This document shows positions 1-64,000 of a stretch of DNA of 64,000 bases, one piece after another. Origin of the DNA: Parvularcula sp. LCG005 (GTDB taxonomy: Bacteria > Pseudomonadota > Alphaproteobacteria > Caulobacterales > Parvularculaceae); the NCBI RefSeq assembly GCF_032930845.1, contig NZ_CP136758.1:2681001-2745000 (forward strand). Reading direction: 5' to 3'. The notes beneath the pieces were generated by a model. It was not told where the DNA came from. It worked only from the letters and a program-made list of their open reading frames with translations, and searched no databases. The translations under genes and the position numbers were made by a program. Positions within the stretch are counted from its first letter, which is position 1, and each line of letters begins with the position of its first letter.

Positions 1-565
1 GTTTCACAATGTCGTCCATGGTTGCAACATTGTTGCTCGTTTGAAGCTGTCCCATCACCGGGTCAGCACTGTCGTTTGTCTCAAGCGTTGCCGACATGTC
101 TTGCTTCGGCATCGGATCGCCGATACGACGGCGCAACTCGATCTCCCGCTCGGCGAGTTCCGTTTGCCATTGACGGAGTGTGGCTTCGACTTCTTGCAGG
201 CGAGCCACCTGCGGCGGATTATCGCTAACTGTTGCACGTAAATCGGCAAGGTCACCAAACGCTTTATTCGCACCCGACTTGTACGGGTCGAGGAAGCTTT
301 CTTCGCCCGCCAGCAGGTAGCCACGCAAACCGGTTTCCATGTCCACCGCTGAGGCGACAATAGCATCCGCTTTACTCAGAACCTTCTGTGTGTGGTCTAC
401 CCAACCTTGCGTGCGATGCATCTTCGCCAAATTGATTTCAGCAACCGCGCCGATAATCAGCATAAGAACGAGTGGTACCGCCGCGCTGAACAGCACTTTC
501 GGCCTCGTATTGAAGTTGGAAATAGAAAAGCGACGAGGAGCAGGTGACGAAGGGGTCAGTGACAT
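1..565 (-). CDS. CHASE3-type methyl-accepting chemotaxis protein, N-terminal part (runs off the window)
   Basis: The minus strand is open from an ATG at 565 to the window edge (188 codons). The start has an AGGA eight bases upstream. The product has a short basic N-terminus, one hydrophobic segment at about residues 25-47, and then a periplasmic domain with the CHASE3 hallmark VDMETGLRGYLLAGEESFLD, which is preceded by a helix with AKMHRTQGWVDHTQKVL. CHASE3 domains are helical sensor modules of chemoreceptors and sensor kinases. The methyl-accepting or kinase output domain lies outside the window, so a chemoreceptor is likely but a histidine kinase or diguanylate cyclase remains possible. It is transcribed away from the island. 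Whether it is chromosomal or left from an older insertion cannot be decided here. Confidence 0.75.
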   Translation of the reverse strand, partial: MSLTPSSPAPRRFSISNFNTRPKVLFSAAVPLVLMLIIGAVAEINLAKMHRTQGWVDHTQKVLSKADAIVASAVDMETGLRGYLLAGEESFLDPYKSGANKAFGDLADLRATVSDNPPQVARLQEVEATLRQWQTELAEREIELRRRIGDPMPKQDMSATLETNDSADPVMGQLQTSNNVATMDDIVK

Positions 566-882
566 TGGATACGATCCTACCAAGGAGATCGAAACCTAAT
601 ACGCGGCAATTCTTTAAAGATCGTGATTACAGAAAATTCTGCCGAAACTGTTCAGGACAATTCGAAAAAATGTATAACAAAAGATGATTGAATTTCGGAT
701 AATTATTTCAGTGACAAAACCTTGAAGCGTCGCGCCGCACGACACCCAAAATGAACCAATCGTTCCCGCGCGACTTAAGAATGGGCTCAGCGAGTGAGTA
801 GGCACGATGAACACGTCGGCGTTCCCCGCCCATGACCGCGCCTGCGTTCGTCATCGGTGCGCCCACTCGATCCGATCGCGAC
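566..882. other. AT-rich intergenic stretch between the chemoreceptor gene and att1
   Basis: I see no convincing gene here. The only open frame, 614-814 on the minus strand, has no ribosome binding site and no recognisable composition. The part next to 565 should hold the promoter of the chemoreceptor gene. From about 845 the sequence matches the flanks of the att copies at 4649 and 23479 (starting near GTGCGCCCACTCGATC), so the tail of this stretch is already the integrase-side end of a lost element. Confidence 0.5.
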
Positions 883-1054
883 CCTTAACGCATGACCTTA
901 GCAGCGGCAAAAATAGTAATAAAAACAAGGAATGGCGGAGAGAGAGGGACGCTAAGCACCGGCGCAGCACATCAGCCCCAAGATATTGAATATGCTAATA
1001 TTTTTAAACTGCGGCGCGCATTGAGAGAGCGGGAACCTTAACAGAGATCTTAAC
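883..1054. other. Attachment site att1 with both arms
   Basis: The core TGGCGGAGAGAGAGGGA (933-949) is identical to the 3' end of the tRNA-Ser gene at 42007-42023. On the left are degenerate arm repeats CCTTAAC (883-889) and CCTTAG (896-901), 13 bp apart, the last ending 32 bp before the core. On the right are CCTTAAC (1036-1042) and TCTTAAC (1048-1054), 12 bp apart, starting 87 bp after the core. The same geometry recurs at the other island copies. No integrase is attached on the left, so this is a remnant junction of an element that has lost its integrase. Confidence 0.75.
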
Positions 1055-1182
1055 AAAAATGCCGCTGCAGAACTGTGTCGACGAGGTGACTTTTCTGGAC
1101 AGTCAACTTCCCCCGCTCCGGATACGGAAGGCTTTCAGAACCCTAGGTGTCCGTCCCAGCGCGACCATTGCCGTCGTCAAAT

Positions 1183-1327
1183 AGTTCGAGACGTCATTGG
1201 CATAGGCCATTCCGCAATCATTGGTCATGTTCCCACGACCATCATACGCATTCGGGTACCGCCGGTCTCCAACAGCTGGTTCGGGCCGTTAGCGGTGTAG
1301 GTCTCTGACACCGCGCCCAGCTCATCG
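1183..1327 (-). pseudogene. RHS gene scrap
   Basis: The DNA closely matches part of the RHS genes at about 2590-2730 and 25760-25890, including the segment read elsewhere as TANGLNQLLKTGGTQMTYDGRGNMTNDGG. It carries indels and has no usable start. It is a decayed fragment of an RHS C-terminal core. It lies between the right arm of att1 and the next small gene, which suggests an earlier RHS end was overwritten. Confidence 0.65.
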
Positions 1328-1355
1328 CAAAAGCACACGCTGAATTTTAATGCTT

Positions 1356-1529
1356 CTATCTCCCAGTCTCTTTCAAATAACGAAGATAAGTCAAGCCTGA
1401 CGAAATACCAGCGGCACCGATGGCAAAAATTGACAACGCTTTATTGTCAAAACCTACCGAATAGGTAGCGATCGATATGAAAAGGAAAGTACAGCAAAAT
1501 CCAAATCCGATCATCTTCGATTTTCGCAT
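1356..1529 (-). CDS. Small two-helix membrane protein, putative immunity partner of the RHS end
   Basis: A 57-codon gene reads from ATG at 1529 to TAG at 1356. GGAG lies five bases before the ATG (TGGAGACAATATG). The product starts MRKSKMIGFGFCC and has hydrophobic stretches at about residues 7-25 and 31-46. It begins 11 bp after the stop of the RHS end at 1541, the usual place for an immunity gene of a polymorphic toxin. Four other RHS ends in the window are also followed at once by a small membrane protein, which supports the role. The sequence itself matches no family I can name. Confidence 0.6.
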   Translation of the reverse strand: MRKSKMIGFGFCCTFLFISIATYSVGFDNKALSIFAIGAAGISSGLTYLRYLKETGR

Positions 1530-1540
1530 ATTGTCTCCAT

Positions 1541-2785
1541 TTAGCGTTCAGCGCAATTTAACTGGTCGTATTCCATCTGGGTGGCCACCCCAACAACAGT
1601 GACGGCTCCACTCACTACCAAAGAAGCTCTCAACGCCAACTTTGACGCCCCCCTAACGACAGTCGTCCTCCAGCCTTCCTCGGTTGATATGCCCCAGGCC
1701 GCTCCACCCACGTAAGTAAAGATTCTCATCGTTTCAGCCATCGCCTCGCACTTCTCCTCGAGACTGAGCGGATGCTCACGGCTACAAATTCTAATCGCTG
1801 CTCCAGTTTTACCAGCGCATGCTTCTTTTCGGCTCGTTCTCTCACCATTTTGCTGACGTTGGCTTTGCCCTTCTTGATGCGTCGGCTCCGGCACATCCGG
1901 CCTAAAGGCTTCTTGTGCATCCCACCAAGCATCAAATTGGTCATCTGACGAACGGCTGTATCCACCACGGCCACAGCCACTGCCGCCGCAATCGACGACC
2001 ATCACATCATCAATCTCTTCCTCTGGGAAGAAATTTTGGAACAGCCCACTCGGGTCCCTGCCATTCACCGGGTCGCCGCCGACATAGGCGTACATGTGCA
2101 GGCCATCGCCATAGCCGATGGGATCGGTCTGCATGAACCGGCCAATGCCAGGGTGATAGGCCCGTGCCTTGTAGTGATAGAGGCCAGCCGTCTTCAGATA
2201 GATTTGGCCTGTATACTGAAAGCGCGTTGAGTTGGTGGACGACGGATCTCCATAATCGTCATATTTGTTCCGGGCCACATAGCCGCCGCTATTGTTCGTG
2301 ACCATGATGATGGAGCCGCGTTCATCCGCGCTCATATAGCGCCGCGTAGAGCTGCTCATGCTCGCGCCATTGTACCAGACAATCGGCTCATCCACGCCCG
2401 GGCCATGGACATAGCGCGCGATGATTGTACCTGAGCTGTTATACTCAGCGATGATATCTGCGCCATCATAGAGGAAGCGGCTGTCAATTGCAGTGCCACC
2501 GCCAATAGGCGTCCCCTGCTCCCGATATAAGCGCCCCTCAGGATCGTAGGTGTATGTCCCCGCGCCATTATTCGCGGTCTTCAGATGATTGTAGACGTCA
2601 TAGGTATACGCCGTCCCCCCGTCATTGGTCATGTTCCCACGACCATCATAGGTCATCTGGGTACCGCCGGTCTTCAGCAGCTGGTTCAGCCCGTTGGCTG
2701 TGTAGGTCTCTGACACCGCGCCCAACGCATCGTAATAGCCGCTATTGGTCTGGGACTTCGACGTGATCTGGCTGAAGGCGCCCAA
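1541..2785 (-). CDS. Orphan RHS C-terminal module (core end plus variable toxin region)
   Basis: The first 245 residues are almost the same as the corresponding part of the full RHS protein at 24609-28712. They include YD-type repeats, the motif GRFMQTDPIGYGDGL and the closing RDPSGL that marks the end of the RHS cage. About 165 unique residues follow, with a predicted hydrophobic helix near the C-terminus. The frame opens abruptly at about 2780, where similarity to the full-length gene stops, and there is no signal peptide or convincing ribosome binding site. It is therefore an orphan rhs-CT, normally silent unless recombined onto a full RHS gene. The toxic activity is unknown. Confidence 0.7.
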   Translation of the reverse strand: MGAFSQITSKSQTNSGYYDALGAVSETYTANGLNQLLKTGGTQMTYDGRGNMTNDGGTAYTYDVYNHLKTANNGAGTYTYDPEGRLYREQGTPIGGGTAIDSRFLYDGADIIAEYNSSGTIIARYVHGPGVDEPIVWYNGASMSSSTRRYMSADERGSIIMVTNNSGGYVARNKYDDYGDPSSTNSTRFQYTGQIYLKTAGLYHYKARAYHPGIGRFMQTDPIGYGDGLHMYAYVGGDPVNGRDPSGLFQNFFPEEEIDDVMVVDCGGSGCGRGGYSRSSDDQFDAWWDAQEAFRPDVPEPTHQEGQSQRQQNGERTSRKEACAGKTGAAIRICSREHPLSLEEKCEAMAETMRIFTYVGGAAWGISTEEGWRTTVVRGASKLALRASLVVSGAVTVVGVATQMEYDQLNCAER

Positions 2786-2836
2786 AGCGAAATCTCGGCC
2801 ACGACAAGCGATCCATAAAAGGACGAGGCGAAGCTT

Positions 2837-3439
2837 TTAACCGCCTTTGCACGAATTACAGCTCCAATCATCTAATAGTTTCTGAGTCAAGGCATGCATT
2901 TCGAACAATTTTTTTTGCTGCCCGTCTCTAAATCCAACTTCGTAAATGAGATTTTTATATCTCCATATTGAACTACACATACCTTCTGCTTTGGCATCCC
3001 CCATTGCAAAACAAGACGCCACAACAATACCGTCAGAGTCCTCATACACCCATCTTGTTGCAGCGTTCTCCGGATGCCTTTCCTGAAGGCCATTAGGATA
3101 TTTTCCTGGAATGTCAGAGGCATAACTGGAGGTTGCCGCACAGGCTGTCTCAAGCTGGTTAGTGGTGGGTGGCGTTGAAGGCTTACACGTCCGATCCGCT
3201 ATATATACCGAAACCAGATGCTTTTCTGAACCATCAAGATAGGTGGGAAGATAAAAATGAAAGGTCTCCACACCAAAAACCTCACCCAATAAACCTCCAG
3301 GAAGAAGCAGATGCCTTTTTGGAATAATAAAATAGTTTCCTTCGATTCGTACGGTTCGACTTTTTTTCAACAAATCAAGACCTAGAAAAGAAGCGGCGAT
3401 TACCAAAAAAATCATGAAGATTAAGCGACGAACTTTCAT
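2837..3439 (-). CDS. Membrane-anchored protein coupled to an RHS toxin end, putative immunity protein
   Basis: I place the start at ATG 3439 (MKVRRLIFMIF) because it overlaps the stop of the preceding RHS end by four bases (ATGA), a standard sign of translational coupling. The longer frame from 3454 lacks this logic. The 200-residue product has one N-terminal hydrophobic segment (about residues 5-22) and a soluble remainder with several cysteines (for example SCFAMGDAKAEGMCSS and the C-terminal CNSC), so it is probably anchored in the membrane and faces the periplasm. I do not recognise the family. Its position makes immunity against the toxin at 3436-4100 the most likely role. Confidence 0.55.
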   Translation of the reverse strand: MKVRRLIFMIFLVIAASFLGLDLLKKSRTVRIEGNYFIIPKRHLLLPGGLLGEVFGVETFHFYLPTYLDGSEKHLVSVYIADRTCKPSTPPTTNQLETACAATSSYASDIPGKYPNGLQERHPENAATRWVYEDSDGIVVASCFAMGDAKAEGMCSSIWRYKNLIYEVGFRDGQQKKLFEMHALTQKLLDDWSCNSCKGG

Positions 3440-4558
3440 TTGCATCCCAACCATATTTTCTGCGTAAGAAATGCCTCAAACGATGTCCCGCTGTAGGGTG
3501 AGCCTCCGAAAGCAAAATGCGGCAACCCATGCGCATCGAAAACCCTGTAGTGATACCGCGCAATTTGCCCTGCAGACGGATTGCCAAATTCCTTTACAGC
3601 GTCCACGTGAGCGCGCATTAACTCGACGCTTATTTGTTCGATTTCATCCGTATAGCTTATATTTCGGCTCATTGCCGGATGTAAAATATCTCGCCGAAGT
3701 AGGTGGCTTGCAAGGCTAAAATTTGCCACTTTCCCCCTAATCCCCTCGTTATTGACAATCTGCATTGCAACACGCGCCATAGGATCGTTTCGATCAAATC
3801 TGGATGAGTAGAACGGCTGCCTATCGCCGTTATCGCTTGCCACTTGTTCCTGGTCAGAAATTGGTGGCGACTTACACTCTTCACGCGGAGACCAACGGTG
3901 TTGTGGAGTTGGGGTATAGAATACCCCCGGCGTCATATGCTGGAACTTTGGACCCTCATCCGGAACATCCGCACAATCTCTACGTGATCCACTTCCCGAC
4001 CCACCAGACGTGGACCACGAGCCGGTGGTATTGCTATTGTTATAACTGTAGTAGACGTCCCAACACTCTTGCTGCAACCCACTCGGGTCCCTGCGATTCA
4101 CCGGGTCACCGCCGACATAGGCGTACATGTTCAGCCCATCGCCATAGCCGATGGGGTCCGCCTGCAGGAACCGGCGGGTGAGCCGAGCCGCCACCGGTTC
4201 GAGGCGACGGCGAACGGGTGATAGGCCCGCGCATTGTAGTGATAGAGGCCCGCCGCCTTCAGATAGATTTGGCCCGTATACTGAAAGCGTGTTGAGTTGG
4301 TGGAGGACGGATCCCCATAAACGTCATATTTGTTCCGGGCCACATAGCCGCCGCTATTGTTCGTCGACGAATATATTTCACCGAACGGCGTTTGAATTTC
4401 GGTCTGAACCACAGCCCCATTCGCGCTTTGGTGCGCGACGGGCGTGCCCAGATGATTTAAGACAGCATAGGTTGCCGTGCTATTTTCACCTTCGTCGACC
4501 AACACACCACCAGCGTGGATGTCGTCCGTCTTCTCGCCCCAAATGACCTCATTGCGAC
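3436..4558 (-). pseudogene. Orphan chimeric RHS C-terminal end, frame broken
   Basis: Similarity to RHS proteins starts without a start codon near 4558 and runs through a segment ending TPFGEIYSSTNNS that matches the element A RHS protein. It then switches to the element B RHS sequence (GGYVARNKYDVYGDPSSTN). At about 4165-4215 extra DNA of roughly 37 bp separates ARAYHP from the expected GRFLQTDPIGYG, so the core is split into two frames (4131-4505 and 3436-4194). The downstream frame keeps RRDPSGL and about 210 unique residues of toxin region ending at 3436. The unique region is intact and coupled to the gene at 3439. Toxin function is unknown. Confidence 0.65.
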
Positions 4559-4598
4559 TGTGTACGTTATCAGTGCGCCCACTCGATCCGATCGCGAC

Positions 4599-4771
4599 CC
4601 TTAACGCATGACCTAAGCAGCGGCAAAAATAGCATTAAAAACAAGAAATGGCGGAGAGAGAGGGACGCTAAGCATCGACGCCGCTCAACCACCGCAAGCC
4701 ACTGATTACTCAGCAACTATTTAAGCCGCAATCCGCCAGTGAAGGGTGCCAATCTTAACAGGGATCTTAAC
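4599..4771. other. Attachment site att2 with both arms
   Basis: The core copy of the tRNA-Ser 3' end lies at 4649-4665. Left arm repeats are CCTTAAC (4599-4605) and CCTAAGC (4612-4618), 13 bp apart. Right arm repeats are TCTTAAC at 4753-4759 and 4765-4771, 12 bp apart and starting 88 bp from the core. It is the junction between islet 1 and element A. The left flank from about 4562 is nearly the same as the flanks of att1 and att4 but differs from the integrase-bearing flanks of att3 and att5. Confidence 0.75.
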
Positions 4772-5059
4772 AAAAATGTCGCCGTAGAGCTGCGGCCGAC
4801 GTAACAGTAATACTGCCCTCACCAGCATCCCGTACCCCCCGCTAACATTGGATTGCCCAACGAGCTGACTGTCCGCTGTGCCGAAAAGTTTCGTGGTGCT
4901 CGCAGAAAAAAGTCTAAGAAACGCATCGCCTTATTGCTGCAGCTAAAAGATTGCAACAAACGCACGAGCATTCCAGTAGGGTCGAGCTGCAACAAAAAAG
5001 GCGCTTACCTTAATCTAACCATCCGCCGGCATTCTTGCGGAACGGTCTATATAAAAATC

Positions 5060-5212
5060 CTAGCTAAAGGCTAAGTCAAGCGAAAGTACCAATACAGCCA
5101 GCACAACAATTACCGCGAGCCAAATTCGCACCAAACTTCTATAGACGGGATCTTTTTGTGTTTCTTTCTGTTTTCTTTCCAATTTTTCAAAAATGTTTTC
5201 TCTTTTTACCAT
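5060..5212 (-). CDS. Small membrane protein following the element A RHS gene, putative immunity protein
   Basis: I choose ATG 5212 (MVKRENIFEKLERKQKE), giving 50 residues. The longer frame from 5386 lies mostly inside the RHS gene. The product has a charged N-terminal half and one strongly hydrophobic C-terminal helix (IWLAVIVVLAVLVLSLDLAF), so it is a tail-anchored-type membrane peptide. It starts 40 bp after the RHS stop. By position it is the candidate immunity gene, though the ribosome binding site is weak and the role is inferred only. Between it and the att2 arms (4772-5059) I see nothing convincing. Confidence 0.45.
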   Translation of the reverse strand: MVKRENIFEKLERKQKETQKDPVYRSLVRIWLAVIVVLAVLVLSLDLAFS

Positions 5213-5252
5213 AACACGACAGCGCACCTTGTTGGTTTGATGGTAGTTACTA

Positions 5253-8200
5253 TTAATTATCAGATGAGCATCCTCCCTGCGCTTCACTTCGGAGACACCC
5301 GCCGGTCCTACCTTTATTGCCCAACGAAAACCTCGTCCTGTCAGAGTCTTGACTAGGCGGTTTGTCAAACGCCTTGCCAAGACCACCGATGACTTTCGTG
5401 TATCCTACCATAGAACTTGCACCGGGAGTACCAACGTTAAATTGAAGCCCCTCTAGCCCATCAGCTTTTGTGTAGCCTGCACCAAAGAGGCCAAATAAAC
5501 CTTGCCCTCCTGTGGTAGAATAAGCGCCTTCGAAATTGGCGGGATCGCCTGAATAAGCCGCAAGAAAACTACCGAATCCATGTTCGCTGCCAATTCCATA
5601 TTCGACCGACGAAAATACTGCGATGCCCAATTCTTCGGCACCTTCTGTGGAGCCGATCGCGACACCCAAAGTAGTCTGAACAACACTTTTCCTCCCCCGT
5701 GCATCAGTAACCGTCCGAGACCAAGTGCCGCCGATCGCCATAGTGCCCGCCTTGACCGGTATATCACGATAAGTATTCTGAGCAGTCATATGCGCCGTCG
5801 TGTAGCCCCATGGACAATTTAGCTCAATGCACATGCCGGTTGGGTCTGTCGCATTCACTGGATCGTTCAACGTATAAGCATAGCGATTGAAATGGCCCGG
5901 CTTGTCTGGCGTGAACGCCACCGGATCATTGCTCAGGAAGCGGCCGATCACGGGGTCGTAATAGCGGGCCTGCATGTAAGTGAGGCCGGTGTCGGCATCG
6001 CGCACGTGGCCAGTAAAACCGACATCGCTACTGCTATTGTTCGTGGACGAATAGCTTTCGCCGAACGGCGTTTGAACTTCGGCCTGAACAACAGCCCCGC
6101 TCGCGCTTTGGTGCGCGACAGGCGTGCCCAGATGATTTAAGACAGCATAAGTTGGTGTGCTATTTTCAACTTCGGCGACCAACAAACCACCGGCGTGGAT
6201 GTAGTCCGTCTTTTCGCCCAAAGTTATATTGTCACGATGAATAAGCTGCCCGCTTTCGCCGTAGACAGAATATATTGTTTTGCCATTAACGATCTGCTTC
6301 ACTCGCTTCAGATTGCCGTCGTAGGTGTAAGCCCCACTCACTGCACCGCTTATCGCAACAGGCTGATTTGAAAAATCATAGGTGAACGCTAGATTACCAT
6401 CATTTGTAACGTTGCCTCGGTTATCGTAGCCGTAAGTGCGCCATCCGGACCCGGCTGCGGAGTCTTGGACTTGTGAGAGGCGATTTGTGGTCGACTGATA
6501 GTTTGCAGTGACAACACGCCCCCCAAGGGTCTTGCTGCGAAGATTGCCGACGGCGTCATATTTATAACCTCCAGCCCCCCAAGGACCGGCAGCGGTTAGC
6601 AACCGGCCGTGTCCATCATATGTAAATGTCCGATCCTGATCAGTTGCATTGTCATGATCAATTGATGTCACACGACCGTTCGCGTCGTAATAATAATACA
6701 TCCTGATAGCGCTCTGATAGTAAATCTGCATCAGAAGCTGGCGACCATTTTGTTGGTACCATACCTCTTTGCCGTTACCCATCGTCATTGTTTTGAAGGC
6801 AGCGTTTGGATGATATGTCAGGGCACTCGCATAGATAGTGCTAGCCACTTTTTGGGCCTTAGTCGGACGGCCGAATGCGTCGGGCGCAAACTCGACCACC
6901 TGACCTGTAGGATAGGTCATCGACTTTAGATGTTTTAAGCCGTTGTAATCGTAGCTGGTTTCATACGTCCTGCCATCGATGGTCAGTGTTTCTCGAGTCA
7001 ATTGATCGTTTGTATTGCGGATGTAACTCCAATTTGCGCCGCCTCGATTTATCGACGACGGATAACCGGTGTTGCTGTATGTTTTGGCGATATCAGGCGT
7101 AGAGCCCGGATAGTTTATATCTGTCACACGCCCCATCGCATCGTAACCAAGCACGACAGCGGACGCGCCTGGCAACGTCGTCAAACACGAGGTTCCGGGC
7201 GTCTGCCCCTCAGCGTACGAAGTGAGCTGGCCTGCACTGTCATATAAATAGGCAGTGTCGCCTGTCTCAGGGACAGAGTGACGACATAGCCTGAGCTTGG
7301 CGTCGTAGAAATAACTTTGAGTATAATCGACGGTATAGCCATTTTGGGTCCCGTATTGGCGCGCCGTTTTGAGATTGCCATAAACATCATATGTCATGGC
7401 TGTCTTTGTATTGAGTGGCTGCTCAATTAACGTGGGTTGCCCATCGTCGGGACTCGCGTAGCCTTTTCGCGTTGTTGTTGTTTGGTGGCCGACGGGGTCA
7501 GTCACACGCACCTTATTGCCCGTCAGGTAAGCATACGACGTTGTTCCGCCACCTGAAGCATTTTCTAAAACTCCAGTTACCCTGCCGAGACCATCGTATG
7601 AGGTCACATGCCCGATCGTCGGATTAGGATTGAAAGATGGAAGTGAGCTGAAAGATACTCTACCCAAGCCGTCGTAAGTTGTACGGCTGTAGGTCGTGTC
7701 ACCAGGCCCACTCAGCGCTTCACTCTTGACCATAGTTGGACGCATCATCGCGTCGTAGGATATTGTCTCGTCGAAATTATCCGTATGGAACTTTTGGTGG
7801 ATAACACCGGAGGAATTTACTCCGTATAAATACGACACACTGGTACTAGCGCCCAGCGGCGGGTTAATAAACGTAAGACGGCCAATATCATTATAATCGT
7901 AGAGCGTGGTCTTACCTCGAGCATTCGTCACTGACGTCATCCAGCCATTATCATCAATCACGCTGTAGACCTGGACGTTGTCGGGTCGTTTTATGCGCTG
8001 AGGCTGGCCTCGTTTGTAGTCGAAATAGGATGTCCGTCGGTTGAGCGCATCATCGACGATGCTTGGCAGGCCTGCTGCACTACCAGAAGTATAATATTGA
8101 TAAGTCGCCACCCGAACACCAAACTGGTCATGTGTCAGCTTACGTCCGACTCCATCATATTCAAAATCATCGAATAACTTGCCATTTCGAGTGACAGTAT

Positions 8201-10082
8201 CCACGAGTCCGACGTTCCAGTTGTCTTTTTCGTGGACGTAAGTGTAGTCGGTAACTCGTGTGTCACCGCTATTGGACGACCACTCTTCAACCTTCGTCGG
8301 ATTCCCATAGCTAAACGTTGTACTGTTTTGATTAATTGAATAGGTATTTTTCGTGTTGTAGGTGACCCCGTTGCGGACGATTACTCGTTGGGTCAGGTAG
8401 TTTGCATAATTTGATGGCTGATTATTGCTTAGCTCAATATTATTGGTGCCGAGATGATGGCCTAGTATATACGTCAGCGTCTCGGTTTCGAGAAGTGTCG
8501 TGGCGTTTGTATCGTATCGCTTGATCTGCTTCGGCAGGCCTTCTGTCCAATCATAACGGCGACTGAATTGGGTGGTTGTTTTGGCGCCTGTCGGGTCAAT
8601 TACCCAATTCGTTCGCGTGTCTGCCAATGCCGTGTAAAGGTGTGACCAGTTTGAACCCGTCAACTGTCCGTTGTTATTAAAATTACCCTCATCTTGTTCG
8701 TATCCGAACTGCCACGAAGCGGTACCATATCCCGGTACGGTCAGCACCTTCTGAGTGACAGCTTGGGAATAGAAATGACGCGGAATAAAAAATCCACGCT
8801 CCGCACCACACGGACCATCAGGAGGCGGATTTGCCTGATACTGGCTACCAATATAATTCAAGACGATGGGTACATTGGTGCGCCCTAAACGAACGCCTGT
8901 TGTCGAGAACGTGCCCGAAGTGCCATCGGGGTGCGTCAGCGTTATGGAATATCCGGCACTTCCCAGTCCACAGGCAGATGTGCTTCCTAACCGACTAGGC
9001 ACATCCAAGACCCATTGACGGCCATCAGGGCGGGTTACAGTTGCGAGAGTAGAATAATCAACATACGCATATGTCCACGTCCGACCGTTGGCCGATACCG
9101 TTTCGATAAGGTCTGTTCCCGATTTATAGGTAAGGTCTATACGACGACCGTCATTCGCCCGAATGCTGTTTAGCCGGTGCCCCACCCAATCATATTCAAC
9201 CCAGTTCCCATGCACATCTTCGACGCGGGTAGCAAACATGTACGTGTTCCACATGGGCAGGATACCCTTACCCGTCAGTGGATTGTTCACAAAATTAACA
9301 AGGTGATCGAAATAGAATTTATCGCCGTTGGGAGCGTAGCCGATGAAGCCTTCACCTGCACCACCACCGATGTCTCCGATACAGTCGAAGCGCCAATGCT
9401 GTTTCGTCGTATGCTTCGCAGCGAACCCACCGAAATGAGAGGCAGCTGTCGCCTCGAGCAATTGCTGCGACCCATGCCCTGGCGCATTCACAGTCACGCC
9501 GTGGAAATACTCGTACGGCTCCCAATCCACGCCATTTTTTGAGATACCACCCGGATCAAAGCTACCGGTACAGCGATCGTCTTGCCACCCACCAACACCG
9601 TATGTGTCTTCTTTAGGAGTTGGCAAATTCAAGAAGGGGACGTCCAAGATCCAGTCGCCGAACAGCTTTTGCATATCTGGACGGGATGGCAATCCGGGTT
9701 CGTTCAGTCGCCCAATTGATACTGGGAGATGGGAATTGCCAGGAATGGATACATCTGTTGTCTGAAATGTCAGGCTTCCAGTAAACGGATCGATCCGATC
9801 GCCAAGCAAATTTGGATCGTATGCTGAGAGTCTATCGTTAACGCGTTGCCGCGGCATTGTATCGATTTCGACTTCATAACCACCACCGCCAGGACCGCCA
9901 CCACCGCCGGGCGGTGGCGCCATGAGCGCCGCACTTTCTTCCTCAATCTCCTCAGTCTTTTTGAGCTGAGCCTTACCGCTATCAACGCCATCATCGGACT
10001 GCGCGAGTGCAGGCGATATCGACACAGCAAAATAAAAAAGAAGCGCCAGAATTCTCGACAGCATAACCCAAATCCGATTCAT
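5253..10082 (-). CDS. Full-length secreted RHS-repeat polymorphic toxin (element A)
   Basis: The 1609-residue protein starts with a Sec signal peptide (hydrophobic from about residue 8, cleavage near SPALAQ), then an acidic and glycine/proline-rich linker with PPPGGGGGPGGGGY. Residues from about 80 to 1400 are RHS/YD repeats (many copies of the YDxxGR type, such as YDGLGRV and YDANGRV). The RHS-associated core ends with GRFLSNDPVAF and NATDPTGM. About 180 unique, glycine-rich residues follow as the candidate toxin. RHS proteins form a shell around the toxin tip and autocleave after the DPxG region. The signal peptide and absence of a PAAR domain argue against type VI delivery and for Sec export. 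The toxin fold is not recognised. A small membrane gene follows at once. Confidence 0.85.
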   Translation of the reverse strand: MNRIWVMLSRILALLFYFAVSISPALAQSDDGVDSGKAQLKKTEEIEEESAALMAPPPGGGGGPGGGGYEVEIDTMPRQRVNDRLSAYDPNLLGDRIDPFTGSLTFQTTDVSIPGNSHLPVSIGRLNEPGLPSRPDMQKLFGDWILDVPFLNLPTPKEDTYGVGGWQDDRCTGSFDPGGISKNGVDWEPYEYFHGVTVNAPGHGSQQLLEATAASHFGGFAAKHTTKQHWRFDCIGDIGGGAGEGFIGYAPNGDKFYFDHLVNFVNNPLTGKGILPMWNTYMFATRVEDVHGNWVEYDWVGHRLNSIRANDGRRIDLTYKSGTDLIETVSANGRTWTYAYVDYSTLATVTRPDGRQWVLDVPSRLGSTSACGLGSAGYSITLTHPDGTSGTFSTTGVRLGRTNVPIVLNYIGSQYQANPPPDGPCGAERGFFIPRHFYSQAVTQKVLTVPGYGTASWQFGYEQDEGNFNNNGQLTGSNWSHLYTALADTRTNWVIDPTGAKTTTQFSRRYDWTEGLPKQIKRYDTNATTLLETETLTYILGHHLGTNNIELSNNQPSNYANYLTQRVIVRNGVTYNTKNTYSINQNSTTFSYGNPTKVEEWSSNSGDTRVTDYTYVHEKDNWNVGLVDTVTRNGKLFDDFEYDGVGRKLTHDQFGVRVATYQYYTSGSAAGLPSIVDDALNRRTSYFDYKRGQPQRIKRPDNVQVYSVIDDNGWMTSVTNARGKTTLYDYNDIGRLTFINPPLGASTSVSYLYGVNSSGVIHQKFHTDNFDETISYDAMMRPTMVKSEALSGPGDTTYSRTTYDGLGRVSFSSLPSFNPNPTIGHVTSYDGLGRVTGVLENASGGGTTSYAYLTGNKVRVTDPVGHQTTTTRKGYASPDDGQPTLIEQPLNTKTAMTYDVYGNLKTARQYGTQNGYTVDYTQSYFYDAKLRLCRHSVPETGDTAYLYDSAGQLTSYAEGQTPGTSCLTTLPGASAVVLGYDAMGRVTDINYPGSTPDIAKTYSNTGYPSSINRGGANWSYIRNTNDQLTRETLTIDGRTYETSYDYNGLKHLKSMTYPTGQVVEFAPDAFGRPTKAQKVASTIYASALTYHPNAAFKTMTMGNGKEVWYQQNGRQLLMQIYYQSAIRMYYYYDANGRVTSIDHDNATDQDRTFTYDGHGRLLTAAGPWGAGGYKYDAVGNLRSKTLGGRVVTANYQSTTNRLSQVQDSAAGSGWRTYGYDNRGNVTNDGNLAFTYDFSNQPVAISGAVSGAYTYDGNLKRVKQIVNGKTIYSVYGESGQLIHRDNITLGEKTDYIHAGGLLVAEVENSTPTYAVLNHLGTPVAHQSASGAVVQAEVQTPFGESYSSTNNSSSDVGFTGHVRDADTGLTYMQARYYDPVIGRFLSNDPVAFTPDKPGHFNRYAYTLNDPVNATDPTGMCIELNCPWGYTTAHMTAQNTYRDIPVKAGTMAIGGTWSRTVTDARGRKSVVQTTLGVAIGSTEGAEELGIAVFSSVEYGIGSEHGFGSFLAAYSGDPANFEGAYSTTGGQGLFGLFGAGYTKADGLEGLQFNVGTPGASSMVGYTKVIGGLGKAFDKPPSQDSDRTRFSLGNKGRTGGCLRSEAQGGCSSDN

Positions 10083-10541
10083 TAAATGCGAAAGTTTGCA
10101 GCACCAATCCTCTATCGGGCCGCATTTGCAGCCCGAATCTCGATGCGTGTCCGCACCCAGTCAGAAAGATTTGTACGTTAAATCCCTCAGCAGTCGAACG
10201 TTGCCCCACCAACATACTCTTTGCACCACGAGAACAGCATGGAATTTGCCCTCTGACAACCGAGAATTGTGGCAGGCGCACTAAAAAGTGTGAGAAGAAA
10301 AACTTAGATTAAAGCGGTAGGGACGTTGCGTAGTGCTACGTCAGTTGCTCACCGGTGCCATCTAAGCGCTAGTTGCACCATGAGGAGAGACCGGGCGTAA
10401 CTGAATAAGCAAACTTTTGCTGGAGTTGACGGGTTCAGCACCGACTTCGAGGCCGACAAGCACCGCATCATTAGACCAAATTATATTAAATGCCTTACCG
10501 GACTAGATTTATATTATATGTTTTGATCAATTCGGTTAGGA
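10083..10541. other. Intergenic region upstream of the element A RHS gene
   Basis: No gene is visible in these 460 bases. The right part is AT-rich. A short inverted repeat (GCGTAGTGCTACGT, about 10329-10342) could bind a regulator. The RHS promoter should lie near 10083-10200. The stretch ends at a plus-strand terminator with no visible plus-strand gene in front of it, so a small RNA is possible. Confidence 0.4.
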
Positions 10542-10574
10542 CGAAGCTCCTCCAAGCGGAGCTTCGGTTTTTTT
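10542..10574 (+). terminator. Rho-independent terminator, plus strand
   Basis: CGAAGCTCC, a seven-base loop and GGAGCTTCG form a perfect 9-bp stem, followed by GTTTTTTT. It is oriented for plus-strand transcription although no plus-strand gene precedes it in this element. In element B the equivalent terminator follows a small plus-strand gene (29449-29772), so this one may be what remains after that gene was lost, or it may end a small RNA. Confidence 0.75.
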
Positions 10575-10604
10575 CGTCCTCGCTGTCTGCATCGATATTT
10601 TTCT

Positions 10605-11069
10605 TTATACTGAAGACTTTTGATTTTTCGCCCCACCCCGCACGCTGCGGGCCTTGGCTGCTTCAGCTAATAGCTTGTCCAGCTCTCCAGCCAAAGCCGC
10701 TTGCTTCAACTGCTCCAGAACAGACACGACCTCGCTAAGATCGCGGACCTCGATGGCAGATTTGCCAGCCTTCAACGATAAGGGCTGGCCACCATATCTC
10801 AGGGCAAGGAACATATTACCGTCAGCGCCTATCCACCACCATGATGAGAAACGCTTTTTGCGCGTGACCTCCCTGATCGCACCTGTCTCCTCATCGGCGA
10901 GCGCTACACGCTCAAGCTTCTGATAGGGACTACCTGTTTCGACCTCATGACGGGCGGCCGCAAGCTGCTCCTCAAGACGCGTCAAAAGCGTAGCGCGACG
11001 ACGCTCTTCGGCGGTCATCATTGACGCTGGCTCAGCGGCAACAATTTTCAGCTTTTCGATAACGGACAT
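10605..11069 (-). CDS. DUF6641-like protein (core module, copy A)
   Basis: I start the gene at ATG 11069 (MSVIEKLKIVAAEP), which has AAGGAG six bases upstream; the longer frame to 11177 lacks this. The 154-residue product follows the pattern I know from DUF6641 proteins: a short N-terminal helix, a basic region with EETGAIREVTRKKR, the aromatic strand FSSWWWIGADGNMFLALRYG, then AIEV and a C-terminal helix of the type LEQLKQAALAGELDKLL. The family occurs in plasmids and phages and has no established activity. It is divergent from the HUH-like gene with 125 bp between them, which probably holds two promoters. Copy B differs by several residues and has a longer C-terminus. Confidence 0.6.
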   Translation of the reverse strand: MSVIEKLKIVAAEPASMMTAEERRRATLLTRLEEQLAAARHEVETGSPYQKLERVALADEETGAIREVTRKKRFSSWWWIGADGNMFLALRYGGQPLSLKAGKSAIEVRDLSEVVSVLEQLKQAALAGELDKLLAEAAKARSVRGGAKNQKSSV

Positions 11070-11194
11070 GGGCAACTCCTTTTGTACGGCATGCAGCATT
11101 GTTGTGCCTTTTTGATCCGTAGTCGACTGAATTCCAGAAGCCGCCGGTGCTGATTGCATAAATAGGAATGTGCCCAAGCCCGTGAGGTTGAACC

Positions 11195-11740
11195 ATGACT
11201 AATTTTACGCCCATCGAACTGGAAATCCGCAGAAATAGGGAACAGCTGGAAAAGCTGTTATACCAGTCTTATCCCGCCTTCCTGCAGTCTATCGGCTTTA
11301 CCCTGTACATGACAGCCACCTTCAACCGAGGCGCAATGCCTCTTCACATCATGAAGGCAACGCTGCGCCAATATGTGAAGGGTGTTGAGCGGGACCTGTT
11401 GGGAAAGCATTTTTACAAGAAGCCATCAGAACAACGCCTACGGGGAATATTCTTTGCAGAGAAGATTGACAGCAACGCTCATTGGCATGGCGGTATCGTA
11501 TTGCCGCCCGCACCGGCGGACTGCACCCCAGAAGACTTCTACAGCAAGGCCAGCTGGCTATTGGAGCACAAGTGGAAGCACTTTGTTGCAAGCGGCGATG
11601 TCAAAGTTGCCGACGCGCGTGAGACCAGCCTCAGCGGCTGCAATTATATCAGCAAGGAACGCTGGAAGGCCGATCACTGCGATCAGATTGTCTTCCTGCA
11701 GGATTTCTGGCGGATGTCAAAACCGGGACGAACAGGCTGA
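11195..11740 (+). CDS. HUH-type Rep-like endonuclease (core module, copy A)
   Basis: The 181-residue protein shows the three motifs of HUH nucleases in order: a hydrophobic strand FTLYMTATFNR (about residues 35-45), the metal-binding NAHWHGGIVLP (His-x-His, about 93-103), and a candidate catalytic tyrosine with lysine in GCNYISKE (about 149-156). HUH enzymes nick one strand and stay covalently attached through tyrosine. They include rolling-circle replication initiators, relaxases and Y1 transposases. The compact size fits a Rep-like initiator of a small replicon or mobile element. No relaxosome or transposase partner is present. It is encoded divergently from the DUF6641-like gene and is unchanged in copy B. 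Which HUH subfamily it belongs to is uncertain. Confidence 0.55.
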   Translation: MTNFTPIELEIRRNREQLEKLLYQSYPAFLQSIGFTLYMTATFNRGAMPLHIMKATLRQYVKGVERDLLGKHFYKKPSEQRLRGIFFAEKIDSNAHWHGGIVLPPAPADCTPEDFYSKASWLLEHKWKHFVASGDVKVADARETSLSGCNYISKERWKADHCDQIVFLQDFWRMSKPGRTG

Positions 11741-11870
11741 CGGCGGCGAAAGCCCACACGGAGCCACTGTCCTTCGCTAATCTCAGGCGTGCTGGTTCAC
11801 GCAGAAGACTATCTATGATCCATTGGCAGATGATTAGTAAGGTTAATCTTGAGACGATGAAGAGTGAAGC

Positions 11871-12530
11871 TCAATTGCGCAAGAGAGGTGAACGGACATC
11901 CTCCTTGAAGAACTCCACAAAATAACGAGATCGACCATCATCCGATAATCGAATCCATGCGACGTAGTAGCTACGAAGCGTCACGCCAAAATAGTTCTTA
12001 CCCTCATACCAGCTATAGATTCGATACTCACACGGATTAATGTACCCAACGACAAAGTCTGACACAGGAAAATTACCCGATCCGTATACGTTGAGCCCAT
12101 CTTCGATATACTCGGTAGCTGCGACATATGCTGAATGATACGGCTCCAGACCCCTTTTTCCGTTGAACACTTCAGAGCAATAGATTCCGTCGGGCACGTC
12201 CGAACTATAAAGTTCCCCCTCCCATGCCAATTCCTTGTTACGGCGGTCCCGCTCTTGCGCTAGCGCAAGCTCTTCTGCCTTCCTGCGCTCCAGCTCTTCG
12301 GCCCATTCGATGTCATATTTCTCAGGATAGATGAGCTGAAGTTCTTCCCAATACCTGTCGTCACCACGGGACTTGAGTTTGGCAAGATAGTCGTCTACCG
12401 AAGCTTCCTTCAGTGCAGAGAGGCGGCTCTCGTCAATCGCACTTATCACCAGAAGCACGCCGAACAGCGACACGGTGCCGATCAATATGACCGGCAGGCA
12501 TCCCATCTTCTTTTTTCCCGTGCCACTCAT
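11871..12530 (-). CDS. Membrane-anchored protein of unknown function (core module, copy A)
   Basis: The 219-residue product has one N-terminal membrane segment (about residues 10-29, GCLPVILIGTVSLFGVLL), a charged helical region with a KAEELALAQERDRRNKELAW stretch at about 88-107, and a C-terminal domain rich in tyrosine and aromatic residues that ends in EFFKEDVRSPLLRN. Only two cysteines occur in the C-terminal domain. It overlaps the end of the upstream regulator gene by four bases (ATGA), so both are translated together and are likely functionally linked, perhaps as a sensor and regulator pair. I do not recognise the family. Confidence 0.6.
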   Translation of the reverse strand: MSGTGKKKMGCLPVILIGTVSLFGVLLVISAIDESRLSALKEASVDDYLAKLKSRGDDRYWEELQLIYPEKYDIEWAEELERRKAEELALAQERDRRNKELAWEGELYSSDVPDGIYCSEVFNGKRGLEPYHSAYVAATEYIEDGLNVYGSGNFPVSDFVVGYINPCEYRIYSWYEGKNYFGVTLRSYYVAWIRLSDDGRSRYFVEFFKEDVRSPLLRN

Positions 12531-13108
12531 TCAGCCACCCCATTCATCTTCTTGATGAGTTCTACGTGTGAATTCACACCCAATTTGTCGTAAATACGGG
12601 AACGATGCGCTTCTACCGTTCGCACACTGATCCCCAATCGATCTGCGATGTCCTGATTTCGGGAGCCATCAAGAAGCGCTTTGATGACTTCGACTTCCCG
12701 GCGGGTCAGATGGCGATAGAGATCTTTTTGTTGATCGATTGGCTCTGCACCAGGCACCAGCTGACCGCTTAACCAGCGGAGTATATTTTCGGATGGCACT
12801 GGACGCGAACAGACATCATTGGCGCCTGCGTTCATAAGATCGACTATATGACGGATGTCAGGGCGTGACGTGACGGCGATAACGGCTACGGCGCCCGTAT
12901 AGTGGGCAGCATGATGAATGAGATCTGTGCCTGGATGGTCGTCAAGGTCTGCGGCCAAGACTGCAATATGTGGCTCTGAAAGTAGCTCAGCTGACAGATA
13001 GTCCTTCGCTCTTTCATAGAGCCGAGTATCGAGAGATGCCCTTCGCAGCATCAGGGCGAGGACTTCTCGCTCTTCCGATTCCCGATCCAGCAGCACAACT
13101 GGTACCAT
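12527..13108 (-). CDS. LuxR/FixJ-type regulator with degenerate receiver domain (core module, copy A)
   Basis: The 193-residue protein, started at ATG 13108, has a receiver-like N-terminal domain and a C-terminal LuxR-type helix-turn-helix (LTRREVEVIKALLDGSRNQD, then GISVRTVEAHRSRIYDKLGV). In the receiver the usual acidic pair is reduced (LLDRESEE), an aspartate remains in the phosphorylation strand (LAADLDDHPG, about residue 54), and the conserved lysine is replaced by arginine (CSRPVP). It may therefore not be controlled by ordinary phosphorylation. It is translationally coupled to the membrane protein gene downstream. Its likely job is to switch element genes in response to a host signal, but that is inference. 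The upstream gap holds a 15-bp palindrome. Confidence 0.8.
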   Translation of the reverse strand: MVPVVLLDRESEEREVLALMLRRASLDTRLYERAKDYLSAELLSEPHIAVLAADLDDHPGTDLIHHAAHYTGAVAVIAVTSRPDIRHIVDLMNAGANDVCSRPVPSENILRWLSGQLVPGAEPIDQQKDLYRHLTRREVEVIKALLDGSRNQDIADRLGISVRTVEAHRSRIYDKLGVNSHVELIKKMNGVAE

Positions 13109-13256
13109 GCACACCCCACGCCCTCACACATTGTGCTTAAGCGGTCTATTCCTCCGTGTACATTCGTATGCTTGCTTACGCAATTACCTAGGTAGCAACG
13201 GGCGTCGCGTTCCGGGCGGCACAAACGCCCCCACTGATATCGCTCATTTGGCAAAG

Positions 13257-13271
13257 CCCCGTATTACGGGG
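13257..13271. promoter_or_regulatory. Perfect palindrome CCCCGTATTACGGGG, operator or terminator
   Basis: CCCCGTA and TACGGGG flank a single T. The site lies between the stop of the winged-helix-like gene (13292) and the start of the LuxR-type gene (13108), both on the minus strand. It could fold as a terminator stem, but no U-run follows. It could instead be an operator for one of the neighbouring regulators. The same palindrome is at 32545-32559 in element B. Confidence 0.4.
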
Positions 13272-13291
13272 TTATACGAAATTGGCGCTCT

Positions 13292-13687
13292 TCATGCGCC
13301 CTTATCTACGACTTGCCACCTCTTGTTGACCTGCCGCACCTCTCCTTTCTTTTTCTTCTGCCACAGGATCGTGCGCATCGAACTTATGGGGAACCACCCG
13401 TCTACCAGCTCCAGCAGACGCTCATACAAGTCGTTAGACGACAGCCCAGCCTCCGTTTGCTTCAAGACCCAAACAATACGATCGGTCAAAGTCGAAGGGA
13501 CGCCATCATCAACCGTTTCACGGCGCGGCTCAGGCACACTGAGCGCCGCGGCCAGCTGATGACGGGCATGCTTCAATGCCGCCAGCACCTCCGTGACCTC
13601 GGCAATCTGCTTGTCATATTGGTCTAACAATAATTTAACGTTTTTTGTCAATTCGGTTTGATTTTTCTTTATATCCGTCGTTGACAT
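13292..13687 (-). CDS. Coiled-coil plus winged-helix-like protein (core module, copy A)
   Basis: The 131-residue product has a helical N-terminal half (LTKNVKLLLDQYDKQIAEVT, then LAALKHARHQLAAAL) and a C-terminal domain of about 65 residues with the pattern of a winged helix: TLTDRIVWVLKQTEAGLSSN, a predicted recognition helix around SMRTILWQKKKKGEV, and a closing hairpin RQVNKRWQVVD. It lies 63 bp from the divergent coiled-coil/AAA+ operon, so autoregulation of that promoter region is plausible. No family name can be given with confidence. Confidence 0.6.
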   Translation of the reverse strand: MSTTDIKKNQTELTKNVKLLLDQYDKQIAEVTEVLAALKHARHQLAAALSVPEPRRETVDDGVPSTLTDRIVWVLKQTEAGLSSNDLYERLLELVDGWFPISSMRTILWQKKKKGEVRQVNKRWQVVDKGA

Positions 13688-13750
13688 AATTTAACCCTGA
13701 ACCCATTTGCCTTCTACGGCAGAAAGCCGAGAACAAAAAAGGAGATTGCC

Positions 13751-14647
13751 ATGACAGATGGCGAAAATCAATTAAAACAGGGCGAAAATACTTTAAGAGA
13801 CCGGATCATGGAGCTGCAGACTCTTGATACGAACGCCGTCAAAGCGGAGGGCAAATATGTTGATACATTAAGTGCCTTCTACGCTAGCACTCTCAACGCC
13901 ATGGCTGAAATACAAGAAAACTTAAATTTTCAAGATAGCCTTGACGATCTGTTGAAAGAGCACGACATCAAGGTCAACCAACCGGCCGACCTACCCAAAA
14001 AGATCGCTAGACTGATCACACGTCACAACGATGAAAAAGGCCGCCGGTCTTCTGACATGGCAAAGGCCCTAAGAGCTGCAGAACAGTACTTCAACCTTTC
14101 GGCCGAGGGGAGCGCTCTGACAAACGATCAGGTCAAGAATTGGCTACAAGAGAGCGGCGGCCTTCAAGCGATCATTCGCAGCACAGACAGCGCCTCACAG
14201 AACGACGAAGGCCGAGACAACGAGGATGGCGGCAACAGCCGGGAAAACAAAGGGCGTTCCAATAAGTCCAAGAAGTCGGCTGCCGATAGGCGGAAAGCGC
14301 TGCTCAATATTATCGACACAGATGAAATTTTTGAGGCTGAGTTCACCCCTGAAGGCAGCAATGATGGCGATATCATTGTGATGTATGGGCACATAAAAGC
14401 GGGAGGACGCGTCGGCTTCACCTACATGGGTTATGGAAAAAAGGACACGTTCGATCCGTACAGACCCGAAAAAGCAAAGCTGCGAGCAGTTGACAGCGCG
14501 AACTTCGACATCGACGCCCTCTTCACATGCAAGAGCGATGCGACGCGAAAGAACTTATTGGAAAATGCGAATCTCGCGTCAATTGGTGCTAGAGGAGTCA
14601 GAACGGATGGTGCACCCTCAAGCCTAAGCGACGAGGTGTCAGCATGA
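13751..14647 (+). CDS. Coiled-coil protein of unknown function, coupled to the AAA+ gene (core module, copy A)
   Basis: The 298-residue protein starts at ATG 13751 with AAGGAG seven bases upstream. Its first 130 residues are helical and acidic (repeated E/K heptads). A low-complexity linker rich in N, D, S, R and K (about 150-178) is followed by a compact C-terminal domain with IFEAEFTPEGSNDGDIIVMY and RVGFTYMGYGKKDTFDPY. It overlaps the AAA+ clamp-loader-like gene by four bases (ATGA), which suggests that the two proteins work as a complex. In T4-like clamp loaders the ATPase also pairs with an unrelated small subunit. Such a role is only a hypothesis here, as I see no sequence similarity. 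Confidence 0.6.
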   Translation: MTDGENQLKQGENTLRDRIMELQTLDTNAVKAEGKYVDTLSAFYASTLNAMAEIQENLNFQDSLDDLLKEHDIKVNQPADLPKKIARLITRHNDEKGRRSSDMAKALRAAEQYFNLSAEGSALTNDQVKNWLQESGGLQAIIRSTDSASQNDEGRDNEDGGNSRENKGRSNKSKKSAADRRKALLNIIDTDEIFEAEFTPEGSNDGDIIVMYGHIKAGGRVGFTYMGYGKKDTFDPYRPEKAKLRAVDSANFDIDALFTCKSDATRKNLLENANLASIGARGVRTDGAPSSLSDEVSA

Positions 14648-15306
14648 GCCATGCACTTTTTTACGAACCCAAGTCACTCAGTGAATTTGTCTGGCAAGAC
14701 CAGAATCTCAAGACGTTGATCAACGGCATCGTAGCGAGCCGCACTCCGCCCAATCTGCTTTTCCACGGCAGACCAGGCGTTGGCAAGTCCACACTCGCCA
14801 AACTTATCCCTGATGCCTTGGAAAATCAGACGAACACATACCGAACCGAGGTCAACGGCTCCATGGATAGTGGTATTGAAGTTATCCGTAACCGGATAGC
14901 ACCGATAACGAGGCTAAGTCCATCTCTCGGTCGCCACTACATCGTCATCGAAGAATTTGATGGCATGACACTCCAAGCTCAAAAGGCCCTGAAGGGGGTG
15001 ATGGACAGGGCCAGAGGGTCAGCGATGTTCATTTTCACGACGAATAACATCAGCGACGTCAACGAAGCCATACTGTCACGCTGCAAGACCAGTAAGCTTG
15101 TAGCAGCACCTCCGGATGCATGGCTGCCACGCGCACAGCATATCCTACAGCGCGAGAACATCTCGTATTCCGTCGACGACATCCTCACGATGATTGAACA
15201 AGCGAACGGTGATTGCAGGCGCATTGTTGACAATTGCCTCACAGCAAGCCTGTACGCGCCACCAGCGCGTCCAGTGGGCCCCCATACAGGAGCAACAGCC
15301 GCCTAA
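14644..15306 (+). CDS. RFC/clamp-loader-like AAA+ ATPase (core module, copy A)
   Basis: The 220-residue protein has Walker A GRPGVGKST (residues 42-50), Walker B YIVIEEFDGM (about 99-108), sensor 1 FIFTTNN (129-135) and the SRC motif LSRC (144-147) that supplies the arginine finger in replication factor C and gp44-type clamp loaders. An RFC-like helical lid follows (NISYSVDDILTMIEQANGDC RRIVDN region), while the C-terminal collar domain is missing or very short. Bacterial DnaX does not look like this; archaeal, eukaryotic and phage RFC small subunits do. The Walker B has EEFD rather than DExx, so hydrolysis may be altered. The DNA is unchanged from copy B up to codon 21 and divergent after that. 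Confidence 0.7.
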   Translation: MSHALFYEPKSLSEFVWQDQNLKTLINGIVASRTPPNLLFHGRPGVGKSTLAKLIPDALENQTNTYRTEVNGSMDSGIEVIRNRIAPITRLSPSLGRHYIVIEEFDGMTLQAQKALKGVMDRARGSAMFIFTTNNISDVNEAILSRCKTSKLVAAPPDAWLPRAQHILQRENISYSVDDILTMIEQANGDCRRIVDNCLTASLYAPPARPVGPHTGATAA

Positions 15307-15327
15307 TATCGCTGCAAAAGCACTCCC

Positions 15328-15379
15328 TTCTGCAACGGCTTGGCACCTGAGCGAAATCATGGCCTTGTCCGTTGCAGAA
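15328..15379. repeat. Perfect 11-bp inverted repeat upstream of the serine recombinase (copy A)
   Basis: TTCTGCAACGG (15328-15338) and its exact complement CCGTTGCAGAA (15369-15379) lie 30 bp apart, 20 bp before the recombinase start. The same pair occurs at the same place in element B (34625-34676). Serine recombinases bind inverted half-sites and often sit next to their own site, so this is a candidate recombination site or operator. Confidence 0.6.
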
Positions 15380-15399
15380 GCCTGTAGCATATAGTCCGT

Positions 15400-15975
15400 A
15401 TGCGATATATTGGATATGCCCGCGTTTCTACCCTCGACCAAAGTCTTGACCTCCAGCTGGACGCCCTCCATCGGGCAGGATGCCAGAAAATCTATCGCGA
15501 CGAAGGCGTTTCAGGTGCAATGCGAGATCGTGAAGGGTTAGCAGCAGCCCTTCACGACATTCAGTCCGGCGACCAACTCGTGACATGGCGACTTGACCGT
15601 CTGGGAAGATCTCTGCGCCACCTGATTGAAGTGGTACAGCTGATCAACGACAAGTGAGCCGAATTTAAGTCCCTATCCGAAGCCATCGACACATCCTCTG
15701 CAGGTGGCCGGCTGGTCTTCCACATCTTCGGCTCAATGGCGGAATTTGAACGGGACCTCATCAGCGACCGGACCCGAGCAGGACAGCAGGCCGCAAAGGC
15801 GCGCGGCGTTCACGTCGGACGCCGACCGAAACTAACTGGCGCACAGGTCGCCCACGCAAGCGTTATGATCGGCACAGGACAACAGACAGTCAGCTCCATG
15901 GCCAACGTGCTGCGCGTGGACCGAACAACGCTCTGGCGCGCTCTCAAGCGCTGTGAGGTACCCTTCAGCCGATGA
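15400..15975 (+). pseudogene. Serine recombinase (resolvase/invertase), inactivated by a nonsense change (copy A)
   Basis: The reading frame matches the intact 191-residue recombinase of element B (34697-35272) at about 95 percent, with the catalytic serine in YARVST (residue 10), the RLDRLGRSLRHL segment and a C-terminal helix-turn-helix. Codon 86 is TGA (15655-15657) where element B has GGA for glycine, so the catalytic domain is cut before completion. The remainder (15736-15975) is still open, which points to a recent single-base change. Both upstream inverted repeats are kept. Element A would have to rely on the copy in element B for this activity. Confidence 0.85.
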
Positions 15976-16144
15976 GGCCTTTGTCTTGGAGGGGTTGTGA
16001 AAAAACCCGCCTTTCCAGTGAACGACTGTTGGCGATTTTTCGTGGGCCGGAATATTGGCATTTTTACATTTGCGCCACGGCTTGATGGCTTCCAAGCAAG
16101 CCTAAAAGGCGCTGTGGCGCAGGGGCGGACATCAGGAGTGGTCG

Positions 16145-19100
16145 TCAACGTTTGCCGACCGTGTCCATTTCCTTGATGATTGCTACTGTTCGCACGCTCA
16201 CCGAAGTCACTCGCCGAAGGAGCTCAATCACGCCTTCTTTGTGGTTAGCGAACCGGTAAGTGTCGAACAGCCGCCGCACGGTCTCGTCGCGAATCTTTTT
16301 CTCTTTATGCTGATCGAGCACCCAGTCAATCGCAGTCCGGTTGCCGAGCATGTAGTCCCAGGCCGCATCCGGCACGCCCGTCAGCTGTGTGTCCGCGTCG
16401 AGTGTGATCGTGCCCGTGTCCCGGTCGCTGTTCAGGATCACGCGCGGGCTCGTCCCCTCGGCCCGGTTCGGGTTGGGCGCGTCGATGCGCTCCAGCGGGT
16501 AGGGCGCGACTTCCTCATAGCCGACATGGAGGTCCAGCAGCGTCTGGCCCCAGTCGCGCCACCTCGCGAAGTCCGCGTAGAACGGCACACGCGGGAGCTC
16601 TCGCTTGAGGTTGATCGCGTAGGTCTCGCGATAGTCCGGATCGTGCAGCACAGCGTAGCAGTAGGCGAAGATGCCGTCCTTGGTAGCGACCTTGCCGTAG
16701 CGTTCGCGGAACTTCCGCAGCGCCCAGTCGGTAATGTTGTCAATCCGGTCGCCTTCGTCATTGTAGCGGTAGCGGGCGAACGCAAAGGTACCACCATTAC
16801 CTTGTTTGAGATAGCCTAAGTCGACTGGCCTATTGCTGGCGAGTGTTGAAAGAGGGTGATTGGAACTTACACCGTAGGTACAAATTGCTCTATTTCCCGT
16901 TTGGTTGGGGACGGGGAAGACATCTCGCAGGGCGTAGTGCCGATGGACGATGATATCGTCATAGTTCACAACCTTCTGGACAAACGGCCTAAAATTGATC
17001 GATGCAATGAGCGCCTGAGGGTTGTCGAACGTCTCTCCTGAATTGAAACGTTCGATCAATTCGCTAGACCACTTTATATGCGCATAGTCATTTCCTTCGG
17101 AGAAGGATCCAGCATTATAGTTGTCAGCGAAATACTGGCTCTTTAAGCGCGCGTCTGCGACGCTGCGCGAATATGCCCAATCATCTCTGTTGCTTGCTAT
17201 TCCAAGCGAGAAAGTTTTGAAGATCGCGTCATACCGATTCCTATTGGACTTTCTCTTAGTATTTTTGCTGCCGAGGGGAAGAAGACTGTCCCATTCGTTT
17301 ATAACTTGGTTGATCCAGTAACCGTTTTTGGAGGGTGTGATTGTGCTATAGCGCATCCGGTCGGCAGGCGTCGCGGCGAGAAAGGCGAGCTTCTCTTCCG
17401 CTGTCTCCTCCTCGGGGCGGCGGGCGTAGCGGATGCGGGCGGGCGGTTTGGCCTTGCGGTTCTTCCGCGCCCGCTTGACCATGAAGCTGATTGCCACGCC
17501 GGTTTGGATGCCGAAGACATTGTGCTTCGTCCCTGACAAACGCGGGTTTGCCCGCACGTCGCCGCCAAGGTCCACGACCACGATTTCGTCGAATGTGCCG
17601 GCCACTGCGCGGCGGAATCCGTCAAAGGTTCGGCTATCGATGAAGCTGCGGTTCGTCACGAAGGCGATTACGCCATCGTCGCCCAGCCGGTCCGTCGCCC
17701 AGCCGGTCCGTCGCCCAGCGGAAGAAGCGCGAGTACATGTCGTAGACTTTGGTCTTCTGCGCCGTGGATTGCTTGACGTAGGTGTCCTTGATCGTCTGGT
17801 CAATTCGCCCGTAAGTCCGATTTTTGTTGTTCTCGTTCTCGTTCTGCTGGTTCGCATTGTAAGGCGGATTTCCGATTACGACGCTGATCGTCTTCTGGTT
17901 CTGCTCCCGCACCCGCTTGATGTTCTCGTCCGAGACGGCAGCGAACATGTCATGCTGATGCCCTTTGCGCAAACCCAACGCCGCAACATTGTCCAACGTG
18001 TCGACGAAGCACAGGTTCGCATACTCCGCGTACTGGCCTGTGATTTCGGCGTAGGTAGCCTCAATATTCAGGTTCGCAACGTAGTATGGGAGGATCGCAA
18101 CCTCGTTGGCGTGGATCTCTCGCTGGTACTTCCGCTGCATCTTTTCGCGGTCGCCGCGGAAGTATTCGAGAAGCTCGCACACATAAGTGCCGGTCCCCGT
18201 GCACGGATCAAGGATGTGGACGTCCTCGTCGATGAGACCCCGACCAAAGTGTTCGCGGCAGAGCCAGTCGGCGCCGTCAATCATGAAGCGGACGATCTCG
18301 TTATGCGTATAGACGACGCCCAGTCGGTCCGCCGCTTTCGGGTTGTAAGTCTTGTAAAAGCCCTCATAGATGACCTTGAGGAACTTCTGCTTCTCCGCGT
18401 GGCTCGTGATCGACGCGGCGGCGGCGCGGATGGCGGCGTAGTAGGGTTCAAGCGCGCGTAGAGTGTCGCGCTTTACGTTGCCTCGGAAAAACAGCCTTTC
18501 CAACTCGTAGAGGGTCTTCGCGACGTTATTCTCGCGATGGAAGTCGCTATCATTGAAGACGTGGTTGAAGATCTCCTCGGTCAGGACGTGCTGGATCAGC
18601 ATCTCCCGCACGTCGGCCTCGCCGATCGTCGGGTTGATGGTGGCCTTGGCGTGATGCAAGAACTCTGACGCCTTGTCTCGAAAGTCCTCGTTACCCTCGT
18701 AGGCATCGGCGATCCTCTCTCGCAGGGCTTGGACCACGGCGGGCAGATCGGCATGGAACTGCCGCACCGCCTGGCGCCAGTCTCGGATTTCCGGACGTTC
18801 CCACCGGAAGAACAGGCTGAGGAGTTCGGACAGCTTTTCGGGGTCGGTCATATCTGACCGCATCACCTCAGTACCGTTCTGACGAAGGACGGCAACTGCA
18901 GCATTCTCGTAAACGATGTTGGTGTCGGGGTAGCCTTTGCGCAGCTTCGCCGCGATCTCTGCGTCGAGGTCGTCCTTGGTGTCCTTCGCCTCCCAGTAGC
19001 CGTGCGGTACGCGCAGGTCATGCACGATGGTGCCGTCGGGATAGACCTTGGCACCCTTCTTGGTCTCGAAGGGCGCCTCTTCGAGGAGGTGCAGGTCCGC

Positions 19101-19244
19101 GCTCCGGCACCAGTCGCGCAGAAGGTCGCGGAAGGCCGGACGGATCGTTTGTTCATTTAAGGAGCCAGATACCTTCTTAAGACGGTCGAGCTCGTTAAGA
19201 AATTTCTGGACCTTTTGGACGCTCACAACCCTCAAATTCCCCAA
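16145..19244 (-). pseudogene. Type ISP-like restriction-modification enzyme, frameshifted by a 16-bp tandem duplication
   Basis: Two frames (17634-19244 and 16145 to about 17708) together encode one protein of about 1027 residues. The N-terminal part has a PD-(D/E)xK nuclease signature (YPDGT at about 68-72, then WEAKD at 84-88). Next comes an N6-adenine methyltransferase with motif I LDPCTGTGTYV (about 345-355) and motif IV GNPPYN (458-463). The distal frame carries the rest of the methyltransferase and the target-recognition region. This architecture fits single-chain type II/ISP enzymes that lack the helicase of LlaBIII. After RWATDRLGD the frame shifts because a 16-bp unit is doubled at 17677-17708; removing one copy restores DDGVIAFVTNRSF exactly. 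The start is probably TTG 19244 with AAGG seven bases upstream. Confidence 0.8.
17677..17708. repeat. Two-copy 16-bp tandem repeat inside the R-M gene
   Basis: CGTCGCCCAGCCGGTC occurs twice in tandem, followed by a partial third copy (CGTCGCCCAGC). Sixteen is not a multiple of three, so the second copy shifts the frame. Loss of one copy by slippage would restore the 1027-residue protein. Confidence 0.9.
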
Positions 19245-19331
19245 AAGGCGACCTTGAGAGATGTTTGGTTAACAAAGTCCGTATCGCGAGACGAACCGAG
19301 GTCCGCTTTTGGATATCAGCCGACCCCCCTC

Positions 19332-21050
19332 TCAAACACCCAAATCATACCCAATCTTATTCAGCTCTTCGGCCAGTCTAGTGAACCGTGCTGTGCCGTA
19401 GGCGGCTTCTGGTGACTGGCCAAGCTTCCAGCCGCCAATGCGGGTGACCACATCATAGGCGACATCAGCTTCGCGACAGGCCTCACGAAAGGTATGACGA
19501 AAGCTGTGGAAGTCGACATCGGCATCTTCGACACTGCACTGCTCTTTATACCGACGGAACCATTTGCTGAAGGCAGGTGCACCATCTTCACGCTCTGTCA
19601 GTTTGGGGAAGAGCTTCACGTCTGGGCGTACGCCCTTGCAATAATCAGCAAAGCCTAGCTCGAGCAGTTTTGCATGGACGGGAATTCGCCTGTCGCTGGC
19701 AGCGTTCTTCACACTGGTGCCAAGGTCGTCATCCTCTGTTATGCGCAGACCCAGAAGGCGATCCTCACGAAAGACATCCGCCCCGCGCAGCTGGCAAATC
19801 TCCCGCAACCGGCAGCCATGGTAGAGCGCAATAAGCGGGATCCAGAATTTATGAGGCTCGCTGCGCTGAAAAGAACGCCATTGAACGCCAAACAGGGCGT
19901 TCAGCTCTACCCCAGTATAGCTTCTGCGGCGCTTCCCCTTTGGCTTGTCTACGGCGTATCTAAGGGCGGGCACGGGGTTTTTAAGGACGTAATCCATCTT
20001 CACGCACCACGCAAAGAAGGCGCTGATTGCGTGAAGATAGAGGTTCTTGGTTTTGGCCGATAACAGCTCACGACCATCCTGACTAACTGAAGCGATTTTT
20101 TGCTTGTTAGTCAGCGCCATATTGGGTGGACGTTTTGGCAAACGGTCGAGAACGTCTGATCGATATCGAGTGACGTCATTCTTCGTAATATTCTCAAGGC
20201 CACTCTTTGGGCCGATAAACTCAACAAAGCTGCCAATACGGGCGTGGGAAGTGGTCTGGTGCCGACTGCTGCGATTGGCCAGCTGATCATTCAGATATTC
20301 CTGAAATTTCTCGCCGATCGTTACCTTGGTTCGTGTCGCGATGATCTTATCCAAAACCCGCTCCACCTCGTCATCGGCATATTCCCGAAAGAGGGCTTCA
20401 CGACGTCCCTGCATTGTGGTCAGCGTCTGGTGAGCGATTTCCAGATCAAGCTCCGCCTGCAAATATTCAATCTTCTTGGCTGGATCATCAGCATCGCGAC
20501 AATGATGAATAATGCGGCGACAATTTTTGATGATGCCATTGAGTGTCTTCACATCCTGATCATAGTCACCGACCAGAAACTTTCTCGACTCGAGCGCTGT
20601 CCTGACCGCAGAGGACTTGAAGATGAGAGCTGCATCATTCTCTGCCAGTCCGCGTACAATCTCATTGCCGGAATATGCGTGTTGAAAATCACCCAAGCGA
20701 TACAGACGCCAGTCTTCTTCCGTCAACTCCTCAAGCTGTCCGTCTACGACCTTTTTGATGTCATCGCCTACAAGGTCGACTACCAGCGTTGAAGACCTCA
20801 CGGCCTCAATCGATGGCAATGCGACATGACCTTGCCCGATTTTACTCAGTATGCCTTCATACCACGCGTTATGCTCTGCCGCCCTGATGGCAGCGACTTT
20901 GGGGTCAGCCGTCCTCAATGACCGCCAGATCTGCTTGCGGTAACCTTTGGGGGTCCGAAACAGGAACTGCGCATGCGGAGGTATATCCCGCATCCAATAC
21001 AGACTCGGGGACCCCTTGCGCCGGACGACATGAACAGGAAGCTTGGCCAC
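19332..21050 (-). CDS. DUF6538-type tyrosine integrase of element A
   Basis: The 572-residue protein begins with a DUF6538-type N-terminal domain (YWMRDIPPHAQFLFRTPKGY, then RKQIWRSLRTADP). It has a core-binding region at about 240-350 and a C-terminal catalytic domain with R414 (HGCRLREIC), a lysine near 448 (SVKNAASDRR), H515-x-x-R518 (FHSFRHTF), tryptophan 541 in place of the second histidine (IGGWKLG) and nucleophile Y551 (AAYGTARF). It sits next to att3 and reads away from it, as phage-type integrases of tRNA-targeted islands do. It is very similar to the element B integrase, so both should recognise the same tRNA-Ser site. Three TCTTAA arm repeats lie between its start and the core site. 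Confidence 0.93.
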   Translation of the reverse strand: MAKLPVHVVRRKGSPSLYWMRDIPPHAQFLFRTPKGYRKQIWRSLRTADPKVAAIRAAEHNAWYEGILSKIGQGHVALPSIEAVRSSTLVVDLVGDDIKKVVDGQLEELTEEDWRLYRLGDFQHAYSGNEIVRGLAENDAALIFKSSAVRTALESRKFLVGDYDQDVKTLNGIIKNCRRIIHHCRDADDPAKKIEYLQAELDLEIAHQTLTTMQGRREALFREYADDEVERVLDKIIATRTKVTIGEKFQEYLNDQLANRSSRHQTTSHARIGSFVEFIGPKSGLENITKNDVTRYRSDVLDRLPKRPPNMALTNKQKIASVSQDGRELLSAKTKNLYLHAISAFFAWCVKMDYVLKNPVPALRYAVDKPKGKRRRSYTGVELNALFGVQWRSFQRSEPHKFWIPLIALYHGCRLREICQLRGADVFREDRLLGLRITEDDDLGTSVKNAASDRRIPVHAKLLELGFADYCKGVRPDVKLFPKLTEREDGAPAFSKWFRRYKEQCSVEDADVDFHSFRHTFREACREADVAYDVVTRIGGWKLGQSPEAAYGTARFTRLAEELNKIGYDLGV

Positions 21051-21073
21051 AGGCGCACTGTAATGCCACCTGT

Positions 21074-21258
21074 TCTTAACAGCAAATCTTAACGCGAAAT
21101 CTTAAAAATTGCAATAATATCAATGATTTCAAGGAATGGCGGAGAGAGAGGGACGCTAAGCACCGATGCAGCACAATTGCCGCACAGCATTGAAATTGCT
21201 ATATTTTCCACACAGTGCTGTGCACGGAAAAAGCACCTGCCTTAACAGCGATCTTAAC
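21074..21258. other. Attachment site att3 with both arms
   Basis: Three TCTTAA repeats (21074, 21087, 21100) have an exact 13-bp period, the last ending 32 bp before the core at 21137-21153. On the other side CCTTAAC (21240-21246) and TCTTAAC (21252-21258) are 12 bp apart and start 87 bp after the core. This is the integrase end of element A joined to the left end of islet 2, a complete attP-like layout. Confidence 0.85.
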
Positions 21259-21310
21259 AACCATGCCGCTGCAGGGCTACCTCAACGAGATGGCATGTTT
21301 GGGCAGTCGA

Positions 21311-21535
21311 TGCCCCCTGCTCCCGATATAAACGCCCCTCAGGGTCGTAAGTATAGGTCCCCGCGCCATTATTGTTGGCGGTCTTCAGCGGATTGCAGAC
21401 GTCATAGGTTAGGCCGTCCCGCCATCCGTGGTCATCTGTGTACCGCCCGTTTCAACAGCTGATTCAGGCTGTTGGCGGTATATGTCTTTGACACCGCGCC
21501 CAGCGCATTATAATCACTGCTACGAAACAATGCCC
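21311..21535 (-). pseudogene. RHS gene scrap in islet 2
   Basis: DNA matching the RHS core segment found at about 2515-2740 and 25680-25900 is present, with several indels and frame changes (fragments of YDPEGRLYREQGA and NSLNQLL can be read). It has no start and no toxin region. It is a decayed RHS end. Confidence 0.65.
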
Positions 21536-21576
21536 TTATTGAAAAGCCCGCCGAAAATATTAATACCGCAATCGAT

Positions 21577-22026
21577 CTATTTGCTCCCATTAACGACCGA
21601 CACAGAATAATTCCCATCATATTGGACTACATAGGGTTGTATCCTAATGTACTCTTCCATCTCAGCAATCATCATGACCCGCGCTCTGTCCGCGTCGTTC
21701 TTAGAGCCGATAGGCCTACTAGCAGAGATGACCAGCCTAGAGTTCAACTCTCCGTAGTCGTCGAATATCAAAATTGCAATTTGCAATTTTCGATTGACCA
21801 AGCCGATCGATCGCCTATCGGATCGGCCGTAGTCAGTATACGAAATTCGATACCCTTCGCCCTCGGCGAACATCTCCAAATCGTGCACAAAGCTCTCGAT
21901 ATCTGCCGTAGCAACAGTGCCTTTGCCGTTGTAGAAGGGATCCACCTCGGATGGCGGGACGCAGGAAAAAAGCACAACAACCAATACGAGAAAACTCGGC
22001 CGATACTTCGACGTGATTTTTATCAC
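21577..22026 (-). CDS. Small lipoprotein, possibly the immunity protein of a lost RHS toxin
   Basis: The 149-residue protein has a lipoprotein signal (hydrophobic VLVVVLFSC with a cysteine near residue 21) and a soluble domain with IESFVHDLEMFAEGEGYRIS and a DDYGELNSRLVISASRPIG segment. It should be attached to the inner face of the outer membrane or the outer face of the inner membrane. It lies 29 bp downstream of the small membrane gene of the islet 2 RHS end and before an RHS scrap. Lipoproteins of this size are common among immunity proteins, but no family is recognised. Confidence 0.55.
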   Translation of the reverse strand: MIKITSKYRPSFLVLVVVLFSCVPPSEVDPFYNGKGTVATADIESFVHDLEMFAEGEGYRISYTDYGRSDRRSIGLVNRKLQIAILIFDDYGELNSRLVISASRPIGSKNDADRARVMMIAEMEEYIRIQPYVVQYDGNYSVSVVNGSK

Positions 22027-22055
22027 CGAGACTAAAATCCACCCTGTTCTAAATA

Positions 22056-22298
22056 CTACTTCTTCCGCCCCTTTACACCAAAAACGGTTTTAATGTTTGA
22101 AATCATTCGCTTTGGATCTCCAATGACTGCACATATTACTGCCATTACCAAAGACGCATGAACTTTCAGCCTGACATTACTATAATAATGAATATCATCC
22201 CATTTATTTATTCTAATCATCTCGACCATGTAATAAACTGATACAACCATGAAGATCCCAAATCCAACATAACCCAAAACTTGTCGCATTTTTTTCAT
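22056..22298 (-). CDS. Small membrane protein coupled to the islet 2 RHS end, putative immunity protein
   Basis: I start at ATG 22298 (MKKMRQVLGYVGFG) because it overlaps the RHS stop by four bases (ATGA). The frame can be extended to 22325 but would then lie inside the RHS gene. The 80-residue product has two hydrophobic helices (about residues 6-25 and 43-58) and a basic tail. Its place directly behind the toxin end, coupled in translation, makes immunity the best guess. Confidence 0.55.
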   Translation of the reverse strand: MKKMRQVLGYVGFGIFMVVSVYYMVEMIRINKWDDIHYYSNVRLKVHASLVMAVICAVIGDPKRMISNIKTVFGVKGRKK

Positions 22299-23395
22299 CC
22301 ATCGCTCCCCCACACCTCTTCGCAACTACGCTTGTTTTCAGGAACCTTAACTTGATCGCCCAATCGACAAACGATCTCGGTATTCGCATTGCGAGCAACC
22401 TCGAACCCCCGTTTCATCTCCGTCCCAGCCCCCATCCCAGCTCTTCCGCTAATTAACATCGCATACTCGGGCAATTCAGACATTGTGTTTCGAGTATTGT
22501 ATGGCAAGCCACCTAACCAATGAAATAGCCGTCCAGCATTCGCTGCGCCAGCACTTCCGACACCCGCTGCACCAGAAACAGCAAAGCCTGTCGATGAAGT
22601 CGCAACTCCTTGCGGAGTACTGGAGAAAGGCAATGCAGCCGTACCCACGCCGCCCGCGATCGAAGCGAATTCGCCCAAGATGTCTGAAGCCGAAATAAGC
22701 CAGTTAGCCACAGCCACACCAGCCGGACTACACTTTGGCCCCTCTTTCTCCTCGGGTCCGGTAACTCCATTACTCATTTGAAAACCAGTCGTACGCCGGA
22801 GGTCGAACTCAAATCGAGTATCCGGAGGTACGAACGGCTGGAACGGCCGATCCGGCCACATCGAAGGTATATTACAATTCATTCCACAAGGTGTCGGCGG
22901 CGCGCATACGACACGCTCGCTACCAGTACACTGATACAACCCACTCGGGTCCCTGCCATTTACCGGATCTCCGCCGACATAGGCGTACATGTTCAGCCCA
23001 TCGCCATAGCCGATGGGGTCCGTCTGCAGAAACCGGCCGATGCCAGGGTGATAGGCTCGCGCCTTGTAGTGATAGAGGCCCGCCGTCTTCAGATAGATTT
23101 GGCCCGTATACTGAAAGCGCGTTGTGTTGGTGGAGGACGGGTCCCCGTAATCATCATATTTGTTCCGGGCCACATAGCCGCCGCTATTGTTCGTGGACGA
23201 ATATATTTCATCGAACGGTGTTTGAACTTCCGTCTGAACCACAGCCCCACTCGCGCTTTGGTGCGCTACGGGCGTCCCCAGATGATTTAAGACAGCATAA
23301 GTTGGTGTGCTATTTTCAACTTCGGCGACCAATAAACCACCAGCGTGGATGTCGTCCGTCTTCTCGCCCGAAATTACCTCATTGCGACTGTGTTC
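22295..23395 (-). pseudogene. Truncated chimeric RHS C-terminal end with intact toxin region
   Basis: RHS similarity begins near 23395, directly at the conserved flank of att4, without a start codon or signal peptide. An in-frame start exists only at 23332. The upstream part (ENSTPTYAVLNHLGTPVAHQ up to SSTNNS) matches the element A RHS protein. The following part (GGYVARNKYDDYGDPSSTN to RDPSGL) matches the element B RHS protein. About 205 unique residues form the toxin region, with glycine/alanine-rich, partly hydrophobic sequence. Expression would need recombination onto a complete RHS gene. Confidence 0.65.
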
Positions 23396-23428
23396 GTTAT
23401 CGGTGCGCCCACTCGATCGGATCGCGAA

Positions 23429-23602
23429 TCTTAACGCATGACCTTAGCAGCAGTAAAAATAGCAATAAAAACAAGAAATGGCGGAGAGAGAGAGGGACGC
23501 TAAGCACCGCCTCGGCATGACTGCCGCAAGGCGTTGAATTTGCAGTACCTTTTATATAGCATCGCGCATTGATTGAGGACCCGCCTTAACAGCGACCTTA
23601 AC
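23429..23602. other. Attachment site att4 with both arms
   Basis: The core at 23479-23497 has an extra AG (19 instead of 17 bp). Left arms are TCTTAAC (23429) and CCTTAG (23442), 13 bp apart and ending 32 bp before the core. Right arms are CCTTAAC at 23584 and 23596, 12 bp apart and starting 87 bp after the core. It is the junction of islet 2 and element B. The 2-bp insertion in the core may reduce recombination here. Confidence 0.75.
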
Positions 23603-23941
23603 AGAATACCTTCTACGGGCGCTGCGCCTCGCGCGAGAGATTTTGTCCCCAGACTCATAGGCGCCCGCCCCCTCCAAACGACGTTTTAAAAATACATAGG
23701 TTCAGCGCCTTATAAAACCGGCGCAAAATGTCTCCACACCCTACCCGACGGACAGCGCATAACCACTGGGCTTCAAAGAGCACTCGCTACGCAAGAACCA
23801 TCCCGATCGTCGTTCCCGCATAGGCCACATCCCGCATCAAAGCTGGGCTTCCGCGCCCACCGCACCCCAAACATCAATTGTGGTCAGACAGACAGGCCAC
23901 ATTGGCCAAGGAAGGGCACAAACAGAACTTCGTTTGGGGCG
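23603..23941. other. Non-coding stretch at the left end of element B
   Basis: Beyond the att4 arms I see no gene in these 340 bases. A plus-strand frame at 23878-24120 runs through the real minus-strand gene and has arginine/serine-rich shadow composition. The region may hold a terminator for the genes to the right, but no clear hairpin with a U-run is visible. Confidence 0.4.
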
Positions 23942-24136
23942 TCAGTACTCGTCGGTTTCGTCAGATTTGCCGAAAACTGTTGGAAGTGCCGCGAGCAGGC
24001 TCGCTAGCACTGCCACCCCGTAAAGCCCGTACCACCACTCCCGGTTCGGATCATTGCCATTCACCCCAATCAGTACAAAGGGCGTCATGGCGAAGGACGC
24101 TATCACGAGCGTCACAATAAACTCTCGCCACGCCAT
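23942..24136 (-). CDS. Small two-helix membrane protein
   Basis: I place the start at ATG 24136 (MAWREFIVTLVIASF), which has GAGG five bases upstream; the longer frame to 24229 has no such signal. The 64-residue product has two membrane helices (about residues 6-25 and 36-52), a short periplasmic loop with NGNDPNREWWYGLYG and an acidic C-terminus (KSDETDEY). It lies downstream of the RHS gene and its first small partner, all on the minus strand. It could be a second immunity gene or an unrelated element protein. Confidence 0.5.
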   Translation of the reverse strand: MAWREFIVTLVIASFAMTPFVLIGVNGNDPNREWWYGLYGVAVLASLLAALPTVFGKSDETDEY

Positions 24137-24358
24137 TCTAACCTCGGAATGCACCAGCGATCCTCTAATTCTGGCTGTTGCGGCTCGGGTAATACGGCGC
24201 TTGAGACAACATGAGAGCCTTGACGGCATTAGATGCTATCGCACCGCCGCGCCAAACGCTGAACATAACGCAGTATAATTGAGAAACAAAGCGCCAGCGG
24301 ACGCAACGATCAGAGTAGATCTCGCTGCGGCAATTTAAAGAAAGAGAGTCAGACGTCT

Positions 24359-24628
24359 CTACTTATCGCGCCTTCTCCCGAATGGCCAAGAACTAATATA
24401 GCGCTCTGGCTTCAGAATTAAATTTACCAACCATAAAGCTGGTATACACAAAACCGCGATAATCTTATGCAAAAAAACATCGCCTCCTAGAAAAAATATA
24501 TGAAAAATACAGTATAGCAAGTACGAGAAAAAAATTATATATACCCCAATATAAATTGACAAAACAAGAAACTTTTTAAAACAAAGCCGCGACAATTGAG
24601 ACCCTCTTTTATTCACAGCTACCCTCAT
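24359..24628 (-). CDS. Small membrane protein overlapping the element B RHS gene, putative immunity protein
   Basis: The 89-residue product starts at ATG 24628, 20 bp inside the end of the RHS gene in another frame, so translation is probably coupled. It has two strongly hydrophobic helices (about residues 20-45 and 56-71, for example VLSIYIGVYIIFFSYLLY) and a basic C-terminal tail. Its position behind the toxin end and its type match the other RHS partners in this window. The target of the matching toxin is unknown. A membrane location would fit a toxin that acts on or at the inner membrane. Confidence 0.55.
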   Translation of the reverse strand: MRVAVNKRGSQLSRLCFKKFLVLSIYIGVYIIFFSYLLYCIFHIFFLGGDVFLHKIIAVLCIPALWLVNLILKPERYISSWPFGRRRDK

Positions 24629-27600
24629 GATTATCAGTAGCCATCGACACCAACCCAGAAGCAGCTTGTGAATTTAAGGAAGTAACAAACCCAAAAGCAG
24701 CTTTGTCAAAATCGCCAGGCACTTTCGTGTCAATAGCCATCGCGCCAAATGTCATGATTTGACCGGGTACAGCAATTGCCGCATCCGCGCTAGCAAATGA
24801 CTTTGAACCATTCCAGTGATGGAGAATTGCTGCACTACCTTTCAAATCAAAGGATGCCAAGGCAAATATCGGCGAAACCCTGAGTAACGGCTTACGCACA
24901 CCCTTGTTCATAGCCCCGCCAGCAACACCCAACCCTACGTAGTCAGCGGCATTACCCAAATCATTGAGGAAGTTCGCGACATCAGAGACTGTATCGCTGC
25001 ATTCTTTCTGAGAGAGAGCTTCTTTCAATATTTCTCCCATCAACTTTGCCATTTCCCCACCAGTCATCGTATGAATAGGTACAACGCTTGCGAAAAGTTG
25101 TCTTTCAGTCAAAATCTTATAAGCTTCGAACTCGTCATCGTAGAAGCCATTGTAGCCGCAGCCCCCACGCCCACAACTTCCGTATACAGTGATAACATCT
25201 TCTTCAAGTAACCCACTAGGATCGTTCCCATTTACCGGATCGCCGCCGACATAGGCGTACATGTTCAGGCCGTCGCCATAGCCGATGGGGTCCGTCTGCA
25301 TGAACCGGCCAATGCCAGGGTGATAGGCTCGCGCTTTGTAGTGATAGAGGCCCGCCGTCTTCAGATAGATTTGGCCCGTATACTGAAAGCGTGTTGTGTT
25401 GGTGGAGGACGGATCCCCATAGTCATCGTATTTGTTCCGGGCCACATAGCCGCCACTATTGTTGGTGACCATGATGATGGAGCCGCGTTCATCCGCACTC
25501 ATATAGCGCCGCGTAGAGCTGCTCATCCCCGCGCCATTGTACCACACAATCGGCTCATCAACGCCCGGGCCGTGGACATACCGTGCAGTGATTGTACCTG
25601 AGCTGTTATACTCAGCGATGATATCTGCACCATCGTAGAGGAAGCGGCTGTCTATTGCAGTACCACCGCCAATAGGCGCGCCCTGCTCCCGATAGAGACG
25701 CCCCTCAGGATCGTAGGTGTAGGTCCCCGCGCCATTATTCGCGGTCTTCAGATGATTGTAGACGTCATACGTATAGGCCGTCCCACCATCGTTAGTCATG
25801 TTCCCACGACCATCATAGGTCATCTGGGTACCGCCGGTCTTCAACAGCTGGTTCAGGCCGTTAGCAGTATAGGTCTCTGACACCGCGCCTAGTGCATCAT
25901 AATAGCCGCTATTGGTCTGGGACTTTGACGTGATCTGACTGAAGGCGTTGAAACTGAAATCCACCTGCTGGTTATAGCTGGTCGCCGCAGGAAAGGTCAG
26001 GTCCAGCTCGTCCAACCGCGAGGCATCGTCAAAGCGGTAATCGGTATAAACACCATTGCCAAAGGTTGACCGGCTGCGACGCCCAAAGGCATCGTAGCTG
26101 TAGGTCACAAGATCCGTAGAGCCGCTCTCCCTGATCTTGTACAGGCGATCATTGCCGTCATAGGCGTAGGTGACATAGCTGGCATCGGGCCAAGTCAGGC
26201 GATCACGCTGGCCTTTCGAATTGTAGAGATAGGAAACGGTCCCCAAGGGTGATGTCGATGAGGTGGGCCAGCCCAAGGCGTTGTAGCCGAAGCTGAGGCT
26301 TTGGCCAGATTTTGAGGATGAAACCTTCCGCCCGACGAGGTCGTAGCCAAAGGACAGGTCATCTGCCGTTCCCGGCGCGTCAACGCCGGTCAGCTGACCG
26401 ATATTGTCATAGTTGTACGTGAGCACCGTACCGTCGCGACGACGGTGCGTCTTAACCGCTTGCGTAGCCCATGTACCAGCATCATCATAGGTATATTGTT
26501 CATAGTCCGACGTGGACGATCCTGATGAGGTCTTGTTCGGGTAGCGGGTTTTGATCAGCCGGTCGTGGTGGTCGTATTCATAGGTGGTCAGATTGCCATT
26601 GGCGTCTTGCACCGTCTTGCGACGACCGCTGGTGGTATATGACGTATACTCGGAAATCGACGTAGATGTTCCGACGCCGCTATTGACCTGATCCACGCGA
26701 CCATAGCCATCGTAAAACTGCTTGGTGATGCGGTCAGACCCATCATTGGAGCAAGCATCCCCATTGCTTGATGAGGGATTAGCGCGGACTGCGGTACATA
26801 CAATCCTCCCCTCGCTATCAAAGGAAACCACGGTTTTAGATTGTGGCGTCCCGCCATTAAACACAATTTGCGCATATGCACGTCCTTGGGCGTTGTAGAC
26901 CGTCCGTGTATGCAACAGTTCGGTGAAATTCCCATACCCTTTCCGAAGATGGGTTAGACGCCCTGCTGAATCATAGTCGTATTTGGTGGAGGACAGCGCA
27001 CTCCATTGCAGGAGTGGACGGCCAGCATCGTCATAAGTTGCTGTCACAGTGTCGTTGCTACCCGGCCCATTGATGGTCTTCACTCGCCCGTGGGGATTAT
27101 AGGTCAATACAGTAGTTAACAGGACTGAGTTGCTGCCCGTCCGCTGCTTTTTCTCAAGAGCCCGCCGATGATGATCGGTGCTGTATACGATTTCTGAGAC
27201 AGCCTCATTCACACTGCCTGCGCAGGTCTGGGCAGTCGTGCACTGAGTAACTGAAGTCAGACGAGAAATCTGGGTTCCGGGCTTTGTGCTGTATGAAGCG
27301 TAGTTATATACGGCGCGGGGTCGCGTTCCACCATTAGCAGCCGGCATGGTCACCGTTAGTGGGGCGCCCGTGCTATTGGAATAGGTGTAATCCGTCTGCT
27401 GCTCGCGGTTGTCCTTTGTCCAGTCCGGCTGCAGACAACGCTTATTACCGGTTGAAGTACATGTCGAAGAAGAGGGATATCCCGCCGTGGTCAGGAAATG
27501 CTTGAGGCTTGATCCAGCGTTTGGCTTGACCCTTGTTTGAATCACCCGACCCAAATCGTCATACGCATAGGTGACCTGCTTAGTGTCTGGGTAGATGATA

Positions 27601-28712
27601 TGCTGCAGCATCCCTTCATTCGCACCCGAAGTAAAATATTGATACTGCTTTTTTAAGCCTGGAATTGTCGGACTCTCGCGCAACTCGTCATCGATAACCT
27701 GAGCTTTAGACGTATCATAGCTGACGATCCGCGTCCGACCAGAAGGCGAGTAAACCGTTGTGGTTTGCGTCGTACCGCTTGTTGAATAACTGTAGGTCCA
27801 CGTACTGCCGCCACGAACAACAGAAGTCACGCGCTCGGAAGAATCGTAATTTATCGTCGTCTTGTGGCCAGCAGGATACGTAACCTCCAGTTTGGTCAAC
27901 CGGTTGCCACTACGAGTGAACGCAAAATTGGTCAGCTTGTTGGTAGCATCACGGACAGTTGTGTCTGTGACCGCAGCCTGCGGCCAGCTACCATCGGTGG
28001 CAGCAGAGCAATTCTCAGCCGCCACAGAACAGGTTTCGACGGTGGTGTCGATCAGAGCATTGCCGTCAAATGCACGATACTGCCACCCCAGACTGCTCTC
28101 GACATTCATCAGCTTATGATAGCTGGCGGTAACCATTGTATAGTTCGGATTATTGGCGGTATAAATTGGCACGTCATACTGCACCTGCTTATAGGTATAA
28201 GTCAGAACTTCGCCGTCGGGCTTCGTCAAGGTCGTAGCTTTTGCGAGCAAAGAACCGGATCCCGGGCCTTGAATACCGTAGTCCCGCTCGAAGAACACGA
28301 CTGTGCCGTCGGCCGACGTATATACGTAGTCCGTCCCCTGAAGAACGAGCTTGGCGGGACTTGCGTAACGCGGAACAAAACCAACGCCATTAATCGTTTT
28401 GAACTCAACCGTACCGCCACCTATCGAGACCACCGTAAAACCATCCCGGTAGTAAACTGCGCTATCAAAGTTCGTCCGCCAGCTTTGGTCTGTCAGCGAT
28501 CTGGTAAAGGCTAGCCCCCCATCACCATCGGGATCGCCGATCGTAGCCAGAGTAAATGATGCAGAAAAGCTGCCGGAGGCCAGATTGATCCCGTTTTCAT
28601 CCGTGACCGAAGGTCGCTCGGGCGCATTGTTGATAGCTGTATATTGGGCATGAGCGAAAGGGCCAATACAGAATACGAGTGCCGACACAGCAGCTAGAGA
28701 AAATTTTCTCAC
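24609..28712 (-). CDS. Full-length secreted RHS-repeat polymorphic toxin (element B)
   Basis: The 1367-residue protein starts at a GTG (28712) preceded by GGGGG, with a Sec signal peptide ending near AHAQ. An N-terminal region (about 25-250) with DPDGDGGLAFTRSL leads into long YD repeats (YDDLGRVIQT, YDSAGRLTHL and many more). The RHS core end contains GRFMQTDPIGYGDGLNMYAY and closes with NDPSGL. The last 190 residues are the unique candidate toxin, including hydrophobic stretches (DYVGLGVAGGAMNKG, IMTFGAMAID). RHS shells hold the toxin and release it by self-cleavage. The signal peptide suggests Sec-dependent export rather than type VI loading. It differs from the element A RHS in most of its length, and the two share mainly the C-terminal core type. 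Confidence 0.85.
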   Translation of the reverse strand: MRKFSLAAVSALVFCIGPFAHAQYTAINNAPERPSVTDENGINLASGSFSASFTLATIGDPDGDGGLAFTRSLTDQSWRTNFDSAVYYRDGFTVVSIGGGTVEFKTINGVGFVPRYASPAKLVLQGTDYVYTSADGTVVFFERDYGIQGPGSGSLLAKATTLTKPDGEVLTYTYKQVQYDVPIYTANNPNYTMVTASYHKLMNVESSLGWQYRAFDGNALIDTTVETCSVAAENCSAATDGSWPQAAVTDTTVRDATNKLTNFAFTRSGNRLTKLEVTYPAGHKTTINYDSSERVTSVVRGGSTWTYSYSTSGTTQTTTVYSPSGRTRIVSYDTSKAQVIDDELRESPTIPGLKKQYQYFTSGANEGMLQHIIYPDTKQVTYAYDDLGRVIQTRVKPNAGSSLKHFLTTAGYPSSSTCTSTGNKRCLQPDWTKDNREQQTDYTYSNSTGAPLTVTMPAANGGTRPRAVYNYASYSTKPGTQISRLTSVTQCTTAQTCAGSVNEAVSEIVYSTDHHRRALEKKQRTGSNSVLLTTVLTYNPHGRVKTINGPGSNDTVTATYDDAGRPLLQWSALSSTKYDYDSAGRLTHLRKGYGNFTELLHTRTVYNAQGRAYAQIVFNGGTPQSKTVVSFDSEGRIVCTAVRANPSSSNGDACSNDGSDRITKQFYDGYGRVDQVNSGVGTSTSISEYTSYTTSGRRKTVQDANGNLTTYEYDHHDRLIKTRYPNKTSSGSSTSDYEQYTYDDAGTWATQAVKTHRRRDGTVLTYNYDNIGQLTGVDAPGTADDLSFGYDLVGRKVSSSKSGQSLSFGYNALGWPTSSTSPLGTVSYLYNSKGQRDRLTWPDASYVTYAYDGNDRLYKIRESGSTDLVTYSYDAFGRRSRSTFGNGVYTDYRFDDASRLDELDLTFPAATSYNQQVDFSFNAFSQITSKSQTNSGYYDALGAVSETYTANGLNQLLKTGGTQMTYDGRGNMTNDGGTAYTYDVYNHLKTANNGAGTYTYDPEGRLYREQGAPIGGGTAIDSRFLYDGADIIAEYNSSGTITARYVHGPGVDEPIVWYNGAGMSSSTRRYMSADERGSIIMVTNNSGGYVARNKYDDYGDPSSTNTTRFQYTGQIYLKTAGLYHYKARAYHPGIGRFMQTDPIGYGDGLNMYAYVGGDPVNGNDPSGLLEEDVITVYGSCGRGGCGYNGFYDDEFEAYKILTERQLFASVVPIHTMTGGEMAKLMGEILKEALSQKECSDTVSDVANFLNDLGNAADYVGLGVAGGAMNKGVRKPLLRVSPIFALASFDLKGSAAILHHWNGSKSFASADAAIAVPGQIMTFGAMAIDTKVPGDFDKAAFGFVTSLNSQAASGLVSMATDNHEGSCE

Positions 28713-28763
28713 AACAACCCCCTGCTCAGGAATAACGATGAATTTGTCGATTAAGGCTGATCG

Positions 28764-29291
28764 TCAGCAGTATTGTCCGGTGCAGCCGGGAGCTGACGTC
28801 ACATAAACTGTCGCGCTCGCCACGCCGCCATTTCCGTCACTGATCGTATACTGAAACGAGCGGTTACCCACTGAGCCGAGATACACTCGAACGGTAGACG
28901 CTGAAAGAATCGCCACCGTGCCGCTCGACGGTTGCGTCACGGACACGACCGATAGGCTATCGCCATCCGCATCGGTGTCATTTGCTGTGACATTAATGTC
29001 TACCGCCGTCCCAGCGACACCGCCGCCACCATCATTGTTCGCCACAGGCGGTGTATTAGAGCCAGCGCCGCCAGAACATGTGCCCGTGGCCTTTTTCTCC
29101 AGCCTGTTACCAGCCGCATCATAGCAATAGACACGATCCTGGCCGCTCGGATAATCTACCGAAATGAGCCTGCCCAGCGAGTCATACGCATAGACTGTCG
29201 TTGGCTGCGCAAATGCTGTCGAACAAACGCCCACAACCACCGAGGCCAGCAGCGGAACGCGCAAGAATGCGTATCGAAGCATCAATCCCAT
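28764..29291 (-). CDS. Secreted protein with a YD repeat and a bacterial Ig/cadherin-like domain
   Basis: The 175-residue protein has a signal peptide (cleavage near TAFAQ), one RHS/YD unit (VYAYDSLGRLISVDYPSGQD, then YCYDAAGNRLEKK), a linker, and an Ig-like Big_9/VCBS-type domain with PPVANNDG, NDTDADGDSLSVVSVTQPSS and YTISDGNGG. It lies 52 bp upstream of the element B RHS gene on the same strand, so both probably form an operon. The mixture suggests a surface accessory or a shortened RHS-like gene. It is far too short to form an RHS shell. Its role, perhaps in anchoring or export of the large RHS protein, is inferred only from position. Confidence 0.65.
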   Translation of the reverse strand: MGLMLRYAFLRVPLLASVVVGVCSTAFAQPTTVYAYDSLGRLISVDYPSGQDRVYCYDAAGNRLEKKATGTCSGGAGSNTPPVANNDGGGGVAGTAVDINVTANDTDADGDSLSVVSVTQPSSGTVAILSASTVRVYLGSVGNRSFQYTISDGNGGVASATVYVTSAPGCTGQYC

Positions 29292-29448
29292 GCCTCGCCC
29301 CTCCCTATGCGGATCGTTTTAACATCGCCCGCTCCAAATTCAGCGTTGCACAACTTTCAATATCGTTGCAACATGATTTTAGTCCCTACGGTGATTTATT
29401 TTCCGTTGGAAATATGTCTTTGATTTTAATCAGAAAGTTCGAATACTT

Positions 29449-29772
29449 ATGATTACGTCGCTCGTTGCAGCCGCAACAATTGCCATGGCTGGTCACAACT
29501 GCGTGGTGCCTGAGACCCCTGTGGTTCCAATATCCTTTGAAGATATGGCAGAAGCAGAACGCTTTAAGACAGGATTTCTGTCCTATGCTGACGATACACA
29601 AGCCACACTGTATTGTATGACAAAATACTATGAGCGCGAGTACGGCGAAGTAACCGCCGACGTGTATGACAGCGAATTTGAACCGATTATCGCAGCTCGT
29701 CGAGAGGCCGCGCAGAAGTTCAATATGGCATACGGAAATGCGCGCCTAGAGGAAGAGAACAGATCCGATTGA
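29449..29772 (+). CDS. Small exported protein of unknown function
   Basis: The 107-residue product begins with a short hydrophobic leader (MITSLVAAATIAMAG) and then a soluble, mostly helical and acidic chain with two cysteines, one right after the leader (HNCVVPE) and one near residue 56 (LYCMTKYY). It is probably periplasmic. A strong plus-strand terminator follows 55 bp after the stop, which supports it as a real gene. I recognise no family. It is present only in element B; element A keeps just the terminator position. Confidence 0.5.
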   Translation: MITSLVAAATIAMAGHNCVVPETPVVPISFEDMAEAERFKTGFLSYADDTQATLYCMTKYYEREYGEVTADVYDSEFEPIIAARREAAQKFNMAYGNARLEEENRSD

Positions 29773-29826
29773 CATCGCATCAAATATTCCGGCCATTCTC
29801 TTACGTGTTTTGACGACAAAGCGGTG

Positions 29827-29862
29827 ACCGAAGCCCCTTCAAGTGGCGCTTCGGTTATTTTT
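29827..29862 (+). terminator. Rho-independent terminator behind the small exported gene
   Basis: ACCGAAGCCCC and TGGCGCTTCGGT form a stem with a six-base loop, followed by TATTTTT. The CCGAAGC/GCTTCGG base is shared with the terminator at 10542-10574 in element A. Confidence 0.75.
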
Positions 29863-29874
29863 GCCCCTCACGAT

Positions 29875-30357
29875 CTAAGTGTTGGCATCTCTCTTCACTG
29901 ACGTTTTCTGACTCTTCGCCCCACCACGCACGCCGCGCACCTTGGCTGCTTCAGCTAATAGCTTGTCCAGCTCTCCAGCCAAGGCCGCTTGCTTAAGCTG
30001 CTCCAGAACAGACACGACCTCACTAATGTCGCGGACCTCGATGGCAGATTTGCCAGCCTTCAACGATAAGGGCTGGCCACCATATCTCAGGGCAAGGAAC
30101 ATATTACCGTCAGCGCCTATCCACCACCATGATGAGAAACGCTTTTTGCGCGTGACCTCCTTGATCTCACCTGTCTCCTCATCGGCGAGCGCTACACGCT
30201 CAAGCCTCTGATAGGGACTACCTGTTTCGACCTCATGACGGGCGGCAGCAAGCTGCTCTTCAAGACGCGTTAGAAGCGTAGCGCGACGGCGCTCTTCAGC
30301 GGTCATCTTTGACGCTGGCTCAGCAGCAACAATTTTCAGCTTTTCGATAACGGACAT
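29875..30357 (-). CDS. DUF6641-like protein (core module, copy B)
   Basis: The start is ATG 30357 (MSVIEKLKIVAAEP) with AAGGAG six bases upstream. The 160-residue product matches copy A along its length, including KKRFSSWWWIGADGNMFLAL, and differs by conservative changes and a longer C-terminus (TSVKRDANT). At this end of the core module the two elements are only about 90-95 percent identical in DNA, in contrast to the adjoining block that shows no differences. Changes at many codons without frame damage suggest that both copies have been kept under selection. Confidence 0.6.
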   Translation of the reverse strand: MSVIEKLKIVAAEPASKMTAEERRRATLLTRLEEQLAAARHEVETGSPYQRLERVALADEETGEIKEVTRKKRFSSWWWIGADGNMFLALRYGGQPLSLKAGKSAIEVRDISEVVSVLEQLKQAALAGELDKLLAEAAKVRGVRGGAKSQKTSVKRDANT

Positions 30358-30482
30358 GGGCAACTCCTTTTGTAGGGCATGCCGCATTGTTGTGCCTTTT
30401 TGATCCGTAGTCGACTGAATTCCAGAAGCCGCCGGTGCTGATTGCATAAATAGGAATGTGCCCAAGCCCGTGAGGTTGAACC

Positions 30483-31028
30483 ATGACTAATTTTACGCCC
30501 ATCGAACTGGAAATCCGCAGAAATAGGGAACAGCTGGAAAAGCTGTTATACCAGTCTTATCCCGCCTTCCTGCAGTCTATCGGCTTTACCCTGTACATGA
30601 CAGCCACCTTCAACCGAGGCGCAATGCCTCTTCACATCATGAAGGCAACGCTGCGCCAATATGTGAAGGGTGTTGAGCGGGACCTGTTGGGAAAGCATTT
30701 TTACAAGAAGCCATCAGAACAACGCCTACGGGGAATATTCTTTGCAGAGAAGATTGACAGCAACGCTCATTGGCATGGCGGTATCGTATTGCCGCCCGCA
30801 CCGGCGGACTGCACCCCAGAAGACTTCTACAGCAAGGCCAGCTGGCTATTGGAGCACAAGTGGAAGCACTTTGTTGCAAGCGGCGATGTCAAAGTTGCCG
30901 ACGCGCGTGAGACCAGCCTCAGCGGCTGCAATTATATCAGCAAGGAACGCTGGAAGGCCGATCACTGCGATCAGATTGTCTTCCTGCAGGATTTCTGGCG
31001 GATGTCAAAACCGGGACGAACAGGCTGA
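30483..31028 (+). CDS. HUH-type Rep-like endonuclease (core module, copy B)
   Basis: The protein sequence is the same as copy A (181 residues), with FTLYMTATFN, the HWHG metal motif and the candidate catalytic tyrosine in NYISKE. In this element the neighbouring serine recombinase is intact, so B could combine strand nicking by this protein, site-specific recombination and integrase activity. A rolling-circle type replication phase after excision is a reasonable hypothesis for such a protein, but no double-strand origin is recognised in the sequence. Confidence 0.55.
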   Translation: MTNFTPIELEIRRNREQLEKLLYQSYPAFLQSIGFTLYMTATFNRGAMPLHIMKATLRQYVKGVERDLLGKHFYKKPSEQRLRGIFFAEKIDSNAHWHGGIVLPPAPADCTPEDFYSKASWLLEHKWKHFVASGDVKVADARETSLSGCNYISKERWKADHCDQIVFLQDFWRMSKPGRTG

Positions 31029-31158
31029 CGGCGGCGAAAGCCCACACGGAGCCACTGTCCTTCGCTAATCTCAGGCGTGCTGGTTCACGCAGAAGACTAT
31101 CTATGATCCATTGGCAGATGATTAGTAAGGTTAATCTTGAGACGATGAAGAGTGAAGC

Positions 31159-31818
31159 TCAATTGCGCAAGAGAGGTGAACGGACATCCTCCTTGAAGAA
31201 CTCCACAAAATAACGAGATCGACCATCATCCGATAATCGAATCCATGCGACGTAGTAGCTACGAAGCGTCACGCCAAAATAGTTCTTACCCTCATACCAG
31301 CTATAGATTCGATACTCACACGGATTAATGTACCCAACGACAAAGTCTGACACAGGAAAATTACCCGATCCGTATACGTTGAGCCCATCTTCGATATACT
31401 CGGTAGCTGCGACATATGCTGAATGATACGGCTCCAGACCCCTTTTTCCGTTGAACACTTCAGAGCAATAGATTCCGTCGGGCACGTCCGAACTATAAAG
31501 TTCCCCCTCCCATGCCAATTCCTTGTTACGGCGGTCCCGCTCTTGCGCTAGCGCAAGCTCTTCTGCCTTCCTGCGCTCCAGCTCTTCGGCCCATTCGATG
31601 TCATATTTCTCAGGATAGATGAGCTGAAGTTCTTCCCAATACCTGTCGTCACCACGGGACTTGAGTTTGGCAAGATAGTCGTCTACCGAAGCTTCCTTCA
31701 GTGCAGAGAGGCGGCTCTCGTCAATCGCACTTATCACCAGAAGCACGCCGAACAGCGACACGGTGCCGATCAATATGACCGGCAGGCATCCCATCTTCTT
31801 TTTTCCCGTGCCACTCAT
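31159..31818 (-). CDS. Membrane-anchored protein of unknown function (core module, copy B)
   Basis: Same protein as copy A: one N-terminal membrane helix, a charged helical middle and an aromatic C-terminal domain. It overlaps the LuxR-type regulator gene by four bases. The lack of any difference from copy A, including in the non-coding flanks, shows that the two loci have been homogenised recently. Confidence 0.6.
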   Translation of the reverse strand: MSGTGKKKMGCLPVILIGTVSLFGVLLVISAIDESRLSALKEASVDDYLAKLKSRGDDRYWEELQLIYPEKYDIEWAEELERRKAEELALAQERDRRNKELAWEGELYSSDVPDGIYCSEVFNGKRGLEPYHSAYVAATEYIEDGLNVYGSGNFPVSDFVVGYINPCEYRIYSWYEGKNYFGVTLRSYYVAWIRLSDDGRSRYFVEFFKEDVRSPLLRN

Positions 31819-32396
31819 TCAGCCACCCCATTCATCTTCTTGATGAGTTCTACGTGTGAATTCACACCCAATTTGTCGTAAATACGGGAACGATGCGCTT
31901 CTACCGTTCGCACACTGATCCCCAATCGATCTGCGATGTCCTGATTTCGGGAGCCATCAAGAAGCGCTTTGATGACTTCGACTTCCCGGCGGGTCAGATG
32001 GCGATAGAGATCTTTTTGTTGATCGATTGGCTCTGCACCAGGCACCAGCTGACCGCTTAACCAGCGGAGTATATTTTCGGATGGCACTGGACGCGAACAG
32101 ACATCATTGGCGCCTGCGTTCATAAGATCGACTATATGACGGATGTCAGGGCGTGACGTGACGGCGATAACGGCTACGGCGCCCGTATAGTGGGCAGCAT
32201 GATGAATGAGATCTGTGCCTGGATGGTCGTCAAGGTCTGCGGCCAAGACTGCAATATGTGGCTCTGAAAGTAGCTCAGCTGACAGATAGTCCTTCGCTCT
32301 TTCATAGAGCCGAGTATCGAGAGATGCCCTTCGCAGCATCAGGGCGAGGACTTCTCGCTCTTCCGATTCCCGATCCAGCAGCACAACTGGTACCAT
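31815..32396 (-). CDS. LuxR/FixJ-type regulator with degenerate receiver (core module, copy B)
   Basis: Same 193-residue protein as copy A, with a receiver lacking the usual acidic pair and the conserved lysine, and a LuxR helix-turn-helix at the C-terminus. With two identical regulators in one cell, both elements should respond together to the same signal. The start is ATG 32396. The palindrome CCCCGTATTACGGGG lies upstream at 32545-32559. Confidence 0.8.
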   Translation of the reverse strand: MVPVVLLDRESEEREVLALMLRRASLDTRLYERAKDYLSAELLSEPHIAVLAADLDDHPGTDLIHHAAHYTGAVAVIAVTSRPDIRHIVDLMNAGANDVCSRPVPSENILRWLSGQLVPGAEPIDQQKDLYRHLTRREVEVIKALLDGSRNQDIADRLGISVRTVEAHRSRIYDKLGVNSHVELIKKMNGVAE

Positions 32397-32579
32397 GCAC
32401 ACCCCACGCCCTCACACATTGTGCTTAAGCGGTCTATTCCTCCGTGTACATTCGTATGCTTGCTTACGCAATTACCTAGGTAGCAACGGGCGTCGCGTTC
32501 CGGGCGGCACAAACGCCCCCACTGATATCGCTCATTTGGCAAAGCCCCGTATTACGGGGTTATACGAAATTGGCGCTCT

Positions 32580-32975
32580 TCATGCGCCCTTATCTACGAC
32601 TTGCCACCTCTTGTTGACCTGCCGCACCTCTCCTTTCTTTTTCTTCTGCCACAGGATCGTGCGCATCGAACTTATGGGGAACCACCCGTCTACCAGCTCC
32701 AGCAGACGCTCATACAAGTCGTTAGACGACAGCCCAGCCTCCGTTTGCTTCAAGACCCAAACAATACGATCGGTCAAAGTCGAAGGGACGCCATCATCAA
32801 CCGTTTCACGGCGCGGCTCAGGCACACTGAGCGCCGCGGCCAGCTGATGACGGGCATGCTTCAATGCCGCCAGCACCTCCGTGACCTCGGCAATCTGCTT
32901 GTCATATTGGTCTAACAATAATTTAACGTTTTTTGTCAATTCGGTTTGATTTTTCTTTATATCCGTCGTTGACAT
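32580..32975 (-). CDS. Coiled-coil plus winged-helix-like protein (core module, copy B)
   Basis: Same 131-residue protein as copy A. It faces away from the coiled-coil/AAA+ operon across 63 bp, a usual arrangement for an autoregulated repressor or activator. The wing-like end (EVRQVNKRWQVVD) and the preceding basic helix support DNA binding. The regulatory role is inferred. Confidence 0.6.
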   Translation of the reverse strand: MSTTDIKKNQTELTKNVKLLLDQYDKQIAEVTEVLAALKHARHQLAAALSVPEPRRETVDDGVPSTLTDRIVWVLKQTEAGLSSNDLYERLLELVDGWFPISSMRTILWQKKKKGEVRQVNKRWQVVDKGA

Positions 32976-33038
32976 AATTTAACCCTGAACCCATTTGCCT
33001 TCTACGGCAGAAAGCCGAGAACAAAAAAGGAGATTGCC

Positions 33039-33935
33039 ATGACAGATGGCGAAAATCAATTAAAACAGGGCGAAAATACTTTAAGAGACCGGATCATGGA
33101 GCTGCAGACTCTTGATACGAACGCCGTCAAAGCGGAGGGCAAATATGTTGATACATTAAGTGCCTTCTACGCTAGCACTCTCAACGCCATGGCTGAAATA
33201 CAAGAAAACTTAAATTTTCAAGATAGCCTTGACGATCTGTTGAAAGAGCACGACATCAAGGTCAACCAACCGGCCGACCTACCCAAAAAGATCGCTAGAC
33301 TGATCACACGTCACAACGATGAAAAAGGCCGCCGGTCTTCTGACATGGCAAAGGCCCTAAGAGCTGCAGAACAGTACTTCAACCTTTCGGCCGAGGGGAG
33401 CGCTCTGACAAACGATCAGGTCAAGAATTGGCTACAAGAGAGCGGCGGCCTTCAAGCGATCATTCGCAGCACAGACAGCGCCTCACAGAACGACGAAGGC
33501 CGAGACAACGAGGATGGCGGCAACAGCCGGGAAAACAAAGGGCGTTCCAATAAGTCCAAGAAGTCGGCTGCCGATAGGCGGAAAGCGCTGCTCAATATTA
33601 TCGACACAGATGAAATTTTTGAGGCTGAGTTCACCCCTGAAGGCAGCAATGATGGCGATATCATTGTGATGTATGGGCACATAAAAGCGGGAGGACGCGT
33701 CGGCTTCACCTACATGGGTTATGGAAAAAAGGACACGTTCGATCCGTACAGACCCGAAAAAGCAAAGCTGCGAGCAGTTGACAGCGCGAACTTCGACATC
33801 GACGCCCTCTTCACATGCAAGAGCGATGCGACGCGAAAGAACTTATTGGAAAATGCGAATCTCGCGTCAATTGGTGCTAGAGGAGTCAGAACGGATGGTG
33901 CACCCTCAAGCCTAAGCGACGAGGTGTCAGCATGA
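33039..33935 (+). CDS. Coiled-coil protein of unknown function, coupled to the AAA+ gene (core module, copy B)
   Basis: Same 298-residue protein as copy A. While this protein is unchanged between the elements, its translationally coupled AAA+ partner differs strongly. If the two form a complex, the shared partner must accept both ATPase versions. AAGGAG precedes the ATG at 33039. Confidence 0.6.
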   Translation: MTDGENQLKQGENTLRDRIMELQTLDTNAVKAEGKYVDTLSAFYASTLNAMAEIQENLNFQDSLDDLLKEHDIKVNQPADLPKKIARLITRHNDEKGRRSSDMAKALRAAEQYFNLSAEGSALTNDQVKNWLQESGGLQAIIRSTDSASQNDEGRDNEDGGNSRENKGRSNKSKKSAADRRKALLNIIDTDEIFEAEFTPEGSNDGDIIVMYGHIKAGGRVGFTYMGYGKKDTFDPYRPEKAKLRAVDSANFDIDALFTCKSDATRKNLLENANLASIGARGVRTDGAPSSLSDEVSA

Positions 33936-34582
33936 GCCATGCACTTTTTTACGAACCCAAGTCACTCAGTGAATTTGTCTGGCAAGACCAGAATCTTGAG
34001 ACGCTGATCAAAAGCATCGTACAGAGCGGCACTCCGCCGAACCTACTTTTCTACGGCGAACCCGGCGTTGGCAAGTCCACACTCGCCAAACTTATCCCTG
34101 AGGCCCTTGAATGTCAAGAATACGTATACCGTACCGAGATAAATGGCTGCATGGAAAGTGGGATTGATGTTGTCCGCGAGCGGATAGCCACGACAGTGAA
34201 GCTAAGTCCAGTTTTCGGTCGGCACTACATCGTCATCGAAGAATTTGATGGCATGACGTCGAACGCTCAGAATGCCTTAAAAGCAGAAATGGACAGGGCC
34301 AGAGGGTCAGCGATATTCATTTTCACGACGAATAACATCAGCAAGGTGAATAACGCCATACTGTCACGCTGCACAACGGCTCAACTTGTCGCAGCTCCAC
34401 CGCACGCGTGGGTGCAACGCGTACAGTATATCCTGCAGCGTGAGAATATCTCGTATCCCGTCGATGACATTCTCAGGATGATTGAACAAGCCAACGGTGA
34501 TTGCAGGCGCATTGTTCAGAATTGCCTCACAGCAACAATGTATGCGCCACCAGTGCGCGCTACGGAGGCACCGATCCCCTAG
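33932..34582 (+). CDS. RFC/clamp-loader-like AAA+ ATPase (core module, copy B)
   Basis: The 216-residue ATPase has Walker A GEPGVGKST (residues 42-50), YIVIEEFDGM, FIFTTNN and LSRC at the same positions as copy A. Many changes lie between the motifs, while the motifs themselves are kept. This is the pattern of a functional protein diverging under constraint. The GEPG Walker A is closer to the usual RFC type (GPPGxGKT) than the GRPG of copy A. The C-terminal collar is short, as in copy A. Confidence 0.7.
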   Translation: MSHALFYEPKSLSEFVWQDQNLETLIKSIVQSGTPPNLLFYGEPGVGKSTLAKLIPEALECQEYVYRTEINGCMESGIDVVRERIATTVKLSPVFGRHYIVIEEFDGMTSNAQNALKAEMDRARGSAIFIFTTNNISKVNNAILSRCTTAQLVAAPPHAWVQRVQYILQRENISYPVDDILRMIEQANGDCRRIVQNCLTATMYAPPVRATEAPIP

Positions 34583-34624
34583 ACAGAAGCCATGACGACA
34601 TAAAATTGTTGCAAAAGCACTCCC

Positions 34625-34676
34625 TTCTGCAACGGCTTGGCACCTGAGTGAAATCATGGCCTTGTCCGTTGCAGAA
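34625..34676. repeat. Perfect 11-bp inverted repeat upstream of the serine recombinase (copy B)
   Basis: TTCTGCAACGG (34625-34635) and CCGTTGCAGAA (34666-34676) match the pair in element A in sequence and spacing, 20 bp before the recombinase ATG. It is a candidate binding or crossover site for the recombinase, or an operator. Confidence 0.6.
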
Positions 34677-34696
34677 GCCTGTAGCATATAGTCCGT

Positions 34697-35272
34697 ATGC
34701 GATATATTGGATATGCCCGCGTTTCTACCCTTGACCAGAGCCTCGACCTTCAGCTGGACGCCCTCCATCGGGCAGGATGCCAGACAGTCTATCGCGACGA
34801 AGGCGTTTCAGGTGCAATGCGAGATCGTGAAGGGTTAGCAGCAGCACTTCATGACATTCAGTCAGGCGACCAACTCGTGACATGGCGACTCGACCGACTA
34901 GGACGATCTCTGCGCCACCTGATTGAAGTGGTACAGCTAATCAACGACAAGGGAGCCGAATTTAAGTCCCTCTCCGAAGCCATCGATACATCCTCTGCCG
35001 GTGGCCGACTGGTCTTCCACATCTTCGGCTCAATGGCAGAGTTTGAACGGGACCTCATCAGCGACCGGACCCGAGCAGGACAACAGGCCGCAAAGGCGCG
35101 CGGCGTTCACGTCGGACGCCGACCGAAACTCACTGGCGCACAGGTCGCCCACGCAAGCGTTATGATCGGCACAGGACAGCACACCGTCAGTTCAATGGCC
35201 AACGTGCTGCGCGTGGACCGAACAACACTCTGGCGCGCTCTCAAGCGCTGTGAGACACCCTTCAGCCGATGA
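34697..35272 (+). CDS. Serine recombinase (resolvase/invertase family), intact copy B
   Basis: The 191-residue protein has the resolvase catalytic domain with nucleophile S10 (YARVSTLDQS), the arginine-rich WRLDRLGRSLRHL and the dimer helix with GGRLVFHIFGSMAEFERDLI. A C-terminal helix-turn-helix follows (HTVSSMANVLRVDRTTLWRA). Short enzymes of this type resolve co-integrates or invert DNA. Inside an element found as a tandem pair, it could resolve dimers or tandem copies through the inverted repeats just upstream. The element A copy has a nonsense codon, so this is the only complete one in the window. Confidence 0.93.
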   Translation: MRYIGYARVSTLDQSLDLQLDALHRAGCQTVYRDEGVSGAMRDREGLAAALHDIQSGDQLVTWRLDRLGRSLRHLIEVVQLINDKGAEFKSLSEAIDTSSAGGRLVFHIFGSMAEFERDLISDRTRAGQQAAKARGVHVGRRPKLTGAQVAHASVMIGTGQHTVSSMANVLRVDRTTLWRALKRCETPFSR

Positions 35273-35676
35273 AGCCTTTGTCTTGGAGGGGTTGTGAAAA
35301 AACCCGCCTTTCCAGTGAACGACTGTTGGCAATTTTTCGTGAATTACCATTTGGCTGTCCTCCGCATAAGCCGTGGCCGAAGGAGGGCCGAGCCCCGTTG
35401 GGAGCGCAGCCATCGTCGAGGTCGGAATAATTCAGGCCGCCTTTCAGTTAATAAAAGGGCGAACCATGCGAGGTTTAGTCAACACTCAGTCGGCAAGGGT
35501 ATTGAACCCAATAGCTAGACGAAAAGCCGATACCCAATGCGACAAAGAGGCGGCCGAACATCCTCTACTTCGCAATATATGATGTCAAAACCCATGCGCT
35601 GAAGCTGCTCAAATGACCGGCAAGGAAATTTGATATCAATACCATCCCTACCCACCGCAGCAGGAAAGCGCGGTCT
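35273..35676. other. Intergenic stretch between the recombinase and the STAND-like gene
   Basis: The first 70 bases are shared with element A (15976-16045) and include GGGGTT and AACCC around GTGAAAA, a weak terminator-like hairpin. They mark the right border of the conserved core. The rest is element-specific. A frame of about 45 codons continues in phase behind the stop of the STAND-like gene, but it has no start of its own. I see no further gene. Confidence 0.45.
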
Positions 35677-38600
35677 TCAAGTTCTATCTGATTTTTCGCG
35701 AGGTAACCGAGGGCGTAGATCAAGAAAGTGAACTGCTATCGACAAAGTTCCTGCCATTGCGTGTTCAATTCGTTCCGCCTCTGCCCGCAGAAGGCGGAAA
35801 AGCTCATCAACGCCAATCTGCGGCCCACCGTCCGGATGGTCCCACTTCCGATCTTTGGCAAGGGTCACCATCAATGCACCAGCTCGGCAATGCTGCGCTG
35901 CCATGTATTTCTTGACCAGCTGATTTTCGATCGTGTCGCGCAAATCTTTAGCTGGGCGTCTATCCCCGAGCTTAAGTTCTATCACCGCCTCATGGGGAGG
36001 AGTGGTAGAACGCAATCTAATATCAGTTTCCTTTTCGTCTGCAGTCGCAGCTTCCTGATCTACAGTGTAGATTGCGTTGGCGGCATACTTCAGCTCTCTC
36101 GCTATTTCTCGACGCATCACCCTTTCGACTTTAATCTCTGCCCAAGACTCCCGTGGCGAAACATCGCACAGGAGGAGGTCATCAAGGTCAGACAGCCTAT
36201 CCTTCATAATAGCAAACATGGTTTCTTTCGTTGAGGCAGGAGCTTCCCCGCTTTGATCAAGTGCTACCGCTTGAGCTTCATCGAATGCGTCGGCATCAAT
36301 CTCTTGTGCCCAGTTCTCCTCTGCGACAGCCAAAATTCGATCCTTGAAATGAGCGCACAACGGGTCTGCCGCCATCTCAAGTTTGGCAGCCAAGCCTTCC
36401 TCCCCCTTCGCGTTAAACAAGGCAGCTACAATGTTATTGCGCGCAAGCTGTGCATCGTCACGCACATCCGGCGAAAACGTTCCCACATGGAACACGTCGT
36501 TTTCGACGCGAACGTGCCGATAGGCCAGACGAAGCAGCCGTAGCAGCAATTGCGGCGAGAAGCGTTCTTCAGCCAACCCAATTCCGTCTTGGCGATCACC
36601 AAAGAGGCTGGCCAGCCATGTCACAGCGTCTGATCGCTCAGATGGTTCAACCAATTCGATTTGATCAGCCAGCTCGTCTACACCCGCCTGCGGATCAATC
36701 CGCATTAAGGTCGACAACCAAACTAAAAGTAGCGCAAACGGCAAGTCCTGCTCCAATCTTTGGAGTGCCCATTCTCGAAGTCTCTCGACTGCCGCTTTAT
36801 CGCCATGCTTCAAGATTATATGCGTTACACGTCGAACCCTCGTTGCCATTCCGTTTCCGTCATCGGCGCTATTGATCCGGTCTCCGTCGGCATCCAGCCA
36901 AGATTCCAGCCGCGGAAGAAATAGCTTAACAACTCTCTCAGGCGCGTAGTTAATTCCTTGAAGCAGGCCTGCATGTCCATGCTCCCCAGGCGGACGACTC
37001 AGTTCCCACGACAGTTCATTTCCGATCGTCCGGTCCACAGTGTCTGGGTGCCTATCTACGAGACACTGTATCCATTGGGGAAGGCCGTTTAGTTCAATCA
37101 CGGCGTACCGCGCCGCTAGCTCAGCTTCGGCATTGCTAAGTTTAGCTGCCCAGTTCGGATCTTCTGCTTCGGCGTAAATCGCGGCCAGACCAAGTTGCCA
37201 ACGTGCAAGAAAAGTATTGCGCTCGTCCTGGGGCCTTTCGCTGGGGAAGGGTGGATGATCATCACGCCAGATCTCCATCAATACGCGACGAAGCTTATCA
37301 GCCGTTTCTTGATTAAATTGCTCTTCAATGAAGCGCCGGCTCCAACCTGACGATCGACTGTTATCACCATCGTGACTCATGGCGCGCCATAAGTTCCAAG
37401 CTGTGTTCCAGCTTTGCTCTGTCGAGAATGCGTTCTCAGGCTGATTAGCTACTTCTCGCCAGAACTGAATCCAGCTAGCGCGGTTCTTGGCCTTTCGTCG
37501 CCGTTCCTGCTTCTCTTGTTCGGCTTGCTTCTTTTCCCAAAGGCGATGTCTTTTGACGTGCTTCGATGGCTTCAGCCAGTCATCAAGTCTTTGTGCAAAT
37601 GAAGGCTCATCCGCTATGAGAGGCCTAAGTCCTTCAACGTGCTCTTTCCATGCATCACGATCCGGCGACAGGTGGATAGCTGCCTCCAAGAGCGTTGCGC
37701 GTTCATCCGTATCCCGGGTCGTGTCACCAAGCGCTTCTCTCACCCAAGTCAGATCTCGGTCTGGTCTAAGCTGGACGGGCCCATCGTGAATCGTGACCTC
37801 AGCGAGCCGTCTCCACGGGTCTTTGACTACATAGAGCGACTGAAGCAAAGCGTCCTCAACCCAGAAAAGACGAGCATTGCCCTCTGCATTCAGATTGCTC
37901 AGTCGTTCGCGAAGCGATTTGATTGGCTCGTCGTCGCCGTGGTCCCGGTGATGTAATCGCAATGCAAGTGCGCCAGCATGCAGCCATTCCTCATCTTGGC
38001 TGATATCGAGGCCGCGTTCACACGTTGCTGCAAGAGCTCCACTGAGATGTGGTCGATCGCTCGACATATGTGGCCACTCATTTCGCCATTTAAGCCCATC
38101 TGAGACAAGCGCGAGGAGGCCATCACGAAGCTGCTCCAATACAAGGATATCAAGTGACGATCCTGCTATCAGGCGTGGAAGTTGCCAGCTAACGTCACCT
38201 ACACTCCGCTTCTCCCGCTTTACCCATTGAAGAGTCCGACAAAGCTGCTCAACCGACATGTAATTGGGGAAAAGGCGTATTACGGCATCTCGGGCCACTT
38301 TGTCAGGCCAGAGATCGTCTCCATCTGCTATACTGGAAGCGATATTCCCGAGCCTCTGGTCATCAAGGGCTATTAACGCATCAATAGCCATTATGCGCTC
38401 AACAGCAGGTGCTGCAACATCTCGAGCAATATCGATTACGAGGTCGGCACAAGCTTCTATGCGGCCTGCCTCGATAAGGTTGATGAGGACTTCTCGCACA
38501 TCCGGGTTCTCTACGCCGCTACGCCAAATCCCGTCGATTTCATCTGCCAACTCTTTCGATGCAAATCGATGGACCTGAATGTGAGGCACCTGAAGGCCTC

Positions 38601-39981
38601 GCCAGCCACCAGGGCCGTAACGCTCAGCATAGGCGCGAAGAGCTTGATTCCGCTGCGTTTGCGCTAGCGACTCTGGGTCGCCTTCGTCCAAGAGTACGGC
38701 AGGCTCATTGTCCCGCAACAGCTCAAATATCCCGTCTTCTTGCAAGGCTAGCCAACCCGCCACTGGTCGCTTGGACGGGCGAACGATCGTCTTGCCCTTG
38801 GTTTCCGCGAAGAGAAGCCGCTTGAGGGCTCGAAACGGCATCCCTTGCCTTCGAAGAGCTATCAGCCGCTCCGCAGCGAGATACTCCGCCACCGAGCGAT
38901 GATGGAACCGCACCCGGCCGTATGAAGCGAAGCCAAATAGCGGACGCTCCAGAAGTGCTTTTCGTTCGTTTGCTTGCCAATCGGACAGGATGATCGCGGG
39001 ATCGAGGGCCGCCTGCTCGTTAACAACATCGGACGCTGCACTGTGACGGATTGTTAGACGACGCGTCATCTGAACTGCGAGCGCGAGCCGACTGGCTCCT
39101 TCGATCGCCTTGTCGACGGACAATTCTGCCGGTTCAGGTCTGTCATCGCGAGGTAGCAGCTTCACGCGAACATTCGTGGCAACCTGATCGCGATGCGTTC
39201 GGATGCGCTTGTGCGCACGCCAGTCCGCGCACAACTCAATGAGGTCCTGAGGCCTACGTGCAAACTCCAGGGCATTGCGACGTCGTAGATCTTCAAAAAG
39301 AAGATCGGGATCGCTCACGCCCTGGTGCCGACAAAAATCGACGATCTGCTCGTCCGACAGCGGCATCAAGGCTACCGACCGCCAATCGGCCGATTGGCTC
39401 TTGCTTTTGTTGTCGTGTTGCTCCTGAGGCTCACCCATCGCGACCTTCGCAAATGCCTCTTCATCTGATTCCGAGGGCGGCGCTGGAGGAATAGGCAGTA
39501 CATTTCGAACCAGCTGTTCGTCGAAGGGTATTGGTCGGGTCGTAATGACGACCCGCACCCGGTGAAGCTGATTTCCGACGCACTTCTTCAGTCGTTTAAG
39601 CGCCCGCTCAAACGAGCCCAACGTCAATTTCAGCTCGTCAATCGAGTCCAGGAAAAATGTTGCCACCTCGGACTGTGAGGCAAGCCAAGTGTTCAGCCGT
39701 GCTTCTTCATCGGCATCTAGCAGGCTACGAAGTTCGTCAGTCGCCAGCGCGGCCAATTCAACGAAGAATGCCGGTTCTCCCGCAGACCAAAGATGCGTCG
39801 CCTGAGTGCGACATTCATATGTTTTCCCCGCGCCTGCCTCTGAGATTATCAGTACGCGCCTTGATTGCAGTAAATCATCCCACGTAGATCCTCTTGCCCA
39901 ACCTAGACTAACCAAGAACGATTGCTGATCGGCTTCGCTAATTTTTTTGGTTGGGACGTCTTGAAAGGTGCGCTCGATCAT
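35677..39981 (-). CDS. NACHT/STAND-like NTPase with C-terminal PD-(D/E)xK-type nuclease, putative anti-phage protein
   Basis: The 1434-residue protein has a P-loop NTPase near its N-terminus: Walker A SEAGAGKT (47-54), Walker B FFLDSIDE (about 109-116) and a sensor-like VVITTRP (about 145-150). A helical winged segment (RFHHRSVAEYLAAERL) of the NACHT type follows at about 365-380. The middle 800 residues are helical and repeat-like without a named domain. The C-terminal 140 residues fit a restriction-endonuclease fold: TDIRL (D1320), IELKLG (E1335, K1337) and QLVKKY (Q1354), with IARELKYAAN before it. STAND NTPases sense phage proteins and then fire an effector. Avs proteins carry the nuclease at the N-terminus, here it is at the C-terminus. 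It occupies the cargo position where element A has an R-M system. Confidence 0.7.
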   Translation of the reverse strand: MIERTFQDVPTKKISEADQQSFLVSLGWARGSTWDDLLQSRRVLIISEAGAGKTYECRTQATHLWSAGEPAFFVELAALATDELRSLLDADEEARLNTWLASQSEVATFFLDSIDELKLTLGSFERALKRLKKCVGNQLHRVRVVITTRPIPFDEQLVRNVLPIPPAPPSESDEEAFAKVAMGEPQEQHDNKSKSQSADWRSVALMPLSDEQIVDFCRHQGVSDPDLLFEDLRRRNALEFARRPQDLIELCADWRAHKRIRTHRDQVATNVRVKLLPRDDRPEPAELSVDKAIEGASRLALAVQMTRRLTIRHSAASDVVNEQAALDPAIILSDWQANERKALLERPLFGFASYGRVRFHHRSVAEYLAAERLIALRRQGMPFRALKRLLFAETKGKTIVRPSKRPVAGWLALQEDGIFELLRDNEPAVLLDEGDPESLAQTQRNQALRAYAERYGPGGWRGLQVPHIQVHRFASKELADEIDGIWRSGVENPDVREVLINLIEAGRIEACADLVIDIARDVAAPAVERIMAIDALIALDDQRLGNIASSIADGDDLWPDKVARDAVIRLFPNYMSVEQLCRTLQWVKREKRSVGDVSWQLPRLIAGSSLDILVLEQLRDGLLALVSDGLKWRNEWPHMSSDRPHLSGALAATCERGLDISQDEEWLHAGALALRLHHRDHGDDEPIKSLRERLSNLNAEGNARLFWVEDALLQSLYVVKDPWRRLAEVTIHDGPVQLRPDRDLTWVREALGDTTRDTDERATLLEAAIHLSPDRDAWKEHVEGLRPLIADEPSFAQRLDDWLKPSKHVKRHRLWEKKQAEQEKQERRRKAKNRASWIQFWREVANQPENAFSTEQSWNTAWNLWRAMSHDGDNSRSSGWSRRFIEEQFNQETADKLRRVLMEIWRDDHPPFPSERPQDERNTFLARWQLGLAAIYAEAEDPNWAAKLSNAEAELAARYAVIELNGLPQWIQCLVDRHPDTVDRTIGNELSWELSRPPGEHGHAGLLQGINYAPERVVKLFLPRLESWLDADGDRINSADDGNGMATRVRRVTHIILKHGDKAAVERLREWALQRLEQDLPFALLLVWLSTLMRIDPQAGVDELADQIELVEPSERSDAVTWLASLFGDRQDGIGLAEERFSPQLLLRLLRLAYRHVRVENDVFHVGTFSPDVRDDAQLARNNIVAALFNAKGEEGLAAKLEMAADPLCAHFKDRILAVAEENWAQEIDADAFDEAQAVALDQSGEAPASTKETMFAIMKDRLSDLDDLLLCDVSPRESWAEIKVERVMRREIARELKYAANAIYTVDQEAATADEKETDIRLRSTTPPHEAVIELKLGDRRPAKDLRDTIENQLVKKYMAAQHCRAGALMVTLAKDRKWDHPDGGPQIGVDELFRLLRAEAERIEHAMAGTLSIAVHFLDLRPRLPREKSDRT

Positions 39982-40201
39982 TGTTGGAAATCTTCTGCTC
40001 CATAGAGCCTATCGCGGACAGTTCAGACTGCCCAAATTTTTAGCACTTACAACATTTCATGTACAATCAATAACTTGAACCTTTCATTGATCACACAAAG
40101 CCGCCCATTTCGGACGCTCCCTTAACGCTTTGAAAGTGCCAATTAATTCATCGCAGTTTACTGACGATTTGAGCATCCGCTCTAGATAAAAACTACCGCA
40201 A

Positions 40202-41920
40202 TCACCCGCCCAAATCATACCCGATCTTGTTCAGCTCATCGGCCAGTCTGCTGAATTTTGCCGTTCCGTAGGCGGCTTCTGGTGATTGGCCAAGTTTCCA
40301 CCCGCCAATCCGGTTGACCACATCATAGGCGACATCAGCTTCACGGCAGGCCTCACGAAAGGTGTGACGAAAGCTGTGGAAGTCCACATCGGCGGCGTGT
40401 ACGCCGCACTGCTCTTTATACCGACGGAACCATTTACTGAAGGCAGGTGCACCATCTTCGCGCTCTGTCAGTTTGGGGAAGAGCTTCACGTCTGGCTGAA
40501 CGCCCTTGCAGTAGTCGGCAAAGCCAAGCTCTATCAGTTTTGCATGAACGGGGATCCGCCGGTCGCTGGCGGCGTTCTTCACACTGGTGCCAAGGTCATC
40601 ATCCTCCGTAATGCGTAGACCAAGAAGGCCATCCTCACGGAAGACATCTGCTCCGCGCAGCTGGCAAACTTCCCGCAACCGGCAGCCATGGTAGAGCGCA
40701 ATAAGCGGGATCCAGAATTTATGAGGCTCACTGCGCTGAAAAGAACGCCATTGAGCGCCAAACAGGGCGTTCAGCTCTGCCCCAGTATAGCTTCTGCGGC
40801 GCTTCCCCTTCGGCTTGTCCACGGTGTATCTAAGGGCTGGCACGGGGTTTTTAAGGACGTAGTCCATCTTCACGCACCACGCAAAAAAGGCGCTGATCGA
40901 ATGAAGGTAGAGGTTCTTGGTTTTGGCCGATAACAGCTCACGACCATCCTGACTGACCGAAGCGATTTTTTGCTTGTTGGTCAGTGCCATATTGGGTGGA
41001 CGTTTCGGCAAACGATCGAGAACGTCTGATCGATATCGAGTGACGTCATTCTTCGTGATATTTTCAAGGCCACTCTTTGGACCTACAAACTCCACAAAGC
41101 TGCCAATACGAGCGTGGGAAGTGGTCTGGTGCCGACTGCTGCGATTGGCCAGCTGATCATTCAGGTATTCCTGAAACTTCTCGCCAATTGTCACCTTGGT
41201 TCGTGTCGCGACGATCTTGTCCAGAACCCGCTCCACCTCGTCGTCGGCATATTCCCGAAAGAGGGTTTCACGGCGTCCTTGCATTGTGGTCAGCGTCTGG
41301 TGGGCGATTTCCAGATCAAGCTCCGCCTGCAGATATTCAATCTTCTTGGCTGGATCCTCAGCATCGCGACAATGATGGATAGTGCGGCGACATTTATTAA
41401 TGATGTCGTTGAGCGTCTTCACATCCTGATCATAATCACCGACCAGAAACTTTCTCGACTCGAGCGCTGTCCTGACCGCAGAGGACTTGAAGATCAGGGC
41501 TGCGTCATTCTCTGCCAGTCCGCGTACAATCTCATTGCCGGAATGAGCATGCCGAAAATCACCCAAGCGATACAAACGCCAGTCTTCTTCAGTCAGCTCC
41601 TCGAGCTGTCCGCCTACGATCTTTCTGATGTCATCGCCCACAAGCTCGACTACCAGCGTTGAAGACCTTACGGCTTCAATCGATGGCATTGCGACATGAC
41701 CTTGGCCGATTTTACTCAGTATACCTTCATACCACGCATTGTGCTCTGACGCCCTGATGGCAGCGACTTTGGGGTCAGCTGTCCTCAATGACCGCCAGAT
41801 CTGCTTGCGGTAACCTTTGGAGGTCCGAAACAGGAACTGCGCATGCGGAGGTATATCCCGCATCCAATACAGACTCGGGGACCCTTTGCGCCGGACGACA
41901 TGAACAGGAAGCTTGGCCAC
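40202..41920 (-). CDS. DUF6538-type tyrosine integrase of element B
   Basis: The 572-residue integrase matches that of element A over its full length with scattered changes. It keeps the catalytic set R414, K near 448, H515, R518, W541 and Y551. Its gene ends 220 bp from the STAND-like gene and begins 87 bp from the tRNA-Ser gene, with three arm repeats between. Since the two integrases and their arms are alike, each should be able to act on any of the five sites here. Excision of A alone, B alone or larger blocks is therefore predicted. Confidence 0.93.
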   Translation of the reverse strand: MAKLPVHVVRRKGSPSLYWMRDIPPHAQFLFRTSKGYRKQIWRSLRTADPKVAAIRASEHNAWYEGILSKIGQGHVAMPSIEAVRSSTLVVELVGDDIRKIVGGQLEELTEEDWRLYRLGDFRHAHSGNEIVRGLAENDAALIFKSSAVRTALESRKFLVGDYDQDVKTLNDIINKCRRTIHHCRDAEDPAKKIEYLQAELDLEIAHQTLTTMQGRRETLFREYADDEVERVLDKIVATRTKVTIGEKFQEYLNDQLANRSSRHQTTSHARIGSFVEFVGPKSGLENITKNDVTRYRSDVLDRLPKRPPNMALTNKQKIASVSQDGRELLSAKTKNLYLHSISAFFAWCVKMDYVLKNPVPALRYTVDKPKGKRRRSYTGAELNALFGAQWRSFQRSEPHKFWIPLIALYHGCRLREVCQLRGADVFREDGLLGLRITEDDDLGTSVKNAASDRRIPVHAKLIELGFADYCKGVQPDVKLFPKLTEREDGAPAFSKWFRRYKEQCGVHAADVDFHSFRHTFREACREADVAYDVVNRIGGWKLGQSPEAAYGTAKFSRLADELNKIGYDLGG

Positions 41921-41943
41921 AGACGCACTGTAATGCCACCTGT

Positions 41944-42023
41944 TCTTAACAGCAAATCTTAACGCGAAATCTTAAAAATGACAATAATATCAATGATTTC
42001 AAGGAATGGCGGAGAGAGAGGGA
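41944..42023. other. Attachment site att5: integrase-side arms plus core in the tRNA-Ser gene
   Basis: TCTTAAC at 41944 and 41957 and TCTTAA at 41970 have a 13-bp period and end 32 bp before the core 42007-42023, as at att3. The core is the 3' end of the functional tRNA gene, and beyond it the sequence is chromosomal (TTCGAACCCTCGG) without the 12-bp-period arms. This is the outer junction of the array with the chromosome. Confidence 0.85.
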
Positions 42024-42096
42024 TTCGAACCCTCGGTACGGTTGCCCGCACTCCGGTTTTCGAGACCGGCCCGTTCGACCACTCCGGCACCTCTCC
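42007..42096 (-). tRNA. tRNA-Ser(CGA)
   Basis: The minus strand folds as a class II tRNA of 90 bases. The acceptor stem is GGAGAGG with TCTCTCC, discriminator G and an encoded CCA. The anticodon loop is CTCGAAA between CCGGT and ACCGG (anticodon CGA), followed by a long variable arm and the T-arm GGGTTCGAATCCC. The long variable arm and anticodon identify serine. Its last 17 bases form the crossover core of the island array, and integration keeps the tRNA intact by supplying an identical 3' end. Confidence 0.95.
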
Positions 42097-42229
42097 GCGA
42101 GGTTCAGGGCAGTGCGTGTGATGCGCGCCAACCCTGAGGGGTCAATCAAAGAGCGGGCGCTGTAGCCAAAGGCGCCCGGCCGCGCAAGCGGAGATTGGCC
42201 GCACGACAGGAACGATGTACATCTGGTCC

Positions 42230-42697
42230 ATGAAACATTTCCTCCTCGCGAGTACGCTCGTCTTGGGCCTTGGGGCCTGCTCGGTCACACCGGCCTATGG
42301 CCCGTCATTGGAACGGGATGATTTTGGCTATCGCGAACAGCGGATCGAGACCAACCGCTATCGCGTGGTCTATCGCGCGCCGGATCGCGGCATGGCCATG
42401 GACGGCGCCCTGCGCCGCGCGGCCGAGCTGACGGTTGCCCAGGGCTATGACTATTTCGAAGTAGTGTCCCGCGATACCGATGCGGAACGGCGCGGCCGGT
42501 CGGGGCCCAGTGTCGGCATTGGCGGGTCAACCGGCGGCCGCAATAGCGGCGTCGGCGTGGGCATATCGCTGCCCTTGGGGGGCGGAAATGCCGAAGAGGT
42601 GACAGCGCGGCTTGAAGTCCTGATGGGACGCGGCACCAAGCCCGATACCGGTGAGGCCTATGACGCGCGGGTGGTTCTGGAAAATCTCGTCCCCTGA
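42230..42697 (+). CDS. CC0125/CC1285-type lipoprotein
   Basis: The 155-residue protein starts with a lipoprotein signal (KHFLLASTLVLGLGAC, lipid cysteine about residue 17). It has the features I associate with the CC0125/CC1285 family of alphaproteobacteria: GYREQRIETNRYRVVYR, then ALRRAAELTVAQGYDYFEVV, followed by a glycine-rich stretch and a C-terminal strand. The function is unknown and envelope-associated. An alternative ATG at 42215 adds five residues and has AGGA close upstream, so the exact start is open. It is the first chromosomal gene beyond the tRNA. Confidence 0.75.
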   Translation: MKHFLLASTLVLGLGACSVTPAYGPSLERDDFGYREQRIETNRYRVVYRAPDRGMAMDGALRRAAELTVAQGYDYFEVVSRDTDAERRGRSGPSVGIGGSTGGRNSGVGVGISLPLGGGNAEEVTARLEVLMGRGTKPDTGEAYDARVVLENLVP

Positions 42698-42704
42698 CGG
42701 ATGA

Positions 42705-43142
42705 TCAGTCGCGGCGCTTGGGCCGGAAAAGTTCAAAGACGATGCCGCCTACGAGACCGCAGGCCAGGTGCACCCAGAGGCCAAGCGGATCACTGCCGCC
42801 GGGCACGGGGTAGAGGTCGTATTTCATCTTCATGAGGCTGAGCGCGACGAACACTGCCGCCGCCCCGGCCACCGGATAGGCGATCAGCGACAGCACGGGC
42901 ACCGCCGCCTTGACCAGGCTGGCGACGTAAAAGGCAATCGCAAACCCCACCACCAGCACGACGGCATAGAGATACGCACCGAACAGGCTGTCCCAGATCG
43001 CCTCCAGCCGGACGCCCATCGGCATTGGCACGCCCATTTCTGCCAGATTGTTCAGGTCGAGCGTCTGTCCCGCGCCAATGGCAAGACCATAGGCGCAGAA
43101 GGCGGCGAACAGCCAGGCCACGATAGATCCAATCAGGCGCAT
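42705..43142 (-). CDS. Four-helix inner membrane protein of unknown function
   Basis: The 145-residue protein, started at ATG 43142 with GGGAG upstream, has about four hydrophobic segments: IGSIVAWLFAAFCAYGLAIG, YLYAVVLVVGFAIAFYVASL, the VPVLSLIAYPVAGAAAVFVA region and WVHLACGLVGGIVFELF. It ends in basic residues. It is convergent with the lipoprotein gene, with only seven bases between the stops. No family is recognised. Confidence 0.65.
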   Translation of the reverse strand: MRLIGSIVAWLFAAFCAYGLAIGAGQTLDLNNLAEMGVPMPMGVRLEAIWDSLFGAYLYAVVLVVGFAIAFYVASLVKAAVPVLSLIAYPVAGAAAVFVALSLMKMKYDLYPVPGGSDPLGLWVHLACGLVGGIVFELFRPKRRD

Positions 43143-43265
43143 GGGCCCCAACTCCCGTTTTGATGATCGTCACCGCCGCTTTTGCGGGGCCTGTAGGAAA
43201 ACGCAAGCGCATGGGTTAAGTCTGCCGCCACAAACACGATCCGGACAAGGAATGGGAGACGCCCG

Positions 43266-44393
43266 ATGCTGATGACCGCCCTCGCCCTGCTGCTCGCGGG
43301 GCCCGCACCGCTTATAGAAACCGGGACGGCGGTGCCCGCCGACCAGTACGGTGTGGAAGTGGTGACATCGGGCCTCGACCAGCCGTGGAATATCAGCTTC
43401 CTGCCCTCCGGCGACATGCTGGTCGTCGAAAAAGTGGGGCGTCTGCGCGTCATTCGCGACGGGGTCCTCATGGACGCGCCGGTCACCGGCACACCAGAGG
43501 TGATTGTGAAGGGCCAGTCGGGCTTCTTCGAGGCCGAGCCGCATCCGGATTTTGCCGAGAATAACCTCCTCTACCTCACCTATGCGGTCGGCCCGGACAA
43601 GGCGAACACGCTGGTCCTCGCACGGGCCGTCTACACCCCCACCGATGCGGGCGGCGCCCTGTCCGATCTGGAGGTGCTGTTCACGGCCGATGCCAAGCGC
43701 AATAGCGGCGGGCATTATGGCGGGCGCATCGCCTTTGCTGACGATGATACGCTGTTCCTGACCTCGGGCGAGGGCTACGCCTACAAGGAACAGGCCCAGA
43801 AACTCGACACCCATTTTGGCAAGATCCTGCGCCTGACCGCGGATGGTGAGCCGGCGCCCGGCAACCCCTTCATCAGCAAGAAGGGTGCCCTGCCCGAAAT
43901 CTGGTCTTACGGTCACCGCAACCCGCAAGGCATCGACATCGCCCCTGACGGTACGGTCTATGCCAATGAGCACGGACCGCGCGGCGGCGACGAGGTCAAC
44001 GTCATCGAGCCCGGCACCAATTACGGCTGGCCAGCGATCACCTATGGTATCGATTATTCCGGCGCCGTCATCAGCCCCTATGATGAACTGCCCGGCATGG
44101 CGCAGCCCCTGTGGTACTGGAACCCATCCATCGCGCCATCGAGCCTGCTTTATTACACGGGCGACGACTTCCCCGACTGGCAGGGCAAACTGCTGAGCGG
44201 CGCCCTCGCCCACACCCATGTGCGGATCGCAGATCCGAACGACCCGGGCGCGGAACAGTACGAAATCCTGCGCGAGCGGAAGGCCCGCGTCCGCGACGTG
44301 GCGCAGAGCCCGGACGGCAGGCTTTACGTCGCCACAGAGGACCAGGATGACCCAAAAGGCGGGGAAATTCTTCGGATCGTTCCAAAACCGTAA
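43266..44393 (+). CDS. PQQ-dependent soluble aldose sugar dehydrogenase
   Basis: The 375-residue protein has a short N-terminal export signal and a six-bladed beta-propeller typical of the soluble glucose/sorbosone dehydrogenase family (Asd/YliI type). Landmarks are LDQPWNISFLPSGDMLVVEK near the start, NSGGHYGGRIAF, GKILRLTADG, the signature SYGHRNPQGIDIA, then EHGPRGGDEVNVIEPGTNYG, and DVAQSPDGRLYVATED at the end. Such enzymes oxidise aldoses in the periplasm with PQQ and calcium. The conserved histidine in GGHYG fits the catalytic base. GGGAG lies seven bases before the ATG. It stands alone in its operon, and no PQQ synthesis genes are in the window. Confidence 0.88.
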   Translation: MLMTALALLLAGPAPLIETGTAVPADQYGVEVVTSGLDQPWNISFLPSGDMLVVEKVGRLRVIRDGVLMDAPVTGTPEVIVKGQSGFFEAEPHPDFAENNLLYLTYAVGPDKANTLVLARAVYTPTDAGGALSDLEVLFTADAKRNSGGHYGGRIAFADDDTLFLTSGEGYAYKEQAQKLDTHFGKILRLTADGEPAPGNPFISKKGALPEIWSYGHRNPQGIDIAPDGTVYANEHGPRGGDEVNVIEPGTNYGWPAITYGIDYSGAVISPYDELPGMAQPLWYWNPSIAPSSLLYYTGDDFPDWQGKLLSGALAHTHVRIADPNDPGAEQYEILRERKARVRDVAQSPDGRLYVATEDQDDPKGGEILRIVPKP

Positions 44394-44529
44394 GCTAGTC
44401 CGGGGCGCTTATCGTCTTGCCAAGTGGCCCCGGGTCCAGCAATGAAGACCGTTAACAGATATCGGCCCGATGCAGATGTCGGGTCGTTGGTATCAACACT
44501 TTTCAGAGTACTCTTCCGGGAGGGGTTCC

Positions 44530-47500
44530 ATGTCCGATAAGCTTACCGTTCAGCGGCTCAAATCCACACTGCTGACGGGGGCCGCAGTTTGCGGCGTATT
44601 GGCCGCCGGCGCGTCAGCACAGACGACCGTCGATACGGACCGGTCCACCCCCATCGTGACCTCCACCACCGGCGACACGACGATCGGTACGAATGCGACG
44701 GTCACTGTCGCGAACGGAACTGGCGTAACGATCGATTCCGACAACGAAGTCACGACCAATGGCGTGATCGAGATGGGCAATGTGGATGATGCCACCGCCG
44801 TCCTGATCACGAACAATGCTGACTTCACCTACACCCAGGCCGGCGACATCGAGATGGTCGACGAGCGGGAAAATACCACAGAGACCCCGCTCGATTTTGC
44901 AGATGACCGCTATGGCCTGCGCGTCGCGGCCGGCACCTACACCGGCGACATCGTGTTCTCCAGCGGCTCGACCATCGACCTGTTCGGCGACAATTCAGCC
45001 GGTATCTGGGTCGAAGGCGACCTGACCGGGAATATTGGCTTCAACGGCGCGATGGTGACGCGCGGCATGGAAACCGACGCCATTTCGATCAGCGGTGACC
45101 TGACCGGTGACCTGCTTGTCGGACCCAGCGCGCAGATTTCCGCCTACGGCACCAATGCCGATGCCATCCGCGTTGATGGCGTTGTCGACGGCCAGATCCG
45201 CGTGATTGGCGCCGTTGGCGTTACCGCTTACACCGATGCCACACCGGATTCCGCATCGACGACCTATGCGTCGGGTGATGGCAACGAAACCAATGACCAG
45301 CAGCGCGCGCGCCAGACGGGCCACGCGCTAGCCATCCGCAATGACGTGACCGGCGGTATCCTTGTCGATGGCGCGCTGCCCTCCGTCTTTTCCTCTGACA
45401 CCGAAGCGTCCCGCAATGCCGAGATCGTCGTGCAGGGTTCAGGGAGTGCGGTGTCCATCGATGGCGGCACCGCAGGCATCACCATTGGTGCGTATGATAC
45501 ATCGGACGTCGTCGAAGACGTAGCAGAAGGCGAAACCGGCCTTGGGCTGTCCTATGGCACATATGGCCTGATCAACCGCGGCACGATGACGGTCAACGGG
45601 ACCTATCAGACCGTGACGGCCACTGGTGTGTCCATTGCCAATGCCACGATCGATGGCGGTATTCGCAATGATGGCTCCATCATTACCGAAGCGCGCGGCG
45701 CATCGGCACGCGCTGTCCTGCTGCGCGATGGCGCCACGACGCCGGTCTTCTACAATGGTGGCCGGATCAGCGCCGGCACAGCAGGTGGCGCTGCCCAGGC
45801 TGGTGATGTCGCTGCGATGCAGGGCGGTATGGCGGCAGGCCTGATGATCAAGGCCGGCGCTTCGGTCGGCAGCATCGTCAACACCAACCGCATCGAAGGC
45901 GTCACGGTTTCGGATACCGAGAACGCCTACGGCATTCTAGATGAGAGCGGCAGCGTCACATCGTTCCGCAACTCAGGTGTCGTGACCGCGCTTGTCACCG
46001 ACTGGTCGGATGGCGACGACAGCACCGACGCCGATGTCCCGACGCCGACCGGGTCCGGCATTGCGCTTGATTTCTCGGCCAACACCACGGGCATTACGGT
46101 GTTCAACACCGTGTCCGACACGTTCAATTCGTCGACCCAGTCACGCTCAGCCTTTGGCTCTATCGGCGGCGACGTCTATCTGGGCTCTGGCAACGATATC
46201 TATCGCGCCAATGCCGGTCTGACCCAGGGTGATGTATATCTGGGCGCAGGCAATGACCGGGTCGAGCTATCACAGCAGGCTTCGATCGCGGGCGACGTTC
46301 TGTTCGGCACCGGCGATGACGCGATGACCGCTGACCGCGCACTCGTGGTCGGTAATCTCGACTTCGGCACCGGCGCCAACACGCTGAGCCTGACCAACGG
46401 GACCAATTTCTCCGGCAACCTGCTGAATGCAGGGACGCTGGATGTCACGGTCGATCAGTCCACCATGGTGCTCGGCAGTGCAACGAATGTGGATCTGGGC
46501 ACCCTGTCGATCACCGGCAGCGGCGACAATGCCAGCACGCTGGGCATTACCGTCTCAGCCGATCCATCAGGGGCCGATCTGCCGCCGCTCGTTTCGCGTC
46601 TGAATGCCGACACGATCAATATTGCCGACGGCACCGAACTGCTGACCATCTTCAAGGGCGCATTCAGCGCGCCGGACGTCGAAGCCGTGATCATGTCGGC
46701 CGCCAATCTGAACGTTGACCTCGACAGCCTGATTCTGAACACGGAAGGCGTCACACCGTTTCTGTTCGACCAGTCGATCGTGATCGACCCGTCCGACAGC
46801 AACAATGTCCTTCTGACCCTGAACCGGAAGTCGGCTGACGAAGTCGGCATCGCCAAGAACATGCAGGGCGCCTACGAGCCCATCATCCAGGTTCTGACCG
46901 GTGACGAGGCCCTTGGTTCCGCCCTGTTCAATGCGACCACGCAGGACGAATTCCTGTCCGCGTTCAATCAGGTCGTGGCAGGACCGCTGGACGGTCCGAT
47001 GGCCTATGCCCGGGCCCAGAATAACTCGGTGACCTCCATCATCAGCCACCGGGTCGACCTTCTGCGTCAGGAAGAGGCGCTGAAGCGCACCATCTGGCTG
47101 CAGGAAGAAACCTATTACGTGAACCGCGACTCGACGGCGGACTCGAATGGCTTTGACGGCGGCGGTTTTGTCATCGCAGCTGGTATGGACAGCCCTGTGG
47201 GCGCGCTTGATGTGGTTGGCGCTTCCATCCACATGGCCTCGGCACGGTACGACGAACAGCTGGGCGAGGACTTCCCGTTCAACCGCCTGACCTATGGCGT
47301 GGACGTCTACGCTGCTGAAGAATTTGGCCCGCTGCAGTTTGACGTGCGCGCCGGCTATGCGGCCGCAAAATCCGAAAGCGAACGCAATGTCGATTTCGGC
47401 GAAGTGCGTCGCAATCTGACCGGCGAGTGGGACGGCACTCAGCTGACCGCCAATGGTCGCCTTCGTTACAAAACCAGCCTCAGCGGCTTTGACGTCATTC

Positions 47501-47928
47501 CGTTCGTCAGCGCGGATTACGTTCGTCTCGAAGAAGACCAGTACACCGAGGAAGGCGATGACGTGATCGCGCTCACCGTCCTCGACCGTGAAGCACAATC
47601 CCTGCGGGCCAATGTCGGCCTCAGCATCGGCAAGACCTTTGAGCTGCGACCATCGGCCTATGAGACCGGCATTCCCGGTCAGCTGACACCGCGCTTTACC
47701 GCGGCACTCAGCCAGGAGTTGATGGATGATCCGATCAGCGCGGGCTACCGCTTTGGCGAGGGCGACGAGTTCTTCCTGACCTCTGATCCTGAAAGCAGCG
47801 CGGCCGTTCTCGGGGCTGATATCGACTATCAGAACCAGTACGCCAAAGTGCATGCCGGGGTGTCCGCCATGGTCGGCGACACCACCGACATCTACACCCT
47901 GCGGGTCGGCGTCGGCCTCAAATGGTAG
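44530..47928 (+). CDS. Large autotransporter (type V secretion)
   Basis: I start at ATG 44530 (MSDKLTVQRLKSTLL), preceded by GGGAGGGG; the longer frame from 44470 adds an unlikely tail. The 1132-residue protein has a signal peptide ending near GASAQ. Its passenger of about 800 residues is rich in G, T, N and D with beta-helix turns (DGGIRNDGSI, VYLGSGNDIYRANA, VYLGAGNDRVELSQ, VLFGTGDDAMTAD). A C-terminal beta-barrel of about 280 residues (from about 840) ends in TLRVGVGLKW, an aromatic end typical for outer-membrane insertion. It should be exposed or released at the cell surface as an adhesin or surface layer component. No protease motif is visible. Confidence 0.9.
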   Translation: MSDKLTVQRLKSTLLTGAAVCGVLAAGASAQTTVDTDRSTPIVTSTTGDTTIGTNATVTVANGTGVTIDSDNEVTTNGVIEMGNVDDATAVLITNNADFTYTQAGDIEMVDERENTTETPLDFADDRYGLRVAAGTYTGDIVFSSGSTIDLFGDNSAGIWVEGDLTGNIGFNGAMVTRGMETDAISISGDLTGDLLVGPSAQISAYGTNADAIRVDGVVDGQIRVIGAVGVTAYTDATPDSASTTYASGDGNETNDQQRARQTGHALAIRNDVTGGILVDGALPSVFSSDTEASRNAEIVVQGSGSAVSIDGGTAGITIGAYDTSDVVEDVAEGETGLGLSYGTYGLINRGTMTVNGTYQTVTATGVSIANATIDGGIRNDGSIITEARGASARAVLLRDGATTPVFYNGGRISAGTAGGAAQAGDVAAMQGGMAAGLMIKAGASVGSIVNTNRIEGVTVSDTENAYGILDESGSVTSFRNSGVVTALVTDWSDGDDSTDADVPTPTGSGIALDFSANTTGITVFNTVSDTFNSSTQSRSAFGSIGGDVYLGSGNDIYRANAGLTQGDVYLGAGNDRVELSQQASIAGDVLFGTGDDAMTADRALVVGNLDFGTGANTLSLTNGTNFSGNLLNAGTLDVTVDQSTMVLGSATNVDLGTLSITGSGDNASTLGITVSADPSGADLPPLVSRLNADTINIADGTELLTIFKGAFSAPDVEAVIMSAANLNVDLDSLILNTEGVTPFLFDQSIVIDPSDSNNVLLTLNRKSADEVGIAKNMQGAYEPIIQVLTGDEALGSALFNATTQDEFLSAFNQVVAGPLDGPMAYARAQNNSVTSIISHRVDLLRQEEALKRTIWLQEETYYVNRDSTADSNGFDGGGFVIAAGMDSPVGALDVVGASIHMASARYDEQLGEDFPFNRLTYGVDVYAAEEFGPLQFDVRAGYAAAKSESERNVDFGEVRRNLTGEWDGTQLTANGRLRYKTSLSGFDVIPFVSADYVRLEEDQYTEEGDDVIALTVLDREAQSLRANVGLSIGKTFELRPSAYETGIPGQLTPRFTAALSQELMDDPISAGYRFGEGDEFFLTSDPESSAAVLGADIDYQNQYAKVHAGVSAMVGDTTDIYTLRVGVGLKW

Positions 47929-47930
47929 GA

Positions 47931-47951
47931 CTGCGCGTCGCGCAGTTCTGC
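47931..47951 (+). terminator. Possible terminator after the autotransporter gene
   Basis: CTGCG, a five-base loop and CGCAG form a GC-rich stem right after the stop codon, followed only by TTCTGC. The U-run is poor, so this may be a Rho-dependent end or only an mRNA-stabilising hairpin. Confidence 0.35.
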
Positions 47952-48078
47952 TAAAACAGAGCGATTTTTGGCTGTTTTCCGCGAAAGGGCTTGATTGCCC
48001 TCGCGGAGGCGTCTTCATGCGGACATGGGCGCGCCTGGCTCAGGTGCGCCGTCCCGCTCAGTCGTTTGAAGGATTGTG

Positions 48079-49536
48079 ATGACCCAACCACCCACCTTTG
48101 TTCTGTTCGGCGCGACCGGCGATCTGGCGCGCCGGATGCTGTTTCCCTCCCTGTACTTCCTGCACATGGAAGGCTTCCTGGAAGAAGGACAGAAAATCAT
48201 CGGGTCATCGCGATCGGAATATCCTGACGAGGAATTTCGCGAAAAGATGCGGCCCTGGATCAAGGAACGCACTGGCGAGTATTATGACGAGGCCACCTTC
48301 AACACATTCGCGGAACGGGTCTCCTACGTCGCCGTCGACGCCTCTGAACCGGCGCATTTTGCCCGCCTGCGCGACGCCCTGAATGATGGTCAGGACGAAG
48401 CCGTTTTTTATCTGTCGACAAGCCCGTCGATCTTCTCTGCCGTCTGTGATGCCCTGAACGAGCATGGCCTGTCCAAGGCGCCGAACCGCATTGTGGTGGA
48501 AAAGCCGATCGGCCACGATCTGCAGAGCTGCATCGAGATCAATGACACGCTCGCTTCGGCCTTTTCCGAGGACCGCACATACCGGATCGACCACTATCTG
48601 GGCAAAGAGACCGTCCAGAACCTGATCGCCCTGCGCTTTGCCAACCGCATTTTCGAACCGCTGTGGAGCGCCTCTTCCATCGACAATGTCCAGATCACGA
48701 TCTCGGAGACGGTCGGCGCAGAAGGCCGCGGCGGTTATTACGACGCCTATGGCGCGATCCGCGACATGGTGCAGAACCACATGATCCAGCTTCTTTGCCT
48801 GATGGCCATGGAGCCACCCGCCAGCCTGTCCGCGGACGCCATCCGCAATGAAAAGGTCAAGGTTCTGCGGTCACTGGCGCCGATCACGCCGGCCAATGTG
48901 CAGGACAAGACCGTACGCGGCCAATATATCGAAGGCCACGATTCCGACGGCAAATCATGCCTCAATTACCTCGACGACGTTGAAGCCACGCACAGCGACA
49001 CAGAGACCTATGTCGCCATCAATGCAGAGATCAAGAACTGGCGTTGGGCCGGGGTGCCGTTCTATCTGCAGACCGGCAAGCGGATGAGTGAACGCAAGAC
49101 CGAGATCGTCGTGTCGTTCCGGCCTCTGCCCCATTCCATTTTTGACAGCCCGGCTTCCCCCAACGAGCTGGTCATCACGCTGCAGCCAAAGGAAGAGATC
49201 AAGCTGCAGATCATGAACAAGCGGCCCGGTCTGATCGAAGGCAGCATGCCGCTGCAGGAACTTAGCCTGAACCTGTCCCTGTCCGACCATCTGTCGGCCA
49301 TCGGCGAGAACCGTCGCCGCATTGCCTACGAGCAGCTGATCCTGGACGCCCTGCGTCGCAATGCGTCCCTGTTCGTTCAGCGCGACGAGCAGGAGGCCGC
49401 CTGGCGGTTCATCGACGGCATTGTCGACAGCTGGGACAAACGCAATATGACACCCATGCCCTACAAGTCAGGGCGCGACGGCCCACCGGGCAAACACTCA
49501 CTGACCGAACGAAATGGGCATAGCTGGTATGAATAA
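48079..49536 (+). CDS. zwf: Glucose-6-phosphate 1-dehydrogenase
   Basis: The 485-residue enzyme converts glucose 6-phosphate to 6-phosphogluconolactone, the entry step of the Entner-Doudoroff and pentose phosphate routes. Visible signatures are the nucleotide-binding FVLFGATGDLARRML at the N-terminus, VVEKPIGHDL, and the substrate-binding YRIDHYLGKETVQN. I start at ATG 48079 with AAGGA upstream; a GTG at 48076 is one codon longer. It overlaps pgl by eight bases and edd follows, so the three form an operon for the upper Entner-Doudoroff pathway. The length is normal for the family. Confidence 0.96.
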   Translation: MTQPPTFVLFGATGDLARRMLFPSLYFLHMEGFLEEGQKIIGSSRSEYPDEEFREKMRPWIKERTGEYYDEATFNTFAERVSYVAVDASEPAHFARLRDALNDGQDEAVFYLSTSPSIFSAVCDALNEHGLSKAPNRIVVEKPIGHDLQSCIEINDTLASAFSEDRTYRIDHYLGKETVQNLIALRFANRIFEPLWSASSIDNVQITISETVGAEGRGGYYDAYGAIRDMVQNHMIQLLCLMAMEPPASLSADAIRNEKVKVLRSLAPITPANVQDKTVRGQYIEGHDSDGKSCLNYLDDVEATHSDTETYVAINAEIKNWRWAGVPFYLQTGKRMSERKTEIVVSFRPLPHSIFDSPASPNELVITLQPKEEIKLQIMNKRPGLIEGSMPLQELSLNLSLSDHLSAIGENRRRIAYEQLILDALRRNASLFVQRDEQEAAWRFIDGIVDSWDKRNMTPMPYKSGRDGPPGKHSLTERNGHSWYE

Positions 49537-50200
49537 GATCGAGATTTATGAGACACGGGACGCCCTGTTTGAAGAGACGGCCCGCTCCATTGCGCAGTCC
49601 CTCACCGAGGCCATCAAGACGCGCGGTGAGGCGGTATTCGTCGGCTCTGGCGGATCAACGCCGAAACCGGTCTATCAGAACCTGACCGCGGACGAGACCG
49701 TGCCGTGGGAGAAGGTGACCGTTACCCTGACCGATGAGCGTCGCGCGCCGCCATCCGCCAATGTCGACAATGCCAGCATGGTCAAGGAATGCCTGATCAC
49801 CGGACATAGCCGGTTCGCCACGTTCGTCGGCCTTGATGATCAGCAGTCGCTAAGCGACGTCCCCGCCCGCTTTGCCAGTGTCCTGATGGGCATGGGCGGC
49901 GATGGCCACTTTGCGTCGATCTTTCCGCATAGTGAGGGAAGTGAGGCGGCGCTCAAAGGTGAAGGCGGCGTGATCCTGCCCGTGACCCCCGATCCGCTGC
50001 CTGAAGGCGCGCCCTATCCGCGTTGGACACTGAGCAAACCGGCCCTGTGCAACACTGACAGCATGATCCTGCTGATCACTGGCGAAGACAAAAAAGCCGT
50101 CCTCGAGCAGGCCATGGAAGATGGCCCTGTGCTCGACCTTCCCATTCGTGCTCTCTTGCGCGACGAAAATCTGCCCCTTCGGATTCTGTGGGCAGCCTGA
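49529..50200 (+). CDS. pgl: 6-phosphogluconolactonase
   Basis: The 223-residue product hydrolyses 6-phosphogluconolactone to 6-phosphogluconate. Family signatures are [30 protein letters not shown] and [17 protein letters not shown] prefer the ATG at 49529 ([11 protein letters not shown]), which overlaps the zwf stop region by eight bases, over the ATG at 49514; neither has a strong ribosome binding site, which fits translational coupling to zwf. Only ten bases separate it from edd. The length is typical. Confidence 0.93.
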
Positions 50201-50210
50201 GGAGTCTGTC

Positions 50211-52004
50211 ATGACCCGTTTGAACGAAACTGTTGCTGCCGTCCTGAAACGTATCGAAGAGCGAAGCCGCGACACGCGCGCTGCCTACATCGAGAAATGT
50301 GAGGCGATGGCCAGTCGCGGCAAGCGGTCCCGACATTCCTGCGGCAACCTCGCCCACGCCTACGCCTCAGCCCCGGCGGGCGACAAACTCCGCCTACGGC
50401 TCGACGGCAAAAATATCGGCATCGTCACCGCCTATAACGACATGCTGTCGGCACACGCGCCCTACGAAAGCTACCCATCCATCATCAAGGATGTCGCACG
50501 GAAGAACGGCGCCACTGCGCAGGTCGCAGGCGGTGTGCCCGCCATGTGCGATGGCGTGACACAAGGCGTGGAAGGGATGGAGATGTCCCTGTTCAGTCGC
50601 GACGTCATTGCCATGGCCACGGGCATTGCGCTCAGCCACGACATGTTCGACGCCGCGCTGTGCCTCGGTATCTGCGACAAGATCGTCCCTGGCCTGATGA
50701 TTGGCGCATTGTCCTTCGGTCACCTGCCAACGATCTTTGTGCCAGCCGGGCCGATGACCTCCGGTCTGCCCAACAAGGAAAAGGCACGCGTGCGCGAGCT
50801 CTATGCGCAAGGGCAGATCGACCGTGAACAGTTGCTTGAAAGCGAAATGGCGTCCTACCATTCCGAAGGGACGTGTACGTTCTACGGCACCGCCAATTCC
50901 AATCAGATGCTGATGGAAATGATGGGCATGCACATGCCGGGCAGTGCTTTCATCAATCCAAACACACCGTTGAGAGAAGCCCTGACCCGTGCAACGGCGC
51001 TGCGGGCGCTAGAAATGGGCCCGGAAAACCGTCTGATGCACGTCGCCAGTGCCGGCGCATTCGTCAACGCGATCATCGGTCTGCACGCCACGGGCGGCTC
51101 CACCAACCACACCCTGCACCTTGTCGCCATGGCGCGTGCCGCAGGCATCCTCCTCGACTGGCAGGACTTCACAGACCTGTCCACGGTGACGCCGCTATTG
51201 GCGCGGGTCTATCCAAACGGTCCGGCTGACGTGAACCATTTCCACGCCGCGGGCGGGCTGGGCTTTGTGACGGCACAATTGCTGAAGCACGGTCTGCTGG
51301 TGAACGATGTTGTGACAGCCATGGGCCGCGGTCTGGAAGATTATACCTGCGAGCCCTTCCTGCAGGACGGTGAGGTGGTCTGGAAACCGACCCCTGAGAA
51401 GTCCTTGAATGAGGACATTGTCCGGCCGATCGAGAATCCGTTCGCGGCCCAGGGCGGCCTGAAGATGCTGACCGGCAATCTGGGGCAGTCCGTGATCAAG
51501 GCTTCTGCCGTTGCCCCTGAACACCGCATCGTCGAAGCGCCCGCGATCATCTTCCACGACCAGGAAGAGCTGCAGGCCAAGTTCAAGGCTGGTGAGCTGA
51601 ACCGCGATTTCGTCGCCGTGGTCCGCTTCCAGGGTCCAGCTGCCAACGGCATGCCAGAGCTTCACCGCCTGTCCACGCCGCTCGGCGTTCTGCAGGACAA
51701 GGGCTATAAAGTGGCGCTTGTCACCGACGGCCGGATGTCCGGCGCCTCAGGCAAGACCCCTGCCGCCATTCACCTGACCCCGGAAAGTCTGCACGAAGGA
51801 CCAATCTCGCGCCTGCGCGACGGCGATATCATCCGCCTCGATGCGGAAGCGGGGACGCTGAACGCAAAGGTGGATGATCTGATGAGCCGGTCACCCGCCG
51901 TGCACCAGGCGAACACTCACGACGGGTATGGGCGCGAGCTCTTCTCCATCATGCGGGAAAAAGTGGGTCCTGCAAGCGACGGTGCCTGCACTCTCTTCTC
52001 GTAA
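50211..52004 (+). CDS. edd: Phosphogluconate dehydratase
   Basis: The 597-residue enzyme of the IlvD/Edd family removes water from 6-phosphogluconate to give KDPG. I start at ATG 50211 ([12 protein letters not shown]) with GAGGAG six bases upstream, not at the much earlier 50121. Visible Edd features are [71 protein letters not shown] and [19 protein letters not shown], with cysteines for the iron-sulfur cluster in the CDG, CDK and GTC segments. The partner aldolase (eda) and glucokinase are not next to it, unlike in many operons, and must be elsewhere. Confidence 0.96.
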
Positions 52005-52077
52005 AGCCACGTACAGGCTTTTCATCGCTGCGCGCAGTGATTAAGGCGCCCTATCAACTGGATACGGGAGTTGCCCC

Positions 52078-53406
52078 ATGCGCGTCGCGATGATTGGAAC
52101 TGGCTATGTCGGACTGGTGTCCGGCGCGTGTTTTTCGGACTTTGGCCACACGGTCATCTGTGTGGACAAGGACCCCTCCAAGATTGAGCGCCTGGAGCGG
52201 GGAGAGATCCCCATTTTCGAGCCGGGCCTCGAAAAGCTTGTGGAAAAGAACGTCGCGGCTGAGCGTCTCTCATTCACGCTCGATATGAAGGACGCCGTCC
52301 CCACCGCCGATGCTGTCTTCATCGGCGTCGGCACACCGTCGCGTCGTGGTGACGGCCATGCGGACCTGTCCTATGTCTACGCAGCGGCTGAAGAAATCGC
52401 GACACTGATTGACGGCTATACCGTCGTTGTTACCAAATCCACCGTCCCTGTGGGCACTGGCGCAGAGGTCGAGAGGATCATTCAGAAAGTGCGACCCGAC
52501 CTCAAACCGGGCGTTGATTTCTCGGTCGCCTCAAACCCGGAGTTCCTGCGCGAAGGCGCAGCCATTTCCGATTTCAAACGCCCTGACCGAGTCGTCGTCG
52601 GGGCCGAGGATGAAAAGGCACAGGATGTGATGCGGGAGCTCTATCGCCCGCTTTACCTGAACGAGACGCCCATCGTGTTCACCAATCGGGTGACCAGTGA
52701 ACTGATCAAATACGCGGCCAACGCGTTTCTGGCCACCAAGATCACCTTCATCAACGAGATGGCGGATCTGTGCGAGAAGGTTGGCGCCAACGTGCAACAG
52801 GTCGCCAAGGGTATTGGCCTTGATGGCCGGATCGGCGGCAAATTTCTTCACGCGGGCCCAGGCTATGGCGGCTCGTGCTTCCCCAAGGACACGCTCGCGC
52901 TTGTCCGCACGGCCCAGCAGTTCGAGGCTCCCATCAAGATCGTTGAAGCGGTCGTCGAAATCAACGACCGCCGCAAGAAGTCTATGGTCGATCGCGTCGC
53001 GCAGGCCGTAGGCGGCGACCTGTCCGGCAAGACGGTGGCCATCCTTGGCCTGACGTTCAAGCCGAACACGGACGATATGCGCGACAGCCCGAGCCTCGAC
53101 CTGATCCCGGCGCTGGAAAAAGCGGGCGCAAAGGTCCGTGCGCATGATCCCGAAGGGATGAAAGAGGCGGCAAAAAGCTTGCCTGACATCTTCTATTGCG
53201 ATGGACCGTACCATGCGCTGGAAGGCGCCGACTGTGCTGTCATCCTGACCGAATGGGATGCCTATCGCGCACTCGACCTTGATCGGGTCAAGACGCTGCT
53301 GACTGCACCGGTCATGGTGGACCTGCGCAACGTGTACGATCCAGTGGTTATGCGGCGTGAAGGTTTTACCTACACCTCAATCGGCCGCCCCCAGAAAGAC
53401 GTTTGA
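52078..53406 (+). CDS. ugd: UDP-glucose 6-dehydrogenase
   Basis: The 442-residue protein oxidises UDP-glucose twice to UDP-glucuronate for exopolysaccharide or lipopolysaccharide sugars. It has the N-terminal Rossmann motif MIGTGYVGLVSGACF, the VTKSTVPVGTG segment, the central lysine region (RVTSELIKYAANAFLATKIT) and the catalytic cysteine in GPGYGGSCFPKDTLAL (about residue 266). A C-terminal UDP-binding domain follows. It is preceded by its own short leader after edd (73 bp), so it may be transcribed separately. Its stop codon directly abuts the stop of argC on the other strand (TGATCA). Confidence 0.94.
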   Translation: MRVAMIGTGYVGLVSGACFSDFGHTVICVDKDPSKIERLERGEIPIFEPGLEKLVEKNVAAERLSFTLDMKDAVPTADAVFIGVGTPSRRGDGHADLSYVYAAAEEIATLIDGYTVVVTKSTVPVGTGAEVERIIQKVRPDLKPGVDFSVASNPEFLREGAAISDFKRPDRVVVGAEDEKAQDVMRELYRPLYLNETPIVFTNRVTSELIKYAANAFLATKITFINEMADLCEKVGANVQQVAKGIGLDGRIGGKFLHAGPGYGGSCFPKDTLALVRTAQQFEAPIKIVEAVVEINDRRKKSMVDRVAQAVGGDLSGKTVAILGLTFKPNTDDMRDSPSLDLIPALEKAGAKVRAHDPEGMKEAAKSLPDIFYCDGPYHALEGADCAVILTEWDAYRALDLDRVKTLLTAPVMVDLRNVYDPVVMRREGFTYTSIGRPQKDV

Positions 53407-54345
53407 TCAGACCGATCCGCGCGACAGCCCATAGCTGAGCCGTAGGTTCGCCAAGGCCTGCGACGCGGCGCCTTTCAGCAAATTGTCGTGCACGCACGCA
53501 ATAGCGAGCATATTTGTCGCCGGATCGATCGCCGCGCCACCAATGACAGCGTTTGGCGTACCCGCCACCTGCCCGATTTCTGGCACGTCCGCCTGCACAC
53601 TGACGGTTGGATTATCAGCGTAGGCTCCGGCCAAACGTTCATTCACCTCGTCAACGTCTGTTCCGTCTCGCAATGGAGCCGCAATCGTCACGATCAGCCC
53701 GCGGAAGAACTGCGCCACATGGGGCATGAACCGGACCGGCCTGCCGATGGCAGCACCGATCTCGCCCTGATGACCATGGCCCGCAAAGCCGTAGGGCAGG
53801 ATATTATCGGCCAGCCTGACAGGGTCATTCTTCGGCCCCGGCGTTGTCCCGGCGCCCGAATAGCCGGACAAGCCGAACAGGGCGGGCGTCCCCGACAGAA
53901 GAGATGCCAAGGGATGCAGCGGCAGGATCCCCGCCGTGGCATAGCAGCCTGGATTGGCGATACGCTTGGCACCCTTGATTTCATCGGCCAGCAGATCGGA
54001 CAGACCAAAGATCCAGCCGTCCTTGTGCCGATAATCGGCGCTCAGATCGACAATAGTTGTTTCCGGCGAGATCCGGTCGAGAGCGTCCACAAAAGGGGCG
54101 GCCAGTCCATTGGGCAAGCCGAGAACAATCGCATCCAAACCGGCAGCGGCGATATCGTCAGCCGAAGGATCAGAGAATTCAAGATCGGTCGACACCGTAT
54201 CGAATACGCTTGAAATGGGCCGGCCTGCATGCTCACGCGACGTGGCCAGAGCGAGTTCGAAATCGCTGTCCCTTTCGATCAGCGCCATCATTTCCCGCCC
54301 GACATAGCCGCGCGCACCGACCAGACCAATTCTTCTGACGCTCAC
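53407..54345 (-). CDS. argC: N-acetyl-gamma-glutamyl-phosphate reductase
   Basis: The 312-residue enzyme makes N-acetylglutamate semialdehyde in the acetylated part of arginine synthesis. It shows the NADP-binding IGLVGARGYVGREMMALI at the N-terminus, LSADYRHKDG, and the active-site cysteine C134 in IANPGCYATAGILPL, followed by SGYSGAGTTPG and a histidine in FMPHVAQFF. It is the last gene of the minus-strand arg operon and overlaps argBA by four bases. The type is the shorter ArgC seen with fused NAGS/NAGK enzymes. No argD or argJ is in the window. Confidence 0.94.
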   Translation of the reverse strand: MSVRRIGLVGARGYVGREMMALIERDSDFELALATSREHAGRPISSVFDTVSTDLEFSDPSADDIAAAGLDAIVLGLPNGLAAPFVDALDRISPETTIVDLSADYRHKDGWIFGLSDLLADEIKGAKRIANPGCYATAGILPLHPLASLLSGTPALFGLSGYSGAGTTPGPKNDPVRLADNILPYGFAGHGHQGEIGAAIGRPVRFMPHVAQFFRGLIVTIAAPLRDGTDVDEVNERLAGAYADNPTVSVQADVPEIGQVAGTPNAVIGGAAIDPATNMLAIACVHDNLLKGAASQALANLRLSYGLSRGSV

Positions 54346-55661
54346 TTCGCATTCTCCACAAAGTCCGCCGGACGAGCGGCCAGTTCGCTGGCGAGCGGCA
54401 CAATATGGTCATCGAGATCCGTCCCGCACCAAAACACGAACCATGGGTCACGCCGGATAAAGCCGTCAGCCACAGCCGTATAAAAGGCGTTGAACGGATT
54501 ATTCGGACGCGACCGCCAGATGAGGCGCGGCGCCCGCTCGGCCAATTCCCGCCAGACCGCCTTGGCCAGCCCCTCTCCCCGCGCGTCTACGCTCACCGCG
54601 AACTTGTCGAGGCAGGAGATTCCGCCCAAGCGCGTCACGACCGCGGCGGCCCGATACCGCTCAGAGTGCAGGATAAAGTCGAGATCCGCCGTCTGCCAGA
54701 AATCATCCCGCAACGTACGGCCAAAGGCACCGTTAATCAGCGTGGTGAGCTTGTCTGTATCTGGCGAAGGCTCGGAAATAATCGCCTCGCCCTGACGGAT
54801 CAGCGTTCCGGCCCCGCCATGGGTGAACAGCTCTCGCATCAGGTGCGATGTATCCGTCATCGAAACCGAACTGGACGGCGGCAGGTCATCCAGCAGGGAT
54901 TTGATCTGGCTGAGCTTCAACGCCATCCCGGAATGGATCCAGTCTTCGGCCATCAGACGATCATAGTCGCTCTGCAAATTGATGGAGTCGATGATCGCGC
55001 CTTTCTCATCGAGCAGGCCGCCTGTCGAGGTCAGGAAAACGATCTTCTGTGGACTGACGGCACGGGCGACTTCGCGCGCAACGTCGTCCGCATTCACGTT
55101 GAGCAGACGGCCACGACTGTCCTGCCCCACGCAACAGATCAGGGGAATGGCCCGCGTGTGCAGAAGGTCATCAATGCCTTGCGCATTCACGCCGATGGCC
55201 CGGCCCACGCGGCCATATTTTTCCTCATCAAGCGGCTCCGCTTTCACGGTCGCGGGCGGCGCGAGAACGGCGCTGCCCCCCGCCGTACCGACGGCCTTGA
55301 CCAAGGACAGGCCGGTCGCTGCTGCCTCTTCCGCGACAATAGCAATAGCCTCGTCCGGGGTGACCCGCAGATTGTCCCGACGCTCTGTCTTGATGCCAGC
55401 CGCAGTCAGACGCGCGTCAAGCTGCGGTCCAGCGCCCAGCACAACAATCGGTTTGAGTTCGAGTGCCTGGAGCAGCGCGAGCCGCTCCGCAAGAGCCGCG
55501 CACTCTTCAGCGACGAGAGCGCCGCCTACCTTGATCACGGCAAAGCAACCGCCATTGGAGCGACTGAACTGTTGCAGATAGGTCCGGACCTCACGTCCTT
55601 CTTCCAGATTGGACAGAAGCAACGTCGCCCGTTCCCGGAAACTGAAACCGGCATCAGCCAT
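54342..55661 (-). CDS. argB: Bifunctional N-acetylglutamate synthase/kinase (vertebrate-like NAGS-K)
   Basis: The 439-residue protein joins an acetylglutamate kinase domain (about residues 1-285: FAVIKVGGALV, PIVVLGAGPQLD, NVNADDVAREVARAV, SGMALKLSQI) to a C-terminal GCN5-type acetyltransferase domain (about 290-435, with LGGISCLDKFAV, DARGEGLAKAVW and FYTAVADGF). This domain order is known for the NAGS/K enzymes of Maricaulis and Xanthomonas, which resemble animal NAGS. One protein would thus make N-acetylglutamate and phosphorylate it. It is preceded by argE' with an eight-base overlap. The usual arginine feedback site of hexameric NAGK may differ here, which raises the weight of transcriptional control. 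Confidence 0.93.
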   Translation of the reverse strand: MADAGFSFRERATLLLSNLEEGREVRTYLQQFSRSNGGCFAVIKVGGALVAEECAALAERLALLQALELKPIVVLGAGPQLDARLTAAGIKTERRDNLRVTPDEAIAIVAEEAAATGLSLVKAVGTAGGSAVLAPPATVKAEPLDEEKYGRVGRAIGVNAQGIDDLLHTRAIPLICCVGQDSRGRLLNVNADDVAREVARAVSPQKIVFLTSTGGLLDEKGAIIDSINLQSDYDRLMAEDWIHSGMALKLSQIKSLLDDLPPSSSVSMTDTSHLMRELFTHGGAGTLIRQGEAIISEPSPDTDKLTTLINGAFGRTLRDDFWQTADLDFILHSERYRAAAVVTRLGGISCLDKFAVSVDARGEGLAKAVWRELAERAPRLIWRSRPNNPFNAFYTAVADGFIRRDPWFVFWCGTDLDDHIVPLASELAARPADFVENAK

Positions 55662-56721
55662 GATTCACAATCCGTTCGTAAGCGGAATAGGCGAGCTCGA
55701 GTTGTTCGATTGTCACCCACTCATTCGCAGTGTGAGCCTGCGCAATATCGCCGGGCCCAAGAACGATGGCCGGCACCCCGGCAGCCGCAAACAGCGCCGC
55801 CTCGGTCCAGAAATTGACCGCTTCGCCCTTCTCAAGACCGACTTCGTCCAGCCACTGGGTGGCCTGTGCCTGTGCGAACCCGGCGGGCCCATCCACATCA
55901 TCCGGCAAGGCGGGACCCACAAACCGGATCATCCGTTCGGCATCGACAATATCAGAAGCTGCCGAATCGAAGGCTTCAAGAAGAGCCAGATGGTCGGTGC
56001 CCGGAAGAGCGCGAAAGCCGAACAGCAATTCAGCCGACGCAGCGATCATGTTCGGCTTCACACCGCCCTCGATCCGCCCAACGTTGAGACGGTTCTTCGC
56101 CGCCTCAGGATGGTCAAGCACGGCTGTGATCCACCGTGCGGCGTCATGGACAGCACTCTTGGCCTTTTCGCCGGAGGAGTGGCCACTGGTTCCTGTAAAG
56201 GCCATCTTGGCACTGAGGATACCGCGATGCTCCGTCACCGCCCGCACGGATGTTGGCTCTGCGATAATGGCCTGACGTACGGGTGGTGGCACCTCGAGAT
56301 AGCGGCGGATACAGGCGCTCTGCCCCGACTCCTCATCCGTCGACAGGACCAGGTGCATCGGTGCGGTCGTGCGAGACGCCAAGGCAAACAGACAAGCCGC
56401 TGCGCCCTTGATATCGCAGGCCCCGAGGCCATAGACCCTGCCATTCGTGACTTTCAGCGTGTGCGGATCGCTCTGCCACCCCTCCGCCACGGGAACCGTG
56501 TCCAGATGGACGTTGAACAGTACCGGCGCATCACCGCGAATGGCCTCAATGACGATCGATCCGCCCCCATAATCGTGCACCTTGATGTCAAAGCCGGGCA
56601 GCCGATCACGGACCGTCTGGACCAGCGGTCCGTCGGCCGTCACGGCGCGCGGCGGATTCTGCGTGTCCACCGCAACCAGCGCTTTGAGATGGTCGAGTAT
56701 GTTGTCTGTCAGTGCACTCAC
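55654..56721 (-). CDS. argE: N-acetylcitrulline deacetylase (M20 family)
   Basis: The 355-residue M20 peptidase-family enzyme has the metal ligands in LFNVHLDTVPVAEGW, YGLGACDIKGAAACLFAL, LSTDEESGQ and IIAEPTS, a dimerisation lid with GTSGHSSGEKAKSA, and the C-terminal histidine in GPGDIAQAHTANEWV. It is closest in my memory to the Xanthomonas acetylcitrulline deacetylase, in length and in motifs such as NFWTEAALFAAAGVPAIVLG. Its neighbour is an acetylornithine carbamoyltransferase, so the substrate should be N-acetylcitrulline and not N-acetylornithine. It overlaps argG by four bases and argBA by eight bases. Confidence 0.88.
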   Translation of the reverse strand: MSALTDNILDHLKALVAVDTQNPPRAVTADGPLVQTVRDRLPGFDIKVHDYGGGSIVIEAIRGDAPVLFNVHLDTVPVAEGWQSDPHTLKVTNGRVYGLGACDIKGAAACLFALASRTTAPMHLVLSTDEESGQSACIRRYLEVPPPVRQAIIAEPTSVRAVTEHRGILSAKMAFTGTSGHSSGEKAKSAVHDAARWITAVLDHPEAAKNRLNVGRIEGGVKPNMIAASAELLFGFRALPGTDHLALLEAFDSAASDIVDAERMIRFVGPALPDDVDGPAGFAQAQATQWLDEVGLEKGEAVNFWTEAALFAAAGVPAIVLGPGDIAQAHTANEWVTIEQLELAYSAYERIVNHG

Positions 56722-57914
56722 TTTGCCTGCTCACCTATTTGCCGCCAGAGTTGGGTGGATTGGCCCGAAAGCCGTGTGAAGCCTTGGGCTTCCGCGCCTG
56801 ACCACGCCGCTTTCTGCGCGTAGACTGAATCCTTCTTGCGCAGAATATAGGGTGACTTGACGGCAGCCGCCGTCACAACGCCGCCATGGGTCATCACCGT
56901 CACGTCACCGGACGTGCGGCCTTGGGACGATGTCAGATAGGCTTCAAGATCGTCACGCAGCGGATCAAAGAACCGACCATCATAGACAAGATCGACCCAC
57001 TGGTCGCCAACATCCCGGCGGAATGCATTTTGTGCCATTGACGAAACGGCCTCACAAAGCGCCGTATGCGCTGCTTCCAAGGCGAAGAGCCCGGGCGCTT
57101 CGAACACGATCCGGCCCTTCAGACCGACCAGCGTGTCGCCGGTATAAATATCATAGCCCACGCCATAAGGACCGAACCGCTCGTTCAGCGCTTTCAGCAT
57201 CGAGGCACCATCCATCGAATTGCCGTCGATTGCCACCGGGCGACCCTTGTCGAAGGTGATGACAACCTTCAGCGGCTCCGTCGGCCAATCTTTCGGCAAG
57301 GCAGTCAGGACGCGGGCATCCGCCTCCGGGACATCCCATTCATCAATCGGCCCGCCGGACAGCGTGGCGCCAAGCAGGTTCTCGTTCACCGAAAAGCGGC
57401 TGGCGCGCTCTGGCACGTCGAACCCGCGGGCGCGGAGAAACTCCATCTCATAGGCCCGGACATTTTCCTTGTCCTGAATATCCCGGATGGGCGCGATAAT
57501 TTTGGCATCAGTCAGGGCGGCGAGGCTGACGTCAAACCGCACCTGGTCGTTCCCCATGCCCGTGCAGCCATGGGCGATGGCGTTGGCGCCGACTTCCCTC
57601 GCCAGATCGACGCCCAACCGGGCGATGAGATAGCGGTCCGCGCACAGAACGGGATAGCGCCCCTGGCGCCGCGCGCCGCCTGCGAGGAACGGCACCACGA
57701 TTTCGTCCCACAGCATCGGCCCGGCATCAATGGTCCGGTGATCGACGGCACCAAGCTCTTTCGCACGCGCTGCGATCTTGGCCTCAGCCTGAGGATCAGC
57801 GCTGCCGGTGTGCACGTAATAGGTATAAACTTCGAAGCCTTCTTCTTTCAGGCTGGCAACGCAATAGGACGTATCCAGACCACCGGAAAACGCCAGAACG
57901 ACTTTCTTGCTCAT
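56718..57914 (-). CDS. argG: Argininosuccinate synthase
   Basis: The 398-residue enzyme joins citrulline and aspartate with ATP. I choose ATG 57914 (MSKKVVLAFSGGLDTSYC) because it overlaps the argF' stop by four bases and begins at the PP-loop SGGLDTS; the longer frame to 58052 lies inside argF'. Further features are GCTGMGNDQVRFD and the domain with FSVNENLLGATLSGGPIDEW. The sequence is of the divergent ArgG type also found in Xanthomonas and some other bacteria. Its product goes to ArgH, encoded on the other strand 1.3 kb away. Confidence 0.93.
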   Translation of the reverse strand: MSKKVVLAFSGGLDTSYCVASLKEEGFEVYTYYVHTGSADPQAEAKIAARAKELGAVDHRTIDAGPMLWDEIVVPFLAGGARRQGRYPVLCADRYLIARLGVDLAREVGANAIAHGCTGMGNDQVRFDVSLAALTDAKIIAPIRDIQDKENVRAYEMEFLRARGFDVPERASRFSVNENLLGATLSGGPIDEWDVPEADARVLTALPKDWPTEPLKVVITFDKGRPVAIDGNSMDGASMLKALNERFGPYGVGYDIYTGDTLVGLKGRIVFEAPGLFALEAAHTALCEAVSSMAQNAFRRDVGDQWVDLVYDGRFFDPLRDDLEAYLTSSQGRTSGDVTVMTHGGVVTAAAVKSPYILRKKDSVYAQKAAWSGAEAQGFTRLSGQSTQLWRQIGEQAK

Positions 57915-58918
57915 TGAGGCAATCCTTTGAGAACTGCGGACATGACCGCTTTTTGGACATGGAGGCGATTTTCCGCCTCGTCGATAATCAGGGAGCGGGG
58001 GCTGTCCGCCACCGCATCCGTCGCCTTCACATTCCGCCGCATGGGCAGGCAATGGCTGAAGGTCGCATTGTTCGTCATCGCCATCTTCTCTTCATCGACG
58101 ATGAAGTGCTTGAACGGCGCGCTCATTTCCTGCTGCGCTGGTACGTTGCCGAGCAGCGGGAGCGGCCCCCAGCTTTTGGCGTAAACGGCGTCCGCGCCCT
58201 GATAGGCTTCGGCGATATCGTGCGTCACGCTGAACGACCGGCCATTCTCTTTGGCAAACTGGGCGCCCGCGTCCATGTACCGCTCGTCCAGAAGATAGTC
58301 CTTGGTCGGACAGAGAAGCGTCACGTCCATCCCCATCTTGGTCGCCGCCAGGATCGCGGAGTTTGCCACCGCCGTATTGAGCGGCTTGGGGTGATAGGTC
58401 CATGTCATCACAAATTTCTTGCCGTCAAGATCGCCATGCGCCTCCTGCAGGGCCAGCAGCATGGCCAGCTCCTGACACGGGTGGACGATCGTCTCCATAT
58501 TGATGATCGGCACGGTCGCATATTTGGCGAAGGCGGAGAGCATGGGGTCTTCGCGCTCTTCAGCCCAGTTCTTGAACTTCGGAAATGCGCGGATGCAGAT
58601 CAGATCCACATAGCGGGAGAGGACGCGGGCCGCTTCCTTGGCGTGCTCTTCAGGATCACCATCCATCACCGCCCCGTCAGAGAATTCGACCGGCCATGTG
58701 CCCGCCGCATCCAGCACCACCGCCTGCGCACCAAGCTGATGCGCGCCAACCTGAAAGGAGGTCCGTGTCCTCAACGACGGATTGTAGAAGACAAGCGCGA
58801 TCGATTTGCCTTCGAGACGTTTCTGGTGCGGCGAGGCTTTCAGCGCACGGGCATCGGCCAACAGGGCCTCCAGCTCGAGACGGGACCAGTCGGCGGTTGT
58901 CAGGAAGTTCTTGGGCAT
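57911..58918 (-). CDS. argF': N-acetylornithine carbamoyltransferase
   Basis: The 335-residue enzyme closely follows Xanthomonas AOTCase. It has the carbamoyl phosphate loop PSLRTRTS (47-54), TWPVEFSDGAVMDGDPEEH with the glutamate (E90, E92 in the Xanthomonas enzyme) that favours acetyl- over succinyl-ornithine, NMETIVHPCQELAMLLALQE, LTWTYHPKPLNTAV-type TWTYHPKPLNTAVANSA, and FSHCLPMRRNVKATD with the lysine that is carboxylated in AOTCase. Ordinary ornithine carbamoyltransferase has DxxxSMG and HPxQ motifs that are absent. The route therefore carbamoylates N-acetylornithine. It is the first structural gene of the arg operon, and its leader carries an attenuator. Confidence 0.92.
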   Translation of the reverse strand: MPKNFLTTADWSRLELEALLADARALKASPHQKRLEGKSIALVFYNPSLRTRTSFQVGAHQLGAQAVVLDAAGTWPVEFSDGAVMDGDPEEHAKEAARVLSRYVDLICIRAFPKFKNWAEEREDPMLSAFAKYATVPIINMETIVHPCQELAMLLALQEAHGDLDGKKFVMTWTYHPKPLNTAVANSAILAATKMGMDVTLLCPTKDYLLDERYMDAGAQFAKENGRSFSVTHDIAEAYQGADAVYAKSWGPLPLLGNVPAQQEMSAPFKHFIVDEEKMAMTNNATFSHCLPMRRNVKATDAVADSPRSLIIDEAENRLHVQKAVMSAVLKGLPQ

Positions 58919-58955
58919 GTCTCTCTCGTGATCGTCACAGTCAGTCGAACCAAAT

Positions 58956-58979
58956 AAAAAAACCGGCGCAAGCGGCCGG
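58956..58979 (-). terminator. Intrinsic terminator in the argF' leader (attenuator)
   Basis: Read on the minus strand, CCGGC, a seven-base loop and GCCGG are followed by TTTTTTT. It lies 37 bp upstream of the argF' start and about 29 bases downstream of the stop of an arginine-rich leader peptide, so it can only act as an attenuator. The repeated CCGG and GGCC sequences just upstream offer alternative pairings. Confidence 0.75.
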
Positions 58980-59002
58980 CCGGGTCGGAGCAGATGAGGG
59001 TC

Positions 59003-59020
59003 GTTCGCCTAGTCGCGAAC
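59003..59020 (-). promoter_or_regulatory. Hairpin over the leader stop codon (possible pause or competing structure)
   Basis: GTTCGC, GACTAG and GCGAAC form a perfect 6-bp stem whose loop contains the TAG stop of the leader peptide. In attenuators a hairpin that overlaps the end of the leader peptide pauses polymerase and competes with the antiterminator. Confidence 0.55.
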
Positions 59021-59095
59021 CCCGCAAGCCCCAGCGCACCGGCGCGAAATCGCGCGGCGTCGGTATGGAAGAAGGGCGTGGACAGCTGAGGTCAT
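59009..59095 (-). CDS. argL: Arginine-rich leader peptide of the arg operon
   Basis: The 28-codon frame from ATG 59095 to TAG 59009 encodes a peptide with six arginines, including three in a row and a further pair (YRRRAISRRCAG). It ends about 29 bases before an intrinsic terminator and 91 bases before argF'. The layout is that of trpL-type attenuation: when charged arginyl-tRNA is scarce the ribosome would stall at the CGA-CGC-CGC or CGC-CGG codons and change RNA folding. No Shine-Dalgarno is visible, but a promoter lies so that transcription would begin at the ATG itself, as known for leaderless trpL in Sinorhizobium. The symbol is my proposal. Confidence 0.65.
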   Translation of the reverse strand: MTSAVHALLPYRRRAISRRCAGACGVRD

Positions 59096-59102
59096 GGCGC
59101 GG

Positions 59103-59131
59103 CTTATATGAGCCCGCCCCCCTTAACGCAA
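59103..59131 (-). promoter_or_regulatory. Predicted promoter of the arg operon giving a leaderless transcript
   Basis: On the minus strand a -35 element TTGCGT (59131-59126), a 17-bp spacer and a -10 element TATAAG (59108-59103) are followed by seven bases and the ATG of the leader peptide. The expected transcription start is therefore the A of the ATG at 59095. Confidence 0.55.
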
Positions 59132-59242
59132 GCACGAATCGGCGATTACTCAGCCGCAACAAGGCAGAAAACTGCCAAATGACCCGTCGACAGAGAGGGT
59201 CTTTTCGATAAAAAGCCCTCAAACGCAAACAAGGACCCCGCC

Positions 59243-60640
59243 ATGACCGAGAAAACGCCCCAGACAAAGTCCGCCATGTGGGGTGGCCGGTTTGCGGAAG
59301 GTCCCGCCGAAGCCATGCAGCGCTTCAACGCGTCGATCGATGAAGACAAGCGCCTGGCGATGGAAGATATTGACGGCTCAATTGCTCATGCCGCCATGCT
59401 CGGGGGCCAAGGCATCATCACGGCGGATGAAGCCGAGACGCTCATTGATGGCCTTGAGACGGTCCGCGGCGAGATCAAGACCGGTCATTTCACCTGGAAG
59501 CTTGAACTGGAAGACGTTCACATGAACGTCGAAAGCCGCCTGCGCGAAGTGGTGGGCGACGTGGCAGGCAAGCTGCACACCGGGCGGTCGCGCAATGATC
59601 AGGTGGCAACAGACATTCGGCTTTATACCCGCCGTGCGCTCGACCAGATGGTGGAGATGGTGCGGCAGGTGCAGAAGGCGTTTCTGGATCAGGCCAAAGG
59701 TCACGAAGAAACGGTGATGCCGGGCTTCACCCATTTGCAGATCGCCCAGCCGATTTCCTATGCTTTTTACTGCCTCGCCTATGTGGAGATGTTCGAACGC
59801 GACCGGCTTCGACTGCTCGGCGTGCGTGAGCTGTTGAATGAGTCTCCGCTTGGTGCCGCCGCGCTCGCGGGCACGCCCCATCCGATCAATCGGGAGCAGA
59901 CGGCCAAGGCGCTCGGCTTCGACCGCCCCTGCCGCAATGCGCTTGATGCCGTTTCGGCGCGTGACTTTGTGCTGGATACCGTGGCAGTGGCCAGCCTCTG
60001 CGCCACCCATATTTCGCGGTATGCGGAGGAAGTGGTCATCTATGCCACGCCGCAATTCGGCTATTTCCGCGTCGGCGATGCCTACTCCACCGGCAGCTCT
60101 ATCATGCCGCAGAAACGCAATCCGGATGCCGCCGAACTGCTCCGCGCCAAGGTCGGATCGATCGCCGGCGCGTTCACCACACTGACTCTCTGCACCAAGG
60201 GTCTGCCACTGGCCTATTCAAAAGATCTGCAGGACACCAAGAAGCCGATGATGGATGCCCTCGACACGCTGGGCATGTCATTGGACATCCTGGCCCGGAT
60301 GATCGACTCCACAACCATCAACGCCGCCGCCATGGAACGCGACGCAAGCCGCGGCTATTCCACCGCAACCGACCTGGCCGATCAGCTGGCCGCCGCGGGC
60401 ACGCCGTTCCGTGATGCCCACCATATTGTCGGCGCGCTGGTCGCCTATTGCGAAAAAAATGACCTGATGCTGCATGAAGTGCCGCTTAGCGATGCCGTGA
60501 AGATCAGCCCCAGGATCAACCAGGATATGCTGGACCGCCTCACGCCGCTCGCGTCAATCTGCGCCAAGCGCAGTGCTGGCAGCACCGCGCCGGAAGAAGT
60601 GTTGAAGCAGATCGCATTCTGGGAAGACGCGCTGGCCTAG
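59243..60640 (+). CDS. argH: Argininosuccinate lyase
   Basis: The 465-residue enzyme cleaves argininosuccinate to arginine and fumarate, the last step of the pathway. Signatures are MWGGRFAEGPAEAMQRFNAS, LHTGRSRNDQVATDIRLY, GFTHLQIAQPISY and the fumarase/lyase loop GSSIMPQKRNPDAAELLRAK. AAGGA lies seven bases before the ATG. It is divergent from the arg operon across a 324-bp control region and may share regulation with it. Its stop overlaps the stop of the convergent receptor gene by three bases in CTAG. Confidence 0.96.
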   Translation: MTEKTPQTKSAMWGGRFAEGPAEAMQRFNASIDEDKRLAMEDIDGSIAHAAMLGGQGIITADEAETLIDGLETVRGEIKTGHFTWKLELEDVHMNVESRLREVVGDVAGKLHTGRSRNDQVATDIRLYTRRALDQMVEMVRQVQKAFLDQAKGHEETVMPGFTHLQIAQPISYAFYCLAYVEMFERDRLRLLGVRELLNESPLGAAALAGTPHPINREQTAKALGFDRPCRNALDAVSARDFVLDTVAVASLCATHISRYAEEVVIYATPQFGYFRVGDAYSTGSSIMPQKRNPDAAELLRAKVGSIAGAFTTLTLCTKGLPLAYSKDLQDTKKPMMDALDTLGMSLDILARMIDSTTINAAAMERDASRGYSTATDLADQLAAAGTPFRDAHHIVGALVAYCEKNDLMLHEVPLSDAVKISPRINQDMLDRLTPLASICAKRSAGSTAPEEVLKQIAFWEDALA

Positions 60641-62646
60641 AACCCCACCTCGAGCGTCACGATACCGTGGCGCTCCTCACCGGGGAAATAACGCTCGCTG
60701 CCAAAGGCGTAGTCGGCGCGGGTGGCATAGCGTTCATCCAACAGGTTTTTGACCACGCCCGACAGGCGAACCCGATCGCTCAACTGATAGGCGGCCTGCA
60801 GGTCCACGACCTCATGCCCCGGATAGGTGTTCTCGTTGGCCGCGTCAGTGAAATAGGCCCCCACATGGCTGATCGACAGGGACGTGCTGAGTGCCGGGAC
60901 AGGCATCCACTGCACCGCCGCGCGCGCCACGGTTTCCGGCGCTGTGTCCACTGCACTCCCTGAACGGATGATCTCGCTTTCTATCCCGACGATGCGGGTA
61001 AAGTCGTACCGGTGCTTGGCCAATGTACCGCCGGCGGACAGGGTCAGGGTTTCGGTCGCCCGCCACCGAAGGTCCGCCTCAAGTCCGCGATGGGTCGTCA
61101 CCCCGTCCGTGACGTTGAAACCATCGGCATCGCGGAAAAGGAAGTTCTCCTTGCGCCCAGCAAAGGCGACGAGTTCAGCATAGAGGCGCTGGCCATCATG
61201 ACGGATGCCCCATTCAGCCATATCCAGTGTTTCTGGCTCTATATCTTCCGCCGTCTGACTGAGCTGTAGCCGATAGAGGTCTGTGGTCTGCGGCGGCCTT
61301 GCGCCCCGGGACAGGCTCGCGAACAGCGCCGTCCGGTCACCCAGATCATAGGTTGTGGACAGCTTCGCCGTCCACACACCAAAATCATCGCTGCGGTCCG
61401 CCACCCGGATGAACCGGCCAAGACGACCATCCTCCAGATGATTGTCGTAGTCGTAGGCTGTATAGGTGTAGCGGCCGCCCAGCTGCACGCGCCAGCCCTC
61501 TGTCAGCTGATGATCGATGCGTGCAAATGGAGCCGCCGATTGTGCCGTCACATCATAATCATAGTGCACACCCTGTACGTATGAAAAAACGGTCGGAATG
61601 TCCTGCACTTCCGTCAGCGACCCTTGTGCCGTTTCCAGATCGGCGCCGAAAACAAGTTCCGTCAGTGGCCCCAGGGGACGGACAAATGTCGACAGGACGC
61701 CCATCGCCCGGTGGTCATTGCTCTCCACCGCTTGGGAGGGGAGGAAATGCATCTTGAATTCCATCTCTGTCCACAAGGCGTAAGGGGTGATGGTCGCCGA
61801 CATACGGTCTCCCGACCACTGCCATTCTGACGACAACAGGGCGAGATCGATGTCGCGATAGGCTTCAGGATTGGGATTGCTCCGCCGCAGCGCGTCCTCA
61901 CGATAGGCGGACGGCCCCTCCACATATCCGGCCGTTTCCTGTTCCAGATGGTGAAAGGACAGCCGGGTTCGTCCCGTCCAGTTGCCGCGCGTCATGGCGT
62001 GGGCCAGCTGGCCCTTGACCTGCAGGACGCCGCTATCATCGCGGTACCCACCATCGGAATAGACATTCAGCCCACCGAACAAACCGCTGCCGCCCCCGGA
62101 CAGGGTCGCCTGTCGTCGTTCAAAGGCACCGGCGCTCAGGCGCATCTCTGCCCCATCAGCCGTCAGGGGGTCGGGCGACAGCACGTTAATGCTGCCGTGG
62201 ACGGCGTTTGAGCCATAGGTCACATCGCCCGGGCCCCGGATGACCTCAACCCGTCGCGCAAAATCCGTCTGGGCGTCGAAGAGACCATTGACGTTGGCAA
62301 AGCCCGCCGACCGCAGCGGCACCCCGTCCTGCAGGTAGAGGAAGGATCCCGCTCCCGCCCCGCCTGTCAGCACAGGTGACCGGATCGCGGTCAGATGCTC
62401 CTGGCCGGACCCCGCCTGCACATTCGCCCCGGGAACGATATTGATCAGCTCAGCGGGATGATGCGGCATGATCCGGTCAATAGCGTCCCGATCGATCACC
62501 GAGATGGACACCGGCGTGTCGAGGAGTGCGTTTGGTTGTCGAAGCGCCGTCACCACGATCTGGTCTTGGGCGAGTGCGACATTGTGAAGCCCGGCAGCGG
62601 CAATGGCGGTGAGGGCGAACGTGGAAACTGAGGTTTTATGCGGCAT
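60637..62646 (-). CDS. TonB-dependent outer membrane receptor
   Basis: The 669-residue protein has a signal peptide ending near NVALAQ, a TonB-box-like strand (QIVVTALRQ), and a plug domain with TPVSISVIDRDAID, GAGAGSFLYLQDGVPLRSAG and VEVIRGPGDVTYGSNAVHGS. A 22-strand-type barrel ends in ERHGIVTLEVGF with a terminal phenylalanine. Such receptors import siderophores, vitamin B12 or other ligands with energy from TonB. The substrate cannot be told from the sequence, and no riboswitch or Fur box is evident upstream. It is convergent with argH and divergent from the Dps gene, which would fit an iron connection but does not prove one. Confidence 0.9.
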   Translation of the reverse strand: MPHKTSVSTFALTAIAAAGLHNVALAQDQIVVTALRQPNALLDTPVSISVIDRDAIDRIMPHHPAELINIVPGANVQAGSGQEHLTAIRSPVLTGGAGAGSFLYLQDGVPLRSAGFANVNGLFDAQTDFARRVEVIRGPGDVTYGSNAVHGSINVLSPDPLTADGAEMRLSAGAFERRQATLSGGGSGLFGGLNVYSDGGYRDDSGVLQVKGQLAHAMTRGNWTGRTRLSFHHLEQETAGYVEGPSAYREDALRRSNPNPEAYRDIDLALLSSEWQWSGDRMSATITPYALWTEMEFKMHFLPSQAVESNDHRAMGVLSTFVRPLGPLTELVFGADLETAQGSLTEVQDIPTVFSYVQGVHYDYDVTAQSAAPFARIDHQLTEGWRVQLGGRYTYTAYDYDNHLEDGRLGRFIRVADRSDDFGVWTAKLSTTYDLGDRTALFASLSRGARPPQTTDLYRLQLSQTAEDIEPETLDMAEWGIRHDGQRLYAELVAFAGRKENFLFRDADGFNVTDGVTTHRGLEADLRWRATETLTLSAGGTLAKHRYDFTRIVGIESEIIRSGSAVDTAPETVARAAVQWMPVPALSTSLSISHVGAYFTDAANENTYPGHEVVDLQAAYQLSDRVRLSGVVKNLLDERYATRADYAFGSERYFPGEERHGIVTLEVGF

Positions 62647-62754
62647 GGAGGATCATTTAGCCCGGACAGGTAGCCGCGACGACCCTGACGAGACGCGGGA
62701 ACTTTCAGCCCCGCGCGGCATTTCCACTGCATAGAATTTGAAAGGAGCGAACCC

Positions 62755-63249
62755 ATGTCCGCATCAATGAAACAGGATATCCCCGTCAAAGTTGGCATCG
62801 ACCAGAAAGACCGCAAAAAGCTGGCCCAGAAAATGGGCGCCGTGCTGTCCAGCACCTATGTGCTGTACCACAAGACCCACGCTTTTCACTGGAACATTAC
62901 CGGCCCAATGTTCTACTCTGTACACAAACTGACCGACGACCAATATCTGGCCCTGGCGGAAGCCATTGACGAGATTGCGGAACGCGTTCGCGCGATCGGC
63001 TTCCCGACACCTGTCGGTCTGGGCAACTACATCAAAGACAGCGTTGTCGATGATGTCGCAGCCCTGCCGGAGCCAGAAGCGATGATCAAGCAGCTGGCCG
63101 AAGACCATCAGTCCATCTCCCGACAGCTCCATGAAGCTGTCGAAGAAGCTGAAGAACTGAACGACGTCTTCACCGCCGATCTTCTGACCGCACGTATTGG
63201 TGCCCATGAAGAAGCCTCGTGGATGCTGTCGGCGCTGATCGCGAAGTAA
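62755..63249 (+). CDS. dps: Dps-family DNA-binding ferritin-like protein
   Basis: The 164-residue protein protects DNA and stores iron by oxidising ferrous iron with hydrogen peroxide in a dodecamer. Its ferroxidase ligands are all visible with the family spacing: H45 in THAFHWNITGPMF, H57 in SVHK, D72 and E76 in EAIDEIAERVRAIG. AAAGGAG lies close to the ATG. The basic N-terminus (KQDIPVKVGIDQKDRKK) could bind DNA. A strong terminator follows, so it is a single-gene unit. Confidence 0.93.
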   Translation: MSASMKQDIPVKVGIDQKDRKKLAQKMGAVLSSTYVLYHKTHAFHWNITGPMFYSVHKLTDDQYLALAEAIDEIAERVRAIGFPTPVGLGNYIKDSVVDDVAALPEPEAMIKQLAEDHQSISRQLHEAVEEAEELNDVFTADLLTARIGAHEEASWMLSALIAK

Positions 63250-63271
63250 TCCGACCCCATTGGATGACTGG

Positions 63272-63295
63272 AGGGGCGCTTCGGCGCCCCTTTTT
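63272..63295 (+). terminator. Rho-independent terminator after dps
   Basis: GGGGCGC, a TTCG tetraloop and GCGCCCC are followed by TTTTT, a strong intrinsic terminator 22 bp after the dps stop. Confidence 0.92.
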
Positions 63296-63434
63296 CTTTG
63301 CAGATTCGTTAACGGAGCTGTCCCTACAATCGGCATTGAGTGGCAGCGATTTCATGCCGGCACCCATTGAATGCCGGGCAGCACTCGCTACATTTCGCTG
63401 AACATCCGGATTTGCCGGGACAAGGGAGTTTTCA

Positions 63435-64000
63435 ATGTCCGACAACGAACGCGTTCTTCGCCGAAACAGCACAACGGACGCAGGTGCCGTCATCGACGCA
63501 GGCCTGCGCGAGTATATGCTGGGCGTTTACAACTACATGGCCATGGGCATCGCAGCCACGGCTCTTGTTGCCATGTTCTTTGTGACCAATCCGGCAGCGC
63601 TTGAGTTTGCGATGGGGCTTCGCTTCATCCCGTTCATCGCGCTGCTGGCGATCGGTTTCTTTGCGCCGAAGATGATCTTCAACGGCAGCCCAGCCATGGC
63701 GCACGGCGTCTACTGGGTCTATGTCGCGCTGTGGGGCGTGCTGATCGGTCCAATGGTAGCCGCCTATGTCGGCGCGGGCATGGCAACAGAAGTCTATAAA
63801 GCCTTCTTCATCACCTCCACGATCTTCGCGGCCATGAGCCTTTACGGCTACACGACCAAGAAAGACCTCGCTCCCATGGGCAAGTTCCTCTTCATGGCGT
63901 CGGTTGGTCTTCTCGTGGCCATTGTCGTGAATGTGTTCCTCGGCTCACCGCTGATGAGCTTCATCACCTCCGGTCTCGTTGTTCTCGTGTTCTCGGCCAT
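63435..64000 (+). CDS. Bax inhibitor-1/YccA-family membrane protein (runs off the window)
   Basis: The frame is open from ATG 63435, with GGGAG six bases upstream, to the window end (188 codons). After a polar N-terminus (MSDNERVLRRNSTTDAG) come the family features LREYMLGVYNYMAMGIAATALVA and five or more membrane helices, with VYWVYVALWGVLIGPMV and SLYGYTTKKDLAPMGKFLFM. The YGYTTKKDL segment and the length are typical for BI-1/YccA proteins, which are inner-membrane proteins linked to ion homeostasis and FtsH. The last helices lie beyond the window. Confidence 0.9.
   Translation, partial: MSDNERVLRRNSTTDAGAVIDAGLREYMLGVYNYMAMGIAATALVAMFFVTNPAALEFAMGLRFIPFIALLAIGFFAPKMIFNGSPAMAHGVYWVYVALWGVLIGPMVAAYVGAGMATEVYKAFFITSTIFAAMSLYGYTTKKDLAPMGKFLFMASVGLLVAIVVNVFLGSPLMSFITSGLVVLVFSA

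What the first reader, a model, noticed from the sequence alone, without database searches (positions are those of the whole stretch)
58956..59131. Transcription attenuator with a leaderless arginine-rich leader peptide in front of the arg operon
Five parts line up on the minus strand: a -35/-10 pair with 17-bp spacing, a predicted start on the A of an ATG, a 28-codon frame with six arginines (three in a row, then two), a hairpin over its stop codon, and a GC hairpin with seven U's before argF'. Arginine synthesis in bacteria is usually described as controlled by ArgR; ribosome-mediated attenuation at an arg operon would be new to my knowledge. Leaderless attenuator peptides are known for trpL in Sinorhizobium.
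Basis: partly seen in the sequence, partly recalled or inferred. Interest (0 to 1): 0.9.

Follow-up and report, generated by a model that had tools for sequence, protein, structure and literature searches.

The report
Arginine-codon attenuator before arginine operon
In front of an arginine-making operon lies a tiny arginine-rich reading frame followed by a transcription stop signal, which together probably let the translating ribosome sense arginine shortage; the same layout precedes the same gene in many other bacteria and matches an RNA of unknown function described in the rice-blight bacterium.

Summary
In detail: on the minus strand a 28-codon frame with six Arg codons (59095-59009), a hairpin round its stop and an intrinsic terminator lie between divergent argH and the unit argF'-argG-argE-NAGS/K-argC. 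No ArgR was found in the genome. Comparison supports ribosome-mediated attenuation. Five of ten same-genus argF' genes carry Arg-rich frame plus terminator, a sixth the frame; the four without form one clade. In the order of Stenotrophomonas 106 of 121 upstream regions carry both, against 5 of 605 shuffles. There the frame's end pairs with the terminator arm, more so when a ribosome sits on the Arg codons. Leader clusters favour the rare codon CGA. Rfam's 'sRNA Xoo5' is this leader: 18 of 18 matches over threshold lie just upstream of argF', beginning 2 nt before the AUG in the three checked. Ten searches listed no attenuator of arginine synthesis. For the window alone support is modest: with its terminator kept, shuffled DNA gives as good an Arg cluster in 37-142 of 400 cases. 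Nothing has been measured here.

The parts
59126..59131 (-). -35-like hexamer TTGCGT
   Evidence: Read; 3 of 6 consensus matches, strict scan found no site; TTGCGC at a like distance in L033 and L100
59103..59108 (-). -10-like hexamer TATAAG, 17-bp spacing
   Evidence: 5 of 6 consensus matches
59095..59097 (-). predicted transcription start, at or within 2 nt of the AUG
   Evidence: Inference from spacing and from the Xoo5 family, which begins 2 nt before the AUG in L033, L218 and L219
59009..59095 (-). leader peptide frame, 28 codons, MTSAVHALLPYRRRAISRRCAGACGVRD*
   Evidence: relatives
59054..59062 (-). putative regulatory codons 12-14, CGA CGC CGC (Arg-Arg-Arg)
   Evidence: a ribosome here gives computed P(terminator) 0.00
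59039..59044 (-). codons 18-19, CGC CGG (Arg-Arg), partly within the antiterminator strand
59019..59043 (-). antiterminator strand: pairs with 58985-58962, covering both terminator arms, when the ribosome is on codons 12-14
   Evidence: Computed fold; 17 of 400 shuffled leaders do as well on both measures
59003..59020 (-). hairpin with the stop codon in its loop
58961..58981 (-). intrinsic terminator hairpin
   Evidence: computed P 0.84 with the ribosome at the stop codon
58956..58962 (-). T7 tract of the terminator
57911..58918 (-). argF', N-acetylornithine carbamoyltransferase, first gene of the unit
   Evidence: NF003384, 527.7 bits against a cut-off of 288
56718..57917 (-). argG, argininosuccinate synthase; overlaps argF'
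   Evidence: TIGR00032, 276.4 bits against 268.2
55654..56721 (-). argE-like deacetylase
   Evidence: NF006439, 421 bits against 345
54342..55661 (-). fused acetylglutamate kinase/synthase (kinase plus NAT domain)
   Evidence: NF003387, 498 bits against 426; PF00696 and PF04768
53407..54345 (-). argC, last gene of the overlapping series
   Evidence: TIGR01850, 233.8 bits against 233.6
59243..60640 (+). argH, divergent neighbour
   Evidence: TIGR00838, 544.3 bits against 279.5

Best explanation
A ribosome-mediated transcription attenuator specific for arginine. Transcription starts at or next to the AUG of a short Arg-rich frame, and the first ribosome follows RNA polymerase. If charged arginyl-tRNA is scarce the ribosome halts on the clustered Arg codons (CGA-rich), the RNA just ahead of it pairs with the terminator's arms, and polymerase reads on into argF'-argG-argE-NAGS/K-argC. 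If arginine is plentiful the ribosome goes on to the stop codon, covers that RNA, the terminator forms and only a short leader RNA is made. Shown here: the parts, their recurrence in relatives, mutually exclusive folds by computation, codon bias, no ArgR match, and identity of the Xanthomonadaceae homologue with a cloned and Northern-detected short RNA. Inferred: translation of the frame, stalling, read-through, and the response to arginine.
For: Parts confirmed. Genus: detector positive in 5 of 10, frame in a sixth; the four without form one clade (SH-aLRT 99). Order of Stenotrophomonas: 106 of 121 upstreams of at least 330 bases against 5 of 605 shuffles and 7 of 660 other windows taken from 30 of these loci; strong terminator in 109 of 121 against 18 of 605 and 24 of 660. 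At least four Arg in six codons: 44 of 106 against 39 of 530 with terminator kept and upstream shuffled. Antiterminator: own leader and terminator arm pair better than permuted partners, 0 of 10,000 permutations as good, 104 distinct gamma loci; own better than the mean of partners with a different arm in 82 of 104. Ala-Gly-stop codons fit the arm: U/A 19, C/G 22, U/G 1, C/A 0. Ribosome position: window P(terminator) 0.00 on R12-R14, 0.84 at stop; L002, L006 and SAR86 L042 drop to near 0 round the Arg codons, with 1, 0 and 0 of 400 shuffles as good on both measures. Before the 3' arm is made, the 5' arm is sequestered more with the ribosome on Arg than at stop in 84 of 106 loci, the reverse in 3. 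CGA: 11 of 20 cluster Arg codons against 2 of 93 in argF' (five alphas); 111 of 375 against 36 of 894 (gammas); third Arg of MTSRARR CGA in 58 of 61. ArgR: 0 of 1 own, 1 of 100 relatives over cut-off; 8 of 151 in the gamma order, none of them among the 125 with argF'. Xoo5: 18 of 18 matches over threshold just upstream of argF'; RACE, cloning, Northern in PMC3039613.
Against: No transcript, ribosome or arginine-response data for this organism. Arg-rich frames are easy to get in this GC-rich DNA: with terminators kept and upstream DNA shuffled the frame criterion is met in 188 of 530 gamma shuffles and, for the window, in 142 of 400, or 37 of 400 with a run of three. The window's fold switch is matched by 91 of 400 shuffles on the Arg measure and 17 of 400 on both. 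L030 shows no switch; L065 has no clear terminator. In the five alphas the pre-3'-arm measure barely differs from shuffles (0.65 against 0.59) and exceeds the stop state by 0.3 in 2 of 5. In the gammas the finished transcript mostly favours the terminator in both states (switch over 0.3 in 27 of 104, reverse in 1). The Ala-Gly covariation is about one event on the tree. Four same-genus genomes and 41 of 41 regions from other genera of the family lack it, as do 20 of 20 ordinary argF genes. Xoo5's cloned 3' end lies short of the terminator and its Northern sizes (about 130 and 100 nt) are short of a terminated transcript, so it may be processed; its deletion gave no growth phenotype, the authors saying flanking genes were unaffected.
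Confidence: 0.83

Rival explanations
1. Nascent-peptide sensing: the leader peptide inside the ribosome tunnel binds arginine or a related metabolite and arrests translation (as recalled for SpeFL and ornithine), so the amino-acid sequence rather than the speed of Arg codons is the sensor.
For: MTSRARR is kept at the protein level in 61 loci (52 distinct sequences) while synonymous sites vary. Arg-codon upstream frames with other mechanisms exist at speF (PMC6386406, abstract).
Against: Outside that block the peptides share little but Arg clusters (RRRR, RRLRRP, YRRR); the codon CGA itself is favoured, which a peptide sensor does not need, though a structural reason for it is not excluded; arrest by abundant arginine on this layout would raise read-through, the wrong sign for a biosynthetic operon (inference).
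Confidence: 0.08
2. The short RNA is mainly a trans-acting sRNA (as published for Xoo5), the frame and terminator serve that RNA, and argF' is transcribed from another promoter.
For: Xoo5 is detected as a discrete RNA in two sizes that change with growth phase.
Against: It lies on the argF' strand just upstream in 18 of 18 matches over threshold; deletion gave no phenotype; reported as likely Hfq-independent; what recurs across lineages is the Arg cluster and terminator, not the RNA sequence.
Confidence: 0.04
3. Attenuation by another route (Rho, an RNA-binding protein, or masking of the argF' start) with the Arg frame incidental.
For: Folding of the window leader is ordinary for its composition; Arg-rich frames are frequent in shuffled GC-rich DNA.
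Against: 106 of the 121 gamma regions, of which 109 have a strong terminator, carry the Arg frame, against 188 of 530 shuffles with the terminator kept; CGA bias; own-partner pairing of frame end and terminator arm.
Confidence: 0.02
4. Chance in the window: an Arg-rich frame in GC-rich DNA before an unrelated terminator.
For: With the terminator kept, 37-142 of 400 shuffles give as good an Arg cluster; the fold switch is matched by 17 of 400.
Against: A terminator between a divergent promoter region and argF' needs an explanation of its own; the nearest relative L002 has five Arg in a row (0 of 400 shuffles) and L004 and L030 are also rare; the window's first regulatory codon is CGA, used in 2 of 112 Arg codons of the operon.
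Confidence: 0.03

Closest known systems
Ribosome-mediated attenuators of amino-acid operons such as trp and his (PMC1183508, abstract and passages read; the wider list is recalled)
   Same: Short leader frame with clustered codons of the end product, antiterminator, terminator before the first gene; that paper predicts that sensitivity needs a particular choice among synonymous codons
   Different: The amino acid is arginine; the AUG is at or 2 nt from the predicted 5' end
trpL of Sinorhizobium
   Same: Attenuator leader peptide in alphaproteobacteria
   Different: Trp, not Arg; any trans function of the Arg peptide or RNA is untested
Rfam RF02242, sRNA Xoo5 of Xanthomonadaceae (PMC3039613, section 7, part 1 of section 8, and passages)
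   Same: It is the argF' leader of that group: same layout, same place, beginning 2 nt before the AUG in the three loci checked
   Different: Described as an independent sRNA of unknown function; the window does not match the Rfam model
speF orf34 of Salmonella (PMC6386406, abstract and outline)
   Same: Two consecutive Arg codons in an upstream frame sense arginine by ribosome pausing
   Different: Gene is a decarboxylase; acts through Rho and RNase G, not an intrinsic terminator before a biosynthetic operon
rbfL of Staphylococcus aureus (PMC13009471, passages)
   Same: Rare Arg codons in a leader peptide sense arginine limitation
   Different: Blocks translation initiation of rbf; no arg gene
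carA motif of betaproteobacteria (PMC8632094, passage)
   Same: Structured RNA before a gene shared by arginine and pyrimidine synthesis
   Different: An imperfect hairpin; no Arg leader frame is mentioned in the passage seen

Membership tests
Ribosome-mediated leader-peptide attenuators | Short frame between promoter and first structural gene | tested here: met
   59095-59009; translation not measured
Ribosome-mediated leader-peptide attenuators | Clustered codons for the pathway's end product | tested here: met
   Arg codons 12-14 and 18-19 before an arginine operon; weak against shuffles for the window alone, recurrent in relatives
Ribosome-mediated leader-peptide attenuators | Intrinsic terminator between leader frame and first gene | tested here: met
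   58981-58956; sequence evidence only
Ribosome-mediated leader-peptide attenuators | Antiterminator exclusive with the terminator, set by ribosome position | tested here: met
   By computation; modest against shuffles for the window (17 of 400), stronger for L002, L006 and L042 and the gamma group, absent in L030
Ribosome-mediated leader-peptide attenuators | Read-through rises when the charged tRNA is short | not testable with these tools
   Needs expression data
Rfam RF02242 (Xoo5) | Match to the covariance model | tested here: not met
   No Xoo5 match in window 58700-59400 at E up to 1; gamma relatives match. Works alike, not a member by sequence
ArgR regulon | ArgR protein in the genome | tested here: not met
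   PF01316: 0 of 1; control rings in 9 of 14 known genomes
T-box or other described RNA family | Rfam match over threshold | tested here: not met
   Only a 14.6-bit Hrs13 match (gathering 52)
Leaderless attenuator peptides | Transcript begins at the AUG | tested here: inconclusive
   Spacing fits; Xoo5 begins 2 nt upstream in three loci; three same-genus leaders have AAGGA-like motifs instead

The most novel reading that the evidence does not exclude
Arginine-codon attenuation is the usual replacement for ArgR in many proteobacteria that make arginine through N-acetylornithine carbamoyltransferase: ancestral in the window's genus, nearly universal in the sampled order of Stenotrophomonas, present in SAR86, with leader sequences so unlike that it may have arisen more than once. 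Its short product has been on record since 2011 as the orphan 'sRNA Xoo5'.
Probability: 0.6. Interest if true: 0.82.

Novelty: new variant of a known kind. Interest (0 to 1): 0.75.

Why it matters
Ribosome-mediated attenuation is textbook for several amino acids, but bacterial arginine synthesis is usually described as an ArgR affair. This offers an answer to how bacteria without ArgR can control arginine synthesis, adds arginine to the amino acids sensed by leader translation at a biosynthetic operon, points to CGA as the regulatory codon, and gives a function to an orphan Rfam sRNA. All of it can be tested with simple reporters.

Tried and rejected
Folding the whole leader: energy no better than shuffles (z -0.13), so it is no evidence; ribosome-position folding was used instead. 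Equilibrium folding of complete gamma leaders gave mostly terminator in both states (27 of 104 switch); the measure with the 3' arm not yet made was added after seeing that. The Ala-Gly covariation looked overwhelming by Fisher test but is about one change on the tree, so I do not lean on its p value. ArgR control, T-box and known Rfam families were rejected for the window. Ordinary argF genes of the same order: 20 of the 36 matches were fetched, 0 of 20 positive, 2 of 20 with a strong terminator. L070 passes the detector but its long frame looks like coding sequence; L072 is only a candidate. Of the 18 loci, 8 are positive by the detector (L031, L033, L036, L039, L041, L042, L043, L048) and L044 by eye; nine are not, among them Sorangium, two Marinicaulis, Wenzhouxiangella, Oceanicaulis and Pyrinomonadaceae.

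It weakens the window's own case, so I lowered confidence from 0.85 to 0.83 and raised the chance rival from 0.01 to 0.03.

Rows dropped: of the 125 argF' genomes, 122 upstream regions were held as L076-L197; G103 and G105 are L039 and L041 and not among the 121, G163 is cut at a contig end, and L140 (215 bases) was left out of the 121. L031 and L033 duplicate L002 and L089. G049 (gene split over contigs) was not fetched. Of the 56 alpha regions L024 and L051 are shorter than 330 bases. Identical leader/arm pairs were counted once (113 to 104; 47 to 42); 14 of 61 MTSRARR loci do not end in Ala-Gly and were set aside. In one search some automatically chosen frames are probably the wrong frame (for example L081, L117), adding noise to the gamma codon counts; for the loci fetched by place only about the first 200 bases of argF' were held.

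Literature: ten searches of an open-access library, with capped listings, showed no attenuator at an arginine-biosynthesis operon. Papers opened: PMC2965389, PMC13009471, PMC8632094, PMC10219788, PMC5343134, PMC1183508, PMC3039613 (passages or sections), PMC6386406 (abstract and outline), PMC7694677 and PMC3771888 (word look-ups, no hits). Recalled but not seen: Vitreschak 2004 on proteobacterial attenuators and a 2012 Xanthomonas transcription-start map (not held); prior mention there cannot be excluded.

Full report
What is there. On the minus strand, between divergent argH (59243-60640, +) and argF' (58918-57911), a 324-bp gap holds TTGCGT (59131-59126), 17 bp, TATAAG (59108-59103), seven bases, and an ATG at 59095 that opens a 28-codon frame with six Arg codons: MTSAVHALLPYRRRAISRRCAGACGVRD*. 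A six-pair hairpin holds the stop codon in its loop (59020-59003) and an intrinsic terminator with T7 follows (58981-58956). Downstream come N-acetylornithine carbamoyltransferase (argF'), argG, an ArgE-like deacetylase, a fused acetylglutamate kinase/synthase and argC, each overlapping the next by 4-8 bases. The -35 is weak: a strict consensus scan found no promoter.

No repressor found. PF01316 (ArgR) has no match in this one-contig genome. Over 100 relatives 2 match at E up to 0.001 and one passes the family cut-off, a partial hit (positions 31-66 of 70) in an 830-contig assembly. Of ten genomes behind named loci one has ArgR.

Conservation in the genus. G007, of the same genus, is the MAG titled 'uncultured Parvularcula sp.' (L031), hence the genus name used here. 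Among ten same-genus genomes (window included) the detector (at least three Arg in six codons of a short frame plus a strong terminator) fires in L001, L002, L004, L006 and L030; L065 has the frame (RLRRRLPRR) without a clear terminator. L003, L005, L007 and L008 have none and form one clade on the argF' tree (SH-aLRT 99), so one loss is the simplest account if the leader is ancestral. The peptides share Arg clusters and little else. Over 56 alphaproteobacterial upstream regions 7 are positive (these five, L072 and a doubtful L070) against 6 of 560 shuffles; 0 of 41 from other genera of the family are positive. Ordinary argF genes of the same order: 0 of 20.

How much is chance. The rarity of frame plus terminator is largely the terminator's. 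With the terminator kept and the DNA before it shuffled, the frame criterion is met in 142 of 400 shuffles for the window and in 37 of 400 with a run of three Arg as well. The same control, run and density both matched, gives 0 of 400 for L002, 3 for L004, 32 for L006 and 7 for L030. The window's frame alone is therefore weak evidence; its relatives and the codon choice carry the case.

Conservation far away. The named argF' relatives included Stenotrophomonas, a Lysobacteraceae MAG, SAR86 MAGs and a gammaproteobacterial single-cell genome with Arg-rich frames and terminators. In a sample of 151 genomes of the order of Stenotrophomonas 125 have argF'. Of 121 upstream regions of full length 109 have a strong terminator and 106 also the frame, against 18 and 5 of 605 dinucleotide shuffles and 24 and 7 of 660 windows taken elsewhere in 30 of these loci. 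With terminators kept and upstream DNA shuffled, 188 of 530 still meet the frame criterion; at four or more Arg in six codons it is 44 of 106 real against 39 of 530. Many leaders hold MTSRARRP; others RRRRR, RRLRRP, VVRRRRP. The SAR86 loci L042, L043 and L044 and the single-cell locus L048 have a 14-codon frame with RLRR or PRR and a terminator. ArgR occurs in 8 of the 151 genomes, all among the 26 without argF' (Fisher p 2.8e-7, uncorrected for kinship).

The switch. In many gamma leaders the end of the frame is complementary to the terminator's 5' arm (for example GCTGGGTAA and ACCCAGC). For 104 distinct loci own leader and arm pair at -12.5 kcal/mol on average; none of 10,000 permutations of partners reached this (mean -11.0), and mononucleotide-shuffled leaders give -7.4 (kinship not corrected). 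In Ala-Gly-stop leaders the third base of the Ala codon and the arm base pair as U/A 19, C/G 22, U/G 1 and never as C/A, but this is about one evolutionary event. Another group shows both sides changed differently (GCCAGGTT in the frame of four of five loci, AACCTGG in the arm). Folding only the RNA beyond a ribosome (13 nt past the first base of its A-site codon, an assumed footprint) gives for the window P(terminator) 0.02 or less on codons 9-14, 0.83-0.88 on codons 18-19 and 0.84 at the stop. In L002, L006 and L042 the drop also lies round the Arg codons. Against 400 leader shuffles each, both measures are matched 17, 1, 2, 0 and 0 times (L001, L002, L004, L006, L042). L030 shows no switch. 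In the gammas the finished transcript mostly favours the terminator (27 of 104 switch, 1 reverse), but before the 3' arm exists the 5' arm is sequestered more with the ribosome on Arg than at stop in 84 of 106 loci (reverse in 3; means 0.88 and 0.31, and 0.56 for shuffled leaders on Arg). In the five alphas that measure gives 0.65, 0.49 and 0.59.

The window's antiterminator. With the ribosome on codons 12-14, GCCGGUGCG (59043-59035) pairs with the 3' arm (58970-58962) and 59030-59019 with the 5' arm region (58985-58974). With the ribosome on codon 18 that strand is partly covered and the terminator forms.

Codon choice. CGA makes up 11 of 20 Arg codons in the five alpha clusters but 2 of 93 in their argF' genes and 2 of 112 in the window operon. 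In the gammas it is 111 of 375 against 36 of 894, and the third Arg of MTSRARR is CGA in 58 of 61 loci while the first two are CGT or CGC in all but one codon. That CGA is read slowly through inosine is recalled, not tested. A theoretical paper says that high sensitivity needs a particular choice among synonymous regulatory codons (PMC1183508). A structural reason for the near-fixed TCG and CGA codons of that block is not excluded.

An orphan RNA explained. Rfam RF02242, 'Xanthomonadaceae sRNA Xoo5', coincides with these leaders. In 151 genomes 18 of 18 matches over its threshold, and 34 of 36 in all, lie 61-209 bases upstream of the argF' match on its strand. In L033, L218 and L219 the match begins 2 nt before the leader AUG. 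Liang et al. 2011 (PMC3039613; section 7, part of section 8, passages) mapped the 5' end of Xoo5 by RACE, give 124 nt (the length of the Rfam model, so its first position is taken to be the RACE end), saw about 130 and 100 nt on Northern blots changing with growth phase, and judged it likely Hfq-independent. Their tables place it upstream of PXO_00353, listed elsewhere in the paper as N-acetylornithine carbamoyltransferase. The words arginine, argF and leader do not occur in the main text. Against a simple reading: the cloned 3' end is short of the terminator, and the deletion gave no growth phenotype.

Judgement. The best account is an arginine-specific ribosome-mediated attenuator, near-leaderless in at least part of its range. 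That it works like the trp and his attenuators is well supported by comparison, less by the window alone; membership of RF02242 is not met for the window. Ten searches of an open-access library listed no attenuator of arginine biosynthesis; the nearest cases seen are speF orf34 and rbfL, which act differently. I saw no experiment on this organism.

Noticed in passing
L042 2884-2973 (also L043 and L048, same coordinates; L044): Three SAR86 MAGs and a gammaproteobacterial single-cell genome carry a 14-codon leader (MINTNTRLRRVPAL and kin) with terminator before argF'; the stop-codon region is complementary to the terminator arm, and P(terminator) is near 0 on the Arg codons in L042.
   Followed up: partly
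L005 2485-2544 (minus strand): No terminator, but an in-frame run CGA AGA CGA CGA sits just before the AAGGAG and GTG of argF'; possibly a remnant or a translational form of the control.
   Followed up: no
L072 1813-1979: Strong terminator preceded by a frame with HGRRRACP in another family of the order; a possible further case.
   Followed up: no
L070 1534-1562 (minus strand): Strong terminator 17 bases before argF' but no convincing Arg leader frame.
   Followed up: no
151 genomes of the order of Stenotrophomonas: ArgR and argF' exclude each other: ArgR in 0 of 125 genomes with argF' and 8 of 26 without.
   Followed up: yes
Window 53407-58918, minus strand: argF', argG, argE, NAGS/K and argC overlap each other by 4-8 bases throughout, suggesting one translationally coupled unit.
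   Followed up: no
L003, L007, L008: In these same-genus genomes without the leader the DNA upstream of argF' looks like the 3' end of another gene instead of divergent argH.
   Followed up: partly
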